Shown: positions 1 to 51,954 of the stretch, in pieces
How the letters are laid out: each line of letters opens with the position of its first letter
How positions within the stretch are numbered: position 1 is the stretch's first letter
NCBI GenBank assembly: GCA_028288675.1
Contig: JAQBNG010000057.1
Location: 1-51,954, forward strand
Reading direction: 5' to 3'
Source of the DNA: Flavisolibacter sp.
GTDB taxonomy: Bacteria > Bacteroidota > Bacteroidia > Chitinophagales > Chitinophagaceae
DNA: 51,954 nucleotides
The notes under the pieces: model-generated
Told to the model about the DNA's origin: nothing
What the model saw: only the letters and a program-made list of their open reading frames with translations
Database searches by the model: none
Program-made: the position numbers and the translations under genes

Positions 1-69
1 TTCCAAGATGAATGTATCAAATGGCAAGTAGTAAAATAGCTAAGCGGTTTCTCATTAAGCAATCGTTAT

Positions 70-99
70 GGAAGGATGATTCTTCATCCTTCCTTTTTT
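70..99 (+). terminator. Intrinsic terminator or attenuator just before xylB
   Basis: A perfect 10-bp stem (GGAAGGATGA, 70-79, pairing with 84-93) closes a TTCT tetraloop and is followed by six T (94-99). It lies only 13 bases before the xylB ATG. It may end an upstream gene outside the window. If xylB is transcribed from upstream, the hairpin would act as an attenuator or processing site. Confidence 0.75.
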
Positions 100-112
100 A
101 AATCTTTTAAGC

Positions 113-1654
113 ATGTTATTATTAGGAATTGATCTAGGCACTTCTTCAATAAAAGTTTCCGTAGTAGATGCGGCTAACCAAAACTGCATTGCTTCGGCGC
201 AGTACCCTGAAGCCGAAGTGGAAATTATTGCGGTGCAAAGCGGCTGGGCAGAACAAAGCCCTGATCAATGGTGGGAACATGTACAGCAGGCTATTTTGAA
301 ATGCAATGCAATTAACAGCTATGATCCAAAAGACATTGGTGCTATCGGTATCGCGTATCAAATGCATGGCCTGGTGCTGGTTGATAAAGAACAGGACACA
401 TTACGTAATGCCATTATCTGGTGCGATGGCCGTGCTGTTTCTATTGGCGATAAAGCCTTTAATGAAATAGGGGAGGAAGATTGCTTATCGCATCTATTAA
501 ACTCTCCCGGAAATTTTACAGCCTCCAAATTAGCATGGGTTAAAAAGGAAGAACCACAGATATATGAGCGTATTGATAAAATATTGCTGCCCGGGGATTT
601 TATTGCCATGAAGCTAACCGGCGAATCCACTACCACGATGTCTGCTTTATCAGAAGGGGTGTTCTGGGATTTTAAAGAAGGGGCAATATCAAAAGATGTG
701 ATGACCTACTTTGGTTTTGATGAAGCATTGATACCACTAGTACAGCCCCTGTTCTCCTCTCACGGAAATGTAAAAGAATCAGTAGCCCTAAGGCTTTCTT
801 TAACCCCTGGCATACCGGTTACCTATAAAGCAGGCGACCAGTTAAACAATGCTTTTTCGTTAAACGTATTGCACCCGGGAGAAGTTGCCGCCACCGCGGG
901 TACATCGGGTGTTATTTATGGCGTAAGCGATCAATTGAACTATGACCAACAATCCCGCATCAACAGCTTTGCGCATGTAAATCATCAAACCCCCTCTCAG
1001 CGAGGAGAGGGGGCAGGGGGTGAGGCGGCCCGCATCGGCGTTTTGTTATGTATAAATGGCGCAGGTATTTTTAACCGCTGGGTAAGAAATATTATGGGTG
1101 CGCAGCACAGTTATGATGGTTTGAACACAGACGCTTCACATATAGCTGTTGGCTCTGATGGTTTATTTATGCTGCCGTTTGGCAACGGTGCTGAACGCAT
1201 GTTAGGCAACAATACAATTGGAGCGCATATACATGGCTTGGATTTCAATCTTCACACACCGGCGCATCTTGTACGTGCCGCCCAGGAAGGTGTGGCTTTC
1301 GCTTTCAGGTATGGACTTGACATTATGCGGGAAAATGCCATGGAGCCGGCCATTATTCGTGCAGGAAAAGCTAATATGTTTTTAAGCGATGTGTTTACCC
1401 AGTCGTTTGTAAACGCTACCGGCGTACCGGTTGAACTCTATCAAACCGATGGCAGTATTGGTGCAGCTCTCGGTGCCGGCGTAGGCGCGGGAATTTACAA
1501 GGGTGAAGGAGAAGCCTTCGCTAACAGAAAGCCGTTGAAATTAGTTGCGCCTTCTTCAACAAAAACCTATGAACCTTTGTACCAGCAATGGAAAGCTTTA
1601 TTGGAAGCGCAGATGCAAACATTAGAAAGCCATCTTGTTTTAAACAAAATATAA
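113..1654 (+). CDS. xylB: Xylulokinase
   Basis: This FGGY-family kinase (513 aa) phosphorylates D-xylulose to xylulose-5-phosphate, linking xylose isomerase to the pentose phosphate pathway. The N-terminal phosphate-binding motif GIDLGTSSIK is at residues 5-14, the substrate-loop YQMHGLVL follows near residue 82, and the second ATPase motif AGDQ...AATAGTSGV lies near 242-266. It is the first gene of a xylose/arabinose operon; xylA starts 17 bases after its stop. The odd feature is residues 293-304 (TPSQRGEGAGGE), which are encoded by a G/C-rich palindromic repeat that also occurs between genes at 41877. The repeat keeps the reading frame and makes the protein longer than the usual roughly 500 aa. 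Function is well supported; whether the insert is tolerated is inferred from the intact rest of the protein. Confidence 0.95.
   Translation: MLLLGIDLGTSSIKVSVVDAANQNCIASAQYPEAEVEIIAVQSGWAEQSPDQWWEHVQQAILKCNAINSYDPKDIGAIGIAYQMHGLVLVDKEQDTLRNAIIWCDGRAVSIGDKAFNEIGEEDCLSHLLNSPGNFTASKLAWVKKEEPQIYERIDKILLPGDFIAMKLTGESTTTMSALSEGVFWDFKEGAISKDVMTYFGFDEALIPLVQPLFSSHGNVKESVALRLSLTPGIPVTYKAGDQLNNAFSLNVLHPGEVAATAGTSGVIYGVSDQLNYDQQSRINSFAHVNHQTPSQRGEGAGGEAARIGVLLCINGAGIFNRWVRNIMGAQHSYDGLNTDASHIAVGSDGLFMLPFGNGAERMLGNNTIGAHIHGLDFNLHTPAHLVRAAQEGVAFAFRYGLDIMRENAMEPAIIRAGKANMFLSDVFTQSFVNATGVPVELYQTDGSIGAALGAGVGAGIYKGEGEAFANRKPLKLVAPSSTKTYEPLYQQWKALLEAQMQTLESHLVLNKI
989..1025 (+). repeat. Palindromic C/G-rich repeat inserted in frame in xylB
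   Basis: The 37 bases pair CCCCTCTC (991-998) with GAGAGGGG, and on the opposite strand read CCTCACCCCCTGCCCCCTCTCC, matching the intergenic copy at 41877-41918 (CCTCACCCCAGCCCTCTCC...GGAGAGGG). It is translated as xylB residues 293-304. The base composition is far from that of the surrounding gene. Confidence 0.8.
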
Positions 1655-1671
1655 AAATATAAACTTCAATC

Positions 1672-2997
1672 ATGAACGGTCAAAACACACAAGGCTATTT
1701 TGCCAATATTCCGCAAGTAAAGTTTGAGGGAAGAGAGACTGATAATCCATTTGCCTTTCGTTGGTATGATGAAAATAAAATAGTAGCTGGCAAATCGCTG
1801 AAAGATCATTTTAAATTCGCCTGCGCCTACTGGCATTCTTTTAATGGTGATGGCAGCGATCCTTTTGGCGGAACAACGCATGTTTTTCCATGGATGGCGA
1901 TAAGCGATCCGATAGAACGGGCAAAAGGAAAAATGGATGCTGCCTTCGACTTCATTACTAAATTAGGCCTGCCATATTATTGCTTTCATGATGTGGATAT
2001 TGTGGACTACACCGATGATATAGCCGATAACGAAAGGCGATTGCAGTCAATCACCGCATATGCCAAGCAAAAACAAGCAGAAACAGGTGTGAAATTATTG
2101 TGGGGCACAGCCAATCTTTTTTCACATAAAAGATACATGAATGGTGCAAGTACTAATCCCGACTTTCATGTGTTAGCACATGGAGCAGCACAGGTGAAAG
2201 CAGCGCTTGATGCAACAATTGAATTAGGTGGCGAGAACTATGTTTTTTGGGGTGGCCGTGAAGGTTACATGAGCTTGTTGAATACGAACATGAAACGGGA
2301 AAAAGAAAACCTTGCCCGCTTCCTTCACACGGCAAAGGACTATGCACGCCGCAACGGTTTCAAAGGCACCTTTTTTATTGAGCCTAAGCCGGCAGAGCCT
2401 TCAAAACATCAATATGATTTTGACTGCGAAACGGTAATTGGCTTTTTACGCCAGCACGACTTATTGAACGATTTTAAAATCAACATAGAAGTAAATCATG
2501 CAACGCTTGCAGGCCATACGTTCACACATGAATTACAGGTGTCAGCAGATGCAGGCGTATTGGGCTCTGTAGATGCCAACCGCGGCGACTATCAAAACGG
2601 CTGGGATACTGACCAATTTCCAAATGATATTAATGAACTAACTGAAGCGATGCTTATTTTTTTAGAAGCAGGCGGCTTACAGGGCGGCGGTGTAAACTTC
2701 GATGCTAAAATTCGCCGTAACTCCACCGACCCTTCGGATCTTGTTTATGCACACATTGGTGGTATGGACACATTTGCAAGAGCCCTGATTACAGCAGATA
2801 ACATCCTTCAAAAGTCTGACTACAAAAAGTTCAGGCAAGAACGGTATGCAAGCTTTGACAGTGGCAAAGGTGCTGAATACAGCAGTGGAAAATTAACACT
2901 GGAAGACTTACGTGATTATGCTATTCAAAATGGAGAGCCACAGGTAAGAACCGGACGGCAGGAGTGGCTGGAGAATATCATTAATCAATATATTTGA
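1672..2997 (+). CDS. xylA: Xylose isomerase
   Basis: A full-length class II D-xylose isomerase (441 aa) that converts D-xylose to D-xylulose in the cytoplasm using two divalent metals. Visible signatures are CFHDVD (catalytic His106 and Asp109), FWGGREGY, the [15 protein letters not shown] metal/substrate segment, [14 protein letters not shown], and the [19 protein letters not shown]-terminal metal-site block. It follows xylB by 17 bases and precedes a HAD gene by 4 bases, so it is translationally close to both. No irregularity is seen. Confidence 0.97.
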
Positions 2998-3001
2998 GGC
3001 A

Positions 3002-3679
3002 ATGCGCCAACGGAGCTATAAAGCCTTTTTATTTGATTTGAATGGAACCATGATTGATGATATGTCCTATCATATCAAGGCATGGCACCGCATCTTAAAT
3101 AGCCTGGGCGCCAATCTCAGTCTGGATGAAATGAAACGGGAATGTTATGGCAAGAACCAAGAATTGCTGGAGCGGGTTTTCCCAAACCGGTTCTCTATTG
3201 AAGAGAAAAACAGCATGAGTTTAGAAAAGGAAAAAGCCTACCAGCAGGATTTTCGTCCTCACTTAAAATTAATTGATGGCTTAGGTGATTTTCTTGCTCT
3301 CGCTAAAGAGCAAAATATTAAAATGGCAATCGGTTCTGCCGCTATTCAATTCAATATTGATTTTGTTTTAGACGGCTTAAACATCCGCCATTATATCGAT
3401 GCCATTGTAAGTGCCGATGATGTAGGCGATAGCAAACCTCATCCCGAAACATTTTTAAAATGTGCAGAAGCTCTCTTAGTAAAGCCGCAGGATTGCCTGG
3501 TTTTCGAAGATGCGCCGAAAGGCGTGGATGCAGCCTTGAATGCCGGCATGGATTGTATCGTTATCACTACAATGCATGGTCCCGAAGAATTCACCGTCTA
3601 TAAAAATGTGATCGGCTATATTTCTACGTACAAAGAGGACATACTACAACAATTGCTATGCTTGAAGGAAACGGTTTAA
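3002..3679 (+). CDS. HAD-superfamily beta-phosphoglucomutase-like protein with a DxN motif
   Basis: This 225-aa protein has the HAD subfamily I layout: motif I FDLNGT (residues 11-16), a helical cap, motif II GSAA, and motifs III/IV SKPHPETF and FEDAPKGVDAALNAG. The canonical acid/base aspartate of DxD is asparagine here (DLNGT), a change that in characterised beta-phosphoglucomutases impairs turnover. It is encoded between xylA and araB, 4 bases after xylA and overlapping araB by 22 bases, so a role in pentose metabolism, such as removing an inhibitory sugar phosphate, is plausible. Substrate is unknown. The start ATG at 3002 fits the motif I spacing. Confidence 0.85.
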   Translation: MRQRSYKAFLFDLNGTMIDDMSYHIKAWHRILNSLGANLSLDEMKRECYGKNQELLERVFPNRFSIEEKNSMSLEKEKAYQQDFRPHLKLIDGLGDFLALAKEQNIKMAIGSAAIQFNIDFVLDGLNIRHYIDAIVSADDVGDSKPHPETFLKCAEALLVKPQDCLVFEDAPKGVDAALNAGMDCIVITTMHGPEEFTVYKNVIGYISTYKEDILQQLLCLKETV

Positions 3680-5325
3680 AAGAAGGCGAAGCGTTTGTTA
3701 TCGGTGTTGATTATGGCACCGACTCAGTACGTTCTATTATTGCCGATGCCTCAAATGGCGCCGAGATAGCTTCGGCTGTTTATTATTATCCCCGTTGGAA
3801 AGAAGGCAAATATTGTAATGCTGCCACCAACCGGTTTCGCCAGCACCCGCTTGATTATATTGAGGGATTGGAGGCAACTGTAAAAAGGTGTTTGCAAAAA
3901 GCAGGCAACGACATTGCACAAAAAGTGGCAGGTCTTTCTGTTGATACAACCGGCTCCACTCCGGTAGCTGTTGATGCCACCGGAACACCATTGGCGTTAC
4001 TAAAAGAATTTGAAGAAAACCCCGCGGCCATGTTTGTTTTGTGGAAAGACCATACTGCTACAAAAGAAGCAGCAGAAATAAATGCGCAGGCGCAAAAAGG
4101 CGACACGAATTTCCTGCAATACGTAGGCGGCATTTATTCATCCGAATGGTTTTGGGCAAAACTCTTGCGCATACTTCGTGATGATGAAAAAGTACGTAGC
4201 AAAATTGCTTCCTGGGTGGAGCATTGTGACTGGATTCCTTTCTTGTTAACTGGTGGCACCGATGTTCATCAAATGAAACGCGGTGTTTGTTCGGCTGGTC
4301 ATAAAGCCTTATGGGCCGAAGCTTTCAATGGATTGCCTGCAGATGATTTCTTCGCTGGTATTGATCCTCTGTTAAAAGGCTTTACACAAAAATTATTTAC
4401 AAAAACTTATACTTCTGATATACCTGCCGGCACAATCAGTAAAGAGTGGGCTGCACGTTTGGGTTTGCCCGAAAACGTCGTCATCGGCGTTGGCGCTTTT
4501 GATGCGCACATGGGCGCAGTTGGCGGACAAATTGAGCCTTATCATTTAAGTAAAGTGATGGGCACTTCTACCTGCGATATGTTAGTGGTGCCAGCTATTG
4601 AAGTAGGCGATATTTTGGTACGTGGAATTTGCGGGCAGGTTCCCGGTTCTGTTATTCCTTCGATGCTGGGTATGGAAGCAGGTCAAAGTGCTTTTGGCGA
4701 TGTATATGCCTGGTTTAAAAATGTGTTGAGCTACTCATTAAAATATATCTCTGACGAAAAAACGAGGGAAGAAATCAGTAATAAAATGATCGCTGATCTA
4801 TCTGCAGATGCGGCAGCACTTCCGCTAAATGAGAGGGATGAATTAGCGGTAGATTGGCTTAATGGCCGCCGCACACCAGATGCAAACCAGGAATTAAAGG
4901 CTGCTATCATTAATTTGAATTTAGGTTCCGATGCACCGCGTATTTTTAAAGCATTGGTTGAGGCCACCTGCTTCGGCGCAAAAGCCATTGTTGACCGCTT
5001 TAATGAACAGGGCATCGGTATAAAAGGCTTGATTGGTTTAGGCGGCGTTGCAAAAAAATCGCCGTACATAATGCAGGTAATGGCCGATGTAATGAACATG
5101 CCTATCCGCATTCATAAATCAGAACAAACCTGCGCCATTGGTGCAGCCATGTTTGCCGCTACGGCAGCGGGCTTATACAGTAAAGTAGAAGATGCTATGG
5201 AAGCAATGGGACAGGGCTTTGATGAAACTTACAACCCGCGATTAGTGAATGTAGGATACTATCAAAAGCGGTACGAACAATACAAGCATCTTGGTTCATT
5301 TATAGAAAAGCAAAATGAAAATTAA
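3658..5325 (+). CDS. araB: Ribulokinase
   Basis: An FGGY-family kinase of 555 aa, the usual length for L-ribulokinase, which makes L-ribulose-5-phosphate from L-ribulose. The phosphate-binding motif GVDYGTDSVRS is at residues 16-26; VDTTGSTPVAVD, LWKDHTA and the GAFDAHMGAVGG block are ribulokinase signatures, and GLGGVAKKSPYIMQVMADV is the C-terminal FGGY signature. The start overlaps the end of the HAD gene by 22 bases, which suggests translational coupling. It acts between araA and araD, both encoded downstream. Confidence 0.96.
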   Translation: MLEGNGLKEGEAFVIGVDYGTDSVRSIIADASNGAEIASAVYYYPRWKEGKYCNAATNRFRQHPLDYIEGLEATVKRCLQKAGNDIAQKVAGLSVDTTGSTPVAVDATGTPLALLKEFEENPAAMFVLWKDHTATKEAAEINAQAQKGDTNFLQYVGGIYSSEWFWAKLLRILRDDEKVRSKIASWVEHCDWIPFLLTGGTDVHQMKRGVCSAGHKALWAEAFNGLPADDFFAGIDPLLKGFTQKLFTKTYTSDIPAGTISKEWAARLGLPENVVIGVGAFDAHMGAVGGQIEPYHLSKVMGTSTCDMLVVPAIEVGDILVRGICGQVPGSVIPSMLGMEAGQSAFGDVYAWFKNVLSYSLKYISDEKTREEISNKMIADLSADAAALPLNERDELAVDWLNGRRTPDANQELKAAIINLNLGSDAPRIFKALVEATCFGAKAIVDRFNEQGIGIKGLIGLGGVAKKSPYIMQVMADVMNMPIRIHKSEQTCAIGAAMFAATAAGLYSKVEDAMEAMGQGFDETYNPRLVNVGYYQKRYEQYKHLGSFIEKQNEN

Positions 5326-5331
5326 TTTTAT

Positions 5332-5411
5332 GTACCAGGCGACAGAACATCCATTTGACTTTCGTGGAGTTTATCCTGAGCGCAGCCGAAGGATCGCACT
5401 CTTGTACGTTC
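5332..5411 (+). repeat. Dispersed TCGCACTCTTGTAC repeat, copy 1
   Basis: The stretch begins with GTACCAGGCG-like sequence and ends with TCGCACTCTTGTACGTTC (5394-5411), the conserved core of a repeat found six times in this window. Its variable middle contains the REP-like palindrome ATCCTGAG...GAAGGAT (5373-5394). It occupies most of the unusually long araB-araD gap and points toward araD. Confidence 0.65.
5373..5394. repeat. REP-like palindrome ATCCTGAG..CCGAAGGAT
   Basis: An imperfect palindrome with ATCCT at one end and AGGAT at the other around GAGCGCAGCCGA. Related copies are at 9612-9632 and 47813-47833. Confidence 0.65.
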
Positions 5412-5442
5412 AGAACAACACTCATCATTCCCTATCCATTTC

Positions 5443-6141
5443 ATGAGTCAATATGATCATATAAAACAACAAGCCTACGAGGCCAACATGCAATTGCCCA
5501 AACTTGGATTAGTGCTGTTCACCTTTGGTAATGTAAGTGCTGTTGACAGAGGCTTAGGCGTATTTGCCATTAAACCAAGCGGTGTGCCTTACGAAGAATT
5601 ATCACCGGGTAAAATGGTGATAGTTGATTTTGATGCAAGGGCAGTGGAAGGCAATTTGCGTCCATCATCCGATACTAAAACACATGCGGTTTTATACAAG
5701 CATTGGGAGGGCATTGGTGGTATCGTTCATACGCATTCAACCTATGCAACCGCATGGGCACAGGCACAAAGAGACATTCCTATTTTTGGTACCACGCACG
5801 CCGATCATAATACGGTTGACGTTCCTTGTGCGCCACCAATGAGCGATGAAATGATCAGTGGTGACTACGAACACGAAACAGGTTTTCAAATCATGAATTG
5901 CTTTAAGGAGCGGGGCCTTGATTATAAAGAAGTGGAAATGGTTCTAGTAGGCAACCATGCACCTTTTACCTGGGGCAAAACACCAGGCAAGGCGGTTTAC
6001 AACAGCGCCGTGTTGGAAAGCATTGCACACATGGCATTATTAACCGAACAGATTAATATGGCTGCGCCACGGTTAAAAGAAGCGTTGATAAAAAAGCATT
6101 ACCAAAGAAAACACGGGCCGGATTCGTACTATGGTCAATAG
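5443..6141 (+). CDS. araD: L-ribulose-5-phosphate 4-epimerase
   Basis: A class II aldolase/epimerase (232 aa, normal length) converting L-ribulose-5-phosphate to D-xylulose-5-phosphate, where the arabinose and xylose branches meet. FTFGNVSAVDR, KPSGVPYEELSP, the zinc-site HTHSTYATAWAQAQ (His-x-His) and GNHAPFTWGKTP are all intact. In contrast to the tight junctions of the other operon genes it is preceded by 117 non-coding bases and bracketed by inverted copies of a dispersed repeat (core at 5394-5411 on + and 6151-6163 on -), which hints at a past rearrangement. It is still co-oriented with the operon. Confidence 0.96.
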   Translation: MSQYDHIKQQAYEANMQLPKLGLVLFTFGNVSAVDRGLGVFAIKPSGVPYEELSPGKMVIVDFDARAVEGNLRPSSDTKTHAVLYKHWEGIGGIVHTHSTYATAWAQAQRDIPIFGTTHADHNTVDVPCAPPMSDEMISGDYEHETGFQIMNCFKERGLDYKEVEMVLVGNHAPFTWGKTPGKAVYNSAVLESIAHMALLTEQINMAAPRLKEALIKKHYQRKHGPDSYYGQ

Positions 6142-6143
6142 CG

Positions 6144-6166
6144 AACAAAGCGTACAAGAGTGCCCT
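6144..6166 (-). repeat. Dispersed TCGCACTCTTGTAC repeat, copy 2
   Basis: The minus strand reads GCACTCTTGTACGCTTTGTTC, a short copy of the repeat core. It begins directly after the araD stop and is inverted relative to copy 1. Confidence 0.55.
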
Positions 6167-6238
6167 TCTTCGTCAGGATAAACGGTGCAACCAAAGCTTA
6201 ATAGTACCACAAAGGCTAAGTACATAAATTCAAAACAA

Positions 6239-7732
6239 ATGATGAACAATTTAAAAAGCCTCGAAGTTTGGTTTGTTACCGGCAGCCAGCATTTGTATGG
6301 CGAGGAAACTTTACAACAAGTGGCTGCACACTCACAACAAATTGCTTCTTCATTAAACAATGCGAAAGGGATTCCTGTCAGCATAGTTTTTAAACCAACT
6401 GTAAAATCACCCGAAGAAATTTATGCAGTTTGCCAGGAAGCTAATACGGCAATAAACTGTATCGGCATCATTACCTGGATGCACACCTTTTCTCCTGCTA
6501 AAATGTGGATCAACGGTTTGAAAATCTTACAAAAGCCATTGCTGCATCTGCATACACAATTCAATCGCGATATTCCCTGGAAGGATATTGACATGGATTT
6601 TATGAACCTGAACCAATCGGCGCATGGCGATAGGGAGTTTGGTTTTTTAGCCACAAGAATGAAAGTAAAAAGAAAGGTGGTTTGCGGTCATTGGCAGGAC
6701 GAAAAAGTGATACAGCGTATTAATGTGTGGTGCAGGGCGGCAGCCGGTTGGCACGACTGGCAGGGCGCAAGGTTTGTACGCTTTGGCGATAACATGCGCT
6801 TTGTTGCTGTAACCGAAGGTGATAAGGTTGAAGCTGAAATGAAGTTTGGCTATGCCGTAAATTATCATGGAATTGGGGATCTGGTAAAAGTGATAAACGA
6901 AACAAGCGATACCGAGATTGATGCCCTTTGTCAAGACTACAATTTGAAATATAAGCTTGCTGATAGTTTGAAAAAGGGAGCATCGCAACATACCTCTTTA
7001 CGCGAAGCAGCTAAGATCGAAATTGGTTTACGCAAATTTTTAGAAGCCGGAAATTTTAAAGGCTTTACAGATACATTTGAAGACCTGCATGGCATGGTAC
7101 AACTACCGGGGCTTGCAGTACAACGTTTAATGAATGACGGCTATGGCTTTGGCGGCGAAGGCGACTGGAAAACAGCGGCGCTGGTACGACTGATGAAAGT
7201 AATGGCAACAGGTCTTGAGGGCGGCAACTCTTTTATGGAAGATTACACTTATCATTTTGAACCCGGAAATGAAATGGTTTTAGGTGCCCACATGCTTGAG
7301 ATTTGCGAAAGCATTGCCGACGGTAAACCAACCTGTGAGGTTCATCCATTAGGCATTGGTGGTAAAGCCGACCCTGTACGATTAGTATTTAATGTTGCCG
7401 GTGGTCCTGCATTGAATGCTTCCATCATTGACATGGGCAATCGTTTTCGGTTGCTAGTAAATGAAGTTGAGGCCGTAAAGCCAAAACACGACTTGCCAAA
7501 ACTTCCTGTTGCCCGTGTACTATGGAAACCATTACCCGATATGCAAACCGCCTGCGAAGCATGGATACTTGCAGGAGGTGCCCACCATACTTGCTACAGT
7601 CAAAATTTATCTGCAGAATATTTAGAAGATTTTGCAGAGATTGCAGGCATTGAATGCGTTTTCATCAATAAAAAAACAGAGCTTCAAAACTTCAAAAAAG
7701 AATTGAAGTGGAGCGAAGTTTATTATCAATAA
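6239..7732 (+). CDS. araA: L-arabinose isomerase
   Basis: This enzyme (497 aa from this start, the normal length) converts L-arabinose to L-ribulose with manganese. [15 protein letters not shown] at the N-terminus, [12 protein letters not shown], the [14 protein letters not shown] block and [20 protein letters not shown] are hallmark segments including the catalytic glutamates and metal histidines. An upstream GTG at 6185 stays open, but ATG at 6239 (or 6242) places the family start [11 protein letters not shown] correctly. It lies 47 bases before the symporter gene. Confidence 0.97.
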
Positions 7733-7779
7733 AAGCAAACATTATTTATTAACCGGACTAATTTTTATTTTTTTCGCTT

Positions 7780-9456
7780 ATGAACAACAGACTCGTACTA
7801 CAGGATTATTTAGTCTTTATCTTTTACTTCCTTGTTGTAGCAGGTTATGGCTACTATGTTTACCAGAGAAAAAAGAAAGCCAGCATCAGCGCATCGCATG
7901 ATTACTTTTTAGCCGAAGGTTCTCTTACCTGGTGGGCTATTGGTGCTTCTCTTATTGCTTCAAATATTTCTGCCGAGCAATTTATTGGCATGAGCGGTAG
8001 TGGTTTTAAAATGGGCCTGGCTATCTCTACTTACGAGTGGATGGCAGCCGCCACTTTAATGATTGTTGCCATCTTTTTTATACCTGTGTATTTAAAGAAT
8101 AAGATTTATACCATGCCGCAGTTTTTAAACCAGCGGTATAATGGTACGGTAGCTATGATCATGGCGGTATTCTGGCTCTTGCTTTACGTAGTGGTAAACC
8201 TTACTTCTATTTTGTACTTGGGAGCTTTGGCTATTAACAGCATCTCTGGTATCAACACCACGCTTTGTATGTATGTGCTTGCCATATTTGCCATATTTAT
8301 TACGCTTGGTGGTATGAAGGTGATTGGATATACCGACGTAATCCAGGTGTTCTTTTTAATACTCGGTGGATTGGTTACAACTTACATCGCACTCAACCTT
8401 GTATCTGAAAAATTTGGTGGTACCGGCGTCGTTAATGGTTTTAAAATAATGACCCAGCAGGCCAATGATCACTTTCACATGATCTTTGAAAAAGACAATG
8501 CCAATTACATGGACCTTCCTGGTATGACGGTATTGATAGGTGGTATGTGGATCGTGAATTTAAACTATTGGGGCTGTAATCAATATATTACGCAAAGAGC
8601 TTTAGGCGCTGATTTAAAAACAGCCAGGGCAGGTATTTTGTTTGCTGCTTTTTTAAAGTTAATGATGCCTCTTATCGTAGTACTGCCAGGCATTGCCGCT
8701 TATGTGCTTCACCAGCAGGGGAATTTCCAAACAGAAATGAACCAGGGTGGCGAACTCAACCCGGATAAAGCTTACCCGGTATTATTAAACTTGCTTCCGG
8801 CCGGTTTAAAAGGACTTTCTTTTGCCGCACTTACAGCCGCTATCGTGGCGTCGCTTGCAGGCAAGGCCAATAGTATTTCCACCATCTTCACCTTGGATAT
8901 TTATAAGAAAAAAATAAACCCCGAAGCTTCTGAAGCTAAAATGGTAAGCATTGGTAAAATCACTGTGGTAGTAGCTATGATTTTAGGCGTTTTGATTGCT
9001 CCATTGTTAGGCATTGATAAAAAAGGTGGCTTTCAATATATTCAGGAATACACAGGCTTTGTATCCCCTGGAATTTTTGCCATGTTTATTCTCGGCTTTT
9101 TCTGGAAAAAAACAACTTCTAATGCAGCGCTATTTGCAACCGTAGGTGGTTTTGCTTTCTCGCTTTTCTTCAAGTTCTTACCCAATATAATGGACCTTTC
9201 ATTCTTGGCGCAGTTTGGTTTTGCCAAGCCCAATGCTGCAGGTGTTTATGAAATTCCATTCCTTGATCGTATGGGATTTGTATTTCTTATTTCGGTATTA
9301 GGGATGGTAATTATCAGCCTGGTTGATAACAGGAGGGGCGTTGTTCCTAATGGTTTGGAAATAGATAGAAAGATGTTTAAGCTTTCACCTGGTTTTACCG
9401 TAGGTGCGCTTATTATTGTAGGATTACTCGTTGCACTTTATTCAGTGTATTGGTAA
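7780..9456 (+). CDS. Sodium/sugar symporter, SSS (SGLT-like) family
   Basis: An integral inner-membrane transporter of 558 aa with about 14 hydrophobic segments. The SSS signatures are visible: SLIASNISAEQFIGMSGSGF near residue 46-65, LNYWGCNQYITQRALGA, and GLSFAALTAAIVASLAGKANSISTIFTLDIY. It is the last gene of the pentose operon, so import of xylose and/or arabinose with sodium is the likely job; which sugar is preferred cannot be read from the sequence. A strong terminator follows 24 bases after the stop. Confidence 0.9.
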   Translation: MNNRLVLQDYLVFIFYFLVVAGYGYYVYQRKKKASISASHDYFLAEGSLTWWAIGASLIASNISAEQFIGMSGSGFKMGLAISTYEWMAAATLMIVAIFFIPVYLKNKIYTMPQFLNQRYNGTVAMIMAVFWLLLYVVVNLTSILYLGALAINSISGINTTLCMYVLAIFAIFITLGGMKVIGYTDVIQVFFLILGGLVTTYIALNLVSEKFGGTGVVNGFKIMTQQANDHFHMIFEKDNANYMDLPGMTVLIGGMWIVNLNYWGCNQYITQRALGADLKTARAGILFAAFLKLMMPLIVVLPGIAAYVLHQQGNFQTEMNQGGELNPDKAYPVLLNLLPAGLKGLSFAALTAAIVASLAGKANSISTIFTLDIYKKKINPEASEAKMVSIGKITVVVAMILGVLIAPLLGIDKKGGFQYIQEYTGFVSPGIFAMFILGFFWKKTTSNAALFATVGGFAFSLFFKFLPNIMDLSFLAQFGFAKPNAAGVYEIPFLDRMGFVFLISVLGMVIISLVDNRRGVVPNGLEIDRKMFKLSPGFTVGALIIVGLLVALYSVYW

Positions 9457-9479
9457 TAGGTACCGGGTTCAACTCTTAA

Positions 9480-9513
9480 TAAAAAAAGCTTTGCTACGGC
9501 AAAGCTTTTTTTA
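9480..9513 (+). terminator. Intrinsic terminator of the pentose operon
   Basis: A perfect 15-bp stem (9480-9494 with 9499-9513) closed by a TACG tetraloop; the 3' arm ends in seven T. It works in both directions on paper but fits the end of the symporter gene. Confidence 0.9.
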
Positions 9514-9516
9514 TGT

Positions 9517-9707
9517 ACTGGTGTCATGCTAACTATACTATGGCAAATCTTTAGCTGGGCGTGCCGGCGAGGCGCCGTCGGGCTATCCGCTGCAATCTTT
9601 TTTGCCTTTGTCATGCTGAGCCTGTCGAAGCATCAGGCAAAGGCAAAAAAGGATTTCCGCTTCTATCCCTCACGCAAACGCCACCCTATACTTAACATGA
9701 CACCAGT
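9517..9707. mobile_element. 191-bp palindromic MITE-like element
   Basis: The ends are a 21-bp inverted repeat with two mismatches (ACTGGTGTCATG... at 9517-9537, complement at 9687-9707). Inside lies a second perfect 13-bp inverted pair (TTTTTTGCCTTTG, 9598-9610, with 9638-9650) around a REP-like palindrome (9612-9632). No credible protein is encoded. The nested symmetry is typical of a non-autonomous element or a long structured repeat. Mobility is inferred, and no clear target duplication is visible. Confidence 0.6.
9612..9632. repeat. REP-like palindrome ATGCTGAG..CGAAGCAT
   Basis: ATGCTGAGCCTGTCGAAGCAT lies at the tip of the 191-bp palindrome. It is a variant of the ATCCTGAG..GAAGGAT palindromes at 5373 and 47813 with compensating changes in both arms. 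Confidence 0.65.
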
Positions 9708-9717
9708 TAATCATTAC

Positions 9718-10422
9718 TTATATCCGGATAGTAATTACAAGTAGAATAGCATTAGCTGATAGTGCTTCTAATTCTATGTCCTTTATATCCCACAGCGCCA
9801 GGCCATCTCTTGTTTCCAATAAACGATCTGCTACTTCAAAAGCACCTTCAAGCACGAAAAAGAAGGCGGCATTTGCATTACCTACAAGGTTAATCATGGC
9901 ATCCTTCCTTCCATCAAACTTGCCAATAAAAAGGCTTGGTGCTGGTGAGGAAACCGGGATAGAAAAAATTTCAATAAGCCGGTTTTTATTTGCTTCAATA
10001 TCAAATGAAACTGGTTCAGTTATTTTTTGCACCGATGGAACCGGCGCTTTAAACCAAAGTTGAATAAAGTTTATTAAGTCATCTTCGTAAGCATTGAACA
10101 CCTGAAAAGTAGTGTTCTTCAATAAAAATACCGGGAGATATTGACCGGCTTCAAGAAGCAGATCATTTTCATTGTCATCCTTATAACGGATTGCTCCCAC
10201 CGTAGGTAATAAAAAAATTTGTGAGTCAGATTCTACCGCTAGGGAAACCGATTTGCCACCAGCCAGCGTATCATCGTTCAAAACATATAAATCCCCGAAA
10301 GCATTCTTATGCTCACTTTGGTAAGCTCCAAAATTGAAGGTAGCATAACTTCTAAACCAGCCGGTTTCCGTGTGACCACGATCAGACGCAAGAAAGATTT
10401 TTCCTTTGGGAAGTTCTGTCAT
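9718..10422 (-). CDS. Pirin-like bicupin protein lacking the metal ligands
   Basis: A 234-aa protein whose N-terminal GWFRSYATFNFGAY and FGDLYVLNDDTLAGG correspond to the pirin signature, followed by a second cupin half (FIQLWFKAP, then residues 150-234). In active pirins and quercetinases this region carries a His-x-His motif and a later His/Glu pair binding iron or copper. Here the matching stretch reads GGKSVSLAVESDSQIFLLP with no histidine, so metal binding and dioxygenase activity are probably lost. Its 3' end is 10 bases from the 191-bp palindrome. Role unknown. Confidence 0.7.
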   Translation of the reverse strand: MTELPKGKIFLASDRGHTETGWFRSYATFNFGAYQSEHKNAFGDLYVLNDDTLAGGKSVSLAVESDSQIFLLPTVGAIRYKDDNENDLLLEAGQYLPVFLLKNTTFQVFNAYEDDLINFIQLWFKAPVPSVQKITEPVSFDIEANKNRLIEIFSIPVSSPAPSLFIGKFDGRKDAMINLVGNANAAFFFVLEGAFEVADRLLETRDGLALWDIKDIELEALSANAILLVITIRI

Positions 10423-10525
10423 TGGATTGGGTTAATTATAAAATATTGCTTCAGCATATCTCTTTAACAAGTAAGACATTGCAGATAGTTCAATGTCTTA
10501 CTTTGGTTTTTCATCTAATGATATA

Positions 10526-11230
10526 TTAAGCAGCTACAGTTATCAGGTGCGTAAGGGTATAGCCTGCGGAAACGCTTCCCGATACTGTCGCCAGTTCACT
10601 TGCTAAAGAGTCAGAGAATACATTGTCCGAAGTGTTGGAAGTATCCTGTTTGCCTCTTGTATAATAATTTGTAGCGGTTGTATAAACTATGTCAGATACA
10701 TTGGTTGGAAAAGCAATTTGTGTTACCAATAACGATGTTCCACCGGCACTATACACATGTACATGTATATGCGGCGCACGGCCCGAATACCAGCCTGGAA
10801 AAATGGATGTGAATTGTACTAATCCATTCGCATCTGTTACCTGTCTTCCTCTTAAAAAGTGAACCGATGTAAAGTTGGCTGATTGCATTCCTGAGCCACC
10901 ATATTCTGAATAATATCCATCCTTATCACAATGCCAGATGTCTACAATAGCACCTGCCAATGCTGCGCAATTTGCATTTTTATTATTGATGGTAATCTTT
11001 ATAGTTAAAGGGGTTCCGGTTCTATCGCTCCTGATATCAGCAGACACCAATGATGAAGGAGTTTTTGTAGGAAAAGGACCTGCAGTTTCAGCAGGTGATG
11101 TAGTGCAGGTACCGGAGCCTGTGCTTGTACCATCAGTACTTTCCTTCTTGCAGGCACTTGTCAGTGGTGCAATAGCTGCAAAACCCAGTGCGGCCATAAA
11201 GCCGTTTTTTAAAAAGTCTTTTCTTTCCAT
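10526..11230 (-). CDS. Intradiol ring-cleavage dioxygenase-like lipoprotein
   Basis: A 234-aa protein of the protocatechuate 3,4-dioxygenase/catechol dioxygenase core family. The N-terminus carries a twin-charged, hydrophobic signal with a lipobox ending at Cys27, so it is probably an envelope lipoprotein. Metal-site residues are visible: Tyr106/Tyr107 in DKDGYYSEYGG, Tyr148 in PGWYSGRAPHIHVHV, and His154 and His156; Arg151 matches the substrate arginine. It is monocistronic. Exported intradiol-like enzymes are frequent in Bacteroidota, mostly without a known substrate; cleavage of an aromatic diol is inferred from the family only. Confidence 0.85.
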   Translation of the reverse strand: MERKDFLKNGFMAALGFAAIAPLTSACKKESTDGTSTGSGTCTTSPAETAGPFPTKTPSSLVSADIRSDRTGTPLTIKITINNKNANCAALAGAIVDIWHCDKDGYYSEYGGSGMQSANFTSVHFLRGRQVTDANGLVQFTSIFPGWYSGRAPHIHVHVYSAGGTSLLVTQIAFPTNVSDIVYTTATNYYTRGKQDTSNTSDNVFSDSLASELATVSGSVSAGYTLTHLITVAA

Positions 11231-11440
11231 AAATTTTCTTTAATACAAATGAGTAATTTCTGTGCTTACAGAACGTAAACATCTTTCAAAGATTAAAGCC
11301 CGTTTTCCTAATATAGATGAATGAATAGATTGTATGGACGAATGAAGATTTACATTTATACAAACTGAGTGCAGATGGATTATCTATGCTTTGGAAATAA
11401 GTTAACCAGGTGTTGGTAACAATTTTATAACCTTTTATTT

Positions 11441-12508
11441 ATGAAGAACAGAAAGGCAACAAGGATAGGCTTTCATACTGCAGCGTGGATTTTATTCTTC
11501 AGCCTTATAATCGCCTTTGTAAGTTCTTCGGAGATAGGAAACGTTCCCCGCCTGTTATCACCTTCGTTCTTACTATTTGTAGCCGTGTATTTGTCGCTGT
11601 TTTATTTCAACGCCTATATTCTCTTACCAAGATTTTATTTGTCCAAAAAGTTTGTTTTTTATTTCGGATGCATCTTCATCCTTTTGTTACTTATTTACTA
11701 TTTAAAACCCTTCGACCGGCTTGTTCTTCTCCATGGCGACCGGCCTCCCCTGCATGACAGACGCCCACCTGATTTTTTGGATCGCCAACCCGGCAGGGGA
11801 CCACGTGGGAGAGGAGGACAAGAGCTGGATATAGTGAGCATCGTATTATTTCTTGCTGTCTGGTCGGCCAGTTCGGTGCTTCAGATTTTACAGCAATGGC
11901 GTACCACTGAACGCAGGGCGATACAGGCTGAGGCTGATAAGGCGGTCGCTGAACTTTCTTTTTTAAAAGCGCAGGTGAACCCGCATTTTTTATTCAACAC
12001 CCTCAATAATATTTACTCGTTAGCCATTACTAAAAGCGATCATACTCCTGATGCCATTCTAAAGCTTTCCAATATTTTACGTTATGTAACAGATGATGCC
12101 CAGCACAATGTTGTACCCCTGCAAAACGAAATTGATTGTGCCGGCAACTACATTGAGTTGCAGAAGCTGCGTCTTAGTAAAAAGGTAGAAGTGCAATTTT
12201 TAGTAACTGGCGCTACAGTTGAGAAAACGATTGCTCCTTTACTATTTATGACCTTTATCGAGAACGCTTTCAAGTATGGAGTGAGTAACCACGAAGATTG
12301 TATTATCACAATTAAAATAGCATCTGTCGCAGACGGAATCAACTTATTCTGTCGAAACAAAATCATACGTAAAGAGGTAGAGGAAAGGGAAGGGGTGGGT
12401 ATTAAAAATGCAAAAAAGCGACTGTCCTTTTTATATCCTGAAAAGCATTTATTGAAGATTGATACTGAAAATAATCATTTCATCGTTAACCTGTTTATTA
12501 CCACTTAA
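11441..12508 (+). CDS. LytS-type sensor histidine kinase
   Basis: An inner-membrane kinase of 355 aa with four hydrophobic segments (about 13-30, 41-62, 70-88, 130-150). The cytoplasmic part has the His_kinase fold typical of LytS/YehU: AQVNPHFLFNTLNNIYSLA with phospho-acceptor His182, NAFKYGV as N box, and GVGIKNAKKRL as G box. Between segments three and four is an extracytoplasmic loop (about 92-128) very rich in Pro, Arg, Asp and Gly (RPPLHDRRPPDFLDRQ), which may be the sensory part. It lies 10 bases before its response regulator gene. The signal is unknown. Confidence 0.92.
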   Translation: MKNRKATRIGFHTAAWILFFSLIIAFVSSSEIGNVPRLLSPSFLLFVAVYLSLFYFNAYILLPRFYLSKKFVFYFGCIFILLLLIYYLKPFDRLVLLHGDRPPLHDRRPPDFLDRQPGRGPRGRGGQELDIVSIVLFLAVWSASSVLQILQQWRTTERRAIQAEADKAVAELSFLKAQVNPHFLFNTLNNIYSLAITKSDHTPDAILKLSNILRYVTDDAQHNVVPLQNEIDCAGNYIELQKLRLSKKVEVQFLVTGATVEKTIAPLLFMTFIENAFKYGVSNHEDCIITIKIASVADGINLFCRNKIIRKEVEEREGVGIKNAKKRLSFLYPEKHLLKIDTENNHFIVNLFITT

Positions 12509-12518
12509 GCTCCATCCT

Positions 12519-13208
12519 ATGCAGATAAAATGTGTACTGATTGACGACGAGCCCCTGGCATTAGAAGTACTAAAAAAATACATTAATAAGATACCAGCTT
12601 TGGTAGTAGCACATAGCTTCGACGATGCAATTGCCGGTAAGGAATACATTGAGAACAATGCCATTGATCTGCTGTTTATTGATATCAATATGCCTGATAT
12701 AAAAGGCACAGATCTGGTAAGAAGTCTCCGGAACAAACCGATGGTAATATTCACCACAGCCTACAAAAATTATGCGATTGATGGATTTGAACTGGATGCT
12801 ATTGATTACCTGGTGAAGCCTATAGAATTTAGCAGGTTTGAAAAAGCGGCTCAGAAAGCAGGCGATGTCTTTCAATACAAAAGAATTGGAAGCATAGAAG
12901 CAGGACACCTCTTTGTAAGAGCCGATTACCAGTTGATCAAAATAAACGTAAGTGATATTGAGTATATAGAAAGCGTAGAAGACTATATTAAAATACACCT
13001 GGCCACCGCCAGGCCGGTGATGACGCTAATGACAATGAAGGCAGTGTTGGAAAAGCTTCCCTCATCCCAATTTGCCCGAATTCACCGTAGTTATATTATA
13101 CCACTGGCTAAAATAAGGTCGGTAGTTAATCGTAAAATAACTCTCACTTCAGTTGAATTGCCAATCGGCAATAGTTATTATGATCTTGTCAGGTCATGGA
13201 TTAAATAA
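12519..13208 (+). CDS. LytTR-family response regulator
   Basis: A 229-aa regulator with an N-terminal receiver domain (IDDE at 8-11, phospho-acceptor Asp55 in LLFIDINMPD, Thr/Ala of FTTAYKNYAIDGF, Lys of DYLVKPIEF) and a C-terminal LytTR DNA-binding domain (about 128-229, with IEYIESVEDYIKI and FARIHRSYIIPLAKI). The start at 12519 is chosen because it begins with the typical MQIKCVLIDDEP; an upstream in-frame ATG would overlap the kinase. It is a cognate partner of the adjacent kinase and may control the neighbouring PepSY-like lipoprotein gene. Confidence 0.93.
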   Translation: MQIKCVLIDDEPLALEVLKKYINKIPALVVAHSFDDAIAGKEYIENNAIDLLFIDINMPDIKGTDLVRSLRNKPMVIFTTAYKNYAIDGFELDAIDYLVKPIEFSRFEKAAQKAGDVFQYKRIGSIEAGHLFVRADYQLIKINVSDIEYIESVEDYIKIHLATARPVMTLMTMKAVLEKLPSSQFARIHRSYIIPLAKIRSVVNRKITLTSVELPIGNSYYDLVRSWIK

Positions 13209-13361
13209 TCGTTTTTCTCAAACTCCGCTACATTCTTTTCATTCGCCGATAAGTTGTAAGTGACGATTAAACTTACGCACCTTTTCTCTTTCTCTGTCGT
13301 TACATATACTGCGTAATTATCGGTTACACCTCTACACTTTTCTTACTTAAAAATCAACTAC

Positions 13362-14270
13362 ATGAAAATGAAAGCCTATGTCTTAAGGACCTTTTATGTC
13401 CTGGTCTCAACTGCAATTGTATTTTCTTCTTGCCAGAAAAATGATTTACCAGGCACCGACGATCCAACCTCAAACACCATTGCTGTTGCTGCAACGTCAA
13501 CAGCTGGCACTACTAATTCTGCAGCGCCAACAGACAGTGTTTATCTCTTGCAATCCTGTGGCCGTGGAGGTAGTCGCGGGGTTATTGCTCAATCGGCTCT
13601 GCCTGCCTCAGTGAGCAGCTATTTAACGACGAATTATCCAGGAGCTACTTTCTCAAAAGCGGTTGCAATTAAAAACAGTTCGTCAACAGTAACCGGCTAT
13701 GTTGTAGTAGTCTATTACAACGATAATCCGGTTGGGCTCCAGTTTGATAACGGCGGCACTTTTGTAAAGGTGTTGGAGCAAAGAGAAAAAAGCGATTTGA
13801 ATGGCAGCGGTCATCATCGTGGCGGACGATTTGAGCATAGAGATGGCGGTTATAGAGACACCATTACTTTAACGGCTCTCCCTTCTTCTATCACTGGTTA
13901 TTTTGCAGCAAATTATCCAGGTGATACTTTAATAAAGGCTTTCAAAAACCGTGACAGCAGCATTGTTGTTTTGTCAAGAAACAGCGGCGCTTTCGCTACA
14001 GTATTTACTGCATTAGGAACGTTTGTAAAAAGGACACAGCTAAACACCAGGACTGGCAATTGCCAAAGCATTGAGCTATCGGCCCTGCCTTCAGTAGCAG
14101 CTAACTACCTGGCAACAACTTATCCTAATTATGTTTTTGAAAAAGCCTTTTCTATAACCCAGGCAAGTGTTATAAAAGGTTACGTTGTATTTATTGATGC
14201 CAACAATACAAAGTATGCAGTTGAGTTTGACGCTTCAGGCAATTTTGTGCAAGCTAAAACCGTTCATTAA
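13362..14270 (+). CDS. Lipoprotein with three PepSY-like repeats
   Basis: A 302-aa envelope protein with a lipoprotein signal (cleavage before Cys24) and three tandem units of the PepSY_like type, at about 79-140, 172-228 and 241-300. Each begins with LP.S...YL...YP...F.KA and ends in a strand such as GTFVKVLE. Between units one and two there is a His/Gly/Arg-rich linker (GSGHHRGGRFEHRDGGYRD, about 148-166). These domains are thought to bind ligands or inhibit partners in the periplasm, but none of this type is well characterised. Its place 153 bases after the LytTR regulator suggests it could be a target or an accessory sensor of that system. Confidence 0.75.
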   Translation: MKMKAYVLRTFYVLVSTAIVFSSCQKNDLPGTDDPTSNTIAVAATSTAGTTNSAAPTDSVYLLQSCGRGGSRGVIAQSALPASVSSYLTTNYPGATFSKAVAIKNSSSTVTGYVVVVYYNDNPVGLQFDNGGTFVKVLEQREKSDLNGSGHHRGGRFEHRDGGYRDTITLTALPSSITGYFAANYPGDTLIKAFKNRDSSIVVLSRNSGAFATVFTALGTFVKRTQLNTRTGNCQSIELSALPSVAANYLATTYPNYVFEKAFSITQASVIKGYVVFIDANNTKYAVEFDASGNFVQAKTVH

Positions 14271-14280
14271 ATAAGCTAAG

Positions 14281-14315
14281 CCTGCGCCAGGTGAGACATC
14301 TGCGCAGGTTTATTT
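14281..14315 (+). terminator. Probable terminator after the PepSY-like gene
   Basis: A 7-bp G/C-rich stem (CCTGCGC, 14281-14287, with 14302-14308) is followed by TTTATTTTC. It begins 10 bases after the stop codon. Confidence 0.6.
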
Positions 14316-14425
14316 TCTCTTTAAAGAAGAATCATTTACCACATGAATTGAACTCTACGCTTTTTATAATCACATAGTACCGCTGTCTGTTTAAAAGATT
14401 GCGTTACAACTAAAGCCAGAGTTCA

Positions 14426-15166
14426 ATGAAGAATGCCACACTGAGAATTTTTGTTTTTATCTACCTGTTTCTTTATCACAAAGAAAGCAGCGCACAGTTC
14501 ACTTCTACTTATTCGGTCGGTATTAATGCAGGAGCATTTATTTACAATGGTGATCTTTCGCCATGGCGATCGGGCTCCTTAAAAACACCTGCATTTGTTT
14601 TTGGTTTAAGAGGTAATAAACACCTATCGCCAAATGTATCAGCAAGGCTGGAGTTAAACTTTGGAAAGCTTCGTGGCGATGAAGCAAAATATACGGAGCC
14701 TGAGTATCGTCAATACCGGGCTTTTGCGTTCACTTCACGTGTTGCCGAAATTATTATAGCAGCAGAATACAGCCCGTTAGGCAGGGCTAGAAGATTGTCG
14801 CCGTATGTCTTTGGTGGCATTGGGTATGCAGGGCTAAAAGTGCAAAGAGACTATAGCCGTTTTGCCGGTGAATATTTTGCCGCAACAGAACCTGCCTTAC
14901 TCGAAAATTTACAAAAAGACATTGATCACGATCTTCCAAAAAGTGCCCTGATATTTCCAGTAGGAATTGGATTGAAATACAGCTTGAGTGAAAAGTTGTC
15001 ACTGCATACGGAAGCAGCACAACGGTTTACTACCTCCGATTATATTGATGGGTTTAGTGAAGCTGGCAACCCTAACAGAAAAGACAGCTATTCAAAATAT
15101 TCAATTGGTCTGCGATTAGCAGTTGGTGGCAAAGACCGGTATGGATGTCCTGTAGTACGCTATTAA
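14426..15166 (+). CDS. Outer-membrane beta-barrel protein (DUF6089-like)
   Basis: A 246-aa exported protein with a signal peptide ending near SSAQ (residue 23) and alternating amphipathic strands. Segments such as YSVGINAGAFIYNGDLSP, LSPNVSARLELNFGKLRGD, LSPYVFGGIGYAGLKVQRDY and KYSIGLRLAVGGKDRYGCPV resemble the small barrel proteins of Bacteroidota that are related to OmpA barrels. It ends 3 bases from the convergent MBL gene. Function unknown; structural or porin-like role inferred from the fold. Confidence 0.75.
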   Translation: MKNATLRIFVFIYLFLYHKESSAQFTSTYSVGINAGAFIYNGDLSPWRSGSLKTPAFVFGLRGNKHLSPNVSARLELNFGKLRGDEAKYTEPEYRQYRAFAFTSRVAEIIIAAEYSPLGRARRLSPYVFGGIGYAGLKVQRDYSRFAGEYFAATEPALLENLQKDIDHDLPKSALIFPVGIGLKYSLSEKLSLHTEAAQRFTTSDYIDGFSEAGNPNRKDSYSKYSIGLRLAVGGKDRYGCPVVRY

Positions 15167-15169
15167 GAT

Positions 15170-16006
15170 TCAAGCAAATGAAAAAGCAAGTTGCGGCTGT
15201 TGTACAAGCACATCATAATTATTAGTCTTCATTTTGCTTAACAATCCAATTTTATAAACAGCTGTTTCTTTTGTTCTTGAGGTCACAATCATTTGCACAC
15301 CACCAGCATTGGATGTAAATAATTCTGAGACCAGGTTAGGGCAATTGTTATTGTGCGATAAATGTGAAAGAAGTAGATGCGATAAGGAAGCAGAGCGATA
15401 TTTTTTAAAAAGTTCTAATGCCTGCCTGTTCGAAATATGCCCCTGCCCGTTGCGGATACGGTTTTTTAAATAGATAGGGTACCGGCCCTTGTCCAACATT
15501 TTTTCGTCGTAGTTGGATTCTAAAAAAGCCGCATGGCACTTGCTGAAATGATGAACCACATTATCGCAGGCTGATCCAATATCGGTTATCACACCTACGG
15601 TAATACCGGTCGACGTAATGGTAAAGCTGTATGGATCGGCCGCATCATGCAACTTAGAAAACGGATTGACACTTAAGTCTCCAATCACCACTTCTTCGTT
15701 AGCTGTAAAATGATTGAGGCAGGCCTTTTCAAACCAAAGGCGACTTCCTTTTAAGGTCCGTTCACTTATAAAAACGGGTAGCTTGTATTTTTTTGCAAGT
15801 ACAGCTAAACCGGAAATATGGTCAGTATGTTCGTGCGAAACAAAAACCGCTTTTACTTTCTCCAGCGACAGGCCTGAACGCCTCATCCGAAGCTCAATTT
15901 CTTTGCAGGAAATGCCGGCATCAACCAACACCGCCTCATTTTCGTTGCCCACGTAGTAGCAGTTACCATTACTTCCCGAGGCTATCGCACAAATTTCTAC
16001 GGACAT
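15170..16006 (-). CDS. MBL-fold metallo-hydrolase, YycJ/WalJ family
   Basis: A 278-aa cytoplasmic metallo-beta-lactamase-fold protein. The zinc motif SHEHTDHISGL lies at about 57-67, preceded by the SNGNCYYVG and VDAGIS strands characteristic of YycJ/WalJ; LESNYD and SHLSHNNNCP hold further metal ligands. In Firmicutes this family is linked to DNA end processing (a 5' exonuclease) and cell-wall signalling, and the same may apply here. It is transcribed alone and is convergent with the barrel gene. Confidence 0.88.
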   Translation of the reverse strand: MSVEICAIASGSNGNCYYVGNENEAVLVDAGISCKEIELRMRRSGLSLEKVKAVFVSHEHTDHISGLAVLAKKYKLPVFISERTLKGSRLWFEKACLNHFTANEEVVIGDLSVNPFSKLHDAADPYSFTITSTGITVGVITDIGSACDNVVHHFSKCHAAFLESNYDEKMLDKGRYPIYLKNRIRNGQGHISNRQALELFKKYRSASLSHLLLSHLSHNNNCPNLVSELFTSNAGGVQMIVTSRTKETAVYKIGLLSKMKTNNYDVLVQQPQLAFSFA

Positions 16007-16036
16007 ACTTCAAAGAAAATTGTTTTTAGCCAAAGC

Positions 16037-16069
16037 AAAAAAAGACCTGAAGGAAATTCAGGTCTTTTT
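16037..16069 (-). terminator. Intrinsic terminator of the alpha/beta hydrolase gene
   Basis: A 12-bp stem (16039-16050 with 16058-16069) includes AGACCTGA/TCAGGTCT; on the minus strand it runs into seven T. It ends the gene at 16092-16982. Confidence 0.85.
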
Positions 16070-16091
16070 ACGATTTATTTGACGTTGTACC

Positions 16092-16982
16092 TTAAAATGT
16101 AGCCGAATTGTTTTGCTTTGATTGAAGCGCCTGGGCAGAACCTGTTTCCCTGCAAAAATCAATCAGGTCTGCGTTCAGTTTTTTTCTATCCGTATAAAAC
16201 AATCCGTGCGGTGCTCCTTCGTAAACCTTATAAATAGCATTTGGGATCATCTTCGCTGTACGGGCGCCACTAGCTTCTATCGGAACCGTTTTATCAGCAT
16301 CACCGTGAATAATAAGGGTTGGCACGTTTACAGCTTCTACATCAGCCCTGAAATCCGTATTGGCAAAAGCGATGGCACATTGCTGGGTAGCTCTTGGTAA
16401 CGCAACTTCGGCAAGGCCACGGAAATATTGCAGGAAAGGCTTGCTAACCGGATGATTGATCATACTTACACCAAAAAATTGTTCGCCAAAGGTGTCTAGA
16501 AAAGCAATACGGTCTTCTTTCATTTTTTCCATCATTTCAGCAAATATTGCTTGTGGAACTCCATCAGGATTATCGGTAGCCTGTGCCAGGTAAGGCGTTA
16601 CGGAGCTTACCAATACAAGCTTAGTTACCCTGCCAGACGTTCCATAACGGTTTATATAACGTACTGCTTCACCGCCTCCCATTGAAAAGCCAACCAGTAC
16701 TGCATCCTGCAGGTCGAGCTTTTCCAGTATCGCATGTAGGTCGTCTGTAAACGTATCGTAATCATAACCATCCCAGGGCTTGTCGCTTTTACCAAATCCA
16801 CGGCGGTCATATTTTATAACCCGCAAACCAGCATTTACCAAATCATCAATCTGGTATTCCCACATGTCTTTGCTCACAGGCCAGCCATGAATTAAAATCA
16901 CAGGTCGGCCGCTGCCGTAATCTTTATAAGAAAGCTGAATTTCCTCGCCAGAACCGGCGTCGGTAGTTTTAATGTACTTCAT
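16092..16982 (-). CDS. Alpha/beta hydrolase (non-heme chloroperoxidase/esterase type)
   Basis: A 296-aa alpha/beta-fold hydrolase with an intact triad: nucleophile Ser100 in GFSMGG, acid Asp228 or Asp230 in HGDADKTVP and His259 in GAPHGLF. The oxyanion motif HGWP (32-35) and YDRRGFGKSDKP are typical of the arylesterase/cofactor-free haloperoxidase branch. No signal peptide is seen, so it is cytoplasmic. It is a single gene with its own terminator. Natural substrate unknown. Confidence 0.9.
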   Translation of the reverse strand: MKYIKTTDAGSGEEIQLSYKDYGSGRPVILIHGWPVSKDMWEYQIDDLVNAGLRVIKYDRRGFGKSDKPWDGYDYDTFTDDLHAILEKLDLQDAVLVGFSMGGGEAVRYINRYGTSGRVTKLVLVSSVTPYLAQATDNPDGVPQAIFAEMMEKMKEDRIAFLDTFGEQFFGVSMINHPVSKPFLQYFRGLAEVALPRATQQCAIAFANTDFRADVEAVNVPTLIIHGDADKTVPIEASGARTAKMIPNAIYKVYEGAPHGLFYTDRKKLNADLIDFCRETGSAQALQSKQNNSATF

Positions 16983-17138
16983 TGCTAATTTTTTAGTGAA
17001 AGAACTTTTTGTTCTTTACTAAAAAATTGTTCCCTGATGTGTTCATGCATATGTGCAATAATAAAAAGAGATGTGCCATCATTATTTAGACAGGAATTTT
17101 GCAGGTCTATTTGTTTTGAGTAAAAAGGAACACATAAC

Positions 17139-17513
17139 CTATTTCGTCTTTAGTGAAGTAATCTTAAAATTCATGACCTGTGCAATAGATGTTGCCCGCA
17201 ATTTGGCTTCTTCAGCTTTTGGACCTTCGTAAGCTTCATCTATTGTTTGCCTGAATAAAGCAAGCCATTGTGAGAAATGCGCTTCTTCAATAGGCAGGCT
17301 CATGTGTTTTTGCATCGGGTTTCCTTCAAAGCCCCGTTCCGAAAACAAGATAGCGTTCCAAAACTGGTACATGCGACCTAAGTGAACTGGCCATTCTTCC
17401 TCCCGAATTTTGCTATTAAATATCGGGGAAAGCAGTTCGTCAGCAGTTATCTTTTTGTAAAAGCTATTTACGAAAATTTCAATGTCACTACTATTCTGAA
17501 TATCTTTTTTCAT
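17139..17513 (-). CDS. Group III truncated hemoglobin
   Basis: A 124-aa globin of the trHbP group. FVNSFYKKITADELLSPIFN, WPVHLGRMYQFWNAILFSE (aromatic pair in helix E) and HMSLPIEEAHFSQWLALF (proximal His region) are all present. The start at 17513 gives MKKDIQNSS as usual; the open frame extends 13 codons further to a less likely ATG. Members bind oxygen or NO and are commonly associated with redox or nitrosative stress; the role here is inferred. Confidence 0.88.
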   Translation of the reverse strand: MKKDIQNSSDIEIFVNSFYKKITADELLSPIFNSKIREEEWPVHLGRMYQFWNAILFSERGFEGNPMQKHMSLPIEEAHFSQWLALFRQTIDEAYEGPKAEEAKLRATSIAQVMNFKITSLKTK

Positions 17514-17754
17514 GCTACATGCTATTGAATTGCATAAGGCGCAAAGATGCATTAGAGTAATGGAGTTATGTATGATTTATGTCACTTGCCCATAGGGCTG
17601 TACCGCCGTTACCCTTATGTAAAATTATGCGACTAAAAGAGAGCCTGTACCCTTTCTATTTCCCAAAATATATTCTATATTTAATATGTTCTTACCTGTG
17701 ACAATGCTGCCCTATCGATGAAAACCATTCTTTCACACTGCTTAATTAAATCGT

Positions 17755-20265
17755 ATGTCAACCAACAACAGCAACACGTTAACGCTACAAGAAATCAATC
17801 TGAAATCTTATTTGCGTGTTTTATTTTTTATCTACCTGGGAGGGGTATTCCTTTACCTGCTCCCTGCTATAGGTTTAATGCCTCCGTTTTTAAAACCGTA
17901 TGCTTTTATCAGCGACCCTGCTTTTGCCAATAATTCCACTATTAAAATGGGCTTGTTTGCAGCGCTTTGTTTTGTTGCAGCGGGCGATGTGAGGCGTTAT
18001 TTAATTGCTGTGGAAGCCATCATGGTGGTAATGGCATTTGCTGTTTTATCAGGTATCGTACTTATTCTCTTCGCCAGTAACAATTATGTGATACAAGCCG
18101 GAGGAAGCGAAATGAAGATTAGCACCCTTATAATATATTCTTCCATTTTTGATGCGATTCTAAATGGTATTCTTATAGTTCTGTATCAAAAAGCGCAAAA
18201 AGCCAGGTACGGCCTTCAGTACTTTTCGCCAATGCAATTCAGGGCATTGGAGGCTCTGGCCGAAGTGGTAATTACAAGCGATAAAAGAATGATATCATCA
18301 GAGGAAGTGGCATCGAATGTTGACCGCTACCTGAGTTCCTTTACAGCAAAAACAAAATGGGTGATGAAGATGGCTTTAATGGCTGTTGAACTTTACCCTG
18401 TGCTGTTTTTAAAACCGCTGACTTCGTACATGCGTCCCGATGAACGCAAAGCTTTCTTAGAAAGGCATTTTTACCAGGATGTGTCGCTACGGTTGGCGCC
18501 GGAATTTATTCGCACTATGGTGCAGGCTATGATACGCATTGGAAAACAGTTATGTTATATGGGTTACTATAACGATAGCCGTGTGCATGAGTCTGTGGGA
18601 TATGTTCCTTTTTCAAAACGGGATGATAGTGCAAAACGTTTACTTGATCTACCGTATGGGCAGGTAAAATCCTTAGATGTTCTTACCGCAAAAGATATAC
18701 AAGGCGATGTTATTGATTGGGATGGAGTGGTAATTATTGGTTCCGGGCCGGGTGCTTCTATAATGGCGAAAGGCTTGGTGGAAAAGGGTCAAAGGGTATT
18801 GATGGTTGAACGCGGCGAGCATACCGATCCATCGCAGTTTAACGAAGATGAAATTGAGATGGTTTCCAAATTGTATGCGGATGGTGCCTTACAACAGGCC
18901 GCTGATTTTCGTTTCCAGGTGATTCAAGGCAGTGCAGTTGGCGGATCAAGTGTAGTTAATAATGCGGTTTGTTTTGATACACCTTTAGCTGTACTTGATC
19001 GTTGGAATGACAGGAATGGTATTGATGCGGGATTAGACCTGGAGCGATATGTTAAGTGCAATAAGGCAGTCAACAAAATGATTGGCGTTCGTAAAATTGA
19101 TGGTACGCCAGATACCATGTCGAAAGAAGAATACATGAACCCGGGTGGTGCCAAATTCAAGCAGGGCATTACGGCTTTGCAGCTTGATAAAAGCTCGTAT
19201 GAAGTGGATTCAGTTGCGGCAAACATTTGCAATTGCGTAGGTTGTGGTTACTGCAATATGGGTTGCAGGTTTGGTAAGAAGCTTTCCATGCTTAATAACA
19301 TTTTGCCACAAATTCAGGAAAGTTTGAAGCAGCAGGGCCGGCGGGAAGATTTCCAGATCATCGCCGGTTGCGAGGTGCAAAAACTAAGATCAAAGGGAAA
19401 GAAAATTACCTCGCTGATTGGCCAGTTTAAAAACGGAAGGAAGGTTGAAATAAAAGGGAAAACTTTTGTTGTGGCAGCAGGAGCTATCTCTTCAAGTTTG
19501 TTGTTGCAACGGTCAGGTATTGCACAAGGCCGTGCCGGCAAACATATTTCTTTCAACGTGGGGTCGCCTATTTCTGCTGTTTTTCCAGAAGTAATAAATT
19601 CTTACAAAGGGTTACAGATCTCGCACTATTTACAGCTAAATCCTACAAGGGGTTACATTATGGAAACCTGGTTTAACCCGCCTATGTTTCAAAGCACCGT
19701 AATGCCAGGCTGGTGGGAGGAGCATTATAAAAACATGCAACGGTATAACCGTATGGCCTGCACCGGCGTGTTGGTTGGCAGTGAAAGCAATGCGGAAGTA
19801 AGAGTAGGTGGCTTAACCAAAAGGGATATTAGATACAAACCAACAAAAAGGGATTTTGATACGGTGCTTGAAGGTGTTGAATTAGCCGGGCTGATTTATT
19901 TAAAAGCGGGAGCAGAATGTGTGATGCCCAATACGTTTAAGTATCACGAATATGCTGATGAAAATGCACTAAAACAAATGAAGCATGATATTAAAGACAG
20001 TAGCGACATAACCTTGGGCACTGGTCATCCGCAGGGCGGAAATATCCTGAGTCGCGATAAAAAGACCGGTGTGGTAGATGAGCAGCTGAGAGTATATGGC
20101 TACGACAACCTTTTTATCTCCGATGCCTCCGTGTTTCCTACCTCTGTTGGCGTAAACCCACAAATTACGGTGATGGCGCTTGCAGATTATGCTGTTCCGT
20201 TTGTGGCTGATAATGCCGGTACGGGCAGGGTTACACTGATAAAGACTGAAATGAATAAAGTATAA
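17755..20265 (+). CDS. Membrane-anchored GMC-family oxidoreductase
   Basis: An 836-aa fusion. Residues about 20-145 hold four hydrophobic segments; 155-260 resembles the small helical subunit-3 region found with gluconate 2-dehydrogenase and long-chain alcohol oxidases; the rest is a GMC flavoprotein. The FAD Rossmann motif VVIIGSGPGASIMAKGLV starts near residue 324, and the C-terminal GTGHPQGGN and DASVFPTSVGVNPQITVMA carry the active-site histidine and asparagine. A Cys cluster (Cys492, 494, 497, 500, 504) is the CxGCGxCxxGC type seen in sterol and alcohol GMC enzymes. It is followed 27 bases later by a small membrane protein that may be its partner. Oxidation of a lipophilic alcohol is a guess from the family. 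Confidence 0.88.
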   Translation: MSTNNSNTLTLQEINLKSYLRVLFFIYLGGVFLYLLPAIGLMPPFLKPYAFISDPAFANNSTIKMGLFAALCFVAAGDVRRYLIAVEAIMVVMAFAVLSGIVLILFASNNYVIQAGGSEMKISTLIIYSSIFDAILNGILIVLYQKAQKARYGLQYFSPMQFRALEALAEVVITSDKRMISSEEVASNVDRYLSSFTAKTKWVMKMALMAVELYPVLFLKPLTSYMRPDERKAFLERHFYQDVSLRLAPEFIRTMVQAMIRIGKQLCYMGYYNDSRVHESVGYVPFSKRDDSAKRLLDLPYGQVKSLDVLTAKDIQGDVIDWDGVVIIGSGPGASIMAKGLVEKGQRVLMVERGEHTDPSQFNEDEIEMVSKLYADGALQQAADFRFQVIQGSAVGGSSVVNNAVCFDTPLAVLDRWNDRNGIDAGLDLERYVKCNKAVNKMIGVRKIDGTPDTMSKEEYMNPGGAKFKQGITALQLDKSSYEVDSVAANICNCVGCGYCNMGCRFGKKLSMLNNILPQIQESLKQQGRREDFQIIAGCEVQKLRSKGKKITSLIGQFKNGRKVEIKGKTFVVAAGAISSSLLLQRSGIAQGRAGKHISFNVGSPISAVFPEVINSYKGLQISHYLQLNPTRGYIMETWFNPPMFQSTVMPGWWEEHYKNMQRYNRMACTGVLVGSESNAEVRVGGLTKRDIRYKPTKRDFDTVLEGVELAGLIYLKAGAECVMPNTFKYHEYADENALKQMKHDIKDSSDITLGTGHPQGGNILSRDKKTGVVDEQLRVYGYDNLFISDASVFPTSVGVNPQITVMALADYAVPFVADNAGTGRVTLIKTEMNKV

Positions 20266-20292
20266 AATCACACATACTCTTAAAAAAATTTT

Positions 20293-20817
20293 ATGAACGA
20301 AATATTTGGAGTGGATAATAACTGGCCTGACTATCTGTTAGTGCTGTTTATTTATGCATTGATGTATTTGCTGATTCGCTCTCCCAGGCCGAAACTGGAA
20401 TTAAATTACAAAGCGAACTATATTTTTTTAGTTGGATTATGGGCCTTTCTGATGTTCACCGGTAACTATCTTTTTTACCGCCTTGGAGTAATGAGTTTTT
20501 TACCTTGGGCTAATAATTTTGTTCATTCGTTCTTATGGGTGGGTATTTGTTTGGGTTGGCTTTATTACTGCACGCATGAACGTCCGATGTGGGAGCAATT
20601 CATCTTTTTTGCCTTTACCAGTTTTATAGTTAAGATGGCAGAAAATATGCTTTTAGGTACCTGGAATTTAGACAGTTATTTTGGCATCAACAGCAAGTAT
20701 GCTTACATTATTGCAATGAGTATTGTAGATGGTTTTTATCCTATAATTTCTTTGTGGATATTGAACGCTTTAGGTAAGAAATCTACGTTTGGAATTTATG
20801 TGCCGCAAGTGGCTTAG
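20293..20817 (+). CDS. Small integral membrane protein paired with the GMC oxidoreductase
   Basis: A 174-aa protein with about five hydrophobic helices (about 12-29, 42-60, 72-93, 108-128, 140-160). I do not recognise a named family. It starts 27 bases after the GMC gene, on the same strand, and a long hairpin closes the pair, so they form a two-gene unit. A role in anchoring or electron transfer for the oxidoreductase is inferred from position only; no heme histidine pattern is clear. Confidence 0.7.
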   Translation: MNEIFGVDNNWPDYLLVLFIYALMYLLIRSPRPKLELNYKANYIFLVGLWAFLMFTGNYLFYRLGVMSFLPWANNFVHSFLWVGICLGWLYYCTHERPMWEQFIFFAFTSFIVKMAENMLLGTWNLDSYFGINSKYAYIIAMSIVDGFYPIISLWILNALGKKSTFGIYVPQVA

Positions 20818-20847
20818 AGTAATTTTATAAAGCTTAGAAACCTTATA

Positions 20848-20903
20848 AAATAAGTAACGGCAATAAGAAAAATTAAATAATTTCTTATTGCCGTTACTTA
20901 TTT
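20848..20903. terminator. Long perfect inverted repeat between convergent genes
   Basis: Arms of 23 bases (20848-20870 and 20881-20903) pair without a mismatch around a 10-base AT loop. It lies 30 bases after the + gene and 110 bases before the end of the - gene, and can serve as a terminator in both directions because A/T tracts flank it. It is longer than an ordinary terminator stem. Confidence 0.7.
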
Positions 20904-21012
20904 AGCTATCACAAGTTAAAGAAATGAATGTTGTTCATGTCCCTACTAATGACTTCGAAATAGATAGTACAGAGTACAAACAAAAGTCAAACTGACTTAT
21001 ACACAAGAACTT

Positions 21013-21423
21013 TTAGTTATTACTACCTAAAATTTTCTTCCTTGCTTCTTCCCTTGTTGGTTGTGCAGGCTGTTGCGTTGATGGCCGTTGTACAGTACCT
21101 ATATTTCTATTGCTGTAACCACTGTTATAATTACCATAACTTCTATTGTAGTTACCATAGCGCCTGTTACCGTTAAAACCATTGTATGGAGAATTTAAGC
21201 CTCTGTACCCGTTTGTCACGTCGTAATAACGTCCTGAAAAAGGATCCCTTTCTAGGATAACTGTTCCATAAAACTGGTCTTGAACATATAAACGGTTACC
21301 TGATTGTTCTGTTCTCACATCGTCATCGTAATTATCATCACCTATTGCTCTTTGGGTTGTTGTACAGCTCACCATCAATACTGCAATAATAACTACCGCT
21401 AATAAAGATTTTATACTTTTCAT
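21013..21423 (-). CDS. Small lipoprotein rich in Gly, Asn, Tyr and Arg
   Basis: A 136-aa protein with a lipoprotein signal (VLMVSC, Cys20) and a low-complexity region (about 75-110) of NRRYGNYNRSYGNYN type. The middle QDQFYGTVILERDPFSGRYYDVTNG suggests one short structured domain. It is an unknown conserved-looking envelope lipoprotein with no functional clue from its neighbours. Confidence 0.65.
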   Translation of the reverse strand: MKSIKSLLAVVIIAVLMVSCTTTQRAIGDDNYDDDVRTEQSGNRLYVQDQFYGTVILERDPFSGRYYDVTNGYRGLNSPYNGFNGNRRYGNYNRSYGNYNSGYSNRNIGTVQRPSTQQPAQPTREEARKKILGSNN

Positions 21424-21547
21424 GAATACCTCTTTTTTGATAAATATAGAGTCAAAATACCCGCCAGAATTTGCTATAAAAGGTTGAAAACGTTGGTTTT
21501 GAAGATAATTAACAACTTGCTTAGTGTTAACGGAAAGCTATGGATGC

Positions 21548-22786
21548 TTATCCTTTCAGCCGGTATTTTTTATTCACTTTCGGACTATTAAAGTACTGGT
21601 TCAATTCTTCTGCTGAAAGTTCGCTTGTAAAATCTAGGGGAACATCGATCAACTGCATTTGCACCTGTTTTATTTCATCTTTCAGCTTAGCCGTTTTACG
21701 GATCACTTCGGGGTCTTTTTCATTTATTAACTGGTTATCCTGGCGCATGTACTCTAACCTTTTAATGGAGGAGCGAATCTGGCTTGCCTGGTTTTGATCG
21801 ATGGATTTGTTAGGCACTGCTGCTTCTTTGATAGGCACAAGAGCCAAGCCTATGCTTGGTAATATTTTTCCGGTGCGTTGCGAGGTTCCATCGCTTGACG
21901 TAGAAAGAACCGTTCCGGTAAGCGAGGTAGAAGCAGCCGTAAGATCGAAAGTGGTTCTTACGTTTTTGGTCTTCTTTAGCTTTTTATCCAACTGTAAAAA
22001 AGTGTATTTCAGTTGCAGCACATAGTTATCAATGTTTTTTGTAACCTGGTTAAATTCCTGTACGGCCATAGGCTGGTCTACAGCATCCCTTACAAAAATC
22101 CTTACGGTAGCCGTATCCCTGATGCCCATTTTTGTACTGCCGATAAAGCTTAACACTACAGCTTTTACTTTACCGGTATCGGTTGGCTTTGCTACTTCAT
22201 AGCCTGGCGTCCAGTTAAATTCATCACCGCATTTTTGTACTATGCTATATCCTTTTATAGGAGCCGATGTACTCATCATCACTGATTCAATGGGAAAGTT
22301 TCCGGATTCGCACATTACCCTGAAGGTGATTGTTTCCCCTTCATCAATCCAAATGCTTCCATAAACCGTGGGTTTTATTTTAGACGGAATTACTTCGGTA
22401 TTAAAAAATATGATGTTAAAGCTTGTATCCACTTTGTCAACTGCATCGGCCAGGTTTTGTACGCCTGCTGAAACTTTGTAAGGCACATCATACTTTAGCT
22501 TGCCGGAAAGAAAATATGCCTTTGATGCTTTGAAGGAGATCATACCATCATCCTTGCCAATCTTTAAACCAACGGGTGCATTTTTTAAGTACCAAAAATA
22601 GTTTTCAGGATTTTTATTTATCTGCAACTGATAGCTTAACGCTGAATCTACATGCAACGAAAAAAATGGATTGAGGTTGATAATGCGTAACGAAGAATCA
22701 GGATGAAATTGAGGGAGGCTATCTTCTTGGGCCAATAGTGAAAGGCTTACTATAAGAAGGTAAAAAACGAAAGTCAGTTTTCTCAT
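21548..22786 (-). CDS. Exported protein of unknown function with Ig/cadherin-like segments
   Basis: A 412-aa secreted or periplasmic protein with a signal peptide ending at LLAQ (residue 20). Residues 30-230 contain beta-rich repeats resembling putative-Ig/cadherin domains (KNAPVGLKIGKDDGMISFKA, FNWTPGYEVAKPTDTGKV), and the C-terminal part (about 255-400) is helical and polar. It lies downstream of hsp20 on the same strand, behind a terminator. No enzymatic motif is visible. Confidence 0.65.
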   Translation of the reverse strand: MRKLTFVFYLLIVSLSLLAQEDSLPQFHPDSSLRIINLNPFFSLHVDSALSYQLQINKNPENYFWYLKNAPVGLKIGKDDGMISFKASKAYFLSGKLKYDVPYKVSAGVQNLADAVDKVDTSFNIIFFNTEVIPSKIKPTVYGSIWIDEGETITFRVMCESGNFPIESVMMSTSAPIKGYSIVQKCGDEFNWTPGYEVAKPTDTGKVKAVVLSFIGSTKMGIRDTATVRIFVRDAVDQPMAVQEFNQVTKNIDNYVLQLKYTFLQLDKKLKKTKNVRTTFDLTAASTSLTGTVLSTSSDGTSQRTGKILPSIGLALVPIKEAAVPNKSIDQNQASQIRSSIKRLEYMRQDNQLINEKDPEVIRKTAKLKDEIKQVQMQLIDVPLDFTSELSAEELNQYFNSPKVNKKYRLKG

Positions 22787-22819
22787 TTTGATAAATAAAG
22801 TTCAAAGCCGCAAATTAGG

Positions 22820-22849
22820 GAAAAAGGAAACCCCCGTGGAAACGGGGGT
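22820..22849 (-). terminator. Intrinsic terminator of hsp20
   Basis: A perfect 8-bp G/C stem (ACCCCCGT, 22830-22837, with 22842-22849) with a GGAA loop; on the minus strand it is followed by TTCCTTTTT. Confidence 0.8.
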
Positions 22850-22894
22850 CGATAAACCAAAACCAACTGCTTATGAGAAAGCGTTATAATTATT

Positions 22895-23329
22895 TTAAGC
22901 TATAGTAATATTTTTTATTGCCGGTTTGACTTCTTCCTTCTTTGGAAGGTTTACTATCAAAACACCATTAACGTATTGTGCAGTAATTCCTTCTGCATTT
23001 ACTTTTTCATCTGTTGTAAAAGAGCGTTTGAATGAAGCGAATTTGTATTCGGCCCTAATTGTTTTTTCATTCTCATTCTTAGCCTCTTCTTTTTTTTCTG
23101 CTGAAATTGTCAACAGGCTATCTTCCAGGCTAATTCCAAAATCTTCTTTGTTCAATCCCGGTGCTACTAATTCAATCAAAAATTCTTTTTCGGTCTCTTT
23201 AATATTAATCGGAATTGTTTGTCTGGCCTCGTCTCTATACAAAGACGGCATTTGAGGAAAAACGTCGCTTAGCAAATTGTTAAAAGAAGCGGCGCCGTTG
23301 GGTCTGTTTTTAAAGCGTACAACTGTCAT
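22895..23329 (-). CDS. Hsp20 / alpha-crystallin small heat shock protein
   Basis: A 144-aa holdase chaperone. The alpha-crystallin domain spans about residues 38-135 with the signatures FLIELVAPGLNKEDFGISLED and the strand pair ending YVNGVLIVNLPKKEE, and the C-terminal tail ends with the IxI-type AIKNITIA. It binds unfolding proteins in the cytoplasm. It is a single gene with its own terminator. Confidence 0.93.
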   Translation of the reverse strand: MTVVRFKNRPNGAASFNNLLSDVFPQMPSLYRDEARQTIPINIKETEKEFLIELVAPGLNKEDFGISLEDSLLTISAEKKEEAKNENEKTIRAEYKFASFKRSFTTDEKVNAEGITAQYVNGVLIVNLPKKEEVKPAIKNITIA

Positions 23330-23521
23330 AGTTTAATAAGTTTTATAGTTAGTAGATGTTTTAATCGGTGTATGGTTTTCAAACAATATACCAGTCGGCA
23401 TAATTGATGAAAAGCCTGCCAGAACTGCATTTCAGCTAATTTTCTGCTGCCATTATATGCAAAATGTTACAGTTGGTTTGCTATTGTTGCAGTTTCGTAG
23501 ATTTGCCAAAATTTTTTAAAC

Positions 23522-23938
23522 ATGTATCCAATACAAATAGTACAACCCATGAAGGAAGAATTGACCGACAATGGGTTTAAGGAATTAGTGAATGGTGAAG
23601 CAGTGGAAGCCCAGTTAAAAGAAGAAGGCACGACTTTGATTATGATTAATTCGGTGTGTGGATGTTCCGCCGGTACGGCTCGTCCGGGTATTTTAATGGC
23701 TGTTACTAATGCAACAAAAAAACCCGATCACCTTACAACTTCCTTTGCCGGTTATGATGTGGAAGCAGTGCAAGCCTTACGTCAGCACCTGATGCCTTAC
23801 CCTCCTTCGTCTCCTGCTATTGCCCTTTTTAAAAATGGCGAACTGGTTCATTTTATTGAGCGTCATCAAATTGAAGGACGTTCGGCGCAAATGATTGCAG
23901 CCAACCTCATTAACGCCTTTGACCAATATTGCAATTAA
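23522..23938 (+). CDS. BrxA/BrxB-family bacilliredoxin
   Basis: A 138-aa thioredoxin-fold protein of the YphP/YqiW family. The active site is Cys46-Gly47-Cys48 in VCGCSAGTARPG, as in BrxA/BrxB. The family removes bacillithiol from S-bacillithiolated proteins or acts as a disulfide isomerase; whether this organism makes bacillithiol cannot be judged from the window. It precedes lgt by 98 bases with a possible terminator between. Confidence 0.9.
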   Translation: MYPIQIVQPMKEELTDNGFKELVNGEAVEAQLKEEGTTLIMINSVCGCSAGTARPGILMAVTNATKKPDHLTTSFAGYDVEAVQALRQHLMPYPPSSPAIALFKNGELVHFIERHQIEGRSAQMIAANLINAFDQYCN

Positions 23939-23973
23939 GATGAACTATGTTTGATTTCTGCCTGGTGGCAGCA

Positions 23974-24027
23974 TTAAAGTTCAAAGTTTGCGTTTTGTAT
24001 AAACCAGCTTTGAACTTTTAATTTTAA
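23974..24027 (+). terminator. Possible terminator between the bacilliredoxin gene and lgt
   Basis: TTAAAGTTCAAAG (23974-23986) pairs with CTTTGAACTTTTAA (24008-24021) with one bulge; a T-rich run follows. The 21-base loop and low G/C make it weak. Confidence 0.4.
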
Positions 24028-24036
24028 ACTTTCCTA

Positions 24037-25335
24037 ATGTATCCCAACCTGTACTACGTTTTCGAAGATTTTTTTGGCGTTAAGATTGGCTTTCTACGGT
24101 TCATTAATTCATTTGGTTTTTTTGTGGCAATTGCTTTTTTAGTTGCGGCAGCTTTGCTTTCCAGCGAATTAAAAAGAAAAAGCAAGCAAGGGTTTTTTTT
24201 ACCCACAGAACGCAAACTCGTGGTAGGTGGTCCAGCAACCACAGCAGAATTGGTGATCAACTTTCTCCTCGGTTTTCTTTTTGGTTTTAAAATTCTTGCC
24301 CTTTTTATTATTGGTTCCGATGCAATGCAGGATCCACAGGCTTATATTTTTTCCGGTAATGGAAGCTTACCATTAGGTTTAGTGACAGGAGGACTTTTTG
24401 TGTGGATGAAATGGCGGGAACGAAAAAAGCAACAGTTAAAAAGCCCCGAAGAAAGAGTGGTGCGTATATGGCCACACGATAGGGTTGGGGAGATAACTGT
24501 AATTGCGCTTATTGTTGGCCTGCTTGGTGCTAAGCTTTTTGATATTTTCGAAAACTGGAGTGATTTTCTAAAACATCCCGGCGACTATATATTTTCTGGT
24601 GGTGGGCTAACCTTTTATGGAGGCCTCATTTGCGCGGGTGCGGCTATTATTTATTATGCTAAAAAGAATAAGTTCAGTGTGCGGCATTTAGCCGATGCTA
24701 TTGCTCCTCCTTTAATGATTGCTTATGCCATTGGCCGCATTGGTTGCCAGGTAGCAGGTGATGGCGACTGGGGTATCTACAACAGTGCCTATAAAGTAGA
24801 TGCGAATAACGAAATAGTTTTAGCTGTTCCAGCAGATTTTCAAGATTCGGTGCAGGCACATGCCAGCTTTTTTTCACAACATTATGGTGCGTTAGATTCG
24901 GTACCGCATACATCATTTACAAAACCATCCGCGCTAGGCTTTTTGCCCAACTGGTTATTTGCGTACCACTATCCGCATAATGTAAATAAAATGGGTATCC
25001 CTATTGACGGCTGCACCGATATGTACTGCAACCGCTTGGCTATACCGGTTTTTCCTGCACCCTTATACGAGACCATTTTCGGCACTTTCCTGTTTTTAAT
25101 TTTATGGGCAGTCAGAAAACGGTTTAGGTTGGCGGGCTCGGTCTTTTGCCTCTATCTTATTTTAAATGGGCTGGAGCGTTTCTTTATCGAAAAAATAAGG
25201 GTTAATAACCTAATGGATTTTTTTGGATTCCGGCCTACTCAGGCTGAAGTAATTGCTGTAGGATTAGTGATTGCCGGGATGGCTGGTTGGCTTTTTCTGT
25301 GGCAAAAGAACCAGGCCAGCCTCAGAAAGGTGTGA
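24037..25335 (+). CDS. lgt: Prolipoprotein diacylglyceryl transferase
   Basis: An inner-membrane enzyme that transfers diacylglycerol from phosphatidylglycerol to the lipobox cysteine of prolipoproteins; several lipoproteins are encoded nearby. The Lgt signature GRIGCQVAGDGDWG lies near residue 230, and GGGLTFYGGLI precedes it. At 432 aa it is longer than the usual 270-300, as in other Bacteroidota, with extra sequence between about 255 and 335. The E. coli essential His103 position is Tyr194 here. The C-terminal ERFFIEKIRVN keeps the conserved charged residues. Confidence 0.92.
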   Translation: MYPNLYYVFEDFFGVKIGFLRFINSFGFFVAIAFLVAAALLSSELKRKSKQGFFLPTERKLVVGGPATTAELVINFLLGFLFGFKILALFIIGSDAMQDPQAYIFSGNGSLPLGLVTGGLFVWMKWRERKKQQLKSPEERVVRIWPHDRVGEITVIALIVGLLGAKLFDIFENWSDFLKHPGDYIFSGGGLTFYGGLICAGAAIIYYAKKNKFSVRHLADAIAPPLMIAYAIGRIGCQVAGDGDWGIYNSAYKVDANNEIVLAVPADFQDSVQAHASFFSQHYGALDSVPHTSFTKPSALGFLPNWLFAYHYPHNVNKMGIPIDGCTDMYCNRLAIPVFPAPLYETIFGTFLFLILWAVRKRFRLAGSVFCLYLILNGLERFFIEKIRVNNLMDFFGFRPTQAEVIAVGLVIAGMAGWLFLWQKNQASLRKV

Positions 25336-25571
25336 ATAACTCACATAAGCATTTTCACTTAGGCTGTCTAAAATCCTTTACTAACAAGGTTTGCACGAAA
25401 TATAGTGTAGTACAATTTTTGTAGAAAAGAATTAGTAAGAACGGCTATGACGTTTGCCGTTTACAAATTACTTTTGCGGATAGACTTACACGGTATTAAC
25501 TTATTCAGTGCAACTTTCTGCAATTGGATTTTGTCATTTATTCATTCATTTAACAATCAAGGAATTAAATT

Positions 25572-26429
25572 ATGAGGCAACTCAAAATTGCTACCCAGAT
25601 CACTAATCGTGATTCTCAGGCTGTAGAAAAGTATCTTCAGGAGATCTCAAAAATCCCAATGATCAATCCTGAAGAGGAAACTACACTGGCCCAAAGAATC
25701 AAGATGGGCGATCAAAGGGCATTAGACAAATTGGTTCAGGCCAACCTTCGTTTCGTAGTTTCGGTAGCAAAACAATATCAGCATCAGGGTTTATCACTCA
25801 GTGATTTGATCAACGAAGGAAATCTTGGTTTGATCAAAGCTGCCCAGCGTTTTGATGAAACCAAAGGTTTTAAATTTATTTCCTATGCCGTTTGGTGGAT
25901 TCGTCAATCAATCTTACAGGCTTTGGCCGAACAGGGCCGTTTGGTTCGTTTGCCTCAAAATAAAATTGGTACCTACAATAAAGCAAACAAAGCTTACATG
26001 GCTTTTGAGCAGGAACACGAAAGAGAGCCTTCCACAGAAGAATTGGCCGACATTCTGGAAATGAGCGAAACGGAGATCAATAATATTTTTCAAAGTAATA
26101 CACGCCATACTTCTTTGGATGCGCCGGTACACGAGGCAGAAGATGTAGCTATGGGTGATTTGTTGGAAGGAAGCGATGATACCGATGAAGATGTAATGAA
26201 AGACTCTTTGCGTAATGAAATTCGCCGGGTGTTGAAATCACTTTCTCCACGGGAAGCGGAAATTGTAAATGCATATTTTGGACTGGATGGTGAAAATGGA
26301 ACAACCATTGAGCAGATTGGCCAGAAGTATGATTTAACAAAAGAAAGGATTCGCCAAATTAAAGAAAGAGCGATCAAGCGTTTGCAAAAAGCCAGGTACA
26401 GCAGCGCATTGAAAGCCTATTTAGGATAA
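25572..26429 (+). CDS. rpoD: RNA polymerase primary sigma factor (Bacteroidota type)
   Basis: A 285-aa sigma-70 factor with regions 1.2 (VEKYLQEISKIPMI), 2 (NLRFVVSVAKQYQ.., FISYAVWWIRQSI), 3 and 4 (EQIGQKYDLTKERIRQIKERAIKRL). Region 1.1 is absent, as is normal for the housekeeping factor of Bacteroidota that recognises TTTG/TAnnTTTG promoters; one such promoter is seen at 47914. It is monocistronic with a strong terminator. Confidence 0.96.
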   Translation: MRQLKIATQITNRDSQAVEKYLQEISKIPMINPEEETTLAQRIKMGDQRALDKLVQANLRFVVSVAKQYQHQGLSLSDLINEGNLGLIKAAQRFDETKGFKFISYAVWWIRQSILQALAEQGRLVRLPQNKIGTYNKANKAYMAFEQEHEREPSTEELADILEMSETEINNIFQSNTRHTSLDAPVHEAEDVAMGDLLEGSDDTDEDVMKDSLRNEIRRVLKSLSPREAEIVNAYFGLDGENGTTIEQIGQKYDLTKERIRQIKERAIKRLQKARYSSALKAYLG

Positions 26430-26480
26430 GAAACTATTATTCCGCGTTAACAGGAAAAATGAGCAAATTGATGGGTTTTA

Positions 26481-26518
26481 AAACAGCCCCTTTCTTAATT
26501 GAAAGGGGCTGTTTCTTT
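26481..26518 (+). terminator. Intrinsic terminator of rpoD
   Basis: A perfect 14-bp stem (AAACAGCCCCTTTC, 26481-26494, with 26501-26514) closes a TTAATT loop; TTTCTTTT follows. Confidence 0.9.
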
Positions 26519-26552
26519 TGAAGCATAGTAAAAGAATGGATTGTAAAAGGGG

Positions 26553-26681
26553 TCAGTTTTTCAAAAACGAGTCAAGCATTTCTTCCTTTTTTGCCTGCGC
26601 TTCATAACTTTTGATTTGTAAATAAAACAAGCCTGAAATCACTAGACCCGCAATAAGCGAGATTTCATTAGGGGTAGCCAT
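26553..26681 (-). CDS. Small single-pass membrane protein
   Basis: A 42-aa open frame that begins MATPNEISLIAGLVISG and ends MLDSFLKN. Residues 7-22 form one hydrophobic helix, followed by a charged amphipathic tail (KSYEAQAKKEEMLD). The composition resembles genuine small membrane proteins, and it fills a gap between the rpoD terminator and prfB on the opposite strand. No family is recognised. Confidence 0.5.
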   Translation of the reverse strand: MATPNEISLIAGLVISGLFYLQIKSYEAQAKKEEMLDSFLKN

Positions 26682-26863
26682 GAAGTAGAATTTTAGTTTA
26701 AGAAATTCAAATACGAGGGCTTTCCTTTTGGATAGGGATCAACAATGGTATGACAAAATATTTGCCACTCCTGTTTTATAGCTCCAAGTCAGGTATTTAT
26801 ACCCTTCTATATACTAAGACAATCATCCTTTTCATTTTGCTGCAAACCTTTATCTTCGCCGCT

Positions 26864-27956
26864 ATGACAATAGAATATTTGAAGGATATGAGGGACCGTT
26901 TGCTTGTCCTGAGGAGGTTTCTTTGACGTTGAGAACCGCCTTGATAAAATAAACAACGATAAACAATTGGCACTTTCCCCGGGCTTCTGGGATGATAACA
27001 ACCGCGCCACTTCCATCTTAAAAGAAACAAAACTTAATGAGTATTGGGTGAACCTATACAATGGCGTGGATGCGTCCATTGAAGATTTTGCCGTGCTATT
27101 TGAATTTTGGAAAGAAGGAGAAGGCACCGAAGAAGATGTGAAGGCCGCTTATGAAAAAGCCGTGCAAGCCATTGAAGAAGCCGAATTCAAAAGCACTCTT
27201 AATCAGCCTGAAGATGAACTAACGGCTGTTCTTCAAATCAATTCCGGGGCAGGTGGAACAGAAAGCCAGGACTGGGCGGAAATCATTGCCCGTATGTATC
27301 GCATGTATGGCGAAAAGCAAGGATGGAAAGTTGACATATTAGATTGGGTGGATGGCGATGGAGCAGGTATTAAAACGGCTACGATTCAGTTTGAAGGCGC
27401 ATTTGCGTACGGGTTTTTAAAAGCTGAAAGTGGTGTTCATCGCCTTGTCCGCATTTCTCCATTTGACTCAAATGCGCGTCGGCATACATCTTTCTGTTCC
27501 GTATTTGTTTATCCTTTGGTAGATGAAACCATCAACATCGAGATAAAACCAGCGGATGTAAAAATGGAAACATCCCGCAGCGGCGGTGCCGGTGGACAGA
27601 ATGTAAATAAAGTAGAGACAAAAGTTCAGTTAACACATATTCCTACCGGTATTGTGGTTGTTTGCCAGCAGGATCGGTCCCAGTTAGGCAACCGCCAAAT
27701 GGCCATGGAAATGTTACGAAGCAGGTTGTTTGAACTGGAACTCCGTAAGCGAAATGAAGCGAAAGATGCTGTGAACAGCAGCAAGAAAAAGATAGAATGG
27801 GGTTCACAAATACGCAGCTACGTTTTTCATCCTTATAAGATGATCAAAGACCATCGTACTGATTATGAAGTAGGCAATGTAGGCCCTGTGATGGATGGCG
27901 AGTTGGATGGTTTTATCAAAGCATATTTAATGATGGAAAAAGAGCAAGATGCTTAA
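26864..27956 (+). CDS. prfB: Peptide chain release factor 2, programmed +1 frameshift
   Basis: RF2 recognises UGA and UAA. The first 20 codons (from ATG 26864) end at an in-frame TGA (26924-26926) inside the classic shift site AGGAGG-TTT-CTT-TGA-C; translation moves +1 at CTT and continues GAC GTT GAG from 26925 to 27956, giving about 363 aa. The stop-recognition tripeptide SPF is in [14 protein letters not shown], and the catalytic GGQ is in [16 protein letters not shown]2 thereby limits its own synthesis. The internal Shine-Dalgarno AGGAGG (26912-26917) is notable in an organism that otherwise rarely uses such sites. Confidence 0.96.
26912..26927 (+). promoter_or_regulatory. Programmed +1 frameshift site of prfB
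   Basis: AGGAGG, a three-base spacer, then CTTTGAC. The internal Shine-Dalgarno and the slippery CTT before TGA match the known RF2 autoregulation signal. Low RF2 lets the ribosome pause at UGA and shift. Confidence 0.93.
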
Positions 27957-28131
27957 TTAAACCTTTCAAAAGAAGTAAAGTTTTGCAGCTATAGTGAATG
28001 TCTGGTTAGGTCTGGCAAAGCCGGCAAAGAGGAAGTCTTCGGTATATACCTTCGGCAACTTTTAGGCAAATGCAAAATGATAAGTGTAATAGTCCAGAAT
28101 AAAAATTTATACGAATCGAAAAAAATATTTT

Positions 28132-29775
28132 ATGAGTTTCGGTACATTTTCATATCCCATACCTGTTAACGAACCTATTCATTCTTATGCACCCGGTTCG
28201 GCAGAACGCAAAGCGTTAAGAGAAACTTTAGCACAATTAAAAAGTGAGATCATTAATGTACCAATGTACATCGGTGGAGATGAAATAAGAACGGGCAAAC
28301 TCACAGCTATAAATCCGCCGCACGAAAAAGCACACGTATTGGGTCATTATCATGAAGGTGATGAAAGCCATATACACCAGGCAATTGATTGTGCCCTGCA
28401 AGCAAAGGAAGCATGGGCAAACATGAATTGGGAGGATCGTGCAGGTATTTTTTTAAAGGCCGCTGATCTAATTTCTACCAAGTATCGCTTTCACATGAAC
28501 GGTACAACTATGCTTGGACAAAGCAAAAGCGTTTACCAGGCAGAGATAGATAGCGCTTGTGAGCTCATTGATTTCTTACGTTTCAACGTTCATTTTTTAA
28601 GTGAGATTTATAAGCAGCAGCCAATTAGCGTACCTGGTATGCACAACCGCATGGAGTGGCGTCCATTGGAAGGTTTTGTGTTAGCTATCACTCCATTTAA
28701 TTTTACGGCTATTGGTGGCAACCTCCCAACGAGTGCAGCCCTGTGTGGAAACGTTGTAGTATGGAAGCCGGCACATACACAGGTCTATTCAGCACAAATG
28801 TTTATGCGAATTTTAAAAGAAGCTGGTCTGCCTGATGGAGTTATTAATTTAATTTATGTTGATGGACCAACGTTAGGTAAAGTATGTTTTTCGCATCGGG
28901 ATTTTGCCGGTGTGCATTTCACCGGTTCAACAGGGGTTTTTAACCAGATGTGGAAGACCATCGGTGAAAATGTTGGAAGTTATAAAAGCTATCCTCGTAT
29001 TGTTGGCGAAACAGGAGGAAAGGATTTTGTTATTGCTCATAGTTCCGCCGACCCACAAGTGGTGGCTACTGCATTGCTTCGTGGTGCATTTGAATATCAG
29101 GGACAGAAATGTTCTGCAGCCAGCCGGGCTTACATTCCATCTAACATGGCTGATGAAGTAAAACAGTTGTTAGTTGACGGAGTGAATTCATTTAAAATAG
29201 GAAGCGTAGAAGATTTCGAAAATTTCATCAATGCTATTATTGATGAAAAAAGCTTTGACAAGATTGCAAAGTATATTGACGATGTAAAAACATCTGCCGA
29301 TGCAAGCATTTTAGTTGGTGGCAAGTATGATAAAACAGATGGTTACTTTATTCATCCAACCATTATTGAAGCAAAAGATCCAAAGTATGTAACCATGTGC
29401 GAAGAGATCTTTGGCCCTGTACTTACCATACATATTTATGACGCGGATAAATATGGAGAAACATTACATCTCGTAGATGAAACATCGCCTTATGCACTTA
29501 CTGGCGCTGTGATTTCCCGTGATCGTTTTGCTATCGAATTAGCAACAGAACGGTTGCGCCATGCTGCCGGTAATTTTTACATCAACGATAAACCTACAGG
29601 TGCAGTAGTTGGCCAACAACCTTTTGGTGGTGCAAGAGGCAGCGGCACCAACGATAAAGCTGGCTCCATGATAAATTTATACCGCTGGTTAAGTGCCCGT
29701 ACAATAAAAGAAACTTATGTTCCCGCAACAGATTACCGTTACGCTTTTATGCGGGGTGAGAGTGAAGGAATTTGA
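28132..29775 (+). CDS. pruA: 1-pyrroline-5-carboxylate dehydrogenase
   Basis: An aldehyde dehydrogenase of 547 aa that oxidises glutamate-gamma-semialdehyde (from proline) to glutamate with NAD. The general-base glutamate is in VGETGGKDFVIAH and the catalytic cysteine in YQGQKCSAASRAY, both in the P5CDH-specific context; the length matches the stand-alone P5CDH group 1. It is a single gene with a terminator; no proline dehydrogenase is encoded in the window. Confidence 0.95.
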   Translation: MSFGTFSYPIPVNEPIHSYAPGSAERKALRETLAQLKSEIINVPMYIGGDEIRTGKLTAINPPHEKAHVLGHYHEGDESHIHQAIDCALQAKEAWANMNWEDRAGIFLKAADLISTKYRFHMNGTTMLGQSKSVYQAEIDSACELIDFLRFNVHFLSEIYKQQPISVPGMHNRMEWRPLEGFVLAITPFNFTAIGGNLPTSAALCGNVVVWKPAHTQVYSAQMFMRILKEAGLPDGVINLIYVDGPTLGKVCFSHRDFAGVHFTGSTGVFNQMWKTIGENVGSYKSYPRIVGETGGKDFVIAHSSADPQVVATALLRGAFEYQGQKCSAASRAYIPSNMADEVKQLLVDGVNSFKIGSVEDFENFINAIIDEKSFDKIAKYIDDVKTSADASILVGGKYDKTDGYFIHPTIIEAKDPKYVTMCEEIFGPVLTIHIYDADKYGETLHLVDETSPYALTGAVISRDRFAIELATERLRHAAGNFYINDKPTGAVVGQQPFGGARGSGTNDKAGSMINLYRWLSARTIKETYVPATDYRYAFMRGESEGI

Positions 29776-29790
29776 AAAGAAAATCTTAAT

Positions 29791-29826
29791 AAAAGAGGCC
29801 GCTAAGTTTGCGGCCTCTTTTTTGTT
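29791..29826 (+). terminator. Intrinsic terminator of pruA
   Basis: AAAGAGGCCGC (29792-29802) pairs with GCGGCCTCTTT (29810-29820) and T-runs follow. It lies 16 bases after the stop. Confidence 0.9.
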
Positions 29827-29849
29827 TTTTCATTTACAAATTCTAACAT

Positions 29850-30434
29850 ATGAAAAAGATCAGCTTTATTTTATCAGTTATTTTAATTGGTTATGCATCT
29901 AATGCCCAGGTGATGCATTTTGGTTTGAAAGGTGGCTTAAACATGGCTTCACTCGCCAATAACGAAAACAATAGTATTGACAACCGCATCGCTTATCATG
30001 CAGGTTTATTCGCTAACATTCCTGTGAGTCCACAAATCGCTATTCAGCCGGAAGCTGTTTATTCCAGCCAGGGTGCAAAGTATCCTTTTGGCAACGAAAA
30101 GCTTAATCTCAACCTGAACTATGTAAATATTCCAGTAATGGTTCAGGCAATGGTAGGGAAAGGATTTTACGGAGAAGCCGGCCCGCAATTAGGGTTTTTG
30201 ACAAGTGTTTCCGATAAAATAAATGATACAGAATTAGGTGCAGTTGAAAAAGACGACTTTAAATCAACAGATATCTCTCTTGGTGTTGGATTAGGATTTA
30301 AAGGAGCGTCTGGCTTTGGTATAAACACTCGATACAATTTTGGTCTGACAAATATTAATAATGCCGGAACAGCCAACATAAAAAACAATGTACTCCAGGT
30401 AGGACTGACGTTTCAACTTGGTGGTTCGAGATAA
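29850..30434 (+). CDS. Small outer-membrane beta-barrel protein (PorT/OMP_b-brl_2 type), paralog 1
   Basis: A 194-aa exported protein with signal peptide ending NAQ (residue 19) and eight predicted amphipathic strands. FGLKGGLNMASL, AYHAGLFANIPVSPQIAIQPEAVYSSQGAKY, LNYVNIPVMVQAM and FYGEAGPQLGFL are the shared blocks of the PorT-like family. It is the first of three tandem paralogs; each has its own terminator. Function unknown. Confidence 0.85.
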   Translation: MKKISFILSVILIGYASNAQVMHFGLKGGLNMASLANNENNSIDNRIAYHAGLFANIPVSPQIAIQPEAVYSSQGAKYPFGNEKLNLNLNYVNIPVMVQAMVGKGFYGEAGPQLGFLTSVSDKINDTELGAVEKDDFKSTDISLGVGLGFKGASGFGINTRYNFGLTNINNAGTANIKNNVLQVGLTFQLGGSR

Positions 30435-30463
30435 ATGTTTGTGTTAACAAGTATAAATGGAAC

Positions 30464-30490
30464 GGCCGCAGCATTTGCGGCCTTTTTTTT
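30464..30490 (+). terminator. Intrinsic terminator of barrel paralog 1
   Basis: GGCCGCA (30464-30470) pairs with TGCGGCC (30476-30482) and eight T follow. Confidence 0.92.
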
Positions 30491-30512
30491 GCATAATGGC
30501 TTAAAAAAAATT

Positions 30513-31088
30513 ATGAGGAAGACTTCTTTATTTGCATCTGCGCTATTTCTTTGCTTAGCACTTTCTGCACAGGATGCAAAATTTGGATTAAAGGGCGGTA
30601 TCAACTTCGCTACTATTACAAACACAGATGGTGATTTAAAAACCGGATTTCATTTTGGCGGTTTGGCTCATATCCATGTTACTCCGGCATTTTCGTTGCA
30701 ACCCGAAATCATGTATTCAACTCAGGGTGTACAATATGGTTCCGATGTAAAAACGCTTTTGAATTACATCAACATACCTGTGCTGTTACAATACAATTTC
30801 GATAACGGTTTTCGTTTACAGGGAGGTCCACAACTTGGAATAATGGTTGAAGCCAAAAACAAAGCGGGAAATACAGAAGGGGATGTTTCAGACAATTATA
30901 AGTCTATTGATTTCTCCATTCCACTTGGATTTAGTTACCTCGGCTATTCTGGCTTTGGAGCTGATGCACGATATAATATCGGTGTAACTAATGTTGTAGA
31001 GAATAGCACTGTGAACTATCGCAATAGTGTAATTCAATTAGGCGTATTTTATTTATTTGATCATAAGCATAAAGCACGATCTAAATAA
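30513..31088 (+). CDS. Small outer-membrane beta-barrel protein, paralog 2
   Basis: A 191-aa member of the same PorT-like family: signal peptide ending LSAQ (residue 18), then AKFGLKGGINFATI, FSLQPEIMYSTQGVQYG, LNYINIPVLLQYNF and LQGGPQLGIMVEA. The open frame extends upstream through the terminator of paralog 1, so the start at 30513 directly after it is correct. It lacks an obvious hairpin at its end. Function unknown. Confidence 0.85.
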   Translation: MRKTSLFASALFLCLALSAQDAKFGLKGGINFATITNTDGDLKTGFHFGGLAHIHVTPAFSLQPEIMYSTQGVQYGSDVKTLLNYINIPVLLQYNFDNGFRLQGGPQLGIMVEAKNKAGNTEGDVSDNYKSIDFSIPLGFSYLGYSGFGADARYNIGVTNVVENSTVNYRNSVIQLGVFYLFDHKHKARSK

Positions 31089-31173
31089 GCTTAGCACTTA
31101 GAATCAACAAATTCCCCATTTTTGTCGGCCCTGTATTTGTACAAATGGTGGAAACCACAAATTTTTATAACGT

Positions 31174-31842
31174 ATGAAAAAGATCAGTTTAATCGTTTTA
31201 ACCCTATGTGTGAGTACGGCATTATTCGCTCAGGAAACCAAACCGCAGTTAGTAACACCAATGGCAGTAAAGACTCGTTTTGGAATTAGAGCCGGTGCCA
31301 ACCTCGCCAATGTTAGGTTGAATGAGTTTAAGCCTACCGAACCTGATGTAAATCAGAAAACCTCCTTTCATGTTGGCGCTTTTGTAAACATACCTATTAG
31401 CCCAATGTTTCGGTTTCAGCCAGAGGTAGAATATAGCGGACAAGGAAGTAAAGTATCAAAGTATAGACTTACTGACCGGGCAACTACTGCAGCCTACGAA
31501 CAGGACCTGTCTTATGTTAATGTCCCTTTAATGCTCCAGTATATGACAAAAAGCGGGGTGATGATTGAAGCAGGACCTCAGCCGGGATGGTTATTAAATG
31601 CCAGCCAGGATGGTCCCGGCGACACTGACACCGATAACCACACCTACTTCGATAAGTTTAATTTATCAATTGGAGCAGGGTTAGGTTATTTATCAAGAAT
31701 CGGTTTAGGTATCAATGCCCGTTACAATTTTGGACTTACTAATACTCTTGAAGATGACAATGGAACTTCTAACAACGGCCCGGAAGTAAAAAACCAGGTT
31801 TTTCAAATTGGACTTGTTTATCAATTCGGCGCAGGTAAATAA
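31174..31842 (+). CDS. Small outer-membrane beta-barrel protein, paralog 3
   Basis: A 222-aa third paralog with signal peptide ending LFAQ (residue 20), FGIRAGANLANV, FRFQPEVEYSGQGSK, LSYVNVPLMLQYM and IEAGPQPGWLL. It is longer than the other two mainly in the linker regions and loops (VNQKT, GDTDTDNHTYF). The order of blocks shows that the three genes arose by duplication. Confidence 0.85.
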   Translation: MKKISLIVLTLCVSTALFAQETKPQLVTPMAVKTRFGIRAGANLANVRLNEFKPTEPDVNQKTSFHVGAFVNIPISPMFRFQPEVEYSGQGSKVSKYRLTDRATTAAYEQDLSYVNVPLMLQYMTKSGVMIEAGPQPGWLLNASQDGPGDTDTDNHTYFDKFNLSIGAGLGYLSRIGLGINARYNFGLTNTLEDDNGTSNNGPEVKNQVFQIGLVYQFGAGK

Positions 31843-31851
31843 AATTACTTT

Positions 31852-31892
31852 ACAAAATAAAAAGCCCTGCAATGCAGGGCTTTTTATTTTGT
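31852..31892. terminator. Bidirectional terminator between barrel paralog 3 and pyrR
   Basis: A perfect 19-bp inverted repeat (31852-31870 with 31874-31892), core AAGCCCTGC/GCAGGGCTT with a three-base AAT loop and A/T tracts on both sides. Confidence 0.93.
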
Positions 31893-31951
31893 GTAAATCA
31901 TTCAACAAATTGGTAAAAGCAGAATCTCTATTTTTATTGAAATTTCCAGTT

Positions 31952-32473
31952 TTGAAGAGTATTATCACTGCAGAACAGATTAGTATAACATTAAAACGTT
32001 TAGCTCACCAGGTGCTTGAAAATCATGTGCATCTCAGCAACACAGTTCTTATTGGGTTACAACCACGGGGTATTTATTTATCTGATAGAATTGTAAAAGA
32101 AGTAAGGGCTGTGAATGATTTAATTAAAGTTGAATATGGAAAGCTGGACATTACTTTTTATCGTGATGATGTACGCAAGGAGCTGCATGTGCCTAACCAA
32201 ACCGACATCAGCTTTTCTATTGAAGACAAAAATGTTGTATTAATAGATGATGTTTTATATACCGGTCGTACCATACGTGCAGCTCTTGATGCCTTAATGG
32301 ATTTTGGCAGGCCGTCAAAGGTAGAACTGATGGTTTTAATTGACAGAAGATACAGCAGGCAATTACCCATACAACCTGATTACACAGGCAAATCAATTGA
32401 CTCCATTATTACCCAAAAAGTAAAAGTATTATGGCAGGAAAAAGTTGGCAAAGACGAAGTGGTGCTGATCTGA
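31952..32473 (+). CDS. pyrR: PyrR-like phosphoribosyltransferase
   Basis: A type I PRTase of the PyrR group (about 173 aa), a bifunctional pyrimidine-operon regulator/uracil phosphoribosyltransferase. The PRPP motif VVLIDDVLYTGRTIRAALDAL and the GLQPRGIYLSDRI and LIDRRYSRQLPIQPDYTGK segments are diagnostic. No ATG is in position: the open frame begins inside the preceding gene, and the family alignment MKSIITAEQISITLKRLAHQVLENH points to a TTG start at 31952. Regulation through RNA binding, as in Bacillus, is not shown in Bacteroidota. Confidence 0.85.
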   Translation: MKSIITAEQISITLKRLAHQVLENHVHLSNTVLIGLQPRGIYLSDRIVKEVRAVNDLIKVEYGKLDITFYRDDVRKELHVPNQTDISFSIEDKNVVLIDDVLYTGRTIRAALDALMDFGRPSKVELMVLIDRRYSRQLPIQPDYTGKSIDSIITQKVKVLWQEKVGKDEVVLI

Positions 32474-32607
32474 GAAGTTTTTTTAAAGAGAAAGAAAACG
32501 AGAAACAGAAGTTTTCGGTGGCTAATTTCTTTTTATGCATTTAACTCTATCTACTCATGTTCTCTGCACTTTATTTGCCAAATAGCGATAAGAACCTTGA
32601 AGAGTGA

Positions 32608-32644
32608 TTATTTTATTCTCTTCCACCGGAAGAAAATAAAATAA
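32608..32644. repeat. Near-perfect 17-bp hairpin in the pyrR-murQ gap
   Basis: Left arm 32608-32624, right arm 32628-32644, one mismatch, core CTTCC/GGAAG, loop ACC. Neither side has a T-run, so it is not a clear terminator. Nothing else is seen in the 291-base gap. Confidence 0.6.
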
Positions 32645-32764
32645 CAAATTAAAATTTCAACAAAAGCCTGATAGTAGTACACCCGTTTAGTTCAAAAAAG
32701 AAGAACATTAAGTAAGTAGATGAGCATCGCCTAAACGCCAATTTTAAAACCTTAAAAGAATTTC

Positions 32765-33589
32765 ATGGATTCATTTATAAGAATAACCGAGCAATCAAGC
32801 AGCTACAGGCATTTAGAAAAAATGTCAATTGGAGAGATTCTTACCAGTATCAATAACGAGGATAAAACAGTTGCTGACGCTATTGAAAGAGCGATACCGC
32901 AAATACAGGAATTGGTAGGCGCCATCACCGATAAAATGCTGGCCGGAGGACGATTGTTTTACATAGGCGCCGGTACAAGCGGGCGGTTAGCTGTTGTGGA
33001 TGCAAGTGAATGCCCGCCAACTTATGGTGTGCCTTATGGGCTGGTAGTAGCAATTATTGCCGGTGGCGAACAAGCTATAACCAAGGCAGTTGAAAATGCC
33101 GAGGACGATGCGATGCAGGGTTGGGCTGACCTGGAAAAACATAGCATAAATGATAAGGATGTAGTAATTGGAATAGCAGCCAGCGGTACCACTCCCTACG
33201 TTATTGGAGCGTTGGAGGAAGCGAAAAAAAGAGATATCATCACAGGAAGTATCACAAATAACCCCGGGTCCCCCTTAGCAACTATCGCAGATTTTCCAAT
33301 TGCCGTTGAAGTTGGGCCTGAGTTTGTAACGGGCAGCACTCGCATGAAAAGCGGCACTTCGCAGAAACTTATTTTAAATATGATCTCTACAACTGTAATG
33401 ATACAGTTAGGAAGAGTAGAGGATAATAAGATGGTGAATATGCAACTCACTAATGAAAAACTAATTGACCGTGGCACGAAAATGATTATGGATAAAATTA
33501 GTTTGAACGATTACGATCAAGCAAAAGATTTGCTTTTAAAATATAGAAGCGTGAAAAAAGCAGTTGATAATTACAACAATAAAATCTGA
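32765..33589 (+). CDS. murQ: N-acetylmuramic acid 6-phosphate etherase
   Basis: A 274-aa SIS-domain lyase that cleaves the lactyl ether of MurNAc-6-phosphate to give GlcNAc-6-phosphate in peptidoglycan recycling. The signature GAGTSGRLAVVDASECPPTYG (about 73-93, with the catalytic Glu) and GIAASGTTPYVIGAL are intact, as is TGSTRMKSGTSQKLILN. The preceding gap contains an AT-rich hairpin but no partner gene. The following gene starts 85 bases later. Confidence 0.95.
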   Translation: MDSFIRITEQSSSYRHLEKMSIGEILTSINNEDKTVADAIERAIPQIQELVGAITDKMLAGGRLFYIGAGTSGRLAVVDASECPPTYGVPYGLVVAIIAGGEQAITKAVENAEDDAMQGWADLEKHSINDKDVVIGIAASGTTPYVIGALEEAKKRDIITGSITNNPGSPLATIADFPIAVEVGPEFVTGSTRMKSGTSQKLILNMISTTVMIQLGRVEDNKMVNMQLTNEKLIDRGTKMIMDKISLNDYDQAKDLLLKYRSVKKAVDNYNNKI

Positions 33590-33674
33590 TATAAAATAGA
33601 GAAGACGTTGCCTGTAAAAACAACCATCAAATTTAAAAGCTCTAAGCTCTCCGGCAAACCAGGGAGTTGGGTGT

Positions 33675-34241
33675 ATGCATAATATAGAACCATATTACAA
33701 CTGGCGGCACATTTATGTGAGTGAAGAAGATGAGCGTTCGCCGTTTTATAACAGGCAATATTCCGAGTTTGAATTTACCGCTTCGGTTTATAATTATTAT
33801 ATACATCCCCAATGGGATGACTTTGGAAGCCGTACACTTTACCTGAAAGTGCTACAGGCCGACTATGATGAGAAATATGTAGTAATTGAATTATTAGGTG
33901 AGTGGAATGACGCCATCGAAAATGACATCATGGAATTGAAGCGGGAAGTTGTTGACAAGTTTATGCTGGACGGCATTTTTAAATTTATTTTAATTACTGA
34001 AAATGTGCTCAACTTCCATAGCGGCGATAAAGATTATTACCAGGAATGGTTTGAAGAAGTTACCGATGAAGCTGGTTGGATAGTGAGTCTTAATATGCCC
34101 CAGGCAACGCAGCATGATTTTAAAAAAGCAAAGCTCAATTACTATATAGAACTAATGGAGATAAATAACTGGCGCATTTATAATCCATACCACCTGTTTA
34201 AAAAAATTGATGAAGAGTTGAATCATAGGATTGCTTTGTAG
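33675..34241 (+). CDS. Conserved-looking hypothetical protein, 188 aa
   Basis: A soluble acidic protein rich in Tyr, Asp, Glu and Trp with no signal or membrane segment. It begins MHNIEPYYNWRHIYVSEEDERSPFYNRQYSEF and has a mixed alpha/beta look, e.g. YVVIELLGEWNDAIENDIM and IFKFILITENVLNFHSGD. I do not recognise the family. It sits 81 bases before sdhC, but a distinct promoter-like element between them argues for separate transcription. Confidence 0.75.
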   Translation: MHNIEPYYNWRHIYVSEEDERSPFYNRQYSEFEFTASVYNYYIHPQWDDFGSRTLYLKVLQADYDEKYVVIELLGEWNDAIENDIMELKREVVDKFMLDGIFKFILITENVLNFHSGDKDYYQEWFEEVTDEAGWIVSLNMPQATQHDFKKAKLNYYIELMEINNWRIYNPYHLFKKIDEELNHRIAL

Positions 34242-34285
34242 GTTTTCTAATTTGACTTTGTTATAAAATTTTAACAATCCACACT

Positions 34286-34293
34286 TACATTTG
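34286..34293 (+). promoter_or_regulatory. Possible -7 element upstream of sdhC
   Basis: TACATTTG matches the Bacteroidota TAnnTTTG box 28 bases before the sdhC ATG. A TTTG is found 25 bases upstream, which is a little too far for the usual -33 element. Confidence 0.35.
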
Positions 34294-34321
34294 CCCCACA
34301 CAAAAATTTGGCATCCCACTT

Positions 34322-35035
34322 ATGAAATGGTCCCAATTCTTTACCTCGGCAGTTGGCAGAAAGTTCGTAATGGCGCTAACGGGAATTTTCCTGGTAACTT
34401 TTTTAATTGTTCATGTTGGACTCAACTCCTGCATTTTTGCCGACTGGGTGGATACCACTGACAACGGCGAAATGTTTAATAAAGCCGCCCACTTTATGGG
34501 GTCGACTATCATCACCAGAATATTGGAAGCTGTTTTATTTATTGGATTTATCATTCATATTATCCAGGGTTATGTTATTGAAGCTAAGAACCGGGCCCGT
34601 CGCGGACAAGGCTATAATATAGAGTTAGGCAGCCGGGGAAGTACCTGGATGAGCCGCAGTATGGCCCTGTTAGGTACGCTCATTTTTATGTTCCTCATCT
34701 TACACATCTCCAAATTCTGGTGGGCATCAAGAGTATCACAGGATTTAGCCCAGGTGAGTTATGATGGCGGAAGAACGGAGATGCATAACCTCTTTTTAAG
34801 AATGTATGATGTGTTTCAAAATCCCGTTCTTGTTATCATTTATATCATCAGTGTGATAGTTTTAGGCTTTCATTTATGGCATGGCTTCCACAGTGCTTTT
34901 AGAAGCATGGGAGTACACAACAAAAAATATTTAAGCTTGTTAAAAGGATTAGGATACGGGTTTACAATTATAGTGTGTGTGATGTTTATTCTGATGCCGG
35001 TTAGTATGTATTTAGATTGGGTAAATCCGAACTAA
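34322..35035 (+). CDS. sdhC: Succinate dehydrogenase/fumarate reductase cytochrome b subunit
   Basis: A 237-aa inner-membrane diheme anchor of the fused type (five helices, no separate SdhD), typical of Bacteroidota and epsilonproteobacterial complexes. Helices lie at about 14-31, 57-80, 110-130, 159-180 and 205-226; heme-ligand histidines are placed as in the family (HVGL near 32, FIIHIIQGY near 78, LILHIS near 124, FHLWHGFHSAF near 183). It is followed by sdhA after 334 bases and sdhB. Confidence 0.93.
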   Translation: MKWSQFFTSAVGRKFVMALTGIFLVTFLIVHVGLNSCIFADWVDTTDNGEMFNKAAHFMGSTIITRILEAVLFIGFIIHIIQGYVIEAKNRARRGQGYNIELGSRGSTWMSRSMALLGTLIFMFLILHISKFWWASRVSQDLAQVSYDGGRTEMHNLFLRMYDVFQNPVLVIIYIISVIVLGFHLWHGFHSAFRSMGVHNKKYLSLLKGLGYGFTIIVCVMFILMPVSMYLDWVNPN

Positions 35036-35369
35036 ACAACTAAATATCGAATAAAGGAACAAGGAACCGATGAATGAAGAAGTGAATACAAAACAGGCAA
35101 TTGGATGAACGTAGATAAAGGTTCCGGCATGACCTCGTTAACGGTGAATTTGCAAAGCAGAATAGAAATACAGAATGTACAAGAGTGGTTCTAATCTTTT
35201 CTTTCACTGAAAGAAAAAGATTAGAACAAATCAAAGATTGCAGGAGACGCTTCATAGCAGCACTTTTGCTAGGTACAAAAATGATTCAATATAGGGGACG
35301 TTTGAATAATGAAATGAATGATAGAATTTAAGAACCCGAAATTCTAAACCTGAAACTCGAAATTAATTT
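35036..35369. other. sdhC-sdhA intergenic region
   Basis: 334 bases without a gene. The central part (35171-35281) is a copy of the dispersed repeat with an internal hairpin. The rest has no recognised signal except A/T-rich sequence before sdhA. Such a long gap inside an sdh operon is unusual and might separate transcripts. Confidence 0.7.
35171..35281 (-). repeat. Dispersed TCGCACTCTTGTAC repeat, copy 3, with internal hairpin
   Basis: On the minus strand it begins TTTTTGTACCTAGCAAAAGTGC, continues GCTATGAAGC and ends CCACTCTTGTACATTCTG (35171-35188). Both ends match copy 6. Between them is a palindrome (GTTCTAATCTTTTCTTT, 35188-35204, pairing with 35210-35227 with one bulged A) that replaces the GCGTCG part of other copies. 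Confidence 0.65.
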
Positions 35370-37340
35370 ATGCTTGACGCAAAAATTCCTGCAGGATCAT
35401 TAGAAAAAAAGTGGAGCGATTACAAAAACCATGTAAAGCTGGTAAACCCTGCTAACAAAAGAAAGCTGGAGATCATCATTGTAGGAACAGGGTTAGCAGG
35501 TGCTTCCGCTGCTGCTGCATTGGGAGAGTTAGGTTATAAAGTAAAAGCTTTTTGTTTCCAGGATTCTCCCCGCCGTGCTCACTCCATAGCTGCACAGGGC
35601 GGCATTAATGCTGCAAAGAATTATCAAAATGATGGCGACTCTGTCTTTCGTTTATTTTATGATACTATTAAAGGTGGCGACTATCGTTCCCGTGAAGGAA
35701 ATGTTCATCGCCTGGCCGAAGTGAGTTCCGCTATTATTGATCAATGCGTGGCTCAAGGTGTTCCATTTGCAAGGGAATATGGCGGGTTATTAAGTAACCG
35801 TTCGTTTGGTGGAACACAGGTGCAGCGTACGTTTTATGCAGCCGGACAAACCGGCCAGCAATTACTGGTAGGCGCCTACCAGGCACTTGAGCGGCAGATA
35901 GCTTTGGGCAATGTAAAAATGTACACCCGTCACGAAATGCTTGAGCTGGTGCAGGTAGATGGAAAGGCTCGTGGCATTATTGCAAAAGATTTAGTTACCG
36001 GCGAACTTGAACGTCATTTTGGTCATGCAGTGTTATTATGCAGCGGCGGTTATGGTAATGTGTTTTACCTGTCAACCAATGCCATGGGTTCTAATACAAC
36101 TGCTATTTGGAAGGCACATAAGAAGGGGGCATTTTTTGGAAACCCCTGCTTTACACAAATTCATCCAACCTGTATCCCTGTTACAGGAGAGCATCAATCC
36201 AAGTTGACATTAATGTCCGAATCGTTGCGCAATGATGGACGTATCTGGGTACCAAAAAATTTAAACGAGGAAAGAAAGCCTTTTGATATTCCAGAAGATG
36301 AAAGAGATTATTATTTAGAAAGAAGATACCCTGCATTTGGAAACCTTGTTCCCCGCGACGTGGCGTCCCGTGCAGCGAAAGAAAGGTGCGATTTAGGCTA
36401 TGGAGTTGGTACATCAAAACAAGCTGTTTACTTAGATTATGCTGCCGCAATAAAACGCTATGGCGAAATAGAAGCCAGTAAAAGAAACCTTGGCAACGTT
36501 GATGCTGAAACCATTACAAAAATGGGTAAGGAGGTAGTGAAGGAGAAGTATGGCAACCTGTTCGATATGTACGAGAAGATCACGGGAGAAAACCCATATG
36601 TGGTACCCATGCGCATTTATCCTGCTGTGCATTATACGATGGGTGGTTTATGGGTCGACTATGAATTAATGACTACTATCCCCGGATTGTATGCTTTGGG
36701 TGAATGTAATTTTTCCGATCATGGTGCTAACCGTTTAGGCGCTTCTGCTTTAATGCAGGGATTGGCTGATGGTTATTTTGTTATTCCTTACACCGTTGGT
36801 AATTATTTGGCGGATGAGATACGTGTAGCAAATATTCCTACCTCTCATCCTGCTTTTGAAGAAGCTGAAAAAGCAGTAAGAGAACGCATTGAAAAATTCA
36901 TGAGCATCAACGGTAAGCAAACCGTTGAAAGCATGCATAAGCGTTTAGGAAAAATTATGTGGGATAAGTGCGGAATGGCCCGCAATGCGCAAGGCTTACG
37001 TGAAGCGATTGAAGAAATACGCCAATTGAAAAAAGAGTTTTGGAGCGATATAAAAGTAACAGGTGTTATTAATGATTTCAACCCTGAGTTGGATAAAGCA
37101 GGTCGCATAGCAGACTTTATTGAGCTGGGAGAATTAATGTGTATGGATGCCCTGCAGCGGGAAGAAAGCTGTGGTGGTCATTTTAGAGAAGAGTTTCAAA
37201 CTGGCGAAGGGGAAGCAGATAGAAGAGACGACCAGTTTATGTATGTAGCTGCGTGGGAGCATGTAAGCGGAGGCTGGCAATTACATAAAGAAGACTTGGT
37301 GTATGATGTGGTGAAGCCGAGCCAAAGGAGTTATAAATAA
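35370..37340 (+). CDS. sdhA: Succinate dehydrogenase/fumarate reductase flavoprotein subunit
   Basis: The 656-aa catalytic subunit that oxidises succinate with covalently bound FAD. The FAD motif [21 protein letters not shown] (34-54), the histidyl-FAD segment [23 protein letters not shown] (His near 71) and the active-site [13 protein letters not shown] and [25 protein letters not shown] are intact. It precedes sdhB by 78 bases. Confidence 0.97.
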
Positions 37341-37418
37341 TTAGTTAATTTGACAATTCCATAATTGGTCAATACAGGTTCAAAAAGAAAAAAACATTCT
37401 TAAGAAGACAATTGTTTT

Positions 37419-38183
37419 ATGGATCACTACGAAATGAAACTGACGCTTAAAGTTTGGCGCCAGGCAAATAACAAAAGCAAAGGAAGATTTGAAACTTTCC
37501 AGGTAGATGGCATCTCCTCTGAAATGTCTTTCCTCGAAATGATTGACATCCTTAACGAACGCCTGGTTGTAGAAGGACAAGATCCGATTGCCTTTGACCA
37601 TGACTGTCGTGAAGGTATTTGTGGTAGTTGCGCAATGCATATCAATGGCCGGCCGCATGGACCATGGCATGCGACTACTACCTGCCAGTTGCACATGAGA
37701 GCTTTTAAAGATGGCGACACCATTGTTGTAGAACCTTGGCGTGCCAATGGTTTCCCGATTATAAAAGATCTGGTTACGGATCGTTCTGCATTCGACAGGA
37801 TCATCCAGGCAGGAGGTTTTATTTCGGTAAATACCGGTAATGCTGTGGATGGTAATGCATTGCCTATCAACAAGGATAATGCCGATGCCTCGTTTGCTGC
37901 TGCTGCTTGTATTAGCTGCGGCGCTTGTGTGGCAGCTTGTAAAAATGCTTCTGCTTCGCTGTTTCTTTCAGCAAAAATTTCACACCTCGGTCTATTGCCG
38001 CAAGGCCAGCCAGAACGCCATAAGCGTGTAATTAGCATGGTAGCGCAAATGGATAAAGAAGGCTTTGGCTCCTGCACATTTACCGGTGCCTGCGAGGCCG
38101 TTTGTCCAAAAGAAATTGCTATTACCAACATATCCCGTATGCATAAGGATTACCTGGCAGCAGGATTATCAGCAGACAATTAA
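37419..38183 (+). CDS. sdhB: Succinate dehydrogenase/fumarate reductase iron-sulfur subunit
   Basis: A 254-aa protein carrying electrons from SdhA to the cytochrome. The [2Fe-2S] site is in [13 protein letters not shown] plus CQLHM, the [4Fe-4S] in [15 protein letters not shown] and the last cluster in [17 protein letters not shown]. The length and Cys pattern fit the Bacteroidota type. A strong hairpin 21 bases after the stop ends the operon. Confidence 0.97.
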
Positions 38184-38204
38184 ATTAAATTGCTGTGTGA
38201 ATTT

Positions 38205-38240
38205 GTAGAGACGCAATGGTTTGCGTCTCTACTTGTTTAT
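38205..38240 (+). terminator. Terminator of the sdh operon, GTAGAGACGCAA hairpin
   Basis: A perfect 12-bp stem (GTAGAGACGCAA, 38205-38216, with 38221-38232) with a TGGT loop, followed by TTGTTTAT. The same palindrome is familiar as a dispersed element in other bacteria, which I recall but cannot verify here. Confidence 0.75.
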
Positions 38241-38367
38241 AGCAGATCCTTTTTATCAAACGGGTAAGGTATCTTTCTGTTCACCGTTCAAATCTCATCC
38301 TTTAACAATTATTCGCCCGTTTACCCGTTTTAAAGTGCATTTTTACACGCTTCCAAATCCTTTGTAG

Positions 38368-41300
38368 TTGACGCTTTTATGCCGCATATCAATCCTCGTT
38401 GTTTTTGCTTTGCTGGCGCTTACCGGTGAAGCCCAAAACCCTGTAACTACACCTCTTTCTAATCTAAGAATGAAAAAGGTTGCAATAACCGGCGATAGTA
38501 TTTTATTAGACACGCTTAGTATCATTCCAAAAACATTTACCATTAACGGCGTTGATTCATCTTCTTATCGTCTTGATTTTATAAACGCTGTTTTATATTG
38601 GAAGGCAAAGCCCATGGCAGATACGGTCGCAATAACTTACCGGGTGTTTCCAAATAAGTTGAATGCAGTAGTACAGCGAAACAGTTTCGATTCAATTTTA
38701 AAAAATCTCTACATCAGGCCATTTGAGTTTAATAATAGTGAGCAGGCAGGCTCAAAAGGTTTGTTTGATTTTGGCAACATTCAATACAACGGCAGCTTTG
38801 GGCGATCCCTTTCCTTTGGTAATAACCAGGATGCTGTTGTCAATTCAAATTTTCAGTTGCAGTTAAATGGTATGCTGAAAGACAGCATTGAAATTTCCGC
38901 TGCTTTAACCGATAACAACATCCCCATTCAACCTGATGGAACGACACAACAACTAAACGAGTTCGACCAGGTATTTCTTCAATTCAAAAAACGCAACTGG
39001 CAATTAAATCTGGGAGATATAGACATCCGGCAAGGCGGCATGTATTTCCTGAATTTTTATAAACGACTGCAGGGCATTTCTTTTCAAACCACCAACAAGC
39101 TTTCTTCTGCAGTTCAATCTACTACACTGGTTAGCGGCTCCATTGCAAAAGGAAAATTTACCCGTAATATTTTAGATGCCAGCAACACGCCTAACCTTGA
39201 AGGCAACCAGGGACCTTATCGTTTAAAGGGTGCCAACAACGAGTCCTTTTTTATTGTATTGGGAAATACAGAGCGGGTTTATATAGATGGTGAATTGCTA
39301 CAGCGGGGCGAAGACCAGGATTATATTATCAACTACAATACTGCTGAAGTAACGTTTATGCCGAGGAGGCTGATCACCAAAGACTCCCGGATTCAGATTG
39401 AATTTGAGTATGCCGATAGAAACTATCTAAATGCTAATCTGTATCTGAACCAGGAGGTGGCCATCAATAACAAATTAAAATTCCGGATCGGTGCTTTCAA
39501 CAACAGCGATTCAAAAAACTCCAGCATCAACCAAACATTAGATGCAAGGCAAAAACAGTTTTTATTCAACATCGGCGATAGCATCAACAAAGCATTATAC
39601 CCAACTGTTTTACAGGATACATTTTCAACAAACAGAATTTTATATCAGAGAAAATATGATACCGTTGGTGGTTTTGTAGTTGATTCATTCTACCAATATT
39701 CCGTCAATCCCGACTCGGCAAAATATGACCTGTCATTTTCCAACCTTGGACAAGGCGCCGGTAACTATGTGCCCGACTTTAGTGGCGCAAACGGAAAAGT
39801 ATATCGTTACGTAAAGCCTGTTAATGGAATTCAACAGGGCAGTTTTGAACCGGTAATGTTGTTGGTAACGCCAAAAAAACAACAGCTTATCAGCTTCGGG
39901 ACCGAGTTCCAGATCGATAGCAATAATTTACTGAAAACCGAAGTGGCTTTAAGCACTTATGATGTAAATACCTTTTCAACAAAAGATGGCGGAGATGATG
40001 TGGGCATGGCGGCAAGGCTTCAGTTTAGTAATACAATCGATATTAACAAGGCAAGAAAATTACAACTCGTTTCCAATATAGACTATGAACATGTACAGCA
40101 AAAGTTCAGGCCTATTGAACGTTTACGCTTTGTAGAATTTAGCCGCGAGTGGGGATTGCCACTTCTTGTAAAACCAGCGACAGAAAATATTTTACGGCTT
40201 TCTTCTGCACTAAAGGCTCGCAATAGTGCATTGACTTACCAGTTCATGTCCTATCAACGAAGCGATAATTATAAAGGTTACCAGAATATTCTGCAACATA
40301 CTTTTAATGCAAAAGGATGGACATTCAACAACCAGTTTTCTATTACAAACTTCAATAGCCAGGATAATAAGGGAAGCTTCATCCGGCCAGTGGTCGATCT
40401 TAGCCGGGTCTTTAAAAAACTATCATCCGTTCGGTTGGGATTTCGCTATGCGTTAGAGAAGAATGAAATAAGAAGCAAGTTCAGAGATAGCATTTCGCCG
40501 CTTAGTTTTTCATTCGATACTTATTCGGCTTATGTAAAATCGAATGAAACAAAAAAGAATAAATGGGGACTAACTTTCTTTACACGGAGCGATAAATACC
40601 CTACTTCAAAAGCGCTGGTGCGAGGCGACAGAAGCTACAACACCAATCTTTCCATGGAACTATTGGAAAGCCAAAAACACCAGTTGATCTTCAGTACTAC
40701 CTACCGTGTTTTAAAAGTGTATGACAACACTATCTCTGCCCAAAAAGATGACAGGACCGTTTTAGGAAGAACAGAATATAATGTCTCGGAATGGAAAGGG
40801 TTGCTGACCGGAAATATATTGTACGAATTAGGAACAGGCCAGGAGCAGCGTCGTGATTATGCCTACCTTGAAGTGCCGGCTGGCCAAGGCGAGTTTACCT
40901 GGATCGATGCCAACAATGACGGCATTCAGCAGATCAACGAATTTGAAATAGCACTCTTTCCCGACCAGGCAAAATTCATCAGGATCTTTACACCTACCAA
41001 CCAGTTTACAAAAGCGAATTATACCACGTTTAATTACAGGATTGATCTTAATCCAAGAGCCGTTATCAATCCTTCAAAGGCAGGTAGCTTCTTAAAATTT
41101 GTCGCCCGGTTTAGTTTACAATCATCGTTGCAAAAAAGTAAAAAGTCTATAGCCAAAGGCGACTTTGAATTTAATCCTTTTAAGTTTTCTATTCTTGATA
41201 CGGCCTTGTTAACTAATATCACAGCCTTATTAAATTCGGTGTCGTTCAATCGCTTTTCCGGCAAATGGGGTATTGATGTAAACAACATCCGCAACAGTGG

Positions 41301-41874
41301 TAAGGCCTTGCTTACCTATGGTTATGAAACAAGACAAACGATAGATTGGAATGCAAAGCTTCGCTGGAATATCACTCCTACGATAACCTTTGATCTTAAC
41401 GGGAAAAGAGGTACCAATGGGCTATTTACACCTGCGTTTGGTAACCGCAATTATGAGCTGTCTATCTACAATGCGGAGCCACGAATTTCTTTTATCCGCG
41501 GTACGGTCTTTCGCATACAAACCTCTTATAAATTAGAGAATAAAAAGAACAAGGAGATGTATGGTGGTGAGCAGTCATTGTCAAATTCGCTGAACGTAGA
41601 AACCAAGTACAATGTACTTCAGAATAGCAGTATCATAGGACGGTTTACCTACAATAACATTAATTACAAAGTGCCGGTAGCTACCGCAAAAAACGCTTCG
41701 GTGGAGTATATTATTTTAGATGCGCTTCGTCCCGGCGCCAACTATTTATGGTCGGTCGATTTTACTAAGCGACTGCTGAATAATGTAGAAATTAATTTTC
41801 AGTATGAAGGCAGAAAGCCTGCTGATACAAGGACAATACATGTAGGAAGAGCGGCGATAAGGGCATTGTTTTGA
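38368..41874 (+). CDS. Large SprA-like outer-membrane beta-barrel protein
   Basis: An 1168-aa exported protein. The start is TTG at 38368, since it alone keeps a signal peptide (TLLCRISILVVFALLALTGEAQ); the next ATG would lose it. The N-terminal third contains ALTDNNIPIQPDGTTQQLNEFDQVFLQF and later YIINYNTAEVTFMPRRLITKDSRIQIEFEY, which resemble segments of the type 9 secretion translocon SprA, but the protein is half its length. The C-terminal two thirds are amphipathic strands and the last residues IRALF end in phenylalanine as barrels do. It is probably an uncharacterised relative of SprA; a specific role is not known. Confidence 0.75.
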   Translation: MTLLCRISILVVFALLALTGEAQNPVTTPLSNLRMKKVAITGDSILLDTLSIIPKTFTINGVDSSSYRLDFINAVLYWKAKPMADTVAITYRVFPNKLNAVVQRNSFDSILKNLYIRPFEFNNSEQAGSKGLFDFGNIQYNGSFGRSLSFGNNQDAVVNSNFQLQLNGMLKDSIEISAALTDNNIPIQPDGTTQQLNEFDQVFLQFKKRNWQLNLGDIDIRQGGMYFLNFYKRLQGISFQTTNKLSSAVQSTTLVSGSIAKGKFTRNILDASNTPNLEGNQGPYRLKGANNESFFIVLGNTERVYIDGELLQRGEDQDYIINYNTAEVTFMPRRLITKDSRIQIEFEYADRNYLNANLYLNQEVAINNKLKFRIGAFNNSDSKNSSINQTLDARQKQFLFNIGDSINKALYPTVLQDTFSTNRILYQRKYDTVGGFVVDSFYQYSVNPDSAKYDLSFSNLGQGAGNYVPDFSGANGKVYRYVKPVNGIQQGSFEPVMLLVTPKKQQLISFGTEFQIDSNNLLKTEVALSTYDVNTFSTKDGGDDVGMAARLQFSNTIDINKARKLQLVSNIDYEHVQQKFRPIERLRFVEFSREWGLPLLVKPATENILRLSSALKARNSALTYQFMSYQRSDNYKGYQNILQHTFNAKGWTFNNQFSITNFNSQDNKGSFIRPVVDLSRVFKKLSSVRLGFRYALEKNEIRSKFRDSISPLSFSFDTYSAYVKSNETKKNKWGLTFFTRSDKYPTSKALVRGDRSYNTNLSMELLESQKHQLIFSTTYRVLKVYDNTISAQKDDRTVLGRTEYNVSEWKGLLTGNILYELGTGQEQRRDYAYLEVPAGQGEFTWIDANNDGIQQINEFEIALFPDQAKFIRIFTPTNQFTKANYTTFNYRIDLNPRAVINPSKAGSFLKFVARFSLQSSLQKSKKSIAKGDFEFNPFKFSILDTALLTNITALLNSVSFNRFSGKWGIDVNNIRNSGKALLTYGYETRQTIDWNAKLRWNITPTITFDLNGKRGTNGLFTPAFGNRNYELSIYNAEPRISFIRGTVFRIQTSYKLENKKNKEMYGGEQSLSNSLNVETKYNVLQNSSIIGRFTYNNINYKVPVATAKNASVEYIILDALRPGANYLWSVDFTKRLLNNVEINFQYEGRKPADTRTIHVGRAAIRALF

Positions 41875-41876
41875 GA

Positions 41877-41918
41877 CCTCACCCCAGCCCTCTCCAACTT
41901 GTTGGAGAGGGAGTCCTT
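41877..41918. repeat. C/G-rich palindromic repeat, intergenic copy
   Basis: CCTCACCCCAGCCCTCTCC, then a short AACTTG loop and GGAGAGGGAGTCCTT. The core CCCTCTCC/GGAGAGGG pairs. It belongs to the family of the repeat that interrupts xylB at 989-1025 and starts two bases after the SprA-like stop codon. Confidence 0.75.
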
Positions 41919-42011
41919 AAGACAGCCCAAGCTTTGCGACGATACTTATGTTTCTAAATAAACTTGTCTGACCATTTTTTCTTTTTAAATGTAACCGGAA
42001 GTAGTATATTA

Positions 42012-42050
42012 TGGCATCGTCTGTTGCATCGCACTCTTGTACGTTCTTAT
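42012..42050 (+). repeat. Dispersed TCGCACTCTTGTAC repeat, copy 4
   Basis: GTTGCATCGCACTCTTGTACGTTC on + with a matching TATGGCATCGTC prefix; the distal part of the repeat is not recognisable. Confidence 0.6.
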
Positions 42051-42192
42051 CGCTTTTCAACAGGTGTCTTAATGAATAAACAGTGATTTTTCATGGGTTA
42101 GTTTAGCCGGTAGTTGATAACCACCTGCCGCTTGCAATCTATACTTCTTTACACCTTACATACAGCTTTACTTTTCCGGTAAATTAACTTGT

Positions 42193-42735
42193 ATGAAAAG
42201 AAATACTCCTACTTTACTTCTTTCAATTATCTGTTGTTTGTTCATGGCTTCCTGTAATACTGCCACACCGGAAAAGTGCTTTGACATTGCCGTTTTAAAT
42301 TCAGATTTTTTAGTTGGCTTTGCCAGTGATGGACAGTTAAGTAAGCTGGAATCACCATCTATAAAAATGGGTAAGACAAAAGATGAATTTGCACCTATGC
42401 TGCGCAAAGAAGTTATCAATACTAAAATGGCTTTCATTGAAGAAACATTCGAAAAAATAAAAGACTTGCAAGAAACAACAGATACAAAAGATATACGGCT
42501 AGCGTCGATTGCATTGTATGAATATGTGCTACCGGTTTATAAAACAGAGTATGTAGCCCTTGCAAAAATGTATGATGAAGGCGCTTCAAAAGAGCAAACA
42601 AGGGCGGGGGGGGCAGCTATCTCTAATAACCATTACTCTAAGTTTGAGGAATTGTATGGTAAGCTAATTAGTAGTGGGAAATTGTATGCGGAAAAGAATA
42701 ATATTAAACTGAATAGGAATGTTGGAAGGATGTAG
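42193..42735 (+). CDS. Putative lipoprotein of unknown function
   Basis: A 180-aa protein with a lipoprotein signal (FMASC, Cys21) and a helical body (residues 60-170). KTKDEFAPMLRKEVINTKMAFIEETFEKIKDLQETTDTKDIRLASIALYEYVLPVYKTEYVALAKMYDEGAS resembles the DUF of helical-bundle lipoproteins in Bacteroidota. No conserved catalytic motif. It ends with a G-run (GGGGGG at 42605), where sequencing errors are possible, but the frame stays open. Confidence 0.65.
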   Translation: MKRNTPTLLLSIICCLFMASCNTATPEKCFDIAVLNSDFLVGFASDGQLSKLESPSIKMGKTKDEFAPMLRKEVINTKMAFIEETFEKIKDLQETTDTKDIRLASIALYEYVLPVYKTEYVALAKMYDEGASKEQTRAGGAAISNNHYSKFEELYGKLISSGKLYAEKNNIKLNRNVGRM

Positions 42736-42820
42736 GAGGTAATGAGAAAGGGCTTGCTGAAATACCGTTCATATCATCCCGTCTATTTGGTAAGTCAGAT
42801 GATATACAATTGAAAAACAA

Positions 42821-42849
42821 ATGCCGACTGATGATTAGTCAGCCGGCAT
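42821..42849 (-). terminator. Terminator of the 250-aa membrane protein gene
   Basis: ATGCCG...ACTGA (42821-42831) pairs with TCAGCCGGCAT (42839-42849) with one mismatch. The minus strand continues with TTTGTTTTTC. Confidence 0.7.
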
Positions 42850-42874
42850 TTTAGCAATGTAATATTGTAAGTAG

Positions 42875-43627
42875 TTATTTTTTCTTATTTGAAGAATTTT
42901 GTGAATTCTCCTTAATTAACTTTGGTAAAGATGAAATAACTTGACCATTATTCACACCTGGTAACTGTGTAGTAGCAGTTGTAGTTGAACTACTAGACTG
43001 CTTACCATTGTTTGATTTATTTAAACTGTTTTCCATTGTTTCACTTTTATGCAATTTACTGCTAATTTCTGAATTTACTATTTGCACCTTTTGAACTTTA
43101 TCGTCTCTTTTAGAAGCATGAAAACCTAAGCAAATTAGGTAAGGGATAGCCGAGAGAAGAGCATACATAAGTGCATTGTAATAAAAAGAGCTCTTTCGCC
43201 GAAAAACCTGATCGTTAGTGTGCAAGGCGGTTTCAAGTTCGTTTATGTAGGATGCCTTAAGTAGTATTTTAATTTCGTCTGGATTCTTAATAGTTTGCTC
43301 GTAGGTAATTCTGTATTCTTCGTAATATCTTTTTGGCATTTGTAAATACGCGATCTCTACAGGAATTACTAACCTTATTGTAAAATAGACGGATATTAAA
43401 AACAAAACCGCAAAGACTGCAAAGCAAATAAATAAAAGCCAGTGTCTTATCTCAGCCAAAAACACATCTCGAAAAATGGGTACAAGAAATATGGTTATGG
43501 CAGAATAAATTAAGATGATATTTGTCAATCGTTCTAAAACTTTTTGATAAGCTGAAGTATACTGCGCAAGTCTTTTTTCATTCAACTCAATGATGTAATC
43601 TAAGTCGTAAAAGGATTTTGTAGACAT
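42875..43627 (-). CDS. Membrane protein of unknown function with Ser/Thr/Asn-rich tail
   Basis: A 250-aa protein: an N-terminal helix (about 8-32), two close membrane helices (about 34-54 and 62-86), a cytoplasmic helical region with YYEEYRITYEQTIKNPDEIKILLKASYINELETALHTNDQVFRRKSSFYYNAL, a third membrane helix (about 153-172) and a low-complexity Ser/Thr/Asn/Gln tail (about 190-250). The helix-TM-TM-helix plan recalls small signalling or SLATT-type effector membrane proteins, but no partner gene is nearby and the family is not recognised. Confidence 0.65.
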   Translation of the reverse strand: MSTKSFYDLDYIIELNEKRLAQYTSAYQKVLERLTNIILIYSAITIFLVPIFRDVFLAEIRHWLLFICFAVFAVLFLISVYFTIRLVIPVEIAYLQMPKRYYEEYRITYEQTIKNPDEIKILLKASYINELETALHTNDQVFRRKSSFYYNALMYALLSAIPYLICLGFHASKRDDKVQKVQIVNSEISSKLHKSETMENSLNKSNNGKQSSSSTTTATTQLPGVNNGQVISSLPKLIKENSQNSSNKKK

Positions 43628-43797
43628 ACATATATGTAATTATGCACAACAGCTGTATTGGCTTCACTAATATACGCAAACGTTTGTATTCGATTATAAG
43701 CCTCTATGCACCGCACCTGGCAACCTTTTGATAGCGCCAAACTACTGCACTTTAGTCTTTGTACAACAGGGCGAATGATTGGACCTATGCCAAGTAT

Positions 43798-43823
43798 AAA
43801 AATGTCCCGCAAAGCTGCGGGAC
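43798..43823 (-). terminator. Terminator of the metY-metX-hom operon
   Basis: GTCCCGCA (43804-43811) pairs with TGCGGGAC (43816-43823). On the minus strand it is followed by ATTTTTATAC. It lies 31 bases after the hom stop codon. Confidence 0.85.
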
Positions 43824-43854
43824 GATCTACTCTATAAACAATATCAAAACAAAA

Positions 43855-45117
43855 TTACAACCCAACACCCGCCAACTGCAAGCTCACTTTCTTAATACTC
43901 TTATGCACCAACGCTTCTTTCTCCACAATACCCTCGGGCTGTACAATTACAGATACAGACTCATTGTGAAACCAGTCAGCGGCTCGTAGTTTTTCAGCAC
44001 TTATGAGGCCCTTTAAGTATTGCCTCCCCGGTGTGCTGTGGTACTCTGTTACTTCTTCAAAATCCCATTTGTTCACTGTAGCCCATTCAGGAAAGCTAAC
44101 AAATACATGCAGGTAAAAAGCATAGGTTAAAGCCGCTGTTTCATTGCGTTTAAGCTTTTTATATTCGTAACGATACTCATAACTGAAAGCAGAAATATCA
44201 GAGATCACAGCAGATGAAGTAGGGTAGCGGCCTGCCCCTTTGCCATAAAAAAATTGCTTGTCGGCCAGCTTGGTTTCTACAATCACGCCATTGTATTCAT
44301 TTGATACGGTAAACAGTTGGCTGTCGCTTGTTACAAACTGCGGCAACACAAATGCCGCTACTTTTCCCGATGATAACTTAGAGGCCTGCGCTACTAATTT
44401 TATCTTCAATCCTTTCTCTTTTGCATAGGCAGCATCACCTTCGTGCAGGCGGGTAATGCCTTGTCGCAACACAGCAGATGGTGGTGTTTTAATTCCATGC
44501 GCATGGGCTAATAAAATAGTGAGTTTGTTAGTAGCGTCCCATCCTTCCACATCCAGCGCAGGATTGCTTTCAGCAAAACCTTTTTGTTTAGCTTCCTGCA
44601 AGGCAGCGCTATAATTCAAACCTGCATCCATTTTTGTAAGAATGTAGTTAGTGCTTCCGTTTACAATACCATAAATATTCTGTAGCAGGTCGTTATCAAA
44701 ATACTCTTCCAGGTTGCGAATGATAGGGATGCTACCACACACAGCCGCTTCGTATAAAAACGATACATTATGCTGGTGTTGCAACTCTATCAACTCAGGT
44801 AAATGTTCGGCTATCATTTTCTTATTGGCACTAACAACAGACTTGCCCGCTCTGAACGCAGTGGTTACAATTTTATAAGCTTCTACGGCATCATCAATCA
44901 GTTCTACAATCAAATTAATTTCCGGATCGTGAATCAGTTCATCATAGTTTGTAGTAAATAGTTCAGCCGGCGCATCACGCTTTTTATCGGGATGTTTAAT
45001 GCAAACCTTTTTTATAGATGCCTGCAAAGAAGGTGTTCCTTTCAGCACCTGGTATATGCCTTCGCCAACTACGCCAAAGCCAAAGAGTCCTATGTTCAAT
45101 TCCGTATTATGTTGCAT
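43855..45117 (-). CDS. hom: Homoserine dehydrogenase
   Basis: A 420-aa NAD(P)-dependent enzyme reducing aspartate semialdehyde to homoserine, the common precursor of methionine and threonine. FGFGVVGEGIYQVL is the nucleotide motif (11-24), NKKMIAE carries the catalytic Lys, and IYGIVNGSTNYILTKM and ALDVEGWDATNKL the substrate site. It is the mono-functional form without aspartokinase; no clear ACT domain is visible at the C-terminus. It starts 9 bases after metX, as the last gene of the SAM-regulated operon. Confidence 0.95.
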   Translation of the reverse strand: MQHNTELNIGLFGFGVVGEGIYQVLKGTPSLQASIKKVCIKHPDKKRDAPAELFTTNYDELIHDPEINLIVELIDDAVEAYKIVTTAFRAGKSVVSANKKMIAEHLPELIELQHQHNVSFLYEAAVCGSIPIIRNLEEYFDNDLLQNIYGIVNGSTNYILTKMDAGLNYSAALQEAKQKGFAESNPALDVEGWDATNKLTILLAHAHGIKTPPSAVLRQGITRLHEGDAAYAKEKGLKIKLVAQASKLSSGKVAAFVLPQFVTSDSQLFTVSNEYNGVIVETKLADKQFFYGKGAGRYPTSSAVISDISAFSYEYRYEYKKLKRNETAALTYAFYLHVFVSFPEWATVNKWDFEEVTEYHSTPGRQYLKGLISAEKLRAADWFHNESVSVIVQPEGIVEKEALVHKSIKKVSLQLAGVGL

Positions 45118-45126
45118 GTTCTTTTT

Positions 45127-46188
45127 TTATGAATAAGAAAAGGTGGAAGTCACCACCTCTTTTTTAGGGCTTAAAAATTGGTTGATCAGGTTTTCGATTT
45201 GCTCATACTCCAGCAAGAAGCCATCATGGCCGTAGAGTGAATCAATAATGGAAAGCTGCGCTCCCGGAATAGCACCCGCCAGCAGTTGCTGTTCACTCAC
45301 CGGGAATAAAATATCAGAACTAATTCCAATAACCAAAGTAGCAGCCTGTACTTTTTGTAATGTATTTTCTATTGTACCACGACAGCGACTTACATCGTGC
45401 AGGTCCATTGAGCGACTTAAAAAATAATAGCTGAATGCATTGAACCGTTTGGCTAATTTTTCCCCCTGGTACCGTTGATAGGTCTCAGCTTTTGAAAGAA
45501 TGGGCACTTCGTTAGAAGCTTCTCCATGCCAACCGGTTTGCGCTGCCGCGTAACTCGTATAATTTCTATACGAGATCATGGCAATAGCTCTCGCTTTTTT
45601 CATACCATCTAATCCTGCATAGTCCCACGACTCCCGCCAGGTAACATCAGCCTCGATACAAAAACGTTGGGTGGCATTAAATGCAATTCCCCAGGCAGAG
45701 TGCCTTGCGTTGGTAGCTAATAAAACAAGGTGTTTAAAAAGAGTGGGTTCTTCAACAGACCATTCCAAGGCTTGTTGCCCACCCATAGAACCACCTATGG
45801 CAATATGCACAGACTGGATACCTAAAAATGCTTTCAATTTTTGATAACACCGGATCATGTCCCTTGTAGTAAACTGCGGAAAACGGTGGTACCATTTTTC
45901 ACCATCAGCAGGGTTTAGGTCCAACGGTGAAATACTTCCATAGCAACTGCCGGGCATATTTACACAAACAATAAAATGAATTTGAGGGTCAAAGCATTTG
46001 CCTTCGCCCACCAACCCCGGCCACCATTCTGCAGCATTGCTGTTAGCTGTCAATGCATGAAAGATCCAAACAACATTATCGCCTTTTTCATTAAGTGTAC
46101 CCAATGTTGTGTAGGCCAAATGAAACCCTTCCAATGTTGTTCCGGATTCTAAGCCAAAGGGTTCGTTATAAGAAAATACCTGTGTCAT
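45127..46188 (-). CDS. metX: Homoserine O-acetyltransferase
   Basis: A 353-aa alpha/beta-hydrolase-fold transferase that activates homoserine with acetyl-CoA (or succinyl-CoA) for sulfhydrylation by MetY. The nucleophile is in GGSMGGQQALEW and the Asp/His pair in ISSDILFPVSEQ and YGHDGFLLEY; NMPGSCYGSISP is the oxyanion/acyl-site block. MTQVFSYNEPF at 46188 is preferred over the MVALF start at 46203, which lies inside a hairpin. It follows metY with 46 bases between. Confidence 0.93.
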   Translation of the reverse strand: MTQVFSYNEPFGLESGTTLEGFHLAYTTLGTLNEKGDNVVWIFHALTANSNAAEWWPGLVGEGKCFDPQIHFIVCVNMPGSCYGSISPLDLNPADGEKWYHRFPQFTTRDMIRCYQKLKAFLGIQSVHIAIGGSMGGQQALEWSVEEPTLFKHLVLLATNARHSAWGIAFNATQRFCIEADVTWRESWDYAGLDGMKKARAIAMISYRNYTSYAAAQTGWHGEASNEVPILSKAETYQRYQGEKLAKRFNAFSYYFLSRSMDLHDVSRCRGTIENTLQKVQAATLVIGISSDILFPVSEQQLLAGAIPGAQLSIIDSLYGHDGFLLEYEQIENLINQFLSPKKEVVTSTFSYS

Positions 46189-46195
46189 AAATAGA

Positions 46196-46223
46196 GCAAC
46201 CATCTCAATTATAAGATGGTTGC
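46196..46223 (-). promoter_or_regulatory. Hairpin between metY and metX
   Basis: GCAACCATCT (46196-46205) pairs perfectly with AGATGGTTGC (46214-46223). On the minus strand it ends 7 bases before the metX start and is followed by TCTATTT. It could shape relative expression of metX inside the operon or be a processing site. Confidence 0.7.
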
Positions 46224-46234
46224 TTTTATAAATT

Positions 46235-47593
<1,359 letters not shown>

Positions 47594-47686
47594 TTAGAGA
47601 AAATTGTTTAATAAATTCAAACAGTCTTACCAGGGACGACAATCAAGTAAATCAGCGAAAGAGTTTTTGCTATCACAGGTAGCAGC

Positions 47687-47720
47687 ATAAAAAAAGCTCT
47701 TCCGCTAAATCAGAAGAGCT
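47687..47720 (-). terminator. Riboswitch-controlled terminator of the met operon
   Basis: AGCTCTTC (minus strand 47720-47713) pairs with GAAGAGCT (47702-47695) around a 10-base loop and runs into a T-tract. It lies 37 bases after the aptamer and 133 bases before metY. Confidence 0.9.
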
Positions 47721-47756
47721 TACTATTTTGAAAGAGTGAAGTAAAGCATGATCTGA

Positions 47757-47892
47757 CTTATCTGTCACACAGGTACACTGTGTGATGGAGTTGGCACCTT
47801 TCTTCTTTGATCATCCTGAGCTCGTCGAAGGATAAAAAGAAGGAGGTTGTCAAGGCTTCACAGGGCCATTACCCTCTGCCTTTCTTGATAAG
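47757..47892 (-). ncRNA. SAM-I (S-box) riboswitch aptamer
   Basis: The minus strand gives the canonical parts: P1 CTTATC (47892-47887) with GATAAG (47762-47757), AAGAAAGGCAGAGGG and TGGCCC, TGAAGCC, TTGACAACC and GGTGCCAA, and P4 TCACACAG..CTGTGTGA. With bound S-adenosylmethionine it favours the downstream terminator, so the met operon is expressed when SAM is low. The P3 helix is enlarged by the REP-like palindrome at 47813-47833. Confidence 0.95.
47813..47833. repeat. REP-like palindrome within riboswitch helix P3
   Basis: ATCCTGAGCTCGTCGAAGGAT, on the minus strand ATCCTTCGACGAGCTCAGGAT, forms the tip of the extended P3. Copies are at 5373 and 9612. Confidence 0.75.
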
Positions 47893-47913
47893 TGATGTTG
47901 AAAAGAACTGGAG

Positions 47914-47950
47914 CAAAGATAAAAGGGATACGTTCTTATAAATCAAAAAA
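47914..47950 (-). promoter_or_regulatory. Promoter of the metY operon (Bacteroidota type)
   Basis: On the minus strand TTTTTTG (47950-47944) is followed after 22 bases by TATCTTTG (47921-47914), the TTTG/TAnnTTTG pattern. The predicted start lies about 15 bases before the aptamer. Confidence 0.65.
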
Positions 47951-48200
47951 TTTCTTAGCGAAAAATGTAAGTCCGTTAGCAATTAAAATCCCAACGCATT
48001 TTGTAGAACTCAGCGTTGCGGAAACACCTTATTGAATTCTTTTTTTACGGGTATAATTTTTTGTGTTTCAATGTATCGGCTGAAAATTTACATTGAACCA
48101 TAAGATTCTTTTACAGAAGATTTCTTGTACCAGGCTTCATTCTTCTCACAGTTTTCGGCATAATAGCATCAGGAACAAGTCAATTAAAAAATAAAATGCC

Positions 48201-49877
48201 ATGGCAGAAAAGTTCATGGTCGGAAACTCGTCCGACACTACAGCCGATATATTGGTTAACAAACTAATTGCCTGGAAGGTAGAGTTTGTCTTTACTCTCG
48301 TAGGTGATGGGGTAAATCCCATATTTGAAGCCTTACGAAAAAGGAAATCGGAAATAAAGATCATTACGGTACGACACGAAGAAGCTGCCGCTTTTATGGC
48401 CAGCGGCTATGCAAAATGTACGGGTAAGTTAGGTGTTTGCCTGGGTACAAATGGTCCCGGTGCCGTACACCTGATGAATGGTTTATATGATGCCGCTATG
48501 GAAGGCGCACCCGTGCTTGCCATAACCGGCAGTGTACCGCACGATGTATCCGGAACGCAGTACATACAGGAAGTAGATACGGTTGCGATGCTTAACGATA
48601 TCGCCGTCTTTAACCAAATGATAACCGGTCCGCTTCATGCACAAGTAATTGTTGACCTGGCCTGCAGGGTGGCGCTTACTACACCTGGTGTTGCACATCT
48701 TACCATCGCTACCGATACGCAGCAAAAGAAACTCTCCGATGATAAACGTTCAGAAAAGGGCGGACATCTTACCGGCTCATCCACGTATACTCCACGGGTA
48801 GATACTGCACCGGAAGAGGAGATAGCAAGGGCAGCAGAACTGCTTAACAAAAGTTCTAAGATCATGATCCTTGCGGGCCGTGGTGCAGTGGATGCCAAGG
48901 AGGAACTAAAGCAGGTTGCAGAGCAATTAGGCGCTCCCGTTGCAAAAGCTTTGCTGGGTAAAATGCTGATGGATGACGAGGATGAATATACCACCGGTGG
49001 CATTGGCAGGTTAGGAACATTACCATCAAAGCAAATGATGGATGATTGCGAAGTGTTATTAATCTTAGGCAGCACCATGCCTTACCTGGAATACTACCCC
49101 GAAGAGAATAATGCAAAAGGGGTACAGGTTGATCGTGATGCCAAACGGATAGGGCTTCGGTACCCGGTAGAGATTGGCTTGCATGGCGATGTGAAATCTA
49201 CACTTCAGGCATTGTTACGTAAAATTGATTACCATTCGGACAGAAGTTTTTTAAGCAAGGCCCAGGACAAGATGAAGGATTGGAAGGAAAAAATGCAAAA
49301 TCTGGAAGCCGTTACATCAACACCAATTCAGCCTCATTACTTAGTGGCACAGGTAAGCGGTTTATTAAAAGACGATGCTGTAATTGCCGTGGATACCGGC
49401 GCCCATACCGTATTTACAGCACGACATTTAAAAGCTAAGCAAGGGCAACAGATTATCGTTTGCGGCAACCTTGCCAGCATGGGCCCGGGACTACCTTACG
49501 CCATTGCAGCGCAGTTGGCTTACCCAAAAAAGCAGTGCATTGCTATGGTTGGCGATGGTGGCTTTACTATGTTGATGGGTGAAGTAGCGACAGCGGTATT
49601 GTATAAACTGGCGGTGAAGGTTATAATTTTTAAAAACAATACCCTTGCAATGGATGCCTTTGAACAAGAGGAGATAGGAGCGAAGCAATATGGGATTGCC
49701 CTGCACCCTATTAATTTTGTAAAGGTGGCTGAAGCCTGCGGTGCAGAAGGATATGCTTGTTCTTCGCCGAATGAATTGCCGGGAATTTTAGCAAAAGCAT
49801 TTAGTTCAACCGGCCCGTGTATTATTGAGGTGGAAGTAGATAAAGATGCATCGCCAGCGCCACCGGAAAAGCTTTAA
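48201..49877 (+). CDS. TPP-dependent pyruvate oxidase/dehydrogenase-like enzyme
   Basis: A 558-aa thiamine pyrophosphate enzyme of the POX/acetolactate-synthase superfamily. The N-terminal domain has the activating Glu in VRHEEAAAFMASGYAK, the middle domain (about 195-330) the FAD/nucleotide fold, and the TPP motif GDGGFTMLMGEVATAVLYKLAVKVIIFKNN is near residue 453. GTNGPGAVHLMNGLYDAAMEGAPVLAITG is shared with PoxB. The C-terminus is short and lacks the membrane-binding helix of E. coli PoxB. Pyruvate to acetate with CO2 is likely, but acetolactate or other 2-oxoacid use cannot be excluded. Confidence 0.85.
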   Translation: MAEKFMVGNSSDTTADILVNKLIAWKVEFVFTLVGDGVNPIFEALRKRKSEIKIITVRHEEAAAFMASGYAKCTGKLGVCLGTNGPGAVHLMNGLYDAAMEGAPVLAITGSVPHDVSGTQYIQEVDTVAMLNDIAVFNQMITGPLHAQVIVDLACRVALTTPGVAHLTIATDTQQKKLSDDKRSEKGGHLTGSSTYTPRVDTAPEEEIARAAELLNKSSKIMILAGRGAVDAKEELKQVAEQLGAPVAKALLGKMLMDDEDEYTTGGIGRLGTLPSKQMMDDCEVLLILGSTMPYLEYYPEENNAKGVQVDRDAKRIGLRYPVEIGLHGDVKSTLQALLRKIDYHSDRSFLSKAQDKMKDWKEKMQNLEAVTSTPIQPHYLVAQVSGLLKDDAVIAVDTGAHTVFTARHLKAKQGQQIIVCGNLASMGPGLPYAIAAQLAYPKKQCIAMVGDGGFTMLMGEVATAVLYKLAVKVIIFKNNTLAMDAFEQEEIGAKQYGIALHPINFVKVAEACGAEGYACSSPNELPGILAKAFSSTGPCIIEVEVDKDASPAPPEKL

Positions 49878-49931
49878 GCAAAAAATAAGGCAGGTACATG
49901 GAGTAAGTAAAGCTTTATGTATTAAGCAGGA

Positions 49932-49985
49932 GTGGTACTATGAAGCTTTTGTTGCGTCGCACTCTTGTGCTCCTTGTAATTCTAT
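49932..49985 (+). repeat. Dispersed TCGCACTCTTGTAC repeat, copy 5
   Basis: GTGGTACTATGAAGC, then TTTTGTTGCGTCGCACTCTTGTG and TTGTAATTCTATT. It agrees with copy 6 over almost its entire length but in the opposite orientation. Confidence 0.7.
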
Positions 49986-50236
49986 TAGACAATATATATC
50001 CGCTCTTCCATCTTTCAACCTGACTGCTACAATAAAACTTCGGCCTTGCCATCCCGACAAAGGAGGGATCTGATGATGACCATAGCAAGGCGAATGCAAA
50101 ATGAAGTGGTTCATACTTTTTGGATAACTGGCAATGTTTTTATTTTTAATTCTTGTTTTATATACTATCAATCTGATCCCTCGTTCCTTGGGATGACATA
50201 TCATACCAAACCGCTATCAGGTTGCGTATTTTCTTT

Positions 50237-50427
50237 AAGCCCGGAGGGCTTCAATATGAATAGCCACCGGTGAAACCGGTGGTACAATTGAGGCAATGAA
50301 TTTACCCAACCCTGAAGGGGTTGAACAACAGCCAAAGCCGTTCAACCCCTTCAGGGTTGTTGACCTACTATCTCTTTCATACCCCGGGTTGCACCCAGGG
50401 CTACTCATATTGAAGCCCTCCGGGCTT
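50237..50427. repeat. Nested palindromic element AAGCCCGGAGGGCTT
   Basis: Outer 29-bp arms (50237-50265 and 50399-50427, one mismatch) each contain AAGCCC..GGGCTT. Inside are CCACCGGT-GAA-ACCGGTGG (50264-50282) and a perfect 20-bp pair starting CAACCCTGAAGGGGTTG (50307-50326 with 50340-50359). No open frame of note. The sequence looks like a composite intergenic repeat, perhaps mobilised in trans. Confidence 0.75.
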
Positions 50428-50532
50428 CTGCTTACAGTATTGTTATCTTCATAGCGCTTTGGTATAAGAGACGTTAAACTGACATGCAGTATAAATGTTT
50501 ACAGACTGGTTCTGTAATGCTGCATAGAATTA

Positions 50533-50595
50533 CAGAATGTACAAGAGTGCGACGCAAGAAAAGATTCATAGTAGCACTTGCCTCTGGTACAAAAA
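50533..50595 (-). repeat. Dispersed TCGCACTCTTGTAC repeat, copy 6
   Basis: Minus strand: TTTTTGTACCAGAGGCAAGTGC, TACTATGAATC, TTGCGTCGCACTCTTGTACATTCTG. It is the most complete copy and defines both ends of the repeat. Confidence 0.7.
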
Positions 50596-50700
50596 GAAAA
50601 AACTCAATCATAAAAATGATTGTGTTTTATAAGTATTGCATCAAGGCCTTTGTACTTAAGAGCTCATATCTACCTTGTTGGAGAAAGCAGGATTACGATG

Positions 50701-51798
50701 TTACACATTAAACCTAAAGTGCATTACATCGCCATCCTTAACCACGTATTCCTTTCCTTCAATCCTTAATCTTCCTACTTCTCTAGCTGCAGCTTCTGAA
50801 CCGTATTTTACAAAGTCATCATAAGAAATAACTTCCGCTTTGATAAATCCTTTTTCAAAATCAGTATGAATAACGGAGGCAGCCTGCGGGGCTTTCCATC
50901 CTTCATGAATCGTCCAGGCACGAACTTCCTGAACGCCGGCGGTAAAGTAGGTTTGCAGGTTTAATAATTTATAAGCAGAATGAATCAAGCGGTCAAGAGC
51001 CGGCTCTTTCATGCCGTATTCTTCCATAAACAATTCCTTGTCTTCGGGGGCTTCCATTTCGGAGATCTGCGCTTCAATATTGTTGTTCATAACAATCACT
51101 TGCGCATCTTCACCCTTCACGGCTTCTTTCAGCATTTCAGAAAATTTGTTACCAGTATGCATGGAGGCTTCATCAACATTGGCCACGTATAAAACAGGTT
51201 TTGCCGTAAGCAAAAACAAGTCGGCAATCGCTACTAAATCCTCTTTACTTAAATCCATTTCACGAATACTTTTACCCTGTTCCAAGTGCTGCTTACACCG
51301 AAGCAGCACTTCTAATTCAGCTTTAGCCTTTGGGTCAAGTTTCGCTAATTTTTCCGCACGGCTTGCTTTCTTTTCAACACTTTCCAAATCTTTTAACTGA
51401 AGTTCAGTATCTATAATTTCTTTATCGCTAACCGGGTTAATGGCGCCCTCGTCACGTAAAACGTTTTCATCTTCAAAACAACGTATCACATGAATCACAG
51501 CATCTACTTCACGAATATTGCCTAAAAACTTATTGCCCAATCCTTCGCCCTTGCTGGCGCCGCGTACCAGTCCGGCAATGTCAACTATTTCAATTTGTGT
51601 AGGAACAATGCGGTTTGGTTGAACCAGTTCAGCCAATTTATTTAACCGGGCATCCGGCACATCCACCAATCCTATGTTGGGATCAATAGTGCAGAAGCGA
51701 TAATTGCTTGCCTGCGCTTTGGCACTATTGCTTACTGCGTTAAAAAGTGTTGATTTACCAACGTTGGGAAGTCCTACGATACCTGCTTGTAAAGCCAT
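50701..51798 (-). CDS. ychF: Redox-regulated P-loop NTPase YchF
   Basis: A 365-aa member of the Obg-like ATPase family (YchF/OLA1). G1 is GLPNVGKSTLFNAV (8-21), G2/G3 are in TIDPNIGLVDVPD and DIAGLVRGASKGEGLGNKFL, and the NxxE motif in YVANVDE replaces NKxD, which explains ATP preference. A coiled-coil region (about 130-185) and the C-terminal TGS domain (about 280-365, ending VVKDGDVMHFRFNV) are present. It binds ribosomes and is linked to stress control. It is preceded by a 21-bp inverted repeat in its leader. Confidence 0.96.
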   Translation of the reverse strand: MALQAGIVGLPNVGKSTLFNAVSNSAKAQASNYRFCTIDPNIGLVDVPDARLNKLAELVQPNRIVPTQIEIVDIAGLVRGASKGEGLGNKFLGNIREVDAVIHVIRCFEDENVLRDEGAINPVSDKEIIDTELQLKDLESVEKKASRAEKLAKLDPKAKAELEVLLRCKQHLEQGKSIREMDLSKEDLVAIADLFLLTAKPVLYVANVDEASMHTGNKFSEMLKEAVKGEDAQVIVMNNNIEAQISEMEAPEDKELFMEEYGMKEPALDRLIHSAYKLLNLQTYFTAGVQEVRAWTIHEGWKAPQAASVIHTDFEKGFIKAEVISYDDFVKYGSEAAAREVGRLRIEGKEYVVKDGDVMHFRFNV

Positions 51799-51812
51799 GT
51801 TTTGAAAAGTTT

Positions 51813-51868
51813 GCAGTAAGTAGTAGGCAGTAAGCAGTTGGGAGCTTTTACTGCCTACTACTTACTGC
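51813..51868. repeat. 21-bp inverted repeat in the ychF leader
   Basis: GCAGTAAGTAGTAGGCAGTAA (51813-51833) pairs perfectly with 51848-51868 around a 14-base loop. It begins 15 bases upstream of the ychF start codon and is built from GCAGTAAG/GTAGGCAG short units. Confidence 0.75.
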
Positions 51869-51954
51869 TTACTGCCTACTCTTAATTTAGGGCGGCAAAG
51901 ATAAGGAGTTGAGTTTCGCCATTTCTAAACGAAACCTTTAACTTCAAACCGAAA

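Follow-up and report, generated by a model that had tools for sequence, protein, structure and literature searches.

A palindromic insert read in frame in Flavisolibacter xylB is probably the solo end of a mobile family linked to DUF559 nucleases

The window, that is, the whole stretch of 51,954 nucleotides analyzed here (Flavisolibacter sp., contig JAQBNG010000057.1), contains an FGGY-family sugar kinase gene, xylB, with a short palindromic element inside its reading frame, and a second copy of the same palindrome located between genes. The relevant features are as follows.

113–1654, plus strand: xylB, host of the insert, FGGY-family sugar kinase (ORF list; Pfam FGGY_N 2e-48, FGGY_C 4.9e-10)
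989–1024, plus strand: codons for TPSQRGEGAGGE, in frame with xylB
990–1025, minus strand: palindromic element, probable solo end, 36 nt inside xylB
1025–1017, minus strand: tail of the element, CCTCACCCC
1016–1014, minus strand: spacer
1013–1005 and 998–990, minus strand: hairpin arms
1004–999, minus strand: hairpin loop
38368–41874, plus strand: 1168-aa ORF without Pfam match, its stop codon 2 nt before the second palindrome
41877–41918, plus strand: second palindrome copy, downstream of the stop that ends the 1168-aa ORF
5387–5405, 6145–6163, 35151–35188, 42022–42040, 49950–49968 and 50513–50550: six places, all between listed ORFs, of a second dispersed short repeat, GTACAAGAGTGC or its complement GCACTCTTGT

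Read on the minus strand, positions 990–1025 are CCTCACCCCCTGCCCCCTCTCCTCGCTGAGAGGGGG, a C-rich tail followed by a 9-bp hairpin (the make-up of CCTCACCCCC tail plus hairpin), within which lies a perfect CCCTCTC-N6-GAGAGGG hairpin. A preliminary description, made from the sequence alone, had placed a palindrome in frame in xylB, and this was confirmed with a shift of one base: the element covers positions 990–1025 and the corresponding codons 989–1024. Searching the window for the hairpin pattern with up to 3 mismatches returned 3 matches, a number reached by 0 of 100 shuffles, and folding of the two window copies as single-stranded DNA gave −9.6 and −10.5 kcal/mol, with 2 of 200 shuffles equally good for each copy.

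The loop of the kinase that harbors the insert, measured from HVN to R, has 16 residues here and 6 in most relatives. The net gain is 10 residues although the element measures 36 nt and the solo insert itself encodes 12, so some residues of the earlier loop are gone, either lost or replaced. Among 109 aligned xylB rows (gathered from two collections, so that some genomes are present twice), 107 have the short loop and two, L021 and L051, carry other insertions at this place; distant orthologs lack the 12 residues. Nine further xylB loci from the same genus yielded a short loop in 6, a different long loop in L199, and no match in L203 and L204. A full element was found in xylB neither in the 109 rows nor at the 9 further loci. 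A structure prediction built on 24 sequences has two strands flanking XylB residues 288–307; confidence is low over these residues, with pLDDT values of 65 and 67 by block.

To the recurrence of the palindrome, which the preliminary description had proposed from the copy at 41877–41918, the genome gives a clear answer: the pattern CCTCACCCCN{0,12}CCTCTCC has 15 occurrences in 4.74 Mb, against 0 for a reversed-pattern control. The alignment of these 15 copies (A1) displays the CCTCACCCC tail, a spacer of a few nucleotides, a stem that starts with C/G, and a loop of variable length. A first alignment restricted to the element (A2) was poor, and a covariance model, R1, was built from A1 instead. 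R1 produced 66 matches in the genome at E ≤ 1, of which 16 were antisense matches of a hairpin already counted; this left 50 places, and 43 of these score E < 0.01 (E-values are rough). Their stems vary by paired changes on both arms (CCCTCTCC/GGAGAGGG, CCTCCTCTCC/GGAGAGGAGG, and CCTTCTCC/GGAGAAGG). The sharing of a perfect hairpin and an invariant tail by dozens of copies, together with the empty reversed-pattern control, leaves next to no room for the idea that the xylB loop is naturally variable and that a C/G-rich indel matches the palindrome by chance or local slippage, even if that loop does tolerate other indels (L021, L051, and L199); coincidence is refuted by the copy number and the conserved architecture.

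Eight of the 50 places lie fully inside ORFs, which were called by codon score. These copies occupy six ORFs, all with a Pfam match, namely xylB, leucyl-tRNA synthetase (LeuRS; 2 copies), adenine deaminase, an Lhr-like DEXH helicase (2 copies), an FAD-dependent protein, and an RNA U5-methyltransferase. At 19 of the 50 places, including the window copy at 41877, the CCTCACC end starts 0–2 nt downstream of a stop codon that closes a same-strand ORF, at exactly 2 nt in 15 cases; the stop distance was measured precisely at the CCTCACC end only. Stop-adjacent copies with the 2-nt spacing, such as L132, L133, L135, L138, and L142, have the codon phase xxC CTC ACC, a phase also favored by in-frame full elements (13 of 18 with a readable left tail; see below). 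At L190 (C111:869–932), the palindrome sits at the 3′ end of a gene, which we take to be HtpG from its looks, and, being read in frame, supplies NLTPALS-stop. In total, 36 of the 50 palindromes are outside inverted pairs.

The related genomes present a similar picture. We collected 80 stretches from nine other genomes of the taxonomic family, covering part of the matches listed, and found in them 83 strict copies. An open frame extends at least 60 codons to either side of 23 copies, and 22 of these frames match Pfam families, including GatB, MetH, an AMP-binding enzyme, LeuRS, two RNB-type ribonucleases, AlaRS, a carbamoyltransferase, three DEXH helicases, a GTPase, a Mur ligase, and histidinol dehydrogenase; the frame without a Pfam match (L436) is probably spurious. 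Another 22 copies have a stop codon within 30 nt before them, 0 nt (8 copies) being commoner than 2 nt (4 copies), so the 2-nt spacing of the Flavisolibacter genome is not general. The other 38 copies are neither in an open frame nor stop-adjacent. The suggestion that one palindrome class resides in both coding and noncoding DNA while keeping the frame is supported, with in-frame copies in conserved proteins at 8 of 50 places in the Flavisolibacter genome and for 22 of 83 copies in the nine relatives. An Lhr-like DEXH helicase is a hot spot, with solo in-frame palindromes in the same region, at slightly different positions, in four genomes (L407, L422, L424, and the Flavisolibacter copy on C65, L140).

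The LeuRS of the Flavisolibacter genome holds far more than a palindrome: its insert of ~180 residues is bounded by two inverted copies and contains a DUF559 domain (PF04480, E 2.4e-30). A second DUF559 gene of this genome (C143) is likewise bounded by an inverted palindrome pair, and the remaining two are flanked by other hairpins, clearly inverted in L217 (score 17) and weakly so in L216 (score 10, under the threshold of 12 used below). PF04480 was detected in 60 of 117 genomes of the taxonomic family (50 of them with strong matches of at least 65 bits) and in 138 of 247 genomes of the phylum, 36 of the 138 being weak. We examined 94 of the 100 strong matches in the family sample, the six left out being among the lowest-scoring, and compared their 260-nt flanks for inverted similarity with a threshold score of at least 12; L301, with a short flank, was skipped. 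The threshold was reached at 58 of 93 DUF559 loci, compared to 5 of 347 control windows moved outwards from these loci, and 35 of the 93 loci scored below it. GC-rich hairpins of at least 7 bp were present on both sides of only 26 of 93 loci, against 1 of 261 controls. Swapping flanks between loci placed 15 of 34 loci above the 95th percentile of this control and 5 above the 99th; the control is weak because the loci share a repeat family, which is why windows shifted at the same loci were used. Comparison of the flanks in direct orientation returned mostly hairpin self-similarity, with larger local duplications in L237, L239, and L241, and some flanking palindromes are themselves in direct orientation (G339 and G206).

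The ends also track the nuclease. Among the 58 loci, end similarity climbs with nuclease identity (Mantel r 0.21, 0 of 2000 permutations), the mean for elements of different genomes rising from 0.32 at <35% nuclease identity to 0.74 at >65%. Palindromes and DUF559 co-occur across genomes, with an odds ratio of 19.7 (p 8e-11) in the taxonomic family, for palindromes among the matches listed, and of 6.5 (p 2e-6) in the phylum; both figures ignore phylogeny and derive from lists copied by hand. Six of 39 family genomes with a palindrome (among the matches listed) and 8 of 36 in the phylum sample are devoid of a strong DUF559 match. G039, with at least 23 copies, and G045, with at least 13, some of which are 300–400 nt apart in the same orientation, belong to the genomes without strong DUF559; another mobilizing enzyme may be present there, or the nuclease may have been lost. 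The main point, missed by the preliminary description, is that the palindrome constitutes the terminal inverted repeats of DUF559 elements, which are themselves in frame in host genes.

This arrangement resembles terminal-inverted-repeat transposons, in which matching inverted ends surround a mobility gene, a role that DUF559 would presumably play here. No target-site duplication was noticed, and the filled and empty LeuRS loops diverge too much to judge. Miniature inverted-repeat elements (MITEs) have a counterpart in inverted palindrome pairs a few hundred nucleotides apart without DUF559 between them (C152:3695–3969, C248:11103–11474, C165:631–989, and C68:11444–12080 in the Flavisolibacter genome; also G291); in contrast to MITEs, each end here forms a hairpin of its own, and ends also survive singly.

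Another organizational parallel to weigh is that of the GTAG REP/RAYT systems (REPtrons), which share with the present family palindromic ends around a single-gene unit, many solo copies, a frequent location shortly after stop codons, and the presence of some copies in genes. The palindrome could accordingly be an ordinary REP moved by a RAYT (Y1 HuH transposase), with DUF559 genes merely gathering REPs as both accumulate in the same spots. The Flavisolibacter genome does contain RAYT-type genes (5 PF01797 matches at 4 loci), in-frame REPs inside genes are on record in passages of PMC3733652, and the Bacteroidetes RAYT subclass 2.6 is described, in part of PMC6006769, as having atypical secondary structures on its flanks, further copies of which occur in other parts of the genome. 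However, the conserved GTAG is absent from the 15 aligned copies, the gene partnered with the ends here encodes a DUF559 nuclease and not a Y1 HuH enzyme, and the pairing around DUF559 is inverted. Furthermore, R1 finds no element in L127–L129 and only a weak one in L126 (E 0.033), ~1 kb from the gene, and the RAYT of L129 adjoins a different palindrome family, GGCCTGAGTTTGCAACTCAGGCC. With none of the 4 Y1 loci having a convincing R1 element alongside, the genome lends no support to a RAYT as the partner of this palindrome, and we consider this explanation decidedly unlikely. The RAYT-like gene of L129 (C69) and the several GGCCTGAGTTTGCAACTCAGGCC palindromes that it adjoins represent a second REP-like family in the genome, and at L128 (C33) GCGTTCC..GGAACGC palindromes adjoin a broken Y1 gene.

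LeuRS displays such an element in different states. In 18 genomes of the genus, the loop between GAEI.F and YTTRPDT is empty in 11, holds DUF559 between palindromes in 4 (the Flavisolibacter genome under study, L283, L286, and L294), carries only a palindromic in-frame remnant in 2 (L282 and L290, judged by eye), and could not be parsed in 1 (L287). A second LeuRS site has a solo palindrome in L378 and the full element in L223, L225, L227, L232, and L242. The xylB peptide resembles the right ends of full elements, for example that of L304 (APLSARRGVGGEA), and, with the remnant and solo states in LeuRS also in view, the xylB insert is best explained as a remnant or a solo end.

Residence within host proteins is common among the DUF559 domains examined: in 46 of 94 cases, the frame encodes 230 or more residues besides the domain, and 39 of 94 are in frame with at least 100 residues of host before and at least 60 after them. 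The hosts comprise LeuRS (two sites), MetH (three sites), AroC, CinA, adenine deaminase, IcmF, MetRS, IspG, a DEXH helicase, and an HsdR-like protein. An NCBIfam scan of ten hosts identified a clear host family in 9, with L306 being weakly peptidase-like; several of these matches were under the curated cut-off, their frames being cut or interrupted, and hosts beyond the ten scanned were named by eye, as were two LeuRS hosts in another family of the same class (L440 and L443). In a tree of 97 DUF559 domains (108 columns, many forks unresolved, midpoint root), the internal inserts group in a single 42-row clade (99/91), plus the short-contig row L301; those outside the clade are L315 (IspG), L218 (HsdR-like), and the unclear L344. 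Within the clade, LeuRS sites 1 and 2 are interleaved, and CinA, adenine deaminase, and MetRS are mixed, a distribution of hosts and sites that implies movement between hosts.

The D, E, D, and H columns of DUF559, which we take to be catalytic, are kept in 40–41 of 41 in-frame copies. In 12 of 25 listed pairs with finite dS, dN/dS is 0.10–0.28, for high dS values (0.77–2.19) and pairs that are not independent. Judged from these sequence comparisons, purifying selection seems to act on the in-frame nuclease, even though it is lodged within a different protein.

Patchy residence of a nuclease in conserved genes is also seen with homing endonucleases. Passages in PMC9403480 and PMC12907096 link DUF559 to Vsr-like and EDxHD nucleases, the former assigning one DUF559 gene to the EDxHD homing family, and the nearest solved structures by sequence are the endonuclease-like 3hrl (E 2.5e-19) and, weakly, 3r3p, a “Mobile intron protein” (E 0.016). 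DUF559 could therefore be a homing endonuclease of the EDxHD/Vsr-like type represented by I-Bth0305I, which acts by allelic gene conversion at fixed sites, with the palindromes as bystanders or repair scars and the xylB insert as one such scar; the repeated, patchy occupation of the LeuRS sites would fit. Unlike that type, the elements described here possess palindromic terminal repeats, and a single clade has settled in many unrelated hosts and sites (LeuRS, MetH, AroC, CinA, adenine deaminase, MetRS, and IcmF), which requires non-allelic movement. Nor would allelic homing explain the palindromes outside inverted pairs (36 of 50). We regard this alternative as unlikely, if less so than the involvement of a RAYT, and favor a mobile family whose ends are the palindromes.

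If the inserts were removed after transcription or translation, as introns or inteins, the proteins would not truly be extended, and a nuclease in a conserved gene is indeed the classical layout of such elements (PMC3943268, in part). As in inteins, the insert is in frame with the host protein and carries a nuclease. By contrast, Rfam searches at the gathering threshold gave 0 matches in 14 loci, which speaks against an intron, and no intein or Hint model was found among the Pfam matches of the Flavisolibacter LeuRS or the NCBIfam matches of the ten DUF559 hosts; neither a self-splicing intron nor an intein was thus found around the nuclease in these sets. The solo xylB insert, moreover, amounts to 12 residues only. 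Removal is very improbable, and the insert, with no splicing domain found, presumably stays in the protein.

In this respect, the family recalls the palindromes in proteins that passages of PMC3733652 describe for the Rickettsia RPEs and the GTAG/CGTC REPs of several species, and the likeness to Rickettsia elements drawn in the preliminary description holds for behavior, namely, short palindromes between genes and in frame in conserved proteins. It finds no support as regards family membership. The CGTC superfamily is defined there by a terminal CGTC (or TGTC/CCTC) tag adjoining an 8–9 bp stem that starts with A/T pairs, with a loop of 4–5, whereas in the present elements a short spacer separates a C-rich tail from a C/G stem, with no CGTC-type tag adjoining an A/T-starting stem; the 5′ CCTC would, taken alone, pass as a variant tag. 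The same passages report CGTC repeats without a dedicated transposase, in contrast to the nuclease gene with palindromes at both ends found here.

We propose that the complete mobile form would consist of a palindromic end made up of the C-rich tail and the hairpin, then some tens of nucleotides, a DUF559 nuclease domain of ~105 residues, and the same end inverted. The family is located between genes, often near a stop codon, and one nuclease lineage also occurs within coding sequence, where it leaves the host frame open, such that the host protein would be read with an extra loop, either the nuclease domain or only the palindrome-encoded peptide (LTPxPSPxGEG or PSPxERGxxGGE). The sequences establish the association, the in-frame residence, and the conserved nuclease residues; that the nuclease recognizes the palindromes and drives their movement is our inference. 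Solo copies such as that in xylB would be internal-deletion remnants or non-autonomous ends moved in trans; accordingly, either a lone end would have entered xylB or a full element there would have lost its internal part. In our assessment, the xylB insert is probably a solo end from a mobile family that is linked to a nuclease and preserves the reading frame.

A broader reading, to which we give about equal weight for and against, is that the palindrome-ended DUF559 unit represents a new class of bacterial mobile element, adapted to living translated, without splicing, in the ORFs of conserved and essential genes, and shedding solo palindromes, the one in xylB among them, by which protein loops become longer across Bacteroidota. 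Titles and abstract openings in the open-access literature, among the matches listed, returned no paper joining DUF559 to palindromic repeats or to in-frame insertion. The invasion of conserved genes is normally accompanied by splicing, through introns or inteins. In the present case, LeuRS, MetH, AroC, MetRS, and other core proteins seem to harbor a nuclease-bearing element that maintains itself through an open frame and a peptide that can be tolerated. If this is correct, the palindromes in proteins known from Rickettsia elements would gain a candidate enzyme and mechanism, a widespread domain of so far unknown function would acquire a role, and many odd loop insertions in the proteins of Bacteroidota would be accounted for.
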